Below are positions 1 through 39,261 of a DNA stretch of 39,261 nt, piece after piece; within the stretch, counting starts at the first letter, position 1, and every line of letters begins with the position of its first letter. The position numbers and the translations under genes are program-made. The stretch is from an uncultured Anaerolineae bacterium (GTDB taxonomy: Bacteria; Chloroflexota; Anaerolineae; JACIWP01): the NCBI GenBank assembly GCA_938049385.1, contig CALIBQ010000053.1, positions 1 to 39,261 of the forward strand, written 5' to 3'. Below the pieces are notes generated by a model, which searched no databases, was not told the DNA's origin, and saw only the letters and a list, made by a program, of their open reading frames with translations.

Positions 1-69
1 GACCAGCTCAAGCAGACGTGATCGTTGTTCCCCGGTCAGCTCGACTGCGTACACCTTGGGCCTGGGCAT
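1..69 (-). CDS. IS630-family transposase, N-terminal fragment (runs off window)
   Basis: Only the first 23 codons are present, reading leftwards out of the window. They begin MPRPKVYAVELTGEQRSRLL. This Met-x-Arg-Pro-Lys start followed by a 'LT..QR..L..LV' helix resembles the N-terminal helix-turn-helix region of IS630/Tc1-type transposases. A purine-rich ribosome site (GGAGGGAAGGA) sits a few bases upstream of the ATG, and a promoter lies at 104-132. A different HTH protein with a similar start cannot be excluded because so little is visible. Confidence 0.5.
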   Translation of the reverse strand, partial: MPRPKVYAVELTGEQRSRLLELV

Positions 70-103
70 GATTCCTTCCCTCCACATGAATGTCATGGAG
101 AGA

Positions 104-132
104 AGGATACCGTATGAAACCAACGTGGTCAA
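104..132 (-). promoter_or_regulatory. Promoter of the transposase fragment
   Basis: On the minus strand TTGACC (132-127) and TATCCT (109-104) are separated by 17 bases. The element points at the transposase start at 69, giving a leader of roughly 30 bases. It lies between the transposase and the truncated HAD gene and reads away from the latter. Confidence 0.5.
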
Positions 133-147
133 GTACTAGGGTTTGAT

Positions 148-699
148 ATGCGGGAAAGGCGCATCCTGCCCGACAGTCCATTGGCCACGGCCAGCCGGCG
201 CGAGCTGTTTGTGGTCATCGCCACCGCTCTGTATCAGCGCGGTATCCCTTGGATCACAGCCTGGGATGTCAGCCATATGCTGGAAGATGGCTTTGAGGAG
301 GGGCACTGGGTACAGCCGCGCGGCGATTTGCGCCGGTTGTTCCAGGGCCTGCATCGAAGGGGCATTCGCACGGCCGTGGTGACCACCGACCGGCGCGCCA
401 ACACGCAGGCGGTGCTCGCTTCCATGGGCATCGCTGATCTGGTGGATTGTCTGGTTTGCGCGGATGACGGCTTCGCGATCAAGCCGGCGCCGGATATGTT
501 GGAGGAAGCGATTCGCTGTGCCGGCGTGCGGCCGGAAGAGACGGTCATGGTGGGCGACACGATTTACGACATGCTGATGGCGGAACGTGCCGGCGTGCGC
601 TCCCGCATTGGCATCGTCAACGGCGGCGGCTCCGAGGAAATGCTCCGCCGATATACCACAGCCGTCATTCACTCGCTGGATGAAATTCAAGTAATGTAA
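148..699 (+). CDS. HAD-family hydrolase lacking its N-terminal catalytic motif
   Basis: 183 codons from ATG 148; an in-frame stop lies at 115-117, so the frame cannot extend far upstream. Three of four HAD motifs are visible: motif II threonine in AVVTTD, motif III lysine in IKPAPDM, and motif IV in VGDTIYDMLMAERAG. Motif I, the DxDGT/V segment with the nucleophilic aspartate, is absent; the residues just upstream (GFDM) only faintly resemble it. No convincing ribosome site precedes ATG 148. The neighbouring transposase start suggests the 5' end was lost by insertion or rearrangement, leaving a probable pseudogene. The 3' part runs into the sugar transporter operon with 23 bases between, so it may once have been a sugar-phosphate phosphatase of that operon. 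Confidence 0.6.
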   Translation: MRERRILPDSPLATASRRELFVVIATALYQRGIPWITAWDVSHMLEDGFEEGHWVQPRGDLRRLFQGLHRRGIRTAVVTTDRRANTQAVLASMGIADLVDCLVCADDGFAIKPAPDMLEEAIRCAGVRPEETVMVGDTIYDMLMAERAGVRSRIGIVNGGGSEEMLRRYTTAVIHSLDEIQVM

Positions 700-722
700 G
701 TTTGCCTCGAAGGAGGAGGAGA

Positions 723-1697
723 ATGGCGCCAAGGGGTGGCGGAACGGTCCAGACGGGGAAGCAAGACAACCCCGGCCTGTCCATCCGTTTCTGGCACTGG
801 CTGAGGTCCCAACGCTTACAGGATGTGCTGACGGGGTACGCCTTTATCGCGCCGGCGTTCCTCTCGCTGGGTGTCTGGTGGTGGTTCCCCATGGTGTATT
901 CCGTCTATCTGAGCCTCACCGAGTGGGACTTCCTCCGTCCCGTCAAGAAATTTGTCGGCATAGCCAATTATCTGAAGATGTTCTCCCACGCCGAGTTTGC
1001 GCGCGTGCTGTGGAACACCACCTATTTCAGCGTGGCCACCACGGTGTTCAGCCTGCTCAGCGGCCTGGTGTTAGCCCTGATCCTGTATCAGAAAATCCGC
1101 GGCACCAGCGTCTATCGCGCCCTCATTTTCTCCCCCTGGGTGACTCCCACGGTTGCGGCGGCACTGGTATGGCTGTGGATTTACAACCGCGATATGGGCA
1201 TTCTCAACAACGTGCTGTCGCTGTTTGGGGTGCCGCGCATTGACTGGATCGGCAGTGGGAGGGGGGCTTTGCGTCTGTGGGCGATGCCGTCCCTCATCAT
1301 CTTCACCATCTGGAAGACCATGGGGTACAACATGGTGTATTTCATGGCCGGCCTGACCACCATCCCCTCCGAGCTGTATGAGGCGGCGGAGATAGACGGT
1401 GCCGGCACTTGGGACAAACTGCGGCATATCACCCTGCCCCTGCTGTCGCCTATGACCTTCTTCCTGCTGGTGATTTCGCTCATCACCACCTTCAACGCCT
1501 TCGACCAGATCCGCGTGATGACGCGCGGCGGCCCTGGCGACGCCACCCGCACGATGGTCTACTACATGTATCAGAACGGGTTTGAGTCGTTCAAAGTAGG
1601 CTACGGCTCTGCTGTCGCGGTAGTCCTGTTTGTCATCCTCTTGATCCTGACTATCGTGCAGTTCCGTCTGGCCCGCAAATGGGTGCATTACGCCTGA
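723..1697 (+). CDS. Carbohydrate ABC transporter permease (MalF/UgpA type)
   Basis: 324 aa integral membrane subunit of a family-1 solute importer. ATG 723 is preceded by a strong Shine-Dalgarno (AGGAGGAGGA, 711-720); an in-frame TTG at 702 is less likely. About six hydrophobic segments are visible, the first near residues 32-55. The cytoplasmic EAA loop that docks onto the ATPase is clear at about residues 218-240 (YEAAEIDGAGTW...ITLPLL). It is directly followed by the second permease and then the binding protein. No ATPase gene lies nearby, as is common for such importers that use a shared MsmX-type ATPase. Sugar specificity cannot be read from the sequence. Confidence 0.93.
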   Translation: MAPRGGGTVQTGKQDNPGLSIRFWHWLRSQRLQDVLTGYAFIAPAFLSLGVWWWFPMVYSVYLSLTEWDFLRPVKKFVGIANYLKMFSHAEFARVLWNTTYFSVATTVFSLLSGLVLALILYQKIRGTSVYRALIFSPWVTPTVAAALVWLWIYNRDMGILNNVLSLFGVPRIDWIGSGRGALRLWAMPSLIIFTIWKTMGYNMVYFMAGLTTIPSELYEAAEIDGAGTWDKLRHITLPLLSPMTFFLLVISLITTFNAFDQIRVMTRGGPGDATRTMVYYMYQNGFESFKVGYGSAVAVVLFVILLILTIVQFRLARKWVHYA

Positions 1698-1724
1698 GTG
1701 CATAATATGCCGGCGAGGGATACC

Positions 1725-3011
1725 ATGGCTACGGAGACAGCAGTATCAGCGGTCCGCTACAAAAAAGGGTTGGGGAACGTGAAACATACCGCCGCCCGGG
1801 CGCTGATGCACCTGGTGCTGATAGTTTCATCCCTGCTGGTGGCGTTCCCGTTCATCTGGATGCTCACGCGCTCCCTGATGACGGCGGAAGAGCTGAAGCG
1901 CTCCCGCTTCACACTGATTCCCAGCGTCCTGCAGTGGAGCAACTACGTCGAGTTCTGGCATGCGGAGCCGCTGTTCCCACGCTACTTCCTGAACAGCGCC
2001 ATCATGGCGTTCGGGGTGCTCATCCTTCAGCTTATTGTGGCGATGCTGGCCGCCTATGCCTTCACTTTCGTGAACTTCCCGGGGCGCAATGCGCTCTTCT
2101 TCGTGGCCATTTCCACCCTGATGATCCCGGTGGTCATCACCTATATTCCCAGCTACATCATTCTGTCCAGCATGCCGATGTGGCTGAGGGTTTGCTGGTC
2201 CATCCTGTTGGGGATCGCCGGCATGGCGACCATCTGGATCGTCCTGCGCTTTCTCGACACGATTTTCAGCGGCCTGGCCGGCCGGGAGCGGCCGTGGGTT
2301 TCTGTCCTCTGGCGCGTCGTGCTGGTCATTGGCGTCGGGGCTGTGTGGGCAGTGCGGGCACTGCCGGCCCTGCGCGCCGGCGCGGAGGCCCCCGTTTTCG
2401 CCCAGCTCTCTACGCTGGCGCTGGCGTTCCTGGTGTATGACCTGGGGATCACCGTTGCGGAGCAGTTCCCTCCCTCTACATGGCAAGCCGTCGGAAAAGC
2501 GCTCTGGCGCTGGGCGTGGCTGTTGGGCATCCTGGCCTACATCGCCTATCGCGTCCCCCACTGGTTGGGTGAGAACTGGCTGGACACGTATCAAGGGCTG
2601 ATCATTCCCAGTGCCGTCAGCTCCTTCGGCATTTTCCTCTTCCGACAGGGCTTCATGGGGCTTCCCAAAGAACTGCTGGATGCGGCCAAGATTGACGGCG
2701 CCGACCACCTGCGCATCCTGACCCAAATCGTGATGCCTTTGAGCAAGCCGCTCCTGGTCACTTTCGTGATTTTCGACCTGGTGCAGTACTACAGCTCGTA
2801 CTTCTGGCCCTTGCTCATCACCAACAGCCCCACTATGCGGGTGCTGACGATCGGTTTGCAAATCTTTTTCATCGAGAAGGGCTATTACGGCATCCGGTGG
2901 CATCTGATTATGGCGGCAAACACCGCGGCCGTGGCACCTCTGCTGATCCTCTTCTTCCTCGGCCAGCGGTGGTTTGTGGAGGGCGTCGCAACGACGGGCC
3001 TCAAAGGATAG
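1725..3011 (+). CDS. Carbohydrate ABC transporter permease (MalG/UgpE type) with inserted membrane domain
   Basis: 428 aa, against about 275-300 for the family. ATG 1725 is chosen because GAGGGA sits 5 bases upstream; GTG 1698 and ATG 1707 are in frame but poorly supported. The N-terminal half (to ILSSMPMW, about residue 152) and the C-terminal half (from NWLDTYQGLIIPS, about residue 285) are ordinary MalG sequence. The C-terminal half includes the EAA loop LLDAAKIDGADHLRIL and the preceding GIFLFRQGFMGLPKE. Between them, nt about 2175-2577, lies an extra segment of roughly 130 residues with three or four hydrophobic helices. It sits exactly where family members have a short periplasmic connection. 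The reading frame is intact across both junctions. It pairs with the permease at 723. Confidence 0.92.
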   Translation: MATETAVSAVRYKKGLGNVKHTAARALMHLVLIVSSLLVAFPFIWMLTRSLMTAEELKRSRFTLIPSVLQWSNYVEFWHAEPLFPRYFLNSAIMAFGVLILQLIVAMLAAYAFTFVNFPGRNALFFVAISTLMIPVVITYIPSYIILSSMPMWLRVCWSILLGIAGMATIWIVLRFLDTIFSGLAGRERPWVSVLWRVVLVIGVGAVWAVRALPALRAGAEAPVFAQLSTLALAFLVYDLGITVAEQFPPSTWQAVGKALWRWAWLLGILAYIAYRVPHWLGENWLDTYQGLIIPSAVSSFGIFLFRQGFMGLPKELLDAAKIDGADHLRILTQIVMPLSKPLLVTFVIFDLVQYYSSYFWPLLITNSPTMRVLTIGLQIFFIEKGYYGIRWHLIMAANTAAVAPLLILFFLGQRWFVEGVATTGLKG

Positions 3012-3056
3012 CGGCAGGGAGTTTCCGACATATTCCTGGTGCCGTATGGAAAGGAG

Positions 3057-3070
3057 GTGATGTAAATCAC
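3057..3070. promoter_or_regulatory. Candidate CRP-like operator upstream of the sugar-binding protein
   Basis: GTGA-TGTAAA-TCAC is a perfect inverted repeat with the GTGA-N6-TCAC core typical of CRP-family sites, in the 149-base gap before the binding-protein gene. A weak -10 (TATCGT, 3111-3116) downstream would place the site about 60 bases before a start point, a class I position. The flanking bases differ from the full TGTGA-N6-TCACA consensus seen at 14786, so this is a candidate only. Confidence 0.35.
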
Positions 3071-3160
3071 TAAGTGAAAGAATGAGGAGGTCCAGGAGGT
3101 CAACAGTGTGTATCGTGCCGGTGTCAACATGAGCAGTTCCGCAAAGAAGGGAGGAGAGCT

Positions 3161-4591
3161 ATGAAGCGCGTTGTCTATCTGGTGATGGTCATTGCGATGC
3201 TGGCCTCGTTGGGGGCCGCGGCGTTAGCTGGCTGTGCGCCCAAGCCCACCCCGGTGCCGGCCACCCAAGCTCCACAGCCCACGCAGGCGCCGACGCAGGC
3301 TCCTACCCAGCCGCCAAAGCCCACCGATACCCCGGTGCCGGCCCAGCCCACTCCAGCGCCGGCCAAGACGGTGGAAATCGAGTTCTGGTACGGCTTGGGC
3401 GGGAAGCTCGGTGAGGTGGTCCAGGACTTCATCAAGCGCTTCAACGAGTCCCAAACCGAGGTGCATGTTACCGGTGTGGTGATGCCGGACTATCAGACGA
3501 CGCTAGAAAAGCTCCAGGCCGCTATCGCCGCCAAGAAGCCGCCGGCCATTGCCCTGATTTCGGGTGCCCGCGTCCATGATTTGATGAACGCCCAGGTGCT
3601 GAAGCCGCTGGATGAAATGATCGCCGCCGAGCCCGACTTCAACCCACAGGATATCGTGCCGGCCTTCTACAAGTTTGCTACCTGGGAGGACGGCAAGCTT
3701 TATGCTCTGCCGCTCTACGGCACCACTCAGGTGCTCTACTACCGCAAGGACTTCTTCGAGGAGCTGGGCATCAGCCCCGACATGCTGAACACCTGGGAAG
3801 ACCTGGCGGAAGCGGCCCGTAAGTGCACCAAGGTCGAGGGCGGTGAGGTGGTGCGCTGGGGTTGGGAGCCCATGTGGGGCTATCCGAACCTCATGGATGC
3901 CGTTTTCAGCCGGGGAGGCAAGCTCTTTTCGGACGATGGCAAGAAAGTGCTCATCAACGATGAAATCTGGGTCGACACTTGGGAGCAGTTCCGCAAGTGG
4001 ATCCATGAGGAAAAGATCATGCGCATCCACTACGGCGGCGAAGGCTGGGCCTATTGGTACGATACCATTGACGATGTGATGCAGGGCCGCGCCTGCGGTT
4101 ACACCGGCTCCAGCGGCGACCAGGGAGACCTGGACTTCAGCATCATCGCCGGCCATATCCAGCCGGGCTGGAAGAACCCACCGCATCCGCCGGCTCCTGT
4201 TGCCCAGGGCCAGTACGTTGTCTTCCCGCTGTACGTGGATGACGCGCAGACCAAGGCCGCCCTCAAGTTTTACAAGTTCTTCACCTCCACCGATATGACG
4301 GCCGAATGGTCCACCCGCACGGGCTATCTGCCGGTGCGCCTGTCCGCCCAGCAGTCGCCCAAGCTCATCGAGGCGGCGAAGACGACCATGCCGGCCATTA
4401 TGGTGCCGGCCGAGCAGACCAAGTACGCTTCACCTCTGCCGGTTGACCCCACCGGCGGCAAGATCACCGATGCCCTGACCAAGGCGGCTGACAAGGTCGA
4501 GATCGAGGGCATCCCGGCCAAGAAAGCGCTGGACGAGGCGGCGGCAGAAGCGCAAGCGGCGCTGGACGAGTACTGGGCGTCCAAGAAATAA
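3161..4591 (+). CDS. Extracellular sugar-binding lipoprotein of ABC transporter
   Basis: 476 aa family-1 solute-binding protein. ATG 3161 follows GGGAGGAGAG. The signal peptide ends in a lipobox, LAGC, with Cys25 as the lipidation site. Residues 26-68 are a Pro/Thr/Ala/Gln linker that holds the protein off the membrane. The mature domain starts at VEIEFWYGLGG and carries features of the maltose/glycerol-phosphate binding family: an N-terminal helix with FIKRFNESQ, and LPLYGTTQVLYYRKDFFEELG around residues 180-205. It is cotranscribed with or lies just behind the two permeases at 723 and 1725 and supplies their ligand. A possible CRP-like site precedes it. The terminator at 4623 closes the unit. 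Confidence 0.94.
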   Translation: MKRVVYLVMVIAMLASLGAAALAGCAPKPTPVPATQAPQPTQAPTQAPTQPPKPTDTPVPAQPTPAPAKTVEIEFWYGLGGKLGEVVQDFIKRFNESQTEVHVTGVVMPDYQTTLEKLQAAIAAKKPPAIALISGARVHDLMNAQVLKPLDEMIAAEPDFNPQDIVPAFYKFATWEDGKLYALPLYGTTQVLYYRKDFFEELGISPDMLNTWEDLAEAARKCTKVEGGEVVRWGWEPMWGYPNLMDAVFSRGGKLFSDDGKKVLINDEIWVDTWEQFRKWIHEEKIMRIHYGGEGWAYWYDTIDDVMQGRACGYTGSSGDQGDLDFSIIAGHIQPGWKNPPHPPAPVAQGQYVVFPLYVDDAQTKAALKFYKFFTSTDMTAEWSTRTGYLPVRLSAQQSPKLIEAAKTTMPAIMVPAEQTKYASPLPVDPTGGKITDALTKAADKVEIEGIPAKKALDEAAAEAQAALDEYWASKK

Positions 4592-4622
4592 ACGTCCTGC
4601 GCCGGCATCGCTCGCGGTTGCT

Positions 4623-4661
4623 GGCCAGGGAGAGGGAGATATTCCTTCTCCCTGGCCTTTT
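4623..4661 (+). terminator. Rho-independent terminator after the sugar transporter operon
   Basis: An 11-bp perfect stem (GGCCAGGGAGA 4623-4633 with TCTCCCTGGCC 4647-4657) is followed by TTTT. It lies 31 bases after the binding-protein stop, so the downstream TIM-barrel gene may depend on read-through. Confidence 0.85.
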
Positions 4662-4694
4662 CCTGCAGACCAACATTCTTTCGAGGTACATCCT

Positions 4695-5603
4695 ATGAAC
4701 GAGAAACCAACCCCATCCAGGCCGATTCACATCGGCACATCGGTCAGCCCATCGTTTATGCCGGCGCAGTTGGACGCCATTGACCGGTATATGACCTATG
4801 CCCAACGGCTGGGGCTGACTTCCATCGAGATTGACTTCTCCATCAAGGGGCATTATCCCCAGTATGCTCCTCTTCCTTACGCCTGGGAGGAAAGCCCGGT
4901 CTGGGAAGAGGTGCGCCGGCGCGTCCAGCAGTTCGCCCTGTCTGGCGCGCACCTGCCGTTCCTGGGCATCAATCCCCTCTCCGATGACCCGGAGGAGGCC
5001 AAATGGGCGAATTTCGAGTACCACTCCTCTATTGACCGCGCCGCGGAACTTGGACTGCGCTACGTCATCATCCACACCACGGGTCACCGCCCCGGGACGA
5101 CGCGCCAGACCTGGCTTCCCATCTGGGTGGACTACATGGGGGAGATGACGGAGTACGCCCGGCGCGCCGGCCTCATCCTATGCTTGGAGAACGCCGCCGC
5201 CACCTTCCGGCTGGATGACACGGTGTACGTCATTCGTCAGGTCAACTCTCCCTGGCTGAGGATGACATTCGATACCGGCCACGCCCAGCACATCCTGAAC
5301 TGGAACGGTGAGCGCATCTGCGCTTATGCGGCCTACGGCTCGTTGGAGAACTTCATCCGCCAGGAGCATGATATCCTCTTCACCCTGCACATCCACGATA
5401 ACTTCGGCGAGCGGGACGATCATCTGGTCATCGGGGATGGCATCGGCGATTTCGGCTATCTGCGCACCCTGTACGAGCTGGGGTTTGACGGCGCATGGAA
5501 CTTTGAGCACAACATTGACGACAATTGGGACAGCGTCGAGGTGGCGGCGCGCCGGCTGAGGGCCTTGCTGGGCCTGTCGGATGCGCAAGCCGCCGGCGCT
5601 TAG
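4695..5603 (+). CDS. Sugar phosphate isomerase/epimerase family protein (AP-endonuclease-2 TIM barrel)
   Basis: 302 aa, the usual size for xylose-isomerase-like TIM barrels. Metal-site motifs occur in the expected order: a Glu in the strand LILCLENAA, DTGHAQHI, HIHDNFGERDDHLVIGDG, and a final Glu in WNFEHN. The conserved pattern Glu...Asp-x-Gly-His...His-x-His-Asp...Glu indicates a divalent-metal isomerase, epimerase or dehydratase for a sugar or polyol. It probably acts in the cytoplasm on the substrate of the importer directly upstream. GAGGT precedes ATG 4695. Its stop overlaps the stop of the convergent gene at 5600 by four bases. The exact reaction cannot be assigned. Confidence 0.85.
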   Translation: MNEKPTPSRPIHIGTSVSPSFMPAQLDAIDRYMTYAQRLGLTSIEIDFSIKGHYPQYAPLPYAWEESPVWEEVRRRVQQFALSGAHLPFLGINPLSDDPEEAKWANFEYHSSIDRAAELGLRYVIIHTTGHRPGTTRQTWLPIWVDYMGEMTEYARRAGLILCLENAAATFRLDDTVYVIRQVNSPWLRMTFDTGHAQHILNWNGERICAYAAYGSLENFIRQEHDILFTLHIHDNFGERDDHLVIGDGIGDFGYLRTLYELGFDGAWNFEHNIDDNWDSVEVAARRLRALLGLSDAQAAGA

Positions 5604-6568
5604 CGCCAGCGCGGCCGGATCACTGCTACCAATAGTATCGAGAGCACAGCCGCGCCGGCGAACCCGACCAGCCCGATGCCCAGGAATAGATCGGCGGCGG
5701 TGTCCAGGCTGATGCCGAGAAGGGGTGTCGGGGTTGGTGTGGCCGTGGAAGTGGGGGACGGCGTACTGGTAGGCGTGGCACTGGCAGTAGCTGTTGCCGT
5801 CGGCATGAGAGTATGGGTGGATGTAGCGCTGGCCGTGGATGTAGCGCTGGCCGTGGGTGTCGCGGTCAGGGTCGCGGTGGCGCTCGGTGTCGGCGAGGGC
5901 GTGTCCGTCGGGACTGGCGTAGGGGTGCGCGTGGGCGGCGCCGGCGTGAAGGTCGCTGTGGCCGGCACTGCCGTGAATGCCGCAGTGGGCTGAGGCTGGT
6001 TCGGGTCCACGGTCAGGGTCACGTAGTCCAGAAAGCACTGGTCGGCGCCAAAGGTCTGGTCATGGAACACCCAGACGAAGACGGTGATCTTTGTGGATTG
6101 AGCCATGGCGGACACAGACAGGTCCGGCATGCGGGTCTTGTCCCAGCAGGACGGCCCCCATACCACGTTGGGGGAGAGGGGATCGGTGCCGCCGAAGGGG
6201 TCAATGCCCAGCTTACGCTCCATGCCCGGCACACTGCTAGCCGCCCAGCCGATCGCGGCGCGATAGGCGATGCCGGGGATGACGTTCGGCACTTCCTGGT
6301 AGATGCCGGCGGTGAACGGCTCGCCGTCGGACCAGACGCGCAGGGAGGGCGCGCCGAAAGCGGTGTCCGGGGATTGGTCGAAGGCGGGGTTGCCGCGCAG
6401 TTGGAAGTACCACCAGCCGGCGGGGACGAGCTTATTGGGGGTAACGCTGGTAAAGGAATCGAATCCGCCGTTGAATAAGAGGTTACTGCCGGCCTGGGAG
6501 TATGCCAGTATATAGAATGCAAACAAACCGATAACGCACAGCGTCAGAGCCAGCAGTGCTCGTCTCAA
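5600..6568 (-). CDS. Surface protein with Pro/Thr stalk and C-terminal membrane anchor, function unknown
   Basis: 322 aa from TTG 6568. This start has GGGAG six bases upstream, and a promoter -10 lies at 6606-6601. An in-frame TTG at 6622 lies upstream of that -10 and is therefore unlikely. Layout: a hydrophobic N-terminal segment (residues 2-25), a globular domain of about 170 residues starting NLLFNGGFDSF, a stalk of about 90 residues of repeated Thr/Pro/Ala/Ser, and a C-terminal helix (LGIGLVGFAGAAVL) ending in RPRWR. The globular domain has the look of carbohydrate-binding-like beta domains that begin 'N.GFE', but I do not recognise a family. The topology predicts an exported, membrane-anchored protein. 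Transcribed from one of the GCGCAAGTAC-type promoters. Confidence 0.75.
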   Translation of the reverse strand: MRRALLALTLCVIGLFAFYILAYSQAGSNLLFNGGFDSFTSVTPNKLVPAGWWYFQLRGNPAFDQSPDTAFGAPSLRVWSDGEPFTAGIYQEVPNVIPGIAYRAAIGWAASSVPGMERKLGIDPFGGTDPLSPNVVWGPSCWDKTRMPDLSVSAMAQSTKITVFVWVFHDQTFGADQCFLDYVTLTVDPNQPQPTAAFTAVPATATFTPAPPTRTPTPVPTDTPSPTPSATATLTATPTASATSTASATSTHTLMPTATATASATPTSTPSPTSTATPTPTPLLGISLDTAADLFLGIGLVGFAGAAVLSILLVAVIRPRWR

Positions 6569-6569
6569 G

Positions 6570-6725
6570 TCAGCTCCCTGTCTCAGGAGAATTCCAATAA
6601 CATTTACTCCAGGCAGGACCAATCGTCAAATTTGAAGGGTACTTGCGCCAGCAACCCTGGGTACTCTGCTTTCTCGCCTCAATGGTGCTCACAGCGTATA
6701 CTTCCTGGTAAGCCAGTTCGGCCAT
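6570..6725 (-). other. Short open frame between the divergent promoters, possible gene remnant
   Basis: A 51-codon frame starting MAELAYQEVYAVSTIEARKQ with a good upstream ribosome site (CAGGAGGAG). The start vaguely resembles N-termini of HTH transposases. The rest of the frame runs through the promoter element at 6601-6648 and ends inside the surface-protein leader, so it is unlikely to be a working gene. The 167 bases between the two inverted motifs hold nothing else I can identify. Confidence 0.2.
6601..6648 (-). promoter_or_regulatory. Promoter with GCGCAAGTAC upstream element (surface protein)
   Basis: On the minus strand GCGCAAGTAC (6648-6639) is followed after exactly 9 bases by TTGACG (6629-6624) and after 17 more by a weak -10, TAAATG (6606-6601). 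The predicted start point near 6594 leaves a leader of about 25 bases containing the ribosome site for TTG 6568. The same motif in inverted orientation drives the opposite transcript at 6826. Confidence 0.55.
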
Positions 6726-6825
6726 AGGCGGTGCTCCTCCTGGTGCAGGTTCTCCCACAACCCTTGTATCGGGGGAGCGCCGCCTTTTGCCAAGATCACC
6801 TCCATCACCTGGTAACGATCTGCTG

Positions 6826-6872
6826 GCGCAAGTACTCAATTCTCTTGACAATGCAAGGGAAAATCGTATAAT
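6826..6872 (+). promoter_or_regulatory. Promoter with GCGCAAGTAC upstream element (livKHMGF)
   Basis: GCGCAAGTAC (6826-6835), 9 bases, a perfect -35 TTGACA (6845-6850), 16 bases, and a perfect -10 TATAAT (6867-6872). The predicted start near 6879 gives a leader of about 200 bases before livK at 7079. The 15 bases TGCTGGCGCAAGTAC here are an exact inverted copy of those at 6639-6653. Confidence 0.85.
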
Positions 6873-6889
6873 GTACTTTACATTGTAGC

Positions 6890-6912
6890 GTGCATATGGA
6901 CCTCGTGCATAT
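6890..6912 (+). repeat. Direct repeat GTGCATAT in the liv leader
   Basis: GTGCATAT occurs at 6890-6897 and 6905-6912, 15 bases apart, between about +11 and +34 of the predicted liv transcript. This position would suit a repressor site. A small hairpin (TGGGCA-GAA-TGCCCA, 6943-6957) follows in the same leader. The rest of the leader to 7078 holds only the ribosome site AAGGAGG. Confidence 0.35.
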
Positions 6913-7078
6913 AAGGGCGTGCCGATGGTGGGCGCCTTGGGATGGGCAGAATGCCCACAGGGCAGCGCTCGATGCGCGAGGTTTTTTGTTTACCCAGCAG
7001 TCATTGACCCGATAGGGCTACCAGCCGGCCTCGCCGGTTCGCAAGCATTCATTCCTGTACAGCACAAGGAGGTTTGGT

Positions 7079-8350
7079 ATGAAGAGGAGGATGTTGCTGT
7101 TCGGCACGCTGTTGGTCATCGCCGGCATGCTCCTGTCAAGCTGCGCGCCGGCGGCCACCCCCGCTCCCGCGGCCGCGCCTACGGCTACCCCGGCGCCGGC
7201 ACAGGCTGAGCCGACCGCCACTCCCGCACAGCCGGCAGTCCAGGTCACCGATGAGTGGGGCGTCGCGGTCATCCCCGCCGGCAAGACCATCAAGATCGGC
7301 CTGGCCGGCCCGCTGACGGGCGACTATGCCAACTTCGGCATTGACATCTCGCGCGGTGCGGAACTCGCTCTGGAAGAGCACCCCGAGATCAAGGGCTTCA
7401 AGGTCGAATTTGTGACCGAGGATACCCAGGGCTCGCCGGAACAGGGCGCGGCGGTCGCCAACAAGTTCGCGGCTGACCCGCAAATGGTCGGCATCGTCGG
7501 GCACATCTTCTCTGGTGAGACCGAGGCCTCTATCCCCATTTATGAGAAGGCCGGCATCGTCATGGTCTCCCCCTCGGCCACGAACCCGACCCTAACCGAG
7601 CTGGGCTCCAAGGTCTTCAACCGTGTGGCCTTCACCGACAAGATGCAGGGCGAGTTTGCCGCCAAGTACATCTATGAAAAGCTTGGTGTGCGCAAGGTCG
7701 TCACCATGCATGACGGCGGCGCCTACGGCCAGGGTCTGGCCGGCGTCATGGCCGAGGCCTTCAAGGCGCTGGGCGGCGAGGTGCTGGGCACCCAGGCCAT
7801 TACCCCGGGCGAGACCGACTACAGCGCCCCGCTGGCCGCGGTAGCCGCGTTGGGTCCTGAGCTGATCTACTTCGGCGGTTATGACACCGACGCCGCGGTG
7901 CTGGTCTCCCAGATGGAATCCGCCGGCCTGAAGGGCGTCCTCTTCTTCGGGTGCGACGGCACCTACGGCGAGAACTATCTGAAGCTGGCCGGCAAGGCCG
8001 CCGAAGGCACCTACTCCACCTACGTCCCCATCCCTGAGTCCGAGGCCTTTGAGAAGTTCCGCGCCCGCTACAAGGAACGCTACGGTGATGAGCAGGGCAA
8101 GCTCAGCCCCTTCAGCCCGCACGGGCATGACGCCATGGCCATCATCCTGGCGGCCTTGGAGAAAGTCGCGGTCGTGCAGGCTGACGGCTCCTTGGCCATC
8201 CCGCGCAAGGCGCTGGCCGATGCAGTGCGCGGCACCAAGGACTTCACTGGCCTGACCGGCAACATCACCTGCTCCGAAGTGGGCGAGTGCGCCGCGGCCA
8301 GCATCCAGTTCATGGTGGTCAAGGACGGCAAGTGGGTCGTGGCGGAATAA
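7079..8350 (+). CDS. livK: Branched-chain amino acid type ABC transporter substrate-binding lipoprotein
   Basis: 423 aa periplasmic-binding-protein type I (LivK/Leu-Ile-Val binding family). ATG 7079 follows AAGGAGG. The signal peptide ends LLSSC with Cys22 as the lipidated residue, followed by an Ala/Pro/Thr linker to about residue 55. The mature domain starts with the typical IKIGLAGPLTGDYANFG. It continues with GAELALEE, a VGIVGHIFSGETEASIPIYEKAGI segment split across the ligand cleft, and DGGAYGQGLAGVMAEAFKALGGEV. It is the first gene of a complete liv-type operon. The ligand could also be another amino acid, amide or urea, because this family is broad. Confidence 0.93.
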   Translation: MKRRMLLFGTLLVIAGMLLSSCAPAATPAPAAAPTATPAPAQAEPTATPAQPAVQVTDEWGVAVIPAGKTIKIGLAGPLTGDYANFGIDISRGAELALEEHPEIKGFKVEFVTEDTQGSPEQGAAVANKFAADPQMVGIVGHIFSGETEASIPIYEKAGIVMVSPSATNPTLTELGSKVFNRVAFTDKMQGEFAAKYIYEKLGVRKVVTMHDGGAYGQGLAGVMAEAFKALGGEVLGTQAITPGETDYSAPLAAVAALGPELIYFGGYDTDAAVLVSQMESAGLKGVLFFGCDGTYGENYLKLAGKAAEGTYSTYVPIPESEAFEKFRARYKERYGDEQGKLSPFSPHGHDAMAIILAALEKVAVVQADGSLAIPRKALADAVRGTKDFTGLTGNITCSEVGECAAASIQFMVVKDGKWVVAE

Positions 8351-8363
8351 CCTTCCGCATATG

Positions 8364-8401
8364 AGAGGGGGCGGCGGGCCTAACGGCCCCGCCGTCCCCT
8401 C
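8364..8401 (+). other. Stem-loop between livK and livH
   Basis: A GC-rich hairpin of about 16 base pairs with one mismatch or bulge (GAGGGGGCGGCGGGCC against GGCCCCGCCGTCCCCTC), not followed by a T-run. At this place in binding-protein operons such structures usually stabilise the upstream message, keeping the binding protein more abundant than the permeases. Confidence 0.6.
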
Positions 8402-8446
8402 ATCCCAGTGAGGCAGAGCCGCTCCATACTGGTTGGGGGCAATCGC

Positions 8447-9541
8447 ATGAATGTTGCGGCAGAATCAAGCAAGTGGAGAACTGCCCGGGTGAAGGAGCGC
8501 AAGGTGAGCCTTGGGCTCCTTTTGCGCCTGGGAATTGGCCTGCTGGTGCTGGCCTTTTTTGCATATCGGTTTTACGGCGTCCTGGTGCGGGGGGCCTACG
8601 GTGCCGAGACGTGGGCGCGCCTGGCGATTTCCGGATTGATCATCGGCAGTGTGTATGCGGTCATCGCCTTGGGCTACACATTGGTGTACGGCATCCTGTT
8701 CATGATCAACTTCGCTCACGGCGAGGTGATGATGATCGGTGCTTTCGCCGGCTATTTCGTGCTGGAGGCGTTCGCCGCCTCCGGTTTTTCCGCCCGCCAG
8801 CCAGTGCTGGCTATCATTATTACTTTCCTGGCCGGCATGACCGTCTCCATGCTTGTGGGCATTTCCTTGGAGCGCATCGCCTACCGTCCCCTGCGCGGCG
8901 CACCGCGCCTGGTGCCGCTCATCAGTGCCATCGGCGCGTCCATTTTCCTGCAGAACGCCGCGCAGTTGATGTTCGGTTCCATGCGCCGCACTTACAGCAA
9001 CCCGCCGGCGCTGGAGCGGAACGTTGGCTGGGTGCTGGAAGTGGCCGGCAAGCCCGTCAGCATCACGTACACCGGTGTGCTCACCTTCGCCTTCTCTGTG
9101 GTGCTGATGGTTGGGCTGTACCTGCTGGTACAGCGCACCCGCCTCGGCCGCGCCATGCGCGCTGTGGCCGAGAATAAAGAGGCCGCCGCCCTGATGGGTG
9201 TGGATGTGGACCGGGTGATCGCCAACACCTTCGCTATCAGCGGGGTGTTGGCCGGCGCCGCCGGTGTCATGTGGGGCCTGCACAACGGCATCATTTATCA
9301 TTATGTAGGTTTTATCCCTGGCCTGAAGGCCTTCACCGCGGCGGTGCTGGGCGGCATCGGCAACATCCCTGGCGCTATGTTGGGCGGCATCGTGCTGGGC
9401 ATTGCGGAATCACTCACGCCGGCTGTTCTGGATATGCCGTTCCAGTTGAAGGATGTGCTGGCTTTCGCCGTGCTGGTGCTGGTGCTCATCTTCCGGCCCA
9501 CCGGCATCCTGGGCGAGGTGCTGGCTGAGGAAAAGGTCTAG
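8447..9541 (+). CDS. livH: Branched-chain amino acid ABC transporter permease
   Basis: 364 aa membrane subunit of the LivH type. ATG 8447 is preceded by TGGGGG; an in-frame GTG at 8408 overlaps the intercistronic hairpin region and is less likely. After a basic N-terminal tail and one extra helix, the family core begins at LAISGLIIGSVYAVIALGYT. It includes GILFMINFAHGEVMMIGAF, the loop RTRLGRAMRAVAENKEAAAL that contacts the ATPases, and GGIGNIPGAMLGGIVLGI near the end. About 60-70 residues precede the core, longer than the usual LivH of around 290-300 aa. It forms the heterodimeric channel with LivM. Confidence 0.94.
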   Translation: MNVAAESSKWRTARVKERKVSLGLLLRLGIGLLVLAFFAYRFYGVLVRGAYGAETWARLAISGLIIGSVYAVIALGYTLVYGILFMINFAHGEVMMIGAFAGYFVLEAFAASGFSARQPVLAIIITFLAGMTVSMLVGISLERIAYRPLRGAPRLVPLISAIGASIFLQNAAQLMFGSMRRTYSNPPALERNVGWVLEVAGKPVSITYTGVLTFAFSVVLMVGLYLLVQRTRLGRAMRAVAENKEAAALMGVDVDRVIANTFAISGVLAGAAGVMWGLHNGIIYHYVGFIPGLKAFTAAVLGGIGNIPGAMLGGIVLGIAESLTPAVLDMPFQLKDVLAFAVLVLVLIFRPTGILGEVLAEEKV

Positions 9542-9566
9542 TGGAGTTCGAGTGACGAGGGAATCC

Positions 9567-11126
9567 ATGGGTTTGCGTACAGGGATTCGGATGGGGCTGA
9601 TCGCCGCCATCGTGACCATATTCCTCATACTGATCGGCGTGCATATGCTGATGGGCCGGCTCCTCCAGAGCTGGTTCCGCGTGCCGGCCCATTGGCCGGG
9701 CGTCTGGCTCATGGTCGTCTTGCTGGGCATGTGGGCCGGCTCCCGGGCGGTGGGACAGATGAAGGCCCGTTCCTGGGGGAACGCTCTGCTGGCCGGCGCC
9801 AGCGCCGGCATCATCCAGGGTGCCCTGGTGGGAGCGGCCTTGTACCTTCTCGCTTCGATCACACAGGCCGGCGTGGACCTGCGCACCTGGCTCAACCAGA
9901 TGAGCAAAGAGTCTATTGGCGCGCTGACGCTCGGCTTTGCTCCACTGCCGGCGGCCGGCTTCATCGGCGGGGTCCTGCTGGTCAGCGCGCTGGCCGGCGC
10001 GGCCTGGCGCGAACGGCGCCTGCGCGTGCGCGCGGCGCGGCTGGCGCGCGGCGAACGCATGATCAGTCTGCGCGAGCACCTGCTGGAAATCCCGGCCATA
10101 TCGCAGGTCAGCAATAATCCACTGAGCCGGCGCGTGCTCATCGGCGTATTTATGGTCCTGCTGTTGATCGCGCCCTTCTTCCTGGGCCAGTACTGGAACT
10201 ACAACCTGGGCACCGTGGGCATCTATGTCATTCTGGGCCTGGGCTTGAATATCGTGGTGGGCATGGCCGGCCTGCTCGACCTGGGCTACGTGGCCTTCTT
10301 CGCCGTGGGCGCGTACACCATGGCACTGCTGACCGCGCCTCAGCCGCATCACATTCAGATGAGCTTCTGGCTGGCACTGCCCATCGGCATCGTGCTGGCG
10401 GCTGTTGCCGGCATCCTGCTGGGCATCCCCGTGCTTCGCATGCGCGGCGACTACCTGGCCATCGTGACACTGGGCTTTGGCGAAATCATCCGCATCCTCT
10501 CCAAGAGCGATGTCCTTACGGGCTTCACTGGCGGGCCGCGCGGCGTGCGCAATGTGGGCCACCCGGTGCTGTTCGGCAAGGACATCGGCAACGAGTTTTA
10601 CTTCTTCTACTTCATCCTCATTGGCGTCATCCTGGCTATCATCATCACCCGCCGGCTGGAGCACTCCCGCGTGGGGCGCGCCTGGCGAGCCATGCGCGAG
10701 GATGAAAAAGTCTCCCAGGCCATGGGCATCTACACCCTGAAGTACAAGCTGATGGCCTTCGCTATGGGCGCGGCCCTGGCCGGTTTGAGCGGCGCTATCT
10801 TTGCCTCGCGCAACTCCTTCACCGGCCCGGAGGACTTCGTCCTGCTGGTCTCCATCAATGTGCTGGCGCTGGTCATCGTGGGCGGCATGGGCAGTATCCC
10901 GGGTGTCATCCTCGGCGCATTCGTGCTGAAAGGGCTGCCGGAGATGCTGCGCGAACTGGAGGACTACCGCGTGCTGGTCTTCGGTGCCCTGCTGGTGGTA
11001 ATGATGATCGTGCGGCCGCAGGGACTATGGCCGGCATCCCGCGTGCAGTTGGAGCGTCCCCGGCCGGAGCTTGCGGAAGAGGTCGAGGCGCCGGCGGAAC
11101 TCGCCGAAGGTGAGGTGGGCTCGTGA
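9567..11126 (+). CDS. livM: Branched-chain amino acid ABC transporter permease with long N-terminal membrane extension
   Basis: 519 aa from ATG 9567 (GAGGGA upstream); the open frame to the left is a shadow of livH. The LivM core starts around residue 195 at LIAPFFLGQYWNYNLG. It contains GLNIVVGMAGLLDLGYVAFFAVGAY, MRGDYLAIVTLGFGEIIRI, the coupling loop RAWRAMREDEKVSQAMGI and a GGMGSIPGVILGAF motif. About 190 residues precede the core, with at least four hydrophobic segments and a basic stretch (AWRERRLRVRAARLARGER). Normal LivM proteins have 300-420 residues, so the extension is unusual. The C-terminal tail is Glu/Pro-rich. The stop overlaps livG by 4 bases. Confidence 0.93.
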   Translation: MGLRTGIRMGLIAAIVTIFLILIGVHMLMGRLLQSWFRVPAHWPGVWLMVVLLGMWAGSRAVGQMKARSWGNALLAGASAGIIQGALVGAALYLLASITQAGVDLRTWLNQMSKESIGALTLGFAPLPAAGFIGGVLLVSALAGAAWRERRLRVRAARLARGERMISLREHLLEIPAISQVSNNPLSRRVLIGVFMVLLLIAPFFLGQYWNYNLGTVGIYVILGLGLNIVVGMAGLLDLGYVAFFAVGAYTMALLTAPQPHHIQMSFWLALPIGIVLAAVAGILLGIPVLRMRGDYLAIVTLGFGEIIRILSKSDVLTGFTGGPRGVRNVGHPVLFGKDIGNEFYFFYFILIGVILAIIITRRLEHSRVGRAWRAMREDEKVSQAMGIYTLKYKLMAFAMGAALAGLSGAIFASRNSFTGPEDFVLLVSINVLALVIVGGMGSIPGVILGAFVLKGLPEMLRELEDYRVLVFGALLVVMMIVRPQGLWPASRVQLERPRPELAEEVEAPAELAEGEVGS

Positions 11127-11890
11127 TCATCCTACAACTTGACCACGTGACCAAACAGTTTGGCGGCCTGGTGGCCGTCTCGTCCGTAGATTTGGAAGTG
11201 CCCCAGGGCAGTATCTTCAGCATCATCGGGCCGAACGGCGCCGGCAAGACGACCCTGTTCAACTGCATCACCGGCTTTTACCGCCCGGAGGCCGGCCGCA
11301 TCATCTTTGACGGCGTGTCCTTGGTGGGACTGCGCCCCGACCAGATCGCGGCGCTGGGCATCGCCCGCACCTATCAGAACATCCGTCTGTTCGGGCGCAT
11401 GACCGCCATCGAAAATATCCTGGTCGGCCAGCACTCGCGGCTGAAAAGCGGTCTGGCCGGCGCCCTCTTCCGCCTGCCGCGCACCCGCCGCGAGGAGCAG
11501 GAGGCGCTGGATAAGGCGCATCAGCTCCTGGACTTTGTAGGGCTGAGCGGCTACGGCGACATGTTCGCCCACAATCTGCCCTACGGCCAACAGCGCCGGC
11601 TGGAGCTGGCGCGCGCCCTGGCCTCTGAACCGCGCCTGCTTCTGCTGGACGAGCCGGCGGCCGGCATGAACCCGAAAGAGACGGAAGAACTGATGGCGTT
11701 TATCCGCCGCATCCGGGATGAGCTTGGCCTGACCATCTTGCTCATCGAGCACGATATGCGCGTGGTCATGGGCATCTCCGACATCGTCGCCGTGCTCGAT
11801 TTCGGTGAGAAGATTTGCGAGGGCACCCCCCAAGAGGTGCGCTGTAACCCGCGCGTGATCGAAGCATACCTTGGCAAGGGAGCTGCCTGA
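11123..11890 (+). CDS. livG: Branched-chain amino acid ABC transporter ATP-binding protein
   Basis: 255 aa ATPase. GTG 11123 overlaps the livM stop (GTGA) and is preceded by GAGGTGGG. The Walker A motif GPNGAGKT is at residues 36-43. The signature motif is the LivG form LPYGQQRRLELARAL rather than LSGGQ. Walker B LLLLDEPAAG and the switch histidine in LLIEHDM follow. It hydrolyses ATP together with LivF to drive uptake through LivH/LivM. Confidence 0.96.
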   Translation: MIILQLDHVTKQFGGLVAVSSVDLEVPQGSIFSIIGPNGAGKTTLFNCITGFYRPEAGRIIFDGVSLVGLRPDQIAALGIARTYQNIRLFGRMTAIENILVGQHSRLKSGLAGALFRLPRTRREEQEALDKAHQLLDFVGLSGYGDMFAHNLPYGQQRRLELARALASEPRLLLLDEPAAGMNPKETEELMAFIRRIRDELGLTILLIEHDMRVVMGISDIVAVLDFGEKICEGTPQEVRCNPRVIEAYLGKGAA

Positions 11891-12604
11891 ATGGCCCTGC
11901 TGGAAGTGCATAATATCCACACCTATTACGACCATATCCATGCCCTCAAGGGCATCTCCTTTGAGCTGGACAGAGGGGAAATTGTGGCGCTTATTGGGGC
12001 CAACGGCGCCGGCAAAACGACCACCCTGAACACCATCTCCGGCATCCGCCATCCGCGCGAGGGCAGTATCATCTTTGACGGTCAGCCGATCCACCATCTG
12101 CCGGCACACGAGATCGTGCAGTTGGGTATCGCCCAGGTGCCGGAGGGGCGCAAGATTTTCAGCCGGCTGACCGTCATGGAGAACCTTGACATGGGCGCCT
12201 TTACCCGCCGGGACCGCGCCGCCATCCAGGAGGACCTGGAGCGGGTCTTCAAGCTCTTCCCGCGTTTAAAGGAACGCCGCAATCAGCTTGGCGGCACCCT
12301 CAGCGGCGGCGAACAGCAGATGCTGGCCATCGCCCGGGCACTGATGGCGCGGCCGCGCGTGCTCCTGCTGGACGAACCTTCCATGGGCCTGGCGCCCATC
12401 CTGGTGGAAAGCATCTTCCAGACCATTACCGAGATCAGCCAGCAGGGTATGACCATCCTCTTGGTGGAGCAGAACGCCAATATGGCCCTTTCCGTAGCGC
12501 ACCGCGCCTACGTGCTGGAGACTGGACGCATCGTGCTCTACGGGCCGGCGGCCGAAGTGCGCGAAAACCCGCAGGTGCGCGCCGCCTATCTGGGCGAGGC
12601 GTGA
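11891..12604 (+). CDS. livF: Branched-chain amino acid ABC transporter ATP-binding protein
   Basis: 237 aa second ATPase of the liv importer, starting on the base after the livG stop. The Walker A motif GANGAGKT is at residues 36-43, the signature is LSGGEQQMLAIARAL, and Walker B is VLLLDEPSMGLAP. The phrase VPEGRKIFSRLTVMENL is characteristic of LivF. It is the last gene of the operon; a terminator follows 25 bases later. Confidence 0.96.
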   Translation: MALLEVHNIHTYYDHIHALKGISFELDRGEIVALIGANGAGKTTTLNTISGIRHPREGSIIFDGQPIHHLPAHEIVQLGIAQVPEGRKIFSRLTVMENLDMGAFTRRDRAAIQEDLERVFKLFPRLKERRNQLGGTLSGGEQQMLAIARALMARPRVLLLDEPSMGLAPILVESIFQTITEISQQGMTILLVEQNANMALSVAHRAYVLETGRIVLYGPAAEVRENPQVRAAYLGEA

Positions 12605-12628
12605 CGGGCTTTTCCCACGCGAACACCG

Positions 12629-12666
12629 GCCCCGACCCACAGCCCCCGACCGGTCGGGGCTTTTTC
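12629..12666 (+). terminator. Rho-independent terminator of the liv operon
   Basis: A 9-bp stem (GCCCCGACC 12629-12637 with GGTCGGGGC 12652-12660) is followed by TTTTTC. The inner sequence CCCCGACCGGTCGGGG is itself palindromic, giving an alternative shorter hairpin with the same T-run. Confidence 0.85.
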
Positions 12667-12697
12667 TTGACCTGCATCCGCCGTCAAGGAGGACACT

Positions 12698-13591
12698 ATG
12701 GCAGGACTGCGAGAGCTGACCCCCGGGGCATATCACTGGCAGAGCGGTTCCAACGCCGGCATCCTGGTGCAGGACGGCCAGGCGCTGATCATCGACGCCG
12801 GCCTGGACCGCTCCGCAGCGGCCGATATCGCACAGGCGGTGGAAAAGCTGGGTGCGCGGCCGGTCGCCCTGCTGATCACCCATGCCCATGCGGACCATTC
12901 GGGCGGAGCGTCCTTCCTGGCGCGGCGTGCCGGCGACATCCCGGTGCTCGCCTCACCCTTTGAAGCTACCATCGTGCGGCATCCCATCTGGGAGCCGCTC
13001 TACCTGTACAGCGGCGCCGCCCCCATCGAGGAGCTCCAGCATAAGTTCACCCTAGCCAAGCCCTACCCGGTGACGCAGGAAGTGGAGCCAGGCGCGCTGG
13101 AAATTGGTCCTTTCCGGCTGGAGATCATCCCGCTGTACGGCCATGCGGTGGGACAGATCGGCGTGGTCTGGGAGGATGTCTGCTACACCGCCGACGCCTT
13201 CTTCCCGCCTGATCTGATACAGAAGCACGGCATCCCGTTCTGCGTGGACCTGGATGCCGCACTGGAGTCGCTGGCGCGGCTGGAATCCGCCGGCCACCGC
13301 TGGTTTGCGCCCGGCCATGGTCCGGCAGTACAATCGCCGGCGGAGGCTGTCGCGGCCAACCGGGAGCGGTTACTGCGCATACGCGAGCTGTGTCTGGAAG
13401 CCCTGCGCCAGCCGGCCGAGCCGGCGGATATCCTGCGGTACGCGGCCGGCGCACTGGGTATCTCCATCACCCAACCGGTAGCGTACCTGCTGGCCCAGAC
13501 CACCGTGCTGGCCGCGCTGACCTCGCTTCAGCGCGCCGGCCTGGCCGGCGTCGAGACAGCAGACAACCGGCTGATGTGGCATCGAACGTGA
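12698..13591 (+). CDS. Metallo-beta-lactamase-fold hydrolase
   Basis: 297 aa. ATG 12698 is preceded by AAGGAGGA. The zinc-binding HxHxDH motif is complete at residues 62-67 (HAHADH). Later ligands fit GHAVGQIGVVWED (His in the third motif), the Asp in YTADAFF, and the His in FAPGHGPAV. These are the features of a two-metal MBL hydrolase such as glyoxalase-II-like or thiolesterase-like enzymes. The C-terminal 90 residues are helical, as in MBL proteins with a winged-helix-like tail. It is followed by the UGA-containing peroxiredoxin after 9 bases and probably shares its transcript, hinting at a redox or thiol-related substrate. The exact substrate is unknown. Confidence 0.88.
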   Translation: MAGLRELTPGAYHWQSGSNAGILVQDGQALIIDAGLDRSAAADIAQAVEKLGARPVALLITHAHADHSGGASFLARRAGDIPVLASPFEATIVRHPIWEPLYLYSGAAPIEELQHKFTLAKPYPVTQEVEPGALEIGPFRLEIIPLYGHAVGQIGVVWEDVCYTADAFFPPDLIQKHGIPFCVDLDAALESLARLESAGHRWFAPGHGPAVQSPAEAVAANRERLLRIRELCLEALRQPAEPADILRYAAGALGISITQPVAYLLAQTTVLAALTSLQRAGLAGVETADNRLMWHRT

Positions 13592-13600
13592 GGGGAAACG

Positions 13601-14110
13601 ATGGCGAAAGAACGTTTGGCGACCGATACTGCACCCGATTTCACCTTGGTGGATACCCAGGGGAATGAGGTGCGCCTGTCCGATTTCCGTGGAAAGAAGC
13701 ACGTGCTCCTGGTGCTGAACCGCGGCTTTATTTGACCGTACTGCCGCCGGCACCTCGCGCAGTTGCGCGACGAGTATCACGAATTTCAACGCCGCGATGC
13801 GGAGATTCTCTCCATTGGTCCGGAGAACCAGGAAGCCTTTCGGCGCTATTGGGAGGCGGAGCGTATCCCGTTCCCCGGCCTGGCTGACCCGACCCATCGC
13901 GTGGTGAAGCTGTACCGCCAGCAGATCAAGCTGACGGGCTTTGGCAGAATGCCGGCGACACTGCTCATCGACAAGCAGGGCAAAATCCGTTTCCAGCACT
14001 TCGGCGATTCCATGAAAGACATCCCGCCGAACGAACAGCTCCTGGCCCTGCTGGATGAGCTGAACGCGGCAGTCCCATCGGAGCAACGAGAGGATATTCC
14101 CCAGCAGTGA
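13601..14110 (+). CDS. Peroxiredoxin-like protein with in-frame UGA at the catalytic position (probable selenoprotein)
   Basis: 169 codons from ATG 13601 (AGGGGAAACG upstream), read through TGA at 13733-13735 (codon 45). The sequence before the TGA (APDFTLVDTQGNEVRLSDF, VLLVLNRGFI) and after it (PYCRRHLAQLRDEYHEF, FPGLADPTHRVVKLY, GRMPATLLIDKQGKI) joins in one frame. Together they form a normal AhpC/TSA-type thioredoxin fold. Relatives have Cys-Pro-Tyr-Cys after this strand; here the first Cys codon is TGA, giving U-P-Y-C (U45, C48). Replacement of the N-terminal Cys of CxxC by Sec is the classic pattern for bacterial redox selenoproteins. A hairpin lies in the correct window downstream. The alternative is a nonsense mutation or sequencing error. 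An automatic caller would miss the first 45 codons and start at TTG 13763. Confidence 0.82.
13733..13770 (+). promoter_or_regulatory. Candidate SECIS element downstream of the in-frame UGA
   Basis: After TGA 13733-13735 the stem TCGCGC (13755-13760) pairs with GCGCGA (13765-13770) around the four-base loop AGTT. The loop begins 26 bases after the UGA and has G at its second position. This fits the general bacterial SECIS rule of an apical loop some 16-37 bases downstream with a G among the first two loop bases. A smaller hairpin, TGCC-GCC-GGCA, lies between. The stem is short, so support is moderate. Confidence 0.55.
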
Positions 14111-14790
14111 GCGGTGCGGGACGAGAGGAGATACTGCAGTTCCTAGCCCGGCACCCATATTTCGCCGGCCTGGATGACCGGGCGCGCCAGCGGGTGGCCG
14201 ACTGCATCGTCGTGCGGCGCTTCGCCCGCGACAGTGTGATCGTCATGCAGGGGGACACGCCCGAGGCGGTGTATTTCATCGCGCACGGCCAGGTGCGCAT
14301 CTCGCGCTTTTCCCCCGACGGGCGGGAACAGGCCCTGATGGACCTGTTCCCCGGCCATGTCTTCAACCTGGTGGCGGTGATAGACGGCCGGCCCACCCCT
14401 TCCACGGCTATCGCCCGCACCACGGTGGTGCTGTACGTGATTCCGCGCGCGGATTTCTGGCATCTCCTGCATGCATATCCCCCGGTGGCGGAGGCGGTGC
14501 TGGTGGATTTCGCGGCGCGCCTGCGCCGCTTCACCGCGCTGGTGGAGGACCTTTCCCTGCGCACGGTAGCGGAGCGTCTGGCGCGCTTACTGCTGGAGAT
14601 AGCGAACGAGTCCCAGGGGCCGGCGCCGCGCTTTACCCAGCAAGAGCTGGCCAGCCGGCTGGGGACCGTGCGCGAGGTGGTCAGCCGCACCTTGAAGCGC
14701 TTCGAGGAGCAGGGGTTGATCCGGGTCGAGCGGCACCGCATCATCATCCTGGACCCCGAGGGCTTGGAGCGGATTGCCTGCGCGATGTGA
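14107..14790 (+). CDS. CRP/FNR-family transcriptional regulator with CRP-like recognition helix
   Basis: 227 aa. GTG 14107 overlaps the stop of the peroxiredoxin gene (GTGA). A cyclic-nucleotide-binding-type beta barrel spans about residues 15-120, followed by the dimerisation helix (about 125-165) and a winged helix-turn-helix (FTQQELASRLGTVREVVSRTLKRFEEQGLI, split here as FTQQELASRLG then TVREVVSRTL). Recognition-helix residues R189, E190 and R194 occupy the positions of E. coli CRP R180, E181 and R185, which read TGTGA. The cysteine cluster of oxygen-sensing FNR is absent. The effector is unknown; the barrel lacks an obvious cAMP pocket signature. A perfect TGTGA-N6-TCACA site overlaps its own stop codon and precedes the ferredoxin operon. 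Confidence 0.92.
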   Translation: MSGAGREEILQFLARHPYFAGLDDRARQRVADCIVVRRFARDSVIVMQGDTPEAVYFIAHGQVRISRFSPDGREQALMDLFPGHVFNLVAVIDGRPTPSTAIARTTVVLYVIPRADFWHLLHAYPPVAEAVLVDFAARLRRFTALVEDLSLRTVAERLARLLLEIANESQGPAPRFTQQELASRLGTVREVVSRTLKRFEEQGLIRVERHRIIILDPEGLERIACAM

Positions 14791-14828
14791 CCAAAGTCAC
14801 AGCATTTTCCATGCAGTGGGGGTACAAT
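14786..14828 (+). promoter_or_regulatory. CRP-type operator and class II promoter of the ferredoxin operon
   Basis: TGTGAC-CAAA-GTCACA (14786-14801) is a perfect 16-base inverted repeat matching TGTGA-N6-TCACA. A -10 hexamer TACAAT lies at 14823-14828, predicting a start near 14835. The operator centre (14793.5) is then about 41.5 bases upstream, the standard class II activator position, and no good -35 is present. This favours activation by the regulator encoded immediately upstream. Confidence 0.75.
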
Positions 14829-14859
14829 ATTTGCAATGGAAAACGGTGAAAGGATGCCC

Positions 14860-15120
14860 ATGAACCGGGTACCAATAGTACTGCCTGTGGTGGATGAGAA
14901 TATTTGTACGGGCTGTGGAGAGTGTGTCGAGCGCTGTCCATCCCATGCGGTCAGCATCGTGGGTGGGCGCGTGCACTTCAGCGCCGGCGAGCAGTGCACC
15001 TACTGCGGCGTGTGCGAGGACGTCTGCCCGGAAGGGGCGGTTTCGCTGTACTTTGAGGTGGTCATCGCGCCGGCGGCCGGCGGCCAAGAATCACTGCAGA
15101 CTATCTCGGAGGAGTCATAA
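14860..15120 (+). CDS. 2[4Fe-4S] ferredoxin-like protein
   Basis: 86 aa from ATG 14860, which has GAAAGG 7 bases upstream. ATG 14836 coincides with the predicted transcription start and would be leaderless. Two cluster motifs are complete: CTGCGECVERCPSHAV near the N-terminus and CTYCGVCEDVCPEGAV in the middle. The C-terminal 20 residues have no cysteines. A small cytoplasmic electron carrier. It is first of a run of small Fe-S/zinc proteins (15126, 15561) ending in a methyltransferase, apparently one operon under the CRP-type site at 14786. Confidence 0.88.
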   Translation: MNRVPIVLPVVDENICTGCGECVERCPSHAVSIVGGRVHFSAGEQCTYCGVCEDVCPEGAVSLYFEVVIAPAAGGQESLQTISEES

Positions 15121-15125
15121 CCATC

Positions 15126-15521
15126 ATGGAACATGTCCACACCCGCACGAAGCGGCAGATTGTGCGTATTGACGAGAGCCTGTGCAACGGATGCGGTTTG
15201 TGCGTTACCCCCTGCGCCGAAGGCGCCATTGAGCTGGTGAACGGGAAGGCTCGGGTGGTGCGGGAAGAGCTGTGCGACGGCGCCGGCTTCTGCCTTTCGG
15301 TATGTCCCACCGGCGCACTGTCCATCGAGGTGCGCGAGGCGCCGGCCTTCGACGAGGAGGCCGCTCACCAGCGCATGGAGGAACGCGGCCGGGTATATAT
15401 CGCCCAGCGGTGTTTCCTGTGTGGAGCCAGCGAGGAGACCCAGGCGCTTCTGCCGGTGCGTAAGGCCGGCCAGAGCCTGTGGGTGTGCACACACTGCCTG
15501 CCTATCCTGATTCACGGATAA
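15126..15521 (+). CDS. Ferredoxin-like Fe-S protein with C-terminal cysteine pair motif
   Basis: 131 aa. The N-terminal half has two [4Fe-4S] motifs, CNGCGLCVTPCAEGAI and CDGAGFCLSVCPTGAL; the second has the Gly-Ala-Gly-Phe form found in a family of anaerobe ferredoxins. The C-terminal third carries CFLCGASEE and VCTHCLP, two CxxC pairs about 30 residues apart that could bind zinc or a further cluster. It lies 5 bases after the ferredoxin at 14860 and 39 before the zinc-ribbon gene. Likely an electron-transfer or redox-sensing partner; no specific enzyme can be named. Confidence 0.82.
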   Translation: MEHVHTRTKRQIVRIDESLCNGCGLCVTPCAEGAIELVNGKARVVREELCDGAGFCLSVCPTGALSIEVREAPAFDEEAAHQRMEERGRVYIAQRCFLCGASEETQALLPVRKAGQSLWVCTHCLPILIHG

Positions 15522-15560
15522 GAGCCGGCGGCCGGCGCAAGGCCGGGGAAGGAGCCTGAT

Positions 15561-15842
15561 ATGGCATTGTACAAGGGCTGCCCGGGGGCCAACATATTCA
15601 AGGAAGTCAAACCAGAGTACATCGAATGCCCCTACTGCCACGCGGAGATTGAAATCTGGTCCGATGAACTGCTGGCGCGCTGTCCTTCCTGCCGGCGCAT
15701 CGTGGCGCGCGAGCGCGGGGCTTCCTGCATTGACTGGTGCAAGTACGCGGAGCAGTGCATCGGCGCCCAGAAGTACCAGCAGTTGGTCAAAGAGCGGCCG
15801 AACCCCGCCGCGGATTCCACGCCGGCCAAGGGAGCGGCATGA
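15561..15842 (+). CDS. Small zinc-ribbon protein of anaerobes, function unknown
   Basis: 93 aa; GAAGGAG precedes ATG 15561. A zinc ribbon is formed by CPYC and CPSC (about residues 23-26 and 41-44). It is followed by a third cysteine group, CIDWCKYAEQC, which could hold another metal. This CPxC/CPSC/CxxWC arrangement recurs in short proteins of strict anaerobes whose role is not established. The C-terminal tail is flexible. Its stop overlaps the start of the methyltransferase (ATGA), so the two are translationally coupled. Confidence 0.78.
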   Translation: MALYKGCPGANIFKEVKPEYIECPYCHAEIEIWSDELLARCPSCRRIVARERGASCIDWCKYAEQCIGAQKYQQLVKERPNPAADSTPAKGAA

Positions 15843-16609
15843 GCCGGGTCCCTCTGTACGATCAGCTCAGCGAGGTGTATGACCGCTTCGTGGATTGGCC
15901 GGCGCGGCTGGCCTTCGAAATGCCCTTCCTGGAAAAGATGCTGAGGGAGGCCGGCGCGCGCCGGGTGCTGGATGCCGCCTGCGGCACTGGTCAGCACGCC
16001 ATCGCCCTGACACAGGCCGGCTTTGACGTGGCCGGCGCCGATCTCAGCCAGCCGATGGTGGAGGCAGCGCGCCGCAGTGCGGAAAGGGCCGGCGTCCATG
16101 CGGAGTTTGTGGTCGCCGGCTTCGGCGAGCTGGCCGCGAAGCTAGCCGGCCCATTCGATGCCCTCCTTTGTCTCGGTAATTCTATCCCGCATGTGAATGA
16201 CCTGGCCCATCTGGACGCGGTTCTGCGCGACTTCCGAGCGGTCCTGCGCCCAGGCGGCCTGCTGGTGATCCAACAGCGCAACTTTGACCTGGTGCTCCGC
16301 CGGCGCGAGCGCTTTTTGCCCCCGCAGGCCAATACGGAAGGAGAGGACGAATGGCTCTTCTTCCGGTATTATGATTTTCTGGCAGACGGCCGCCTGCGCT
16401 TCAACATGGTGATGGTGCACCGCACGCTGGCCGGCGATACCTGCCAGATGGAAAGCACACTGCTTTTCCCCTTGACCAGCGGACAGCTCCTATCCGCATG
16501 CATCGAGGCCGGCTTTGCCGACCTCGTGCTCTACGGCTCCATGAAGGGCGAGCCTTTCAACCCCCAAAACAGCGGCGACCTGGTGCTGGTCGGGCGCGCC
16601 GGCGGGTGA
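15839..16609 (+). CDS. SAM-dependent methyltransferase (class I)
   Basis: 256 aa from ATG 15839, overlapping the preceding stop. SAM-binding motif I is VLDAACGTGQHAIAL (about residues 42-56), followed by the acidic end of strand 2 (VAGADLS) and motif IV FDALLCLGNSIPH. LRPGGLLVIQQRNFD marks the end of the core. The C-terminal half has a beta insert typical of small-molecule methyltransferases of the glycine/sarcosine or UbiE-like type. It is the last gene of the run beginning at 14860. The substrate cannot be predicted. Confidence 0.88.
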   Translation: MSRVPLYDQLSEVYDRFVDWPARLAFEMPFLEKMLREAGARRVLDAACGTGQHAIALTQAGFDVAGADLSQPMVEAARRSAERAGVHAEFVVAGFGELAAKLAGPFDALLCLGNSIPHVNDLAHLDAVLRDFRAVLRPGGLLVIQQRNFDLVLRRRERFLPPQANTEGEDEWLFFRYYDFLADGRLRFNMVMVHRTLAGDTCQMESTLLFPLTSGQLLSACIEAGFADLVLYGSMKGEPFNPQNSGDLVLVGRAGG

Positions 16610-16637
16610 GCCCCGTTACATCCGCGCATTCCCCCTG

Positions 16638-16711
16638 TGGTATAATGCAATCGTCATAGCCAGCGGGTGCATTCCGGTGGCAGTCACCGGAGTTCACAGC
16701 CCGGCTGTGAA
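16638..16711 (+). promoter_or_regulatory. Extended -10 promoter and two leader hairpins (metalloprotease gene)
   Basis: TGG-TATAAT (16638-16646) is an extended -10. In the leader two perfect hairpins stand side by side: CCGGTG-GCAGT-CACCGG (16674-16690) and TTCACAGC-CCG-GCTGTGAA (16693-16711). Neither is followed by a T-run, so they are not terminators. The second could also act as a palindromic operator. The ribosome site of the gene (GGGGAG) lies 22 bases further on. Confidence 0.55.
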
Positions 16712-16740
16712 TTGCCAATGCGTTTGTCTTTGGGGAGCAC

Positions 16741-18762
16741 ATGAAATCCTGGTCGCGCCGGCCTATCGTGTACATCGTTATTCTGGTCGCGGGCCTGATA
16801 ATGGCCGGCTTCTGGCTGGCCGGGCATTTCCGGGCAGGGCCAGCCGCGCCGACTGCAGTGCCGGCCGCTTCATTGACCCCCATACCGCCGGCCGCACCCA
16901 CCCACACCCCTGCCCCTACCCTTACGCCCACGCCCGTTCCCAGCCCAACAGCCACGCCCACTCTCTCCACCATTGAGGCGCTGGCGGTGGCGGAGATGCC
17001 GGCGCGGGACCCCATCGCCCTGGCACAGCGCTTTTCCCAGCCCGGCCTGCTCATATCGCCGATCGCGCATGCGGCCCCGCCGGCCTACCGCCTGGGGGAT
17101 CGAGATACCTTCTGGATCACGGATGAGGATGCCGGCGCCCATTACGCGGTCACCGCTACCCTGCGCTGTATCTCTGAACATCTTTACATGTGGGTGCAGG
17201 ATGGCTTTGACGTTCCCGAAGAGGACCTGCGCCGCTCAGCAGAGCGCTTCGACCGCCAGATTTATCCCACCAACCGGGGCTTTTTCGGCTCCGAATGGAC
17301 GCCGGGCGTGGACAGCGACCCGCGCATCCATGTCTTCAATGGGGCGGTACCGGGGGTAGCCGGCTATTTCTACAGCCCCAGCGAGTTCCCGCGCGCCGTC
17401 AATCCCTACAGCAACGAGCGGGAGATATTTTTCATTAATCTGAACGCCCGCCGGCCGGGGACCGACGCCTACGACGCCACGCTGGCCCATGAGTTTCAGC
17501 ATATGATCCAGTGGCATGTGGACCGCAACGAGGATGCTTGGATGAACGAGGGGCTGTCGGTCCTGGCGGAGCACCTGAACGGCTTTGCAGTGCCGCATTA
17601 TATGCGTGCCTATCTGGGGAACACCGACACGCAGTTGACGATCTGGGCCATCGGCGATGAGTCGCCTTTCCCCCATTACGGCGCCAGCTTCCTCTTTCTG
17701 GAGTACGCGCTGGAACGGCTGGGGCCGGAGGTCTTCCAGCGTGTCGTCCGGTCGCCGGCCAACGGGACAGCCGCCTTTGATGCGGCGCTGGCGGAGCTGG
17801 GCCGGCCGGAACGCTTCGAAAGCCTGTTCGCGGACTGGACGGCGGCGACGTACCTGGACCACGCCGGCGGCACGGATATCTATCAGTACCGGGAGCTGGC
17901 GCTGGATGCGCCGGCGCCGGCGGCCCAGCATCACGCGTATCCCGCGCAGGGGCACGGGTCGGTGCGTCCCTACGGGGTGGATTACATCCTGCTGGAGGGC
18001 GGTGCCGGCGAGGACCTGATGTTGCGCTTCCGCGGCGTGCCGGAGACGCGCCTGGCACCGCTTTCGGCGCACAGCGGCCGCTGGATGTGGTGGTCCAACC
18101 GCGGTGATGACAGCAGTTCTAGCCTTACGCGGGAGTTTGACCTGCGGGGTGTGTATTCGGCGACCCTGCATGTCTGGCTGTGGTACGACATCGAGCCGGA
18201 CTGGGATTACGCCTATGTAGAGGTTTCCACCAACGGCGGCAGGAACTGGCAGATTTTGGCCGGCCGGCACACCTGCACCTCCAACCCGCACGGCAACAGC
18301 TTCGGGCCGGCCTATACGGGGGCGAGCGGCGGCGGGACATCCCCGGTCTGGGTGGAGGAGGAGATTGACCTGACGCCCTTCGCCGGCCAGGTCATCCAGC
18401 TCCGCTTTGAGCTGACCACGGATGACTCGGTGAACCATGCCGGTCTGTTCCTGGATGACATCCGCATCCCGGAGATCGGCTACGCGGAGGATTTTGAACA
18501 GGGAGGCGGTGGTTGGGAGGCCGAGGGATTCATCCGCACGGACAACGTCCTCCCCCAGAGCTATCTGGTGCAGGTCATCACGTGGGGAGCGGATGATATG
18601 CCGGCGGTGAGGCGCCTGGCGCTGGACGAGGGGCAGACCGGCGCGTTCCTTATCGAGGGGTTCGGCCGGCAGGTGCGCCGGGCGGTGCTCGCCGTCAGCG
18701 CGCTGGCGCCGGCCACCAATGAGCCGGCGCCGTACTGGTATTCCCTGACGCCTGTGGAATGA
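16741..18762 (+). CDS. Exported zinc metalloprotease with immune-inhibitor-A-like C-terminal domain
   Basis: 673 aa. ATG 16741 follows GGGGAG. A signal or anchor helix spans residues 8-30, then a Pro/Thr/Ala stalk to about residue 77. The catalytic domain contains the zinc motif HEFQH in LAHEFQHMIQWH, followed by NEDAWMNEGLSVLAEHL, where the Glu after Asn is the likely third ligand. The Ser/Met pattern is that of M6/M30-like gluzincins. The C-terminal 250 residues form beta domains with YVEVSTNGGRNW and LFLDDIRIPEIG, as in the MAM-like domain of immune inhibitor A proteases. It is probably secreted or surface-tethered and degrades external protein. Confidence 0.85.
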   Translation: MKSWSRRPIVYIVILVAGLIMAGFWLAGHFRAGPAAPTAVPAASLTPIPPAAPTHTPAPTLTPTPVPSPTATPTLSTIEALAVAEMPARDPIALAQRFSQPGLLISPIAHAAPPAYRLGDRDTFWITDEDAGAHYAVTATLRCISEHLYMWVQDGFDVPEEDLRRSAERFDRQIYPTNRGFFGSEWTPGVDSDPRIHVFNGAVPGVAGYFYSPSEFPRAVNPYSNEREIFFINLNARRPGTDAYDATLAHEFQHMIQWHVDRNEDAWMNEGLSVLAEHLNGFAVPHYMRAYLGNTDTQLTIWAIGDESPFPHYGASFLFLEYALERLGPEVFQRVVRSPANGTAAFDAALAELGRPERFESLFADWTAATYLDHAGGTDIYQYRELALDAPAPAAQHHAYPAQGHGSVRPYGVDYILLEGGAGEDLMLRFRGVPETRLAPLSAHSGRWMWWSNRGDDSSSSLTREFDLRGVYSATLHVWLWYDIEPDWDYAYVEVSTNGGRNWQILAGRHTCTSNPHGNSFGPAYTGASGGGTSPVWVEEEIDLTPFAGQVIQLRFELTTDDSVNHAGLFLDDIRIPEIGYAEDFEQGGGGWEAEGFIRTDNVLPQSYLVQVITWGADDMPAVRRLALDEGQTGAFLIEGFGRQVRRAVLAVSALAPATNEPAPYWYSLTPVE

Positions 18763-18769
18763 AGGACGT

Positions 18770-19480
18770 ATGTGGGGAGCACTGCGGGCTGGCATCTTCG
18801 TCATCGGTTCTCTGGTGCTGACGGCGGGCATCAGTGCGCTGGCGCTGGCCACGGCCTCCTGGCTCCGTCAATGGCGTCCGAGCATCAACCTGCTGGTGCA
18901 CCCGGCCCAGATGGCCGCGTATGGTCTGTTGATACTGCTGTGTCTGGGGCTGATGGGCATCAGCGGCCTGCCGGCGGCGCGCTTCGGCCTGCGAAGCGCT
19001 GATTGGAAGCTGGACGTAGCCCTGGGAGCGGCTGTCGGGCTGTCCCTGCCGGCGCCCATCAACTGGCTGGTGCGGGTATGTGTGCGGAGATGGGGGCCGG
19101 GGATATACTCGCCGGCGCTGATGCGTGCCATCCTGCCGCGCTCCCGCAGGGAACGGCTGTTCGTCCCCTGTGCCTTCCTGCTGACCGCCTTGAGCGAGGA
19201 ACTGCTGTTCCGCGCCGTTTGGGTGGGAGGATTTTCCTGCTATCTGCCGGCTGTGATACCGGTGCTGGTAAGCTCGGCGGTATTCGGGGTTACCCATTTG
19301 GCACAGGGCCGGCTAGGAGTCGTGGTGGCCAGCGCGCTGGGACTGTTGTTTGCCGGCCTGTTTCTCTGGCGGGGGAGCATACTGCCCTGTTTCCTGGCCC
19401 ACTATCTCATCAACCTGGGGCAGGTCTGGCTGGCAGGCCGGCAGCGCGCCTGGCTGGAGAATTATCCGGACAATGGGTGA
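18770..19480 (+). CDS. CPBP-family intramembrane metalloprotease
   Basis: 236 aa with about seven or eight hydrophobic segments. All three motifs of the CAAX-protease/bacteriocin-processing (Abi) family are present near the C-terminus: EELLFR (EExxxR), FGVTH (FxxxH) and HYLIN (HxxxN). AAGGA precedes ATG 18770, 7 bases after the metalloprotease stop, so the two are probably cotranscribed. The substrate is unknown; members process prenylated or small membrane proteins or confer self-immunity. Confidence 0.9.
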   Translation: MWGALRAGIFVIGSLVLTAGISALALATASWLRQWRPSINLLVHPAQMAAYGLLILLCLGLMGISGLPAARFGLRSADWKLDVALGAAVGLSLPAPINWLVRVCVRRWGPGIYSPALMRAILPRSRRERLFVPCAFLLTALSEELLFRAVWVGGFSCYLPAVIPVLVSSAVFGVTHLAQGRLGVVVASALGLLFAGLFLWRGSILPCFLAHYLINLGQVWLAGRQRAWLENYPDNG

Positions 19481-19530
19481 TGCGCGCTCCCGGCCCAGCC
19501 GCTTCCCGCATGCAGGCAGGGATGGCGGGG

Positions 19531-20187
19531 TTAACGCTGTGCTTCCGGAATTTCCTTCCAGAAATGCTCGTCCATGAGGGTGGTTTTCAGGAGCCGTTCT
19601 ACGGCTGGGTCCGCGACATTGAGGGCGCGGCGGTCGGTCACGTACCAGGCCAGGGAGCGGACGAAATACTGCCGCGGGTGCTGTCGGCTCTCCTCATCCA
19701 CGCCGTAACCAAGGGCATACAGCTCCTGGATGCGCCGGCCGAGTTCCCGCAGGGCCGGCGTCGTCCCGCCGCCGTCAGATAGCCATGGGCTGTCCGGTTC
19801 GCCATCACATCCCAGCAGGTGGTCGAGCAGTTGGGCGACGACCCAGATGCCGGCGAAGGGTGTGTCGAGCTGACGGATATCGCACAGGCAGATGTGGGTG
19901 TGGGTTTGACCGGCGATCTCTATCTCGCCGGGGATATAGGCGGTGCGGTGGCTGACCAGCAGGCGGCCGTGCCGATGCCTGGCCAGGAAGGCGAGCATGC
20001 CGGCGGGGAGCCGGCGCAGATGCTCCGCCCAGCGCTCCACCGGTGCCCACTGGCTGTCGAAGTGGTGCGAAGCCGGCCGCACGCGATGCCATAATTCCCG
20101 CTCCACCCCCATTTTGCCGGCTATCAACTGACGCAGTGGGTCGGTCGGAGCGGCATTTCTCCCCCTATTTACCATTTCTCCAGCCAT
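19531..20187 (-). CDS. Conserved-looking hypothetical protein
   Basis: 218 aa; I do not recognise a family. ATG 20187 and ATG 20175 are both possible; the first overlaps the end of the upstream HAD gene by 19 bases. No signal peptide or membrane helix. The composition is Arg/His-rich in the first half (FLARHRHGRLLVSHRTAYIP), with a central segment HTHICLCDIRQLDTPFAGIW and a helical C-terminal half ending in DEHFWKEIPEAQR. The overlap with the HAD phosphatase and LysM lipoprotein genes shows a three-gene operon. The LCDIR and D/E residues might suit a nucleotide- or metal-binding site, but no function is claimed. Confidence 0.6.
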   Translation of the reverse strand: MAGEMVNRGRNAAPTDPLRQLIAGKMGVERELWHRVRPASHHFDSQWAPVERWAEHLRRLPAGMLAFLARHRHGRLLVSHRTAYIPGEIEIAGQTHTHICLCDIRQLDTPFAGIWVVAQLLDHLLGCDGEPDSPWLSDGGGTTPALRELGRRIQELYALGYGVDEESRQHPRQYFVRSLAWYVTDRRALNVADPAVERLLKTTLMDEHFWKEIPEAQR

Positions 20188-20876
20188 CCCTCTTGCACAA
20201 GCTGATAAAAATGGTCGAGACTGCCGCGCTCATGGGTGAAGGGCGGCTCTCCGGTGATGTGGAAGAAGCGCATGCCGGCGGAGAGGGCAGGGCCGTCCAT
20301 CGCCAGGTCGTCGCCGGCCATCAGGCAGGCGGCCGGCGGAACGGTAATGCGTTCGGCGATCTCGCGGTAATAGGCCGGGCTGGGTTTGGTAGTGTGCATA
20401 TTTTCATATGTGGTCACGAGGTGGAAGGCCAAATCAGCCACGCCGGCCCAGTCCATGCGCTGGCGGATGGCAGTTTCTGGGAACAGAGGGTTGGTGGCCA
20501 GCACAATCTGATATCCCCGCGCTAACAGCTCTTCCACGAGGGGGCGGGCGGCCCGCCGCGGCCGGGCATAGCACGCCAGTTTGGGATATTCTTCGGCATA
20601 GAAGCGCTCGATGGCCGGCATAAGCTGGTCCCGGGGAATAGGGGAGCAGGCGTTGAACGCGCGCCAGAAAACCTGGGCATTGGTTTCCCCGGGGTCGTGA
20701 TCGGCGATCATGGCGCGGGTGCCGGCCATCAGGGCTTCCCGGAAGGTCTCCGCCGGCATCCAGGGGGACATATACGCCGCGAAGGCCCGGATGTACTGGG
20801 GTATGAACTGGTCAAGGCGGGTATCCAGCAAAGTGCCGTCCAGGTCGAGGAGCACGGCGCGGAGCATGCGGTTCAC
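20169..20876 (-). CDS. HAD-superfamily hydrolase (subfamily IA phosphatase)
   Basis: 235 aa with all four motifs: I LLDLDGTLLDT near the N-terminus, II VLATN, III TKPSPAYY, and IV GDDLAMD. A helical cap domain lies between motifs I and II. ATG 20876 overlaps the stop of the LysM lipoprotein gene (ATGA). It is a cytoplasmic phosphatase; the substrate is unknown. It contrasts with the HAD fragment at 148, which lacks motif I. Confidence 0.9.
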   Translation of the reverse strand: MNRMLRAVLLDLDGTLLDTRLDQFIPQYIRAFAAYMSPWMPAETFREALMAGTRAMIADHDPGETNAQVFWRAFNACSPIPRDQLMPAIERFYAEEYPKLACYARPRRAARPLVEELLARGYQIVLATNPLFPETAIRQRMDWAGVADLAFHLVTTYENMHTTKPSPAYYREIAERITVPPAACLMAGDDLAMDGPALSAGMRFFHITGEPPFTHERGSLDHFYQLVQEGWLEKW

Positions 20877-21877
20877 TCCTGGGGGGTCGGTGTGGGCGAT
20901 TGGCGCAGGGCCTCTGCCCGCACGGTGTAGGTTACCACACTGCCGGCGGTGGAAAGCAGATGGACCTCGAAATCGCTGGAGCGCCCGGGCGCCAAGGTAT
21001 CTGCCATCGGCGCCACCTTCCGTACTCCTGCGACCTTGCCATCATCCGTGTAGGCCGTGACCACGAGGCGCACGCGCGTCGCGGTATCATCGCCGATGTT
21101 GCGGACGCGGCCGGCGATGTGGTAGCTGGCGTGGCCGCGGCCCTCGCCGGCTAGGTCCGTTACCTCCAGGTCGAGGTAATAGGTCTCTGGGTGCGCGAGG
21201 GGCAGGCCGCGCAAGGGCACCGATTGATAGATGGCAAAGCGCTCCGGCGGTTGATCGAACGAGGCGGCAAAGGGCGCTTTTGCTCCGTGGGGCAGGACAT
21301 CGAGTTCCACAAAGGCGGTGGTGAAGGCCAGGAGCTGGCCCTTTTCATCGAAGAGGGAGATGCCAACCTGCACCTGCTCCAAGTCTACGCCGGCGGTGTT
21401 CTCCACCTCACCGAAGCACCACAGCACGCCGGAGGGGGAACGCTGGAAATTGACGCCGGCGATGGTGAAGGGCAGGGGCGTCGGGGTCGGGGTGGGCGGC
21501 GTGCGCAGGGCTGATTCATCCATAGGGATGATGAGTTCCTGGCCGATCTGGAGCCGGCGGGGGTCCAGGATGCCGTTGGCTTCCTGAATGGCCTCCACGG
21601 TGACGCCGTAGATGCGGGCGATGGCGAGCAGGTTGTCGCCTGGCTTGACCACGTAAATGACCGGCGTCGGGGTGATGGTGGGTGTGGCGGTCGGGAGCGG
21701 TGTCAGAGGCGCCGGCGTGGGTGTGGCGGTGAGGGCCGGCGCTGTGGCAGTGACCGCCGCGGTGGGCGTGTCGGTGGGCGGGAGCGTTGGCGCCGGCCGG
21801 CAGGCGCTCAGCGACAGCCCGATAAACATCGTGATAGTAGTGAAGAGCCAGGACGCTCTGCGGATGCGGCAGGACAT
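20873..21877 (-). CDS. LysM-domain lipoprotein
   Basis: 334 aa from ATG 21877, which has GAGGTGAAC directly upstream; codons further upstream lie too close to the -10 at 21917. The signal peptide ends LSAC with lipidated Cys26, followed by a Pro/Thr linker. One LysM domain (about residues 74-118) begins YVVKPGDNLLAIARIYGV and ends LQIGQELIIPM, the peptidoglycan/chitin-binding motif. The C-terminal 190 residues are two beta-rich repeats (GEVENTAGVDLEQVQVGISL; GRVRNIGDDTATRVRLVVTA), resembling FxLyD-type extracellular domains. It should be exported and attached to the cell envelope. First gene of a minus-strand operon with the HAD phosphatase and the unknown protein. Confidence 0.85.
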   Translation of the reverse strand: MSCRIRRASWLFTTITMFIGLSLSACRPAPTLPPTDTPTAAVTATAPALTATPTPAPLTPLPTATPTITPTPVIYVVKPGDNLLAIARIYGVTVEAIQEANGILDPRRLQIGQELIIPMDESALRTPPTPTPTPLPFTIAGVNFQRSPSGVLWCFGEVENTAGVDLEQVQVGISLFDEKGQLLAFTTAFVELDVLPHGAKAPFAASFDQPPERFAIYQSVPLRGLPLAHPETYYLDLEVTDLAGEGRGHASYHIAGRVRNIGDDTATRVRLVVTAYTDDGKVAGVRKVAPMADTLAPGRSSDFEVHLLSTAGSVVTYTVRAEALRQSPTPTPQE

Positions 21878-21911
21878 GTTCACCTCGATGGCTTCAATCT
21901 GCACGGCCGGC

Positions 21912-21920
21912 ATTATACCA
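21912..21920 (-). promoter_or_regulatory. Extended -10 promoter of the LysM lipoprotein operon
   Basis: On the minus strand CCTGTGG is followed directly by TATAAT (21917-21912), giving TGG-TATAAT. The surrounding 14 bases CTGTGGTATAATGC are identical to those at the metalloprotease promoter (16636-16649). Confidence 0.55.
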
Positions 21921-21972
21921 CAGGATGGCGCGGTGCGGCCATTTTGGGCGGGGCGAGGGAAACCCCACCCCT

Positions 21973-21993
21973 GGGCGGCCGCAAGGGCCGCCC
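21973..21993. repeat. GC-rich palindrome (REP-like)
   Basis: GGGCGGCC-GCAAG-GGCCGCCC is a perfect 8-bp stem in the gap between two divergent genes, preceded by further GGGGCGGGG/CCCCACCCC-type complementarity. Such palindromes are commonly dispersed in intergenic DNA; there is no T-run to make it a terminator. Confidence 0.4.
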
Positions 21994-22069
21994 CAACACG
22001 AGGGGATAAATTGGCTCAAGGGTAGCGGCATGCTGGGGCTGGTTCTTTTTTCTCGCTCTGCGAAGGGCG

Positions 22070-22078
22070 TGCTATAAT
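22070..22078 (+). promoter_or_regulatory. Extended -10 promoter of the permease gene
   Basis: TGC-TATAAT (22070-22078) is an extended -10 about 44 bases before ATG 22122. No strong -35 is seen; the stretch upstream is T-rich (GGTTCTTTTTTCTCG). Confidence 0.6.
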
Positions 22079-22121
22079 GGTTTTTTGTTGTGCCGATATC
22101 CAGTGTGAGGGTGAGTCTGTC

Positions 22122-23348
22122 ATGTCCGCACTGCAAGGGCTGTGGTTGGTCATCATTGTCATCACGCTGATAGGGGTGGCAGTCGGGCGTTATCCCTGGC
22201 TGAGGATGAACCGCGCCACGATTGCGATGGTGGGCGCTACGGTGCTGATCAGCGCCGGCGCCATCACACTAGAGGACGCTTACGCCGCCCTGGACATGAA
22301 TACGCTGGTGCTTCTGTTCTCCATGATGGTGGTGAACGTCAACCTGCGGTTGGCCGGCTTCTTTCAACTGGTGACCGCCTACGTGGTGCGCCGAGCGCGC
22401 TCCGCCCGACAGCTCTTGGCGCTGATCATTTTCTTTGCCGGCGTGCTCTCGGCACTTTTCCTGAACGACACCATCGTGCTGATGTTCACACCTCTGGTCA
22501 TTGAAATCACCACCACACTGCGGCGCAACCCGATCCCGTATCTCGTCGGATTGGTGACGGCGGCCAACATTGGTTCCGCGGCGACCATCGTTGGCAACCC
22601 GCAGAATATGATTATCGGCATCGCATCGGGCCTATCTTTCGTCCGCTTTGCATCGCGCCTCCTGCCGGTCTCGCTGATGGGATTGGCCATGGCATGGGTG
22701 ATTTTGGTATGGCTGTACCCGCGCGAGTTCGCCGGCGATCCTCTATCGGCGCCGGTGCAGGTGCAGGCACGCACCTATCGTCCTCTGCTCATCAAGGGAT
22801 TGATTTCCAGCGGGGTAATGCTGGTCGCCTTTCTGGGCGGCGTGCCCATCCCACTGGCAGCACTGGCGGCCGCCTCTTTACTGCTGATTACCCGCCGGCT
22901 CAAGCCGGCGCGCGTGTTTAAGGAACTGGACACTGCCCTGCTGGTATTCTTTGCCAGCCTGTTCATCGTGACCGGCACCATCGAGAATGCCGGCTTCACC
23001 GATACCCTGTTCCGCGTGGCGCGGCCAATTGCCGAGCGTGGGGTAGCTCCGCTAACCGGGGTGGCGGTAGTGCTGAGCAATCTGGTTTCCAATGTGCCGG
23101 CGGTACTGCTTTTCCGGCCGCTCATCCCCGGTTTCCCCAACCCTGAGCAGGCCTGGCTGACGCTGGCAATGGCTACCACTTTTGCCGGCAACCTGACCCT
23201 GCTCGGTTCGGTGGCCAACCTGATTGTGGCGGAGACAGCGAAGAATCACGGCATCCGGTTGGAGTTCGGGGAATATCTTCGTGCTGGCGTGCCCATCACC
23301 CTCTGTTCGCTGGCAGTGGGGGTGGTCTGGTTGAGCTGGGTGTTTTGA
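22122..23348 (+). CDS. ArsB/NhaD/SLC13-type anion permease
   Basis: 408 aa from ATG 22122 (GTGAGGGTGAG upstream); ATG 22077 lies inside the -10 box and is excluded. About ten to eleven transmembrane segments. Two family hairpin motifs are visible: [16 protein letters not shown] with [18 protein letters not shown] in the first half, and [20 protein letters not shown] with [19 protein letters not shown] in the second. This inverted repeat of SNxP- and GNPxN-like segments defines the ion transporter superfamily (YbiR/ArsB/citrate-like). Possible substrates include arsenite, sulfate, dicarboxylates or sodium/proton exchange. The ArsR and ArsP-like genes on the right are on the opposite strand, so an arsenic role is not supported by operon structure. 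Confidence 0.85.
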
Positions 23349-23360
23349 ACAGGGAAATGC

Positions 23361-23390
23361 AAGGGGCCGGCGAGCAGTTCGCCGGCCCTT
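23361..23390. terminator. Bidirectional hairpin between permease gene and tRNA-Pro
   Basis: AAGGGGCCGGCGA and TCGCCGGCCCTT pair over about 12 bases with one bulge, 13 bases after the permease stop and just beyond the 3' end of the minus-strand tRNA. The flanking runs are short, so strength is uncertain. Confidence 0.6.
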
Positions 23391-23391
23391 C

Positions 23392-23469
<78 letters not shown>

Positions 23470-23481
23470 ATTTCCAACGCC

Positions 23482-23529
23482 ATTATAGCATCCCCAGGCA
23501 GATTTGGCAAATTGCCCAAGTACTTGCGC
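23482..23529 (-). promoter_or_regulatory. Promoter with GCGCAAGTAC upstream element (tRNA-Pro)
   Basis: On the minus strand GCGCAAGTAC (23529-23520), 9 bases, TTGCCA (23510-23505), 17 bases, TATAAT (23487-23482) with TGC before it. The start point falls about 6 bases before the tRNA. Here the motif continues as GCGCAAGTACTTGGGC, a near-perfect dyad. Confidence 0.8.
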
Positions 23530-23534
23530 CAGGG

Positions 23535-23551
23535 CAGGTGACAGTCGCCTG
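23535..23551. repeat. Near-palindrome CAGGTGACAGTCGCCTG
   Basis: An imperfect 17-base dyad directly upstream of the tRNA-Pro promoter motif, between that promoter and the stop of the permease gene at 23561. Its role is unknown; it may be the edge of an interspersed repeat or an operator. Confidence 0.35.
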
Positions 23552-23560
23552 GTGAGAACA

Positions 23561-25045
23561 TCACGAGCGCGAGGGGGAGCTAACCTCTGCTAGATGCAGT
23601 ATGCGCCGCCGCCGGCCGATCAGCATCAGTAGGGCGACCAGAAGGGCAAGTCCGCCGGCAATGTACAACAACAACCGCCAGGCCGGCGCGCCGTCCACCC
23701 AAGTCCCATACACCACGCCGGCCAGGGTGCTGAACAGCGCCACAAACCCCACATATACCCAGGCCTTTGTCTTGCCAATGATGCTGGCCGTGATGAGGAT
23801 GCTCTGCAGGCTCAGCTCTGGGTCCGCCATCAGATAGGCCAGGAGCGGGCCGCGATGCATCCCCAACTGCAGGAACATGTTGGCAATGGGCACCTCCACC
23901 AAGGTGGGGAAGTACATGAACACGCCGAAGACGACGCCGGCCGCGTTGCCCAGCAGGGTGTTCCGGCCGGCCAGCGCCTGGATCCATTCCGGCCGGATGA
24001 GCGGACGCAGGACACCTACGGCAAACACACCCACCACCAGCAGAGGGAAGATCTGCTTGACAAAGCGCCAGGTCTCCCACAGCCATTCCTGAATGTCGAA
24101 TGGGTCGAAATAGCGGCGCGCCACCCATGCCATAGCTCCGATCAGCAGGACTACGGCGAACATCTTGCCGGTGAAGAAGATATCCAGTCCGCCGGCATGC
24201 GGCACCATCCTCACCGCCGCCGTCAGCAGGGTCAGAACGATCAACCCCAGGGTAACCCAGGTCCACGTGTTGAACCCCTCATCCACATGGGTCAGGCCGC
24301 GCCAGGCGCTGACACCAATGAGAATGAGCAGGCCAATGAGGATGGCACCCTGGGCCGTGACACCCTCTTCGCCGCGGGATGGGTCAAAGGGCACCAGACG
24401 GTACAGGAGGTCCTGGAAGCGGTCCATGCCCTGAAGGGGCAGTGTAACCTGGGCGTAGCTGTTGGTCAACAGCCCGATTTGCAGGGTGCCGGCAATGAGC
24501 AGGAGGAGCAAGAGGCCCAGGAAGGCCCAGTTCTGTGCCGGCACACGGGCCTCGCCCGCCGCAAATGTATCCCCCTCTTCTGCCGCATGGCGTGCATCGT
24601 CCCGGAAGAAAATCAATGCCATCAGCAGGCCAATGCCGATGCCGAAGGCGATGGACAGCACCAGGCGCGCGATGGCGATATCCATGCCGATGGCCACGCC
24701 GGTGTAGCTCAGCGCCAGGATGTTGATGGCCGGCCCGACGAACAGGAAGGTGATGGCCGGCCCCAACCCGGCGCCCTTTTTATAGATGCCGGCGAAGAGG
24801 GGCAGGATGGTGCAGGAGCAGACTGCCAGCACAAACCCACCCAGTGCGGCGGCAGGATACGAGATGTATTTGGGGGCCGAGCGCCCCAGGAAACGGGTGA
24901 TGGCCGGCTGAGGGATCAGCGCGGCCAGCGCGCCGGCCACGAAAAAGGCCGGCAGGAGGCAGAGCAGTACGTGTGCCGCCAGGTACGCGGCCAGATTCCC
25001 CAGGCCGCTCTGCAGTAATCCCACGATGAATGTGCCCACGTTCAT
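23561..25045 (-). CDS. DUF318/ArsP-like permease
   Basis: 494 aa membrane protein. The N-terminal half has the hallmark of this permease family, GGFVLAVCSCTILPLFAGIYKKGAGLGPA, with the CSC cysteines and a partner motif FLFVGPAINILAL. The C-terminal half repeats it with VVFGVFMYFPTLVEVPIANMFLQLGM and ADPELSLQSILITASIIGKTKAW. About ten to twelve helices are visible, with a hydrophilic loop near residue 155. Characterised relatives (ArsP) export trivalent organoarsenicals; many others are uncharacterised. AAGGAGGA lies upstream of ATG 25045 but about 14 bases away. It follows the radical SAM gene by 33 bases in the same direction, with an ArsR regulator further upstream, so metal- or arsenic-linked expression is plausible. 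Confidence 0.85.
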   Translation of the reverse strand: MNVGTFIVGLLQSGLGNLAAYLAAHVLLCLLPAFFVAGALAALIPQPAITRFLGRSAPKYISYPAAALGGFVLAVCSCTILPLFAGIYKKGAGLGPAITFLFVGPAINILALSYTGVAIGMDIAIARLVLSIAFGIGIGLLMALIFFRDDARHAAEEGDTFAAGEARVPAQNWAFLGLLLLLLIAGTLQIGLLTNSYAQVTLPLQGMDRFQDLLYRLVPFDPSRGEEGVTAQGAILIGLLILIGVSAWRGLTHVDEGFNTWTWVTLGLIVLTLLTAAVRMVPHAGGLDIFFTGKMFAVVLLIGAMAWVARRYFDPFDIQEWLWETWRFVKQIFPLLVVGVFAVGVLRPLIRPEWIQALAGRNTLLGNAAGVVFGVFMYFPTLVEVPIANMFLQLGMHRGPLLAYLMADPELSLQSILITASIIGKTKAWVYVGFVALFSTLAGVVYGTWVDGAPAWRLLLYIAGGLALLVALLMLIGRRRRILHLAEVSSPSRS

Positions 25046-25078
25046 TGTTCGGAAAGATGTCCTCCTTGCTGGAAAGTA

Positions 25079-26182
25079 TCAGGCACAGCGGATAATACCG
25101 CGCGCCCATAGGCAGTCCCCGCAAACAGGGAAGGTATTGCCAAAGCAGTCCTCTTCGTTCTTTTCCGCCAGGTCACAGCCGCAGTCCACGCAGGGTGGAA
25201 AGTCAAACTGCAGGACGCGCTCGCGGAAAGCCACATACGCCGGCGTTTCCCAGATCTCGCGGAGAGACTGTTCGGGAAGCCGCCCGATCTCCCAGCGCCG
25301 GATGGACTTGCGCCGGCCCATCACATAGCAGGTATACGAATGCATCAGCGGCGGACAAGGGCTGACCCCACCGTGCCAGCCCACCGCCAGCGCGCCGGCC
25401 TGTACAAACGGGCAGAAGCTGTTGCGCGACCCCAGGTCCAAGTCCAAGTAGCTGATGTTAGCTTGTGTGCGAAAGACTTGCACCAGCGGCTCCAGCGTCT
25501 CCTCCGTCAGGTCCATTTTGGGCAGTATCCAGGTCGGCGTCCACGGCGACCCCTTCCCCTGGAACGAGGTGGCGCGCAGGTTGTACAGCGTCTCCGATAC
25601 CATGTCCTCGGTATACGGCAGGACATTGGTGATGAGAATCAGGGAAGCGCCGATGTACTTGGCCAGCGAGTGGAGATGCGGCAGTTCGCGGATGTTACTG
25701 CGCATGGCCACGAACTCAATGCCGATGGTCAGGGGCGGCAGGGGGCTTGGCTCCGAAAGCTCGTAAAAGGCGCGCACATTCTCCACGACCTTCGAGAGAG
25801 AGCCGCCGCGCCGCACATGGCTGAAGGTCTCCGCAGTGGTGCCGTCAATGGAGACCACGAGCTGGTCCAAGCCCAGTTCCAGCAAGGCGCCGGCCATCTC
25901 CCTATTTAGCAGGAGCGCGTTGGTGGTGACCTCCACCCGTAGGTGATGCTCCTTCGCCAGACGCACCATGTCCACGAAGCGGGGGTGCAGGAGCGGCTCC
26001 CCAATGCCGGCGAAAGCGATCGTCTGCGCGATGGGAAAGGTGGAAAGTTCCTCTATCAGCCCTTGATAGGTCTCCCACTCCATGAATCCAACGGTTTCGT
26101 CCCACACATTGCGCATGCATGTCCGGCAGTTCAAGTTACAGCCGTTCGTAGGCTCGATATACACCTTACGCAGTGCATCCAT
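25079..26182 (-). CDS. Radical SAM/SPASM protein resembling tungsten-oxidoreductase maturases
   Basis: 367 aa. The radical SAM cluster motif is C15-x3-C19-x2-C22 in TNGCNLNCRTC, followed by FAGIGEPLLHPRF (GGEP-like motif) and VTTNALLL. The C-terminal SPASM-like region has cysteines in SFCPFVQ, SPCPPLMHS, PPCVDCGCDLAEKNEEDC and FPVCGDCLW...IRC. The strings EPTNGCNLNCR, GIEFVAMRSN and NEEDCFGN...CLWARGIIRC match my recollection of the radical SAM maturases encoded beside tungsten-dependent aldehyde oxidoreductases. No such oxidoreductase gene is in the window. It probably installs a modification on a peptide or enzyme; the target is unknown. A 59-codon gene ends 13 bases upstream. Confidence 0.85.
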   Translation of the reverse strand: MDALRKVYIEPTNGCNLNCRTCMRNVWDETVGFMEWETYQGLIEELSTFPIAQTIAFAGIGEPLLHPRFVDMVRLAKEHHLRVEVTTNALLLNREMAGALLELGLDQLVVSIDGTTAETFSHVRRGGSLSKVVENVRAFYELSEPSPLPPLTIGIEFVAMRSNIRELPHLHSLAKYIGASLILITNVLPYTEDMVSETLYNLRATSFQGKGSPWTPTWILPKMDLTEETLEPLVQVFRTQANISYLDLDLGSRNSFCPFVQAGALAVGWHGGVSPCPPLMHSYTCYVMGRRKSIRRWEIGRLPEQSLREIWETPAYVAFRERVLQFDFPPCVDCGCDLAEKNEEDCFGNTFPVCGDCLWARGIIRCA

Positions 26183-26195
26183 GTGTCGCCGATGT

Positions 26196-26375
26196 TTACT
26201 CCCATTCCAACTGCATGCGAAAGCGTCCGTACTCCGACACGTAGAAGATCAGCTCCTCCTGTCCAGGAGCGATCTTCTCCCACACCTCCGGCGCTAGATA
26301 GGCCATGGCGAAGGGCTGATCATCCTCCCACAGTTCCACCGGCATGAAGTCCGCCGGCGCCTCCGGCTTGCCCAT
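26196..26375 (-). CDS. Small acidic protein upstream of the radical SAM gene
   Basis: 59 aa from ATG 26375; an in-frame TTG precedes it. It contains no cysteine, is rich in Glu, Trp and aromatic residues (FMPVELWEDDQP, PEVWEKIAPGQEEL), and ends YGRFRMQLEWE. It stops 13 bases before the radical SAM start, so the two are almost certainly coexpressed. It could be a chaperone, a small subunit or a substrate of the radical SAM enzyme; a leader-core precursor layout is not obvious. The 246 bases between it and arsR hold only short overlapping frames (31 and 52 codons) without clear coding character. Confidence 0.55.
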   Translation of the reverse strand: MGKPEAPADFMPVELWEDDQPFAMAYLAPEVWEKIAPGQEELIFYVSEYGRFRMQLEWE

Positions 26376-26621
26376 CAAACCTGATGGGCCCCGAAAGATG
26401 GTTCATCAGCCCAGACAGACCATGCCCCAGCGGATAGTCAGCGCTTTCTCCCGCTGTCTGATTTGATTGTTCAGCCATCGAGAGATGATCCTGCCGCGCA
26501 CGTTCCTGTGTTCCATATCCCCTGCTTCCATACAAGGGTATGCAAAGAGCCGCTAGCAAATTTCATTTCCGGCGCCGCGTAAGTGACGTTGACTGCCGCC
26601 GCGCCGGCCTGCCAGCGCCCG

Positions 26622-26987
26622 CTACAGCTCCATTCGATAGTAGGCCACACAGACTGGACAGGTGCAGTCATCCAAGGGAGGTTCTGGCACAGCGGGCAGT
26701 TCCACGCGGGTGCCCAGTTCTAGCAATAGTTCCTGGCCCAGGCGGATCAGTTCCTGGACCTTGGGAGAGGCCAGCCGATAAAACACCGACTGACCCTCTC
26801 GCCGGTCCTCCACCAAGCCGGCCTCCCGCAGGACGCCCAACTGTTGGGAAATATAGGGTTGGGGCCGGCGCAGAATGGCGATCAGATGACAAACACACGC
26901 CTCCCCGTGTCCCAGGATATGCAGGATCTGAAGCCGTACCGGGTGGGCCAGCGCCTTATATAACTGCGCCATTTGGGCTTCCATCAT
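26622..26987 (-). CDS. ArsR/SmtB-family metalloregulatory repressor
   Basis: 121 aa winged-helix protein starting MMEAQMAQLYKALAHPVRLQIL, the standard ArsR N-terminus, with GGAAGGTG just upstream. Helix 3 carries GEACVCHLIAIL, equivalent to the ELCVCDL metal-binding signature (Cys-x-Cys) of ArsR/SmtB/CadC sensors. The recognition helix is QPYISQQLGVLREAGLV and the wing is REGQSVFYRL. The C-terminus adds DDCTCPVC, three further cysteines that could complete a thiolate site for As(III), Cd or Pb. A promoter with an AT-rich dyad over its -10 lies upstream, fitting autorepression. Likely controls the small gene, radical SAM and permease genes that follow. Confidence 0.92.
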   Translation of the reverse strand: MMEAQMAQLYKALAHPVRLQILHILGHGEACVCHLIAILRRPQPYISQQLGVLREAGLVEDRREGQSVFYRLASPKVQELIRLGQELLLELGTRVELPAVPEPPLDDCTCPVCVAYYRMEL

Positions 26988-27035
26988 CACCTTCCGTAAC
27001 TCGCTTTCCGTGACCAGTCCTATGCAAAAAACGAC

Positions 27036-27070
27036 ATATCTAATATACTCCGAGATAGGGATATTGTCAA
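27036..27070 (-). promoter_or_regulatory. arsR promoter with overlapping dyad operator
   Basis: On the minus strand TTGACA (27070-27065) and TATATT (27047-27042) are 17 bases apart. The dyad ATAT-CTA-ATAT (27036-27046) covers the -10 and the first transcribed bases, an AT-rich arrangement typical of ArsR/SmtB operators. Confidence 0.7.
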
Positions 27071-27128
27071 AAATGCTGTACAGCTATCGCCAAGCGGGAT
27101 ACGCGGCATGCGGGTGGTCCATGCGATA

Positions 27129-29255
27129 TCATAAGGGCCGGGGAGTGCCGGCCGGCAGATTCTCCCCCTCCGCATCCCAAGAAATACTATCCAGCAGACA
27201 GCTCCGTAAGGAAGAAGCCGCGGTACTGGATGCGAAGCAGGTGATGCGATCGCCGGCCTGAATGACGGTATCGCCGTGCGGGATGACTACCTGACCGCTG
27301 CGCCGGCGTATGGAGACCAGGACTGCATCCGCCGGCAGTACACGCGAAAGTTCACGGACAGTGCGACCTACACAGCCGGCATCTGGTGTGACGGAGATTT
27401 CGACGAATTCGGTGCCGTCCACCCGCCGCAGGGAGAGCTGTGCGGCACGGTGCTGAAGCTCCGCCCGCCGGGTCAGGGCGAGGTTATACGCACGCAGGAT
27501 ATCGTCGCGGCGCACGATGCCCAGAAGCTTGCGCGGGTCTTCGCGTGAGACCACCGGGAGCCGGCCCACGCCCAGCCGGCCCAACTTCTCCAGTGCCGAG
27601 GCCATGGTCTCATCCGGGAAGACCACATGCGGCCGGCGTGTGGCGATCTCCGCCGCCGGCGTTTCCAGCGGCAGGCCGCGCTCCAGCGCGCGCTGGAGGT
27701 CCTGCAGGGTGACCATGCCGAACAGATGACCATCCGTGTCCAGCACGGGGAAGCCGTGATGGCGGGTGCGGTTGAACTCTTCCAAAAGCCCGCTGAGGGT
27801 CATGTCGGCCGGCACGGTGTCCGGGTTCGGCGTCATGGCCTCCTGCACCAGGATGCCCTGCATGATATCCACATCGCGTCCCTGGGAGATGCGGATGCCG
27901 CGGCGCGCCAGCGGGATGGTGTTGATGGTTTCTCCCCGCAGTATGGCCCGGCTGGCGAACCAGGCAATGACGACGGCAAACATCAGCGGCAGGATGATAT
28001 GGTAATCCCCGGTCATCTCAAAGAGGAGCAGGATGGCGGTAATCGGTGTGCCGATGATGCCGGCGAACGCAGCCGCCATACCCACCAGGGCATAGGCGCC
28101 GGCCGGAGCGACAATCCCTGGGAAAAGCTGTGCCGCGATATGGCCGTATGCTCCACCCAGCATGGCGCCGAAAAAGAGAGATGGCGCGAAGATGCCGCCC
28201 GAACCGCCGGAGCCCAGCGTCAGGGAGGTGGCGATGATTTTCAGGAAGATGAGCGCCAACATGACCCATGGGACGCCGGCGCCGGCCAGGGCCAGTTCGA
28301 TGGTCGAATAGCTGTTGCCGAAAACGTGGGGAATGCCTTCGTACCGCAGACCAGGGATCAGGCCGTAGACGATGGCGAAAATGCCCAGCAGTGCGCCGCC
28401 GACGGCCGGCTTGAACCATGCCGGCACCCGCTTCCATTCCTCGAAGCGGTCCTCCGCCCAGACCAGGGTGCGCACAAACAGCGCCGAAACCGGCGCCGCC
28501 AGCACACCGAGCAGGGCATACAGTCCAAACTCCCAGGGGGAGCGCAGGGTATAGGCTGGAATAATGAAGGTCGGCGAACCCCCGAACACCGCCCGGCTGA
28601 TGGCGGCAGAGGTGACGGAAGAGATGACGATCAGGCTGAAGTTGGTAGCGCTGAAATCGCCCAGGATGCCTTCCAGGGAGAAGATGACGCCGGCGATGGG
28701 AGCGTTGAAGACGCCGGCGAGGCCGGCCGCCGCACCGCAGGCCAGCAGGGTGCGGGTACCCTCCGGGCCCAGCCGCAGTAACTGCCCGAAGGATGAGCCG
28801 ATGGCGGAGCCCATCTGTACGACCGGCCCCTCCCAGCCAGCGGAGCCGCCGGTGCCGATGGTGATGGCAGAGGCGGCGCCTTTCACCAGAGCGACGATGG
28901 GGCGGATGCGGCCGCCGCGCAGGGCCACCGCCTCGATGACTGCCGGCACGCCGTGCCCCTTGGCCTCCGGGGCGAAAAAGCGGATCAGCAGGCCGGTGAG
29001 CAGGCCGCCGGCCGCAGGGATCAGGACGAGGTACAGCGGCCCGAAGCCTGCCAGCCGGCCGGCCAGCGGGCCGAAGGACACGCGTTCGATGAGAGTGATG
29101 AGCCGGCGGAACAGGACAGCGGCGATGCCGGTACACATGCCCACGGCTAGGGCAATGAGCAGTCGGGAAAAGGTCTCGGACGACGTCAGGGACCTGACCC
29201 AAGATCGGATGCGCTGGATAGACTGGAACAATCTCTGCCCCACTGCCGCAGTCAT
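27129..29255 (-). CDS. ClC-type chloride channel/transporter with CBS pair and RCK C-terminal domain
   Basis: 708 aa from ATG 29255 (GAGGCAGGCGA upstream). Membrane part about residues 30-430, with the anion-pathway motifs KGHGVPAV (GxGxP; His where CLC-ec1 has Ser), GSAGWEGP (gating glutamate in GxEGP) and GSGGSGGIFAPSLF. Two CBS repeats follow: VQEAMTPNPDTVPADMTL to FGMVTLQDL, then RPHVVFPDETMASAL to LGIVRRDDI. These bind adenine nucleotides in relatives. The last about 85 residues (FVEISVTPDAGCVGRTVREL to VIQAGDRITCF) form a TrkA/RCK-C domain, an unusual regulatory addition for ClC proteins. Its own promoter lies at 29304-29331. Confidence 0.93.
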   Translation of the reverse strand: MTAAVGQRLFQSIQRIRSWVRSLTSSETFSRLLIALAVGMCTGIAAVLFRRLITLIERVSFGPLAGRLAGFGPLYLVLIPAAGGLLTGLLIRFFAPEAKGHGVPAVIEAVALRGGRIRPIVALVKGAASAITIGTGGSAGWEGPVVQMGSAIGSSFGQLLRLGPEGTRTLLACGAAAGLAGVFNAPIAGVIFSLEGILGDFSATNFSLIVISSVTSAAISRAVFGGSPTFIIPAYTLRSPWEFGLYALLGVLAAPVSALFVRTLVWAEDRFEEWKRVPAWFKPAVGGALLGIFAIVYGLIPGLRYEGIPHVFGNSYSTIELALAGAGVPWVMLALIFLKIIATSLTLGSGGSGGIFAPSLFFGAMLGGAYGHIAAQLFPGIVAPAGAYALVGMAAAFAGIIGTPITAILLLFEMTGDYHIILPLMFAVVIAWFASRAILRGETINTIPLARRGIRISQGRDVDIMQGILVQEAMTPNPDTVPADMTLSGLLEEFNRTRHHGFPVLDTDGHLFGMVTLQDLQRALERGLPLETPAAEIATRRPHVVFPDETMASALEKLGRLGVGRLPVVSREDPRKLLGIVRRDDILRAYNLALTRRAELQHRAAQLSLRRVDGTEFVEISVTPDAGCVGRTVRELSRVLPADAVLVSIRRRSGQVVIPHGDTVIQAGDRITCFASSTAASSLRSCLLDSISWDAEGENLPAGTPRPL

Positions 29256-29303
29256 TCGCCTGCCTCGATCGTACAAATTGGTGTTCGCTGGACAACAAAA
29301 GGT

Positions 29304-29331
29304 AGTATAGACGGGGCCAAAGGGATGTCAA
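29304..29331 (-). promoter_or_regulatory. Promoter of the ClC gene
   Basis: On the minus strand TTGACA (29331-29326), 16 bases, TATACT (29309-29304), about 50 bases before ATG 29255. It lacks the GCGCAAGTAC motif at the -9 spacing seen in four other promoters; only an isolated GTAC occurs nearby. Confidence 0.7.
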
Positions 29332-29440
29332 TTCCAGCGTACCCCTCCTGCCTTGGCGCTTGCTCGCCAAGCACTTGGTTTTCCCAACGTCCTCAATGCC
29401 TTAACCGCCGGCATATTATCAATAATTGCTGTCGTATTTT

Positions 29441-29489
29441 TTGACAACTAATTGACACAGTTGACAGAGTTGCGAGTCTGTGGTATCTT
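29441..29489 (+). promoter_or_regulatory. Promoter with three tandem TTGACA boxes (Lrp-domain gene)
   Basis: TTGACA occurs at 29441, 29452 and 29461. The last is 17 bases before TATCTT (29484-29489, preceded by TGG), making it the likely -35. The upstream copies could be alternative -35 boxes or a repeated protein-binding site. The leader to ATG 29551 is about 55 bases and holds GGGAGGAAG. The rest of the 29256-29550 gap holds the ClC promoter and a small hairpin (CTTGGCG/CGCCAAG near 29353-29372). Confidence 0.6.
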
Positions 29490-29550
29490 ATATATGTAGA
29501 TTCTTCGTACCTCGATTCCGGCGCGACGCAGAGAAAGGGAGGAAGAAACC

Positions 29551-29781
29551 ATGAAGGTCTACGTGTTCGTCAACACTCGTATCGGTGAGGCGGCCTCCGT
29601 CGTCAAGGCACTGCGCAAAATCCCTGGGGTCATTTCCGCTGACGCCGCCATCGGTCCCTATGACGTCATCGTGCAGGCCGAGGTTGCCGACCCAAAGGCG
29701 CTGAGCGACTTGCTCCTGTTCCAGATTCAGGTCACGCCGGGCGTCACCAACACTCTCACATGCCTAGTGATTGAGGTGTAA
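29551..29781 (+). CDS. Stand-alone Lrp/AsnC effector-binding domain (RAM) protein
   Basis: 76 aa, the size of a single RAM domain without the DNA-binding half found in full Lrp (about 150 aa). The sequence MKVYVFVNTRIGEAASVVKAL...IPGVISADAAIGPYDVI shows the beta-alpha-beta-beta-alpha-beta pattern of this domain, with the ligand-loop glycines in GPYDVIVQAEV. ATG 29551 follows GGGAGGAAG. It may sense a small molecule and pair with a full-length Lrp elsewhere, or modulate an enzyme. It is terminated before the hdr genes, so it is a separate unit. Confidence 0.88.
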   Translation: MKVYVFVNTRIGEAASVVKALRKIPGVISADAAIGPYDVIVQAEVADPKALSDLLLFQIQVTPGVTNTLTCLVIEV

Positions 29782-29867
29782 GCACCCATCTTTCACACTG
29801 AGGGGTCATGCAGTGAAGCTGGCGTTCTGGCTTCATAGGCTTCGAATATCGGACGGCATCGGTCGAC

Positions 29868-29903
29868 AGAGGGCCAACCCAACCGGGTTGGCCCTCTGCT
29901 TTT
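29868..29903 (+). terminator. Strong Rho-independent terminator after the Lrp-domain gene
   Basis: A 13-bp perfect stem (AGAGGGCCAACCC with GGGTTGGCCCTCT) around loop AACC is followed by GCTTTTG. It separates the Lrp-domain gene from the hdr-fdh operon. Confidence 0.92.
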
Positions 29904-29915
29904 GTGATGAAATTC

Positions 29916-29927
29916 CCGATATATCGG
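29916..29927. promoter_or_regulatory. Palindrome CCGATATATCGG upstream of the hdr-fdh operon
   Basis: A perfect 12-base dyad, extended by TTC...GAA on the outside with one extra base, about 90 bases before hdrC. It lies in the only region that can hold the operon promoter, so it is a candidate operator. No convincing -35/-10 pair was found in this AT-rich gap. Confidence 0.4.
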
Positions 29928-30017
29928 CGGGAAAACCAATAATGAAAGTGAACATATTAACAGAAATTCGATGAGTTGCTGTAAATTTTCGCTCAAATCG
30001 GGAGGTTCAGGCGTGAT

Positions 30018-30614
30018 ATGAATCATATCCAAGGGTTTTCCCCCGCGGCGGCATCGGCACTGGAGAAGATCGCCGAAGAGGTGTCTGTCTGCATGCAGTG
30101 CGGGACGTGCGCCGGCTCCTGTCCCACCGCGCCAGCCATGGACTACACCCCGCGCGCCCTCATGCGCCTGCTCCAGGCCGGCCTGTTCGACGAGGCACTC
30201 CACAGCCGCACCATCTGGATGTGCACTACCTGCTACTCCTGCACCGTGCGCTGTCCGCGCGATATCCATGTCACGGATATCCTGGGCAAACTGCGCGGCA
30301 TCGCCATCGCCGAAGGCTATGCCGAAACCGCCGGCATGACTTTCAACAAAGCCTTCCTGGGCATCGTGCGGCGCTACGGCCGCATGTTCGAACCGGAACT
30401 GCTCATCCGCTATCACCTGCGGCAGGAGCCCCTGGGCATCGTGGGAGCCGCTCCCATCGGGTTGGCCCTGCTCCAGAAGGGCAAAATCTCGCCCCTGCCG
30501 GAACGCCTGCCGGCAGAAGGACTGGCCCAAATCCGCCGCATATTCGAGGCCGTGGAAGCGCGGCGCAAGGCCGCGCCGGCGCGGCCTCATCCCATGCATG
30601 AGGTGTCCCGATGA
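30018..30614 (+). CDS. hdrC: Heterodisulfide reductase-like subunit C
   Basis: 198 aa Fe-S protein. ATG 30018 is preceded by GGGAGG. Two [4Fe-4S] motifs are present, CMQCGTCAGSCPTA and CTTCYSCTVRCPRDI, spaced as in HdrC. The C-terminal half lacks cysteines and is mostly helical. HdrC passes electrons between the flavin subunit HdrA and the catalytic subunit HdrB. Its stop overlaps hdrB (ATGA). First gene of the six-gene hdr-mvhD-fdh operon. Confidence 0.93.
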   Translation: MNHIQGFSPAAASALEKIAEEVSVCMQCGTCAGSCPTAPAMDYTPRALMRLLQAGLFDEALHSRTIWMCTTCYSCTVRCPRDIHVTDILGKLRGIAIAEGYAETAGMTFNKAFLGIVRRYGRMFEPELLIRYHLRQEPLGIVGAAPIGLALLQKGKISPLPERLPAEGLAQIRRIFEAVEARRKAAPARPHPMHEVSR

Positions 30615-31474
30615 ATCCACTGCGCTACGCCTATTATCCGGGTTGCAGTTTGACCACCAGCGCCAAGGAATATGACCGCTCGGTGCGCGCCGTGTTCGAC
30701 GCGCTGGGCGTAGAACTGCTGGAGATCGAGGGGTGGAACTGCTGTGGCGCCACGCCGGCCAGCCAGAACGAACTGCTCATGTACGCCCTTTCGGGCCGCA
30801 ACCTGGCCTGGGCGGAAGCCCGTGGGCTGGATGTGGTAGCGCCCTGCAGTGAATGCTTCAAAAACCTGAACAAGACCGCACAGGCCGTGCGCGCCGACCC
30901 AGCCGTGCGGGCCGAGGTGAACGCCGTCCTGGGTGATGTCAGCCTGACCGGCAAGGTGCGCGTCAAGCACCCGCTGGAGGTGCTGGTGCGCGATGTGGGG
31001 CTGGAGGAGATCCGCCGGCGCGTCACCCGCCCGCTGGCCGGCCTCAAGATCGCGCCCTATTACGGCTGTCTCATCACCCGGCCGCGCAACGAGTTCGACA
31101 GCCCGGAGAACCCTACCGCCATGGACGACCTGATGGCGGCCCTGGGCGCCGAAGTGGTGGACTACTTCCCGTACAAGACCCGCTGTTGCGGCGGCGCCCT
31201 GCTGTTGAGCAATAAGCGCATCGCCCTGGGCATGACGCGCGACCTGGTGATCAAGGCCCACCAGCGCGGCGCCAACAGCATGGCCCTGGCGTGCCCCATG
31301 TGCGACATGATGCTGGATCCGTACCAGGGGCCGGCCCTGCGCGCCGGCGAAAAGCCCCTGCCAACCTTCTACTTCACCCAACTGATAGGGCTTGCCCTGG
31401 GGATAGACCCTGACCAACTAGGCTTTGCCGATCGCGTGGTATCCCCGCGCGAAGTACTGGCGGCCCTGAGCTAG
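30611..31474 (+). CDS. hdrB: Heterodisulfide reductase-like subunit B
   Basis: 287 aa with both cysteine-rich CCG domains that bind the noncubane [4Fe-4S] clusters at the disulfide-cleaving site. The first has GWNCCGATPAS then PCSECFKN; the second has YYGCLITRP, RCCGGALLL and CPMCDMM. ATG 30611 overlaps the hdrC stop. In methanogens HdrB reduces CoM-S-S-CoB. Bacteria of this type lack those cofactors, so the physiological disulfide or other acceptor is unknown. Confidence 0.93.
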   Translation: MNPLRYAYYPGCSLTTSAKEYDRSVRAVFDALGVELLEIEGWNCCGATPASQNELLMYALSGRNLAWAEARGLDVVAPCSECFKNLNKTAQAVRADPAVRAEVNAVLGDVSLTGKVRVKHPLEVLVRDVGLEEIRRRVTRPLAGLKIAPYYGCLITRPRNEFDSPENPTAMDDLMAALGAEVVDYFPYKTRCCGGALLLSNKRIALGMTRDLVIKAHQRGANSMALACPMCDMMLDPYQGPALRAGEKPLPTFYFTQLIGLALGIDPDQLGFADRVVSPREVLAALS

Positions 31475-31484
31475 AGGAGGGACC

Positions 31485-33479
31485 ATGACGCCAACCCACG
31501 AAAGCGAAAAACCCCGCATCGGCGTGTTCGTTTGCTACTGCGGCAGTAACATCGCCGCCACCGTGGATGTGGAGAAAGTGGCCGAATACGCGGCCACCCT
31601 GCCCAATGTGGTGTTCACCCAGACCAACAAGTACACCTGCTCGGACCCTGGGCAGGAGGAGATCCGCAAGGCCATCATTGAGCATAAGCTCAACCGCGTG
31701 GTCATCGCCGCCTGCTCGCCGCGCATGCACGAGGTCACCTGGCGCCGGCTCCTGCAGGGCACCGGCTTGAACCCCTATCTGCTCCAGGTGGCCAACATTC
31801 GCGAGCATGTCTCCTGGGTGCACCAGGACCGCGGCGAGGCCACACAAAAGGCCAAAGAGCTGGTGGCGGCGGCGGTGGAGCGGGTGCCTCTGCATGAGCC
31901 GCTGGAGCCGCGCCAGGTCAAGATCGCACCCAGCACCTTGATTGTGGGCGGCGGCATCGCCGGCATCCAAGCCGCGCTGGACATCGCCAACGCCGGCTAT
32001 CACGTCTACCTGGTGGAGAAACAGCCTTCCATCGGCGGCAACATGGCCAAGCTGGATAAGACCTTCCCCACGCTGGACTGTGCCATGTGCATCCTGGCAC
32101 CGAAGATGGTGGACGCCGGCCGGCATGAGAACATTACCCTTTTCTCCTACTCCGAGGTGGAGTCGGTCGAGGGGCATGTCGGCCAGTTCCGCGTGCGCAT
32201 CAAGCGCAAGCCGCGCTACGTCAAAGAGGATGTATGCACCGGCTGTGGTCTATGCACCCAGGCCTGCGTGCTCAAAGACCGCATCCTCAGCGAGTTTGAA
32301 ATGGGCATGGGCAAGCGTGGGGCCGCCTATATCCCCTTCCCCCAGGCGGTGCCGCTGAAGGCCGTCATTGACCCCGAACACTGTCTCCTGCTGACCCGCG
32401 GCAAGTGCTCCATGAAATGCATTAAGGCCTGCGGCCCGGGCGCCATTGACTTCAAACAGCAAGAGGAGTTCATCGAGATCGAGGTCGGCACCATCATCTT
32501 AGCGACCGGTTTCGAGCTGTACGATATGTCCGCACTGCCCCAGTACGGCTACGGCCGCTACGACAACGTGGTGGATGGCCTCCAGTTCGAGCGGTTGTGC
32601 AACGCTTCCGGCCCAACGGAAGGGCGCATCGTCACCAAAGATGGGCGCGTGCCAGAGGCCATCGCCTTCCTGCACTGCATCGGGAGCCGGGATGAGAACA
32701 CCAACCCCTACTGCTCTCAGCTCTGCTGTATGCATACTCTGAAGCTGGCGCACCTGGCGCGCGAGAAGACCCCGGCGAGGATCTATGAATTCTACATCGA
32801 CCTCCGCGCCGGCGGCAAAGGCTATGAGGAATTCTACAAACGCGTACAGCATGAGGGCATTCATTTCATCCGCGGCAAAGGCTCTGAAGTGGTGCAGGAT
32901 GGGGACAAGCTCATCGTGCGCGCCGAGGACACCCTGCTTGGCAAGGTAGTGGAGGTGCCGGTGGATATGGTGGTGCTGGCCCTGGGCATGGTGCCGCCGA
33001 AGGACATTGAGAACATTGCGCGTATTTTCAACATTAACCGCAGTCGCGATGGTTTCTTCATGGAGGCGCATCCGAAACTGCGGCCGGCCGAGACCAACGT
33101 CGAGGGAGTCTTCCTGGCCGGCGCCTGCCAAGGCCCGAAAGATATCCCCGCCACTGTGGCCCATGCCAGCGCCGCCGCCGCCCAGGCGCTGTCGCTCATG
33201 AGCCGCGGCCAGGCGACCATCGAACCCATCATCGCTGAGGTCATCGCCGAGAAATGCTCTGCCTGCGGCGAATGCATCGTCGCCTGCCCCTTCAAAGCCA
33301 TCCGCATGGATGAAGAAGCGCGCCACGCCTATGTCGTCAGCGCTATGTGCAAGGGATGCGGCACCTGCGCGGCCGCCTGCCCCAGCAAAGCGATCAAGAT
33401 GGCGCACTTCACAGATCAGCAGTTGATCGCGGAGATCGAGGGTATCCTGGGGAGGATGAGTGAATATGAGCTTGCCTGA
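31485..33479 (+). CDS. hdrA: Heterodisulfide reductase-like subunit A (flavin, electron-bifurcating)
   Basis: 664 aa, the normal HdrA size; GAGGAGGG precedes ATG 31485. The N-terminal domain has RIGVFVCYCGSNI. The FAD-binding GGGIAGIQAALDIA follows (GGGIAG at residues 155-160), then NMAKLDKTFPTLDCAMC with the HdrA-specific cysteines. Ferredoxin-type motifs are CTGCGLCTQAC and a second set in RGKCSMKCIKACGPGAI. Two more lie at the C-terminus: CSACGECIVACPFKAI and CKGCGTCAAACPSKAI. HdrA carries the FAD that splits electron pairs between a low-potential ferredoxin and the HdrB acceptor. No UGA/Sec codon is used, unlike some methanogen HdrA. Confidence 0.95.
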   Translation: MTPTHESEKPRIGVFVCYCGSNIAATVDVEKVAEYAATLPNVVFTQTNKYTCSDPGQEEIRKAIIEHKLNRVVIAACSPRMHEVTWRRLLQGTGLNPYLLQVANIREHVSWVHQDRGEATQKAKELVAAAVERVPLHEPLEPRQVKIAPSTLIVGGGIAGIQAALDIANAGYHVYLVEKQPSIGGNMAKLDKTFPTLDCAMCILAPKMVDAGRHENITLFSYSEVESVEGHVGQFRVRIKRKPRYVKEDVCTGCGLCTQACVLKDRILSEFEMGMGKRGAAYIPFPQAVPLKAVIDPEHCLLLTRGKCSMKCIKACGPGAIDFKQQEEFIEIEVGTIILATGFELYDMSALPQYGYGRYDNVVDGLQFERLCNASGPTEGRIVTKDGRVPEAIAFLHCIGSRDENTNPYCSQLCCMHTLKLAHLAREKTPARIYEFYIDLRAGGKGYEEFYKRVQHEGIHFIRGKGSEVVQDGDKLIVRAEDTLLGKVVEVPVDMVVLALGMVPPKDIENIARIFNINRSRDGFFMEAHPKLRPAETNVEGVFLAGACQGPKDIPATVAHASAAAAQALSLMSRGQATIEPIIAEVIAEKCSACGECIVACPFKAIRMDEEARHAYVVSAMCKGCGTCAAACPSKAIKMAHFTDQQLIAEIEGILGRMSEYELA

Positions 33480-33912
33480 GTCCAACGTCCAACAGCCGCC
33501 TTATGAGCCGAAGATCATCGGCTTCCTGTGCAACTGGTGCAGTTACGCCGGCGCCGACCTGGCCGGCACCTCGCGCCTGTCCTATCCCCCCAACATCCGC
33601 ATCGTGCGGGTACAGTGCTCCGGCCGGGTCTCACCGGAGCTGGTGCTGAAAGCCTTCCACGAGGGGGCGGACGGCGTCATCGTGCTGGGCTGTCATATCG
33701 GCGACTGCCATTACATTGACGGCAACCACCGCACTTCCAAGCGCATCCCTATGCTTCGTCAGCTCCTGGCGTACGCCGGCATCGAACCCGATCGCCTGCG
33801 CCTGGAGTGGGTCTCCGCCGCCGAGGGCGAGCGCTTCGCCACCATCGTCAAGGAATTCACCGAAACGGTCCGTGCGCTGGGCCCCATCAAGCAGGTCATG
33901 GTCACGGGATAG
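33466..33912 (+). CDS. mvhD: MvhD-like iron-sulfur subunit
   Basis: 148 aa from ATG 33466, with GGAGGA upstream, overlapping the hdrA stop; GTG 33460 is an alternative. Family features are FLCNWCSYAGADLAGTSRL near the N-terminus, RVQCSGRVSP, and GCHIGDCHYIDGN. These cysteines bind a [2Fe-2S] cluster. MvhD links HdrA to an electron-donating hydrogenase or formate dehydrogenase. Here the adjacent genes are formate-dehydrogenase-like, implying formate as donor (or product). Confidence 0.93.
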   Translation: MSLPESNVQQPPYEPKIIGFLCNWCSYAGADLAGTSRLSYPPNIRIVRVQCSGRVSPELVLKAFHEGADGVIVLGCHIGDCHYIDGNHRTSKRIPMLRQLLAYAGIEPDRLRLEWVSAAEGERFATIVKEFTETVRALGPIKQVMVTG

Positions 33913-33921
33913 GGGGAAGCC

Positions 33922-34737
33922 ATGGACGAAGAACACATGCTCGAAGCAGTACGCCAGAAAATTCTGGAGATCATGCCCCAGGTGGACGGCGTCATCGCTC
34001 TGCGGCGCGTGGGCAAAGGGACGGCTCCCCATCTCTTCCTGCCAGGGGACGACCTCTCGGAGCTGGCCCTGTTCCCACAGTTCCCCCTGCCGACACCGGT
34101 GCGCATCATCCAGGCCAAATATCCGGACAAACGCTTCGCAGTGGTGGTGCGCGGATGCGACGAGCGGCAGTTGGTGGAGATGGCCAAACGCCAACAGATT
34201 TTCCTGGACAAACTCACCATGATCGGCGTAGCCTGTACCAAGGAGCAGGCGGAATACTGCCGCTGTGAGATGCCGTTCCCCAAACAGGTGGATGTGGGCG
34301 AGACAGTCGAGGGCATCCCCCAGACCTTCCTGGACGAGTTCCTGGCCAAGCCGCGCGAGGAGCGGCTGGCCTTCTGGAAACATGCCTTTGCCAAATGCAT
34401 CAAATGCTACGGGTGCCGCAACATTTGCCCGGAATGCTTCTGCAAGGAATGCGTGCTGGAGGATAACCTCTGGGTGACGTCGGGCACCGTGCCGCCGCCC
34501 TTCCCCATGTTCCATCTCATTCGCGCCATGCACACCGTGGGGAAGTGCGTGGCCTGCGGGGAGTGCGAGCGCACCTGCCCGGCGGATATTCCGCTGACCA
34601 TCCTTTATAAACTGCTGAAGCGCGATGTGGAGACAGTGTTCAACTACTACGCCGGCGCGAACCCGGAAGAGCCGCCGCTCATGGACAGCACCATCTTCCT
34701 GGCGGACATGGACATGCTTCATCCGCCCCGCCGGTGA
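33922..34737 (+). CDS. Fe-S electron-transfer subunit (FdhB/FrhB-related) of the formate dehydrogenase
   Basis: 271 aa; GGGGGAAGCC precedes ATG 33922. The N-terminal half (about residues 1-130) has an FrhB-like look: VVVRGCDERQLVEMAKRQQI and CTKEQAEYCRCEMP. The C-terminal half has two cysteine groups, CIKCYGCRNICPECFCKECV and CVACGECERTCPADIPL, for [4Fe-4S] clusters. It lies between mvhD and fdhA, so it probably conducts electrons from the FdhA active site to MvhD/HdrA. A flavin or F420 site is not clearly complete, and it may also contact a soluble carrier. Confidence 0.82.
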   Translation: MDEEHMLEAVRQKILEIMPQVDGVIALRRVGKGTAPHLFLPGDDLSELALFPQFPLPTPVRIIQAKYPDKRFAVVVRGCDERQLVEMAKRQQIFLDKLTMIGVACTKEQAEYCRCEMPFPKQVDVGETVEGIPQTFLDEFLAKPREERLAFWKHAFAKCIKCYGCRNICPECFCKECVLEDNLWVTSGTVPPPFPMFHLIRAMHTVGKCVACGECERTCPADIPLTILYKLLKRDVETVFNYYAGANPEEPPLMDSTIFLADMDMLHPPRR

Positions 34738-34784
34738 TACCAGATGGGTGACAAGACCCATGCTTGTGAGGAGGAATTCGCTCC

Positions 34785-36893
34785 ATGGAATACCGTAACG
34801 TACCTACTATTTGTACATACTGCGGCGCAGGTTGTGGACTGCTGTTAGAGGTGCTGGACGGCCAGGTTGTAGGAACATACCCGGACTATTCGCATCCGGT
34901 GAGCAACGGTCATCTGTGCATCAAGGGATGGAACGCCGGCGCCTTCATACATCACCCTGACCGCCTGAAAAAGCCGCTTTTCCGCAAAGGGAATGACTTC
35001 GTCGAGGTAAGCTGGGACGAGGCGTTGGAGCGGGTGGCCGGCGAGCTGAAGCGCATCCGGGACCAGTACGGCCCCGATGCCATCGGCCTGTTTGGCTCCG
35101 CCAAGGCCACTAACGAGGCCAACTACCTGATGCAGAAGCTGGCGCGAGCGGTGATTGGCACCAATAACGTTGACCACTGCGCGCGCCTTTGTCACAGCCC
35201 CTCGGTCGCCGGCCTGGCCATGACCTTCGGCTCCGGCGCCATGACCAACAGCATTCCAGAGCTGGAAAATTCCCGCTGTATCCTGGTCACCGGCTCCAAC
35301 ACCACCGAGGGTCATCCCATCATCGGTGCCTACATCATGCGCGCCAAGGAGCGCGGCGCTACCCTGATCGTCGTGGACCCGCGCGACATCCAGCTCGCCC
35401 GCTTCGCTGATTTCCATCTGCGACAGAAGCCGGGCACCGATGTGGCCTGGATCAACGGCATGATTCATGTCATCCTCAGCGAGGGACTGGAGAATAGGGA
35501 ATTCATCGCCGCACGCACCGAGAACTTTGAAGCCTTGAAGGAAGTTGTGAAAGATTATCCACCGGAACGGGTGGAACAGATCACCGGCATCCCCGCAGAT
35601 CAGCTCATCGCCGCGGCGCGTGCCTATGCCCGGGCGGAGAGCGCCGCCATCGTGTACGCCATGGGCATCACCCAGCATACCACTGGCACCGACAACGTCA
35701 TGAGCCTGGCCAACCTGGCGATGGTGACGGGTCAGATCGGCCGGCCCAGCACCGGCATTAACCCCCTGCGCGGCCAGAACAACGTCCAGGGCGCCTGCGA
35801 CGTCGGCGCTCTGCCGAACGTCTATCCTGGCTACCAGTCCGTGACCGATGAGAAAGCGCGCCAGAAGTTCCTGGAGGCGTGGGGCGCCGTGCCGCCGGCG
35901 CGCGCCGGCCTGACCGTCACGGAAATGGTGGACCTGGCCGGCGTTGGCGCCGTGCGCGCTCTTTACATCATGGGAGAGAACCCTCTGCTCTCTGACCCGA
36001 ACATCCAGCATGCCCGCGAGGCGCTGGAAAGGGTGGAATTTTTGGTGGTGCAGGACATTTTCCTGAGCGAGACCGCCCAGTTCGCCCATGTGGTCCTGCC
36101 GGCAGCCTCCTTTGCCGAGACCAGCGGGACTTTCACCGCCACCGACCGCCGGGTTCAGCTCGTGCGGCAAGCCATCCCGCCCATCGGCGAAAGCCGCGAG
36201 GACTGGCAGATCATCTGCGAGATCGCAAGGCGCATCGGCACGCCGGCCGGCCCCTACGGCGGGTTCGATTATGCCAGCACGGCGGAAATCATGGACGAGA
36301 TCGCCGCGCTGACGCCCATTTACGGCGGCATCAGCCATCGCCGGCTGGAGGAGCTGGGCTTCCTGCAGTGGCCCTGCCGCACGCCGGACGACCCCGGCAC
36401 CCCCATCCTGCACACGGAGCAGTTTACCCGCGGCTTGGGCAGGTTCCAGCCGATACACTACCGCGATCCGGCGGAGCTGACCGATGAGGAGTATCCCTTC
36501 ATCCTCACCACTGGGCGCGTCATGTTCCACTGGCATACTGGCACCATGACGCGGCGTTCGCCGAAACTCCACAAAGAGGTGCCGGAAGGCTACGTCGAGA
36601 TCAACCCCTTCGATGCGGAGCGCCTGCAGATCGGCAAGTCGGAGCGCATCCGGCTGGTCAGCCGGCGCGGCGCGGTCGAAACCAAGGCCTGGATCACCCG
36701 CCGCGTTGCTCCGGGCGTGGTCTTCATGCCCTTCCACTTCGCTGAAGCCGCCGCCAACGTCCTTACCAACGCGGCGCTGGACCCGGTGGCCAAGATTCCA
36801 GAGTACAAGGTATGTGCGGTGCGGGTAGAGAAAGTGGTTGCGCCGGAGCGTGTGGAAAAGGTCGTGGTAACAACCACCACCGGCGCGCGGTGA
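34785..36893 (+). CDS. fdhA: Formate dehydrogenase-type molybdopterin oxidoreductase
   Basis: 702 aa; GAGGAGGAA precedes ATG 34785. The N-terminal [4Fe-4S] motif is C10-x2-C13-x3-C17...C45. The active-site segment NNVDHCARLCHSPSVAGLA has cysteine (C136) at the metal ligand position where E. coli FdhF has Sec, with the catalytic His next to it. Pterin-guanine-dinucleotide contacts follow in typical order (VTGSNTTEGHPI, VDPRDIQLARFAD, QNNVQGACDVGALPN). The C-terminal domain ends with GRVMFHWHTGTMTRRSP. It lacks the N-terminal ferredoxin domain of longer FdhA proteins, so electrons leave through the subunit at 33922. Oxidises formate or, in reverse, reduces CO2 with Mo or W. Confidence 0.93.
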   Translation: MEYRNVPTICTYCGAGCGLLLEVLDGQVVGTYPDYSHPVSNGHLCIKGWNAGAFIHHPDRLKKPLFRKGNDFVEVSWDEALERVAGELKRIRDQYGPDAIGLFGSAKATNEANYLMQKLARAVIGTNNVDHCARLCHSPSVAGLAMTFGSGAMTNSIPELENSRCILVTGSNTTEGHPIIGAYIMRAKERGATLIVVDPRDIQLARFADFHLRQKPGTDVAWINGMIHVILSEGLENREFIAARTENFEALKEVVKDYPPERVEQITGIPADQLIAAARAYARAESAAIVYAMGITQHTTGTDNVMSLANLAMVTGQIGRPSTGINPLRGQNNVQGACDVGALPNVYPGYQSVTDEKARQKFLEAWGAVPPARAGLTVTEMVDLAGVGAVRALYIMGENPLLSDPNIQHAREALERVEFLVVQDIFLSETAQFAHVVLPAASFAETSGTFTATDRRVQLVRQAIPPIGESREDWQIICEIARRIGTPAGPYGGFDYASTAEIMDEIAALTPIYGGISHRRLEELGFLQWPCRTPDDPGTPILHTEQFTRGLGRFQPIHYRDPAELTDEEYPFILTTGRVMFHWHTGTMTRRSPKLHKEVPEGYVEINPFDAERLQIGKSERIRLVSRRGAVETKAWITRRVAPGVVFMPFHFAEAAANVLTNAALDPVAKIPEYKVCAVRVEKVVAPERVEKVVVTTTTGAR

Positions 36894-36956
36894 GGCACAG
36901 AGCACCACTCCCTGGATCGGATAGGGCATTCAGGTTGAAAGAGGAAAGGAGGGGAA

Positions 36957-37445
36957 ATGGCCGATCTCACGCGGCGTGATGTGATCATTCTCGTCGCCAT
37001 CAATCCGCGTCCCAAACTCACCGGTGTGGATTTGAGCGGCGTGGACCTGAGCGGTCTGGACCTGACCGGCGTGAGCTTGAAGCGGGCGAACCTGAGCGGC
37101 GCCAACCTCTCCTGCACCATTCTGCGCACAGCCGACCTGGAGGGAGCCAATCTCGCCGGCGCGAACCTGCGGGGGGCTGACCTGACCGAAGCCAACCTGA
37201 AGGGCGCCTGCCTGGCCGCCGCCGACCTGACCAACGCCACGGCCGCCTTCGCGGACTTTCGCGACTGTAATATGGAATCGGTTTGCGCAGAGGATGCCAA
37301 CCTGAAGGGATGCGACCTGCGCAACGCCAATCTCACCGGCGCGCTGTTGTTGAGCGCCAACCTGGACAACGCGGTGGTCAAGGGCGCGCACCTGGGAGCA
37401 AAGGTACTGCCTGGCCGCCGGCGCCCCGAACTGCTGGATGATTGA
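36957..37445 (+). CDS. Pentapeptide-repeat protein
   Basis: 162 aa; GAAAGGAGGGG precedes ATG 36957. Residues about 20-150 are tandem A(D/N)LxG-type pentapeptides (LTGVDLSGVDLSGLDLTG, ANLAGANLRGADLTEANL), which fold as a right-handed square beta-helix. No signal peptide. Some family members mimic DNA and protect gyrase, but most have no known role, and nothing here points to a specific one. It lies 63 bases after fdhA and may be cotranscribed with it; a terminator follows. Confidence 0.9.
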   Translation: MADLTRRDVIILVAINPRPKLTGVDLSGVDLSGLDLTGVSLKRANLSGANLSCTILRTADLEGANLAGANLRGADLTEANLKGACLAAADLTNATAAFADFRDCNMESVCAEDANLKGCDLRNANLTGALLLSANLDNAVVKGAHLGAKVLPGRRRPELLDD

Positions 37446-37466
37446 TGAGGAAATGAATGGCTTCAG

Positions 37467-37498
37467 GGCCGGCATACCGTATCATGCCGGCCTTTTTC
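37467..37498 (+). terminator. Rho-independent terminator after the pentapeptide-repeat gene
   Basis: GGCCGGCAT (37467-37475) pairs with ATGCCGGCC (37484-37492) and is followed by TTTTTC. It ends just before the convergent TauE/SafE gene. Confidence 0.88.
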
Positions 37499-37502
37499 TG
37501 TT

Positions 37503-38366
37503 CTAACCCGCGTGTGCCAGCGCGTAGAGCACGATACTGCGCAAGTTCGTGATAATGAGCAGGACGCCCACGATGATGCCTAACCATTTGTGGGGGATTT
37601 TGCGGCAGACCCAGGCCGCCGCCGGCGCCGCCACCGCGCTCCCTACCAGCAGGAACACCACCACCGGCCACTGAAACTGCTCCAGCCCCAGCGAGAAGGC
37701 AAAGGTCAGCGTGGATGCCAGTGTCACAAAGAAGCTGGCCAGCGTCACTGAGCCCACTACGCGATACGATGGGATGTTGTGCTCCATGAGCAGGATCGGG
37801 GTGGTCACCGGCCCCCAGCCGCCCCCTCCGAAGGAATCCAGTGTCCCGCCGACCAGCGCCAGGAAGATCAACTGCCATGTCGAGAGGCCGGCTTTTTCCT
37901 CGAATGCCGGCGCGGCCGCCGCCAGCTTGTTCGGATCATCCACCACGGGAAACGGAGCGGATATAGGGACTGGACGGTCCCAATTGGAGACGAAGCGAAC
38001 CAGGATAGTGATGCCCATCACCAGCAATAGCCCTGCGATCCAGGGGCGCATGGCTTCCCCGGGCAGATGGGAAAGCAGGAGCGCGCCGGCGATAGCCCCT
38101 AACACACCCGGCACGGAGAGGATGGCGGCCAGGCGCTTATCCACGTTGCCGAACTGGTGATGGGAGATGGCGGAGATAAGGGTAGCGACGGTCTCGGCTG
38201 TATGCACGGAGGCGCTGGCGACCGCCGGCAGGAGGCCGCCGGCGATGAGCAGGGTGGTGGAGAACACGCCGTAGCCCACGCCGAGGGCGCCGCCGGCCAT
38301 TTCCGCCAGGAAGCCGGCGGCGAGCAGGTAGAACAGAAATCCCAGGCGGTATCCACCCCAGGACAC
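37503..38366 (-). CDS. TauE/SafE-family sulfite/anion exporter
   Basis: 287 aa from GTG 38366, with GGAGAG 8 bases upstream. The frame is open to 38465, but that region contains the predicted -10, so the longer version is unlikely. Two homologous halves are seen: FLAEMAGGALGVGYGVFSTTLLI with ASASVHTAETVATLISAISH, and LVGGTLDSFGGGGWGPVTTPILL with GSVTLASFFVTLASTL. These glycine-rich re-entrant motifs define the family. A hydrophilic loop of about 40 residues separates the halves. Family members export sulfite, sulfoacetate or other small anions. Confidence 0.9.
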   Translation of the reverse strand: MSWGGYRLGFLFYLLAAGFLAEMAGGALGVGYGVFSTTLLIAGGLLPAVASASVHTAETVATLISAISHHQFGNVDKRLAAILSVPGVLGAIAGALLLSHLPGEAMRPWIAGLLLVMGITILVRFVSNWDRPVPISAPFPVVDDPNKLAAAAPAFEEKAGLSTWQLIFLALVGGTLDSFGGGGWGPVTTPILLMEHNIPSYRVVGSVTLASFFVTLASTLTFAFSLGLEQFQWPVVVFLLVGSAVAAPAAAWVCRKIPHKWLGIIVGVLLIITNLRSIVLYALAHAG

Positions 38367-38455
38367 GGTGCCAGCTCTCCAATGAGGGTGACGTTCGTTG
38401 AGACAAACAGCGCCGCTCCCTGAGAATGCATACCACATCAAGAGCGGCACGTGCC

Positions 38456-38484
38456 ATTGTAGCACAGCACGCCGGCACCCGCAA
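38456..38484 (-). promoter_or_regulatory. Promoter of the TauE/SafE gene
   Basis: On the minus strand TTGCGG (38484-38479), 17 bases, TACAAT (38461-38456) preceded by TGC. The 80-base leader contains a hairpin, GCCGCTC...GAGCGGC. Confidence 0.5.
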
Positions 38485-38540
38485 ATCTCCGCAAGAGGGT
38501 GTGGAAAGTCATTCGATTGGCGGGTATTGGCTCATCGCCT

Positions 38541-38640
38541 GGCAGTTGAAACTGCGGCTGTGCCTGCGAAGTCGGCCGGCGCCAAGTTCACGAAGCCTGC
38601 GCAGGCAGGCTTCGCAGGTGTTGCCGCGGTTTCAGCAACC
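38541..38640. repeat. Interspersed palindromic repeat (MITE-like)
   Basis: Outer arms TGAAACTGCGGC...CCTGCGAAG (38547-38571) and CTTCGCAGG...GCCGCGGTTTCA (38610-38634) are 25 bases each and pair with few mismatches. Inside lies a perfect 10-bp hairpin (CGAAGCCTGC-GCAG-GCAGGCTTCG, 38591-38614), and GCAGTT-GA-AACTGC sits at the left edge. It has no coding capacity. Its style (TGAAA.CGCGGC plus CGAAGCCTGC palindromes) is that of repeats dispersed in many Chloroflexota and cyanobacterial genomes. It ends just before the tRNA promoter. Confidence 0.6.
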
Positions 38641-38645
38641 GGGCC

Positions 38646-38693
38646 GCGCAAGTACTGGACAAATTTGACATTCTAGGCCGGCGCGATTATACT
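38646..38693 (+). promoter_or_regulatory. Promoter with GCGCAAGTAC upstream element (tRNA-tuf operon)
   Basis: GCGCAAGTAC (38646-38655), 9 bases, TTGACA (38665-38670), 17 bases, TATACT (38688-38693). It starts the transcript carrying tRNA-Thr, tRNA-Tyr, tRNA-Thr and probably tuf. Confidence 0.85.
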
Positions 38694-38699
38694 ATGTAG

Positions 38700-38730
38700 T
38701 ACCCTATGGAGGTGCAGAACCTCCGGGGTA
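38700..38730 (+). other. Leader hairpin of the tRNA-tuf transcript
   Basis: TACCC-TAT-GGAGGT-GCAGA-ACCTCC-G-GGGTA folds into a two-part stem immediately after the predicted start. It has no T-run and may protect the leader or guide processing. The stem hides GGAGGT. Confidence 0.5.
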
Positions 38731-38752
38731 TGTGTTGATGCGCAAAACTGGC

Positions 38753-38828
38753 GCCGACGTAGCTCAACCGGTAGAGCAACTGATTTGTAATCAGTGGGTT
38801 GCGGGTTCGAGTCCCACCGTCGGCTCCA
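38753..38828 (+). tRNA. tRNA-Thr(TGT)
   Basis: A complete cloverleaf: acceptor GCCGACG/CGTCGGC, discriminator T, encoded CCA. The anticodon stem ACTGA/TCAGT closes loop TTTGTAA with anticodon TGT, and the T arm holds GGTTCGAGTCC. First tRNA of the cluster. Confidence 0.96.
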
Positions 38829-38841
38829 ACGCCATCCATCT

Positions 38842-38922
38842 GGGCAGGTACCCTAGTGGCCAACGGGGTCTGACTGTAAATCAGATGGCTCAGCCTTCGG
38901 AGGTTCGAATCCTCCCCTGCCC
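38842..38922 (+). tRNA. tRNA-Tyr(GTA)
   Basis: Acceptor GGGCAGG/CCTGCCC with discriminator A. The anticodon loop CTGTAAA (anticodon GTA) is closed by TCTGA/TCAGA; a long variable arm (class II) and T arm GGAGG-TTCGAAT-CCTCC follow. The 3' CCA is not encoded: the genomic bases are CCT, unlike the other tRNAs in this window. Confidence 0.95.
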
Positions 38923-38958
38923 ACCTGGTAGCGTTTGCCGGTCGTGTGCCGGCTTCAA

Positions 38959-39034
38959 GCCCAAGTAGCTCAGTCGGCAGAGCAACGCCTTGGTAAGGCG
39001 TAGGTCACCGGTTCAAGTCCGGTCTTGGGCTCCA
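38959..39034 (+). tRNA. tRNA-Thr(GGT)
   Basis: Acceptor GCCCAAG/CTTGGGC, discriminator T, encoded CCA. The anticodon stem ACGCC/GGCGT closes loop TTGGTAA, anticodon GGT; the T arm is standard. Last tRNA before tuf; the order Thr-Tyr-Thr-tuf resembles the E. coli tufB operon. Confidence 0.96.
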
Positions 39035-39120
39035 CGTTGTGCATTATCCCGCCGGGCAACTGCTCCGCGGATAAGCCATACCGTACATTTTTTGTGCACA
39101 TAAAGGAGGTTCATCATCAC

Positions 39121-39261
39121 ATGGCCAAGCCGAAATTTGAGCGGACCAAGCCGCATGTGAATGTGGGGACGATTGGTCATATTGATCATGGCAAGACGAC
39201 GCTGACGGCGGCGATCACCAAGGTCTTATCGTTGAAGGGCATGGCGCAGTATCGGCCCTTT
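39121..39261 (+). CDS. tuf: Elongation factor Tu, N-terminal part (runs off window)
   Basis: The first 47 codons start [20 protein letters not shown] and contain the P-loop [14 protein letters not shown] (GxxxxGKT), diagnostic of EF-Tu, with the usual FERxKPHVNxGTIGH lead-in. AAAGGAGG lies 11 bases before the ATG. It delivers aminoacyl-tRNA to the ribosome. It lies downstream of the three tRNAs, likely on the same transcript; no terminator separates them. Confidence 0.97.

Follow-up and report, generated by a model that had tools for sequence, protein, structure and literature searches.

The question raised by this locus is what is encoded by an open reading frame of 59 codons, lying between an arsR gene and a radical SAM gene in the window, which is the whole stretch of 39,261 nucleotides that was analysed (contig CALIBQ010000053.1 of an uncultured Anaerolineae bacterium, assembly GCA_938049385.1). 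The reading frame belongs to a block of four co-directional genes on the minus strand, namely arsR, the small gene, a radical SAM/SPASM gene and the gene for an ArsP-type permease. The ArsR/SmtB metalloregulator (26622–26990) scores 96.4 bits with model NF033788, above the cut-off of 55, and has the CVC motif and the C-terminal DDCTCPVC that had been noticed in a preliminary description of the locus. The permease (23561–25045), beyond the range quoted in that description, was also correctly recognized there; it contains a CSC motif and belongs to the ArsP_1 family (PF03773; 229.3 bits, cut-off 32.3), and it is a putative exporter of organoarsenicals. With the small gene started at GTG 26501 the intergenic gaps are about 120, 13 and 33 nt, and the first is 105 nt if the upstream ATG 26516 is the start. 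A promoter-like sequence, TTGACA-17-TATATT, matching 11 of 12 consensus positions, is located upstream of arsR (27042–27070, minus strand), and a similar sequence is present in the genus mate. No clear ArsR operator was found at the locus, and an Rfam scan of positions 25000–27200 gave no match near the gathering score. The block is likely a metal-responsive operon.

The small reading frame had been taken for a complete gene encoding a 59-residue protein, and this did not hold. The ATG-initiated frame (26196–26375, minus strand) continues upstream across two successive stop codons, TGA TGA (26403–26408), to GTG 26501 or to ATG 26516, with a further upstream ATG at 26531 as another alternative start, and sequence conservation relative to the genus mate starts close to GTG 26501. 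The 59-codon frame is thus the 3' part of a gene of about 101 codons that is interrupted by TGA TGA; from GTG 26501 it covers 26196–26501, encodes 101 amino acids and ends with TAA. The two stop codons are apparently decoded as two neighbouring selenocysteines (UU), and the identity of the product as a twin-selenocysteine protein is strongly supported by the comparisons that follow.

When the 59-codon product was searched against 298 genomes of the class, matches were found in 13, the window's own genome among them, and once the matching frames were extended upstream, every one of them showed TGA TGA in the same alignment column. The model NF041239 finds 11 of the 298, all with two TGAs and none above its cut-off of 40; an alignment search of 400 genomes drawn from the phylum gave two matches, one of them new, and scanning named genomes, among them Thermosediminibacter, Fervidicola, Thermovorax and other Bacillota, added 18 loci, each with TGA TGA. 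The final set of 27 homologous loci, from Chloroflexota and Bacillota, consists of the window, the genus mate, the 18 named-genome loci and seven more; loci L086 and L087 are mutually close, as are L093–L095. The TGA pair is kept in 27/27, and a profile scan of all loci gathered up to that point detected no Cys-Cys version. No plasmid homologues were found, 18 pattern matches in viral contigs yielded no confirmed member, and the best sequence relative in the PDB had an E-value of only 1.1.

An in-frame ATG after the TGA pair might suggest that the 59 codons are an ordinary separate gene and that the pair is a true stop, and this reading is already contradicted. Pooled over 12 pairs of sequences, pN/pS in the frame is 0.22 upstream and 0.19 downstream of the TGA pair, compared with about 1.29–2.19 in the other frames; since the in-frame values are low on both sides, selection holds one frame across both TGA codons. 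This purifying selection, the conserved residues directly after UU, the SECIS-like hairpin and the single domain predicted across the pair all argue against a separate gene, which we consider very improbable. Coupling of a stop to a start at TGATGA was also rejected; the ATG inside it belongs to another frame.

A SECIS-like hairpin, GCCCAUCA-GGUU-UGAUGGGC (26370–26389, minus strand), follows the second UGA, with its apical loop 24 and 21 nt past the two UGAs and a minimum free energy (MFE) of -12.6 kcal/mol. The rules for bacterial SECIS elements, as set out in the review PMC13188914, are a loop of 3–9 nt, a stem of 4–16, a G within loop positions 1–2, a spacing of 16–37 nt and an MFE of -7.5 or lower. 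They are satisfied at 24 of the 25 loci examined, the sole exception being L098, which at -7.2 kcal/mol is slightly short of the energy limit. The hairpin pair 27–32 is A-U in 12 of the 25 loci and C-G in 11, the pair 25–34 is U-A, U-G or G-C, and 92.5% of the alignment cells pair. None of 500 shuffles and none of the slides reaches the observed percentage paired or covariation score, while the number of different pair types is no higher than in the shuffles. At the protein level this covariation links a synonymous change in a Ser codon to an exchange of Leu and Arg, a pattern that is expected from RNA constraint.

The window's genome encodes a tRNA-Sec (69.2 bits, also called by ARAGORN) and SelB (372.9 bits). 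SelB is found at E < 1e-90 in 16 of the 18 twin-selenocysteine carriers of the class draw, an enrichment that is uninformative because 239 of the 298 class genomes pass the SelB cut-off. The other two carriers, G012 (locus L081; 9e-55) and G049 (L096; 2e-35), carry the UU gene in assemblies where SelB does not reach a full score, which may be due either to incomplete assembly or to loss.

The AlphaFold2 model of the read-through protein of the window is one confident domain (pLDDT 92.2), the corresponding model for L086 has a pLDDT of 93.9, and in both UU sits in a turn between two strands. In Foldseek the top ranks for both models are the A-type carriers IscA and SufA together with HI1723 and DsrR, with a best E-value of 0.013 at a probability of 0.96, every match being above E 0.001; the VIA Z values of the IscA-like entries are 5.2–4.1 and the next unrelated entry has 2.6. 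By sequence, none of 18 UU members tested has a PF01521 or other Pfam match, PF01521 matches nothing in the window's genome either, and the UU family compared directly with four HesB proteins in hhalign gave no match. Stepwise, the UU family aligns with NF041239 (96.5%, E 8.7e-10) and NF041239 with HesB (84.9%), and by this route the first selenocysteine falls on the conserved GGC cysteine of IscA. A relationship to the fold of the A-type carriers (IscA/SufA/HesB, PF01521) is moderately supported. Unlike those carriers, the UU protein lacks the C-terminal CGC ligand pair, and it has no conserved cysteine besides UU.

NF041239, the 'CC/Se motif family (seleno)protein' of Moorella type, is likewise a family of small proteins, and its selenocysteine aligns with the first of UU. 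Its members carry a single selenocysteine (GGGUAGC in L107–L109, GGGUC in L110), whereas the UU family has two that are adjacent. Wherever they were scored, UU proteins fall below the cut-off of 40, at 14.8–34.8 bits (14.8 for the window protein, 34.8 and 27.8 for two relatives). All four Bacillota genomes searched contain a true NF041239 member (67–94 bits) and a separate UU protein (26–33 bits), and because both coexist in these genomes UU is regarded as a separate, distant sister family. With its adjacent Sec-Cys pair, the GGGUC of L110 is intermediate between GGGUAGC and UU.

The radical SAM protein (25079–26182, minus strand) had been described as resembling the maturases of tungsten oxidoreductases. 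TIGR04317 (W_rSAM_matur) is indeed the closest NCBIfam model, but with 312.4 bits the protein stays under the cut-off of 380 and is a sister of that family. At E < 1e-40 the window gene is the only one of its kind in its own genome, and in the genus mate the window type occurs alongside the canonical TIGR04317 type; true TIGR04317 members are found near the UU gene at L086 (412 bits) and L082 (391 bits). The statement that no tungsten oxidoreductase is present is correct for the window's block but only locally, as the genome has 14 AOR-family genes elsewhere (AFOR_N matches) and an AOR gene is located near UU in 6 of the 27 loci.

Counted on the same strand within 5 kb, over flanks that vary in length and with some short contigs, the neighbours of the UU gene are a PF04060 Fe-S protein in 16 of the 27 loci, ArsR in 13, the radical SAM protein in 11, ArsP in 10, a Trx/CcdA-like protein in 7, AOR in 6, and a hydrogenase-like protein and VKOR in 4 each. 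The regulator or permease beside the small gene is thus a recurrent feature, for which the background in the window's own genome is 8 ArsR-type matches in 3.37 Mb. There is no single partner common to all 27 loci. In four Bacillota loci the gene order is AOR, UU and hydrogenase-like protein, and an [FeFe]-hydrogenase-like Fe-S protein is encoded directly downstream of UU in 4/27. The PF04060 neighbour has about 178 residues, with the Fe-S domain at its C-terminus and an N-terminal part without known family, and is found at L084, L081, L086 and 13 other loci.

The suggestion that the small protein is a partner of the radical SAM enzyme is borne out by these counts and by the distribution over genomes, this radical SAM type being present in 12 of 15 carriers of the UU gene but in only 60 of the 184 genomes that lack it (p 4e-4 by Fisher's test, kinship ignored). 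It is encoded within 1.5 kb of UU in 9 of the 27 loci, and in 16 it was not seen within 10 kb on the available sequence. Radical SAM orthologues that always sit beside an oxidoreductase, with ars genes that vary independently, had been named as speaking against a common pathway, and this pattern is not what is seen; among 28 UU-less relatives, with flanks of up to about 7 kb, AOR is in reach of 9, ArsR of 5, the PF04060 protein of 5 and ArsP of 1. At L116, L130, L134 and L136 a radical SAM relative is accompanied by the PF04060 protein and ArsR, so that the same neighbourhood also exists in a form without a UU gene.

Vicinal selenols are strong ligands of soft metals and metalloids, and it is because of the UU pair, the thiol-type ArsR, the ArsP-type permease and the A-type-carrier-like scaffold that a carrier or chaperone role is held to be the most likely. 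We consider it fairly probable that the UU selenoprotein carries a soft metal or metalloid, or a chalcogen or Fe-S unit, a reading in which we infer the selenocysteine insertion, the ligand, the direction of transfer and the control by ArsR. One SECIS hairpin would serve both UGAs and give an invariant Sec-Sec pair, and the thiol-type ArsR probably controls the gene together with the maturase and the exporter. The vicinal diselenol would most likely bind the soft metal(loid) or the chalcogen/Fe-S unit, and the carrier may hand it on to the maturase and to tungsten AOR-type enzymes, with ArsR and ArsP keeping the free ion low; maturation of AOR-type enzymes would be the shared downstream process.

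Two other roles have to be weighed against that of a carrier. The Sec-Sec pair might be a redox centre, a vicinal diselenide/diselenol that reduces a partner such as an arsenic species, the radical SAM enzyme or AOR, with the Trx-, CcdA- or VKOR-type neighbours as electron path. The presence of Trx/CcdA-like proteins in 7 and of VKOR in 4 of the 27 loci, the [FeFe]-hydrogenase-like protein just 3' of UU in four, and the view, given in PMC13188914, that known selenoproteins are mostly redox proteins all point in this direction, but the predicted fold resembles metal and Fe-S carriers rather than thioredoxins and the thiol-redox neighbours are rarer than ArsR and ArsP, so that we regard this role as unlikely. 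Still less probable is that the small selenoprotein is a substrate of the radical SAM/SPASM enzyme, modified or crosslinked at selenocysteine or at a nearby residue. SPASM enzymes often modify small proteins encoded adjacent to them, and the nine close pairs and the gap of 13 nt in the window fit with this; UU is nevertheless kept in all loci, including the 16 without such a radical SAM gene within 10 kb, and the models predict a folded domain and not a leader-core peptide.

The Sao and Tso operons (Haft 2023, 2025) are also among the closest known systems; in them, according to PMC13188914, selenoproteins occur with metal-type regulators and transporters, as they do here. The SaoE and TsoR models score 69 against 325 and 42 against 115 with the window proteins, far below their cut-offs, and no UU motif is listed for any Sao or Tso family in the review's table. 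Nor does the motif appear in that table as a whole, which in this 2026 review comprises 119 selenoprotein families. The literature searched, which includes parts of PMC13188914, PMC12013277, PMC2398784, PMC5029168 and PMC10778597, contains no report of an adjacent selenocysteine pair in a bacterial protein, though it may have been noticed earlier in RefSeq annotation or in Haft 2023 and Haft/Tolstoy 2025. More tentatively, we suggest an unlisted selenoprotein family in which consecutive UGAs are both read as selenocysteine under one SECIS, so that an A-type-carrier scaffold bears an obligate diselenol and would tie ArsR-controlled metal(loid) handling to the radical SAM maturation of tungsten oxidoreductases.

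The adjacent UGA pair offers a test case for SelB and one SECIS acting on two successive codons, and the fact that none of the 27 loci has reverted to Cys-Cys points to a chemistry that needs both selenols. The locus might also serve as a genetic handle on tungsten AOR-type enzymes and the handling of soft metal(loid)s in anaerobes. For annotators it is useful to know that standard gene calling truncates the family to a short reading frame, as at the window. Elsewhere in the window, positions 30018–36893 are occupied by successive genes of Hdr-like, MvhD-like and formate-dehydrogenase-like type, named by eye from the open reading frames; the FdhA-like protein (34785–36893) shows the motif CHSP, and thus apparently has cysteine instead of selenocysteine despite the selenocysteine machinery of the genome.
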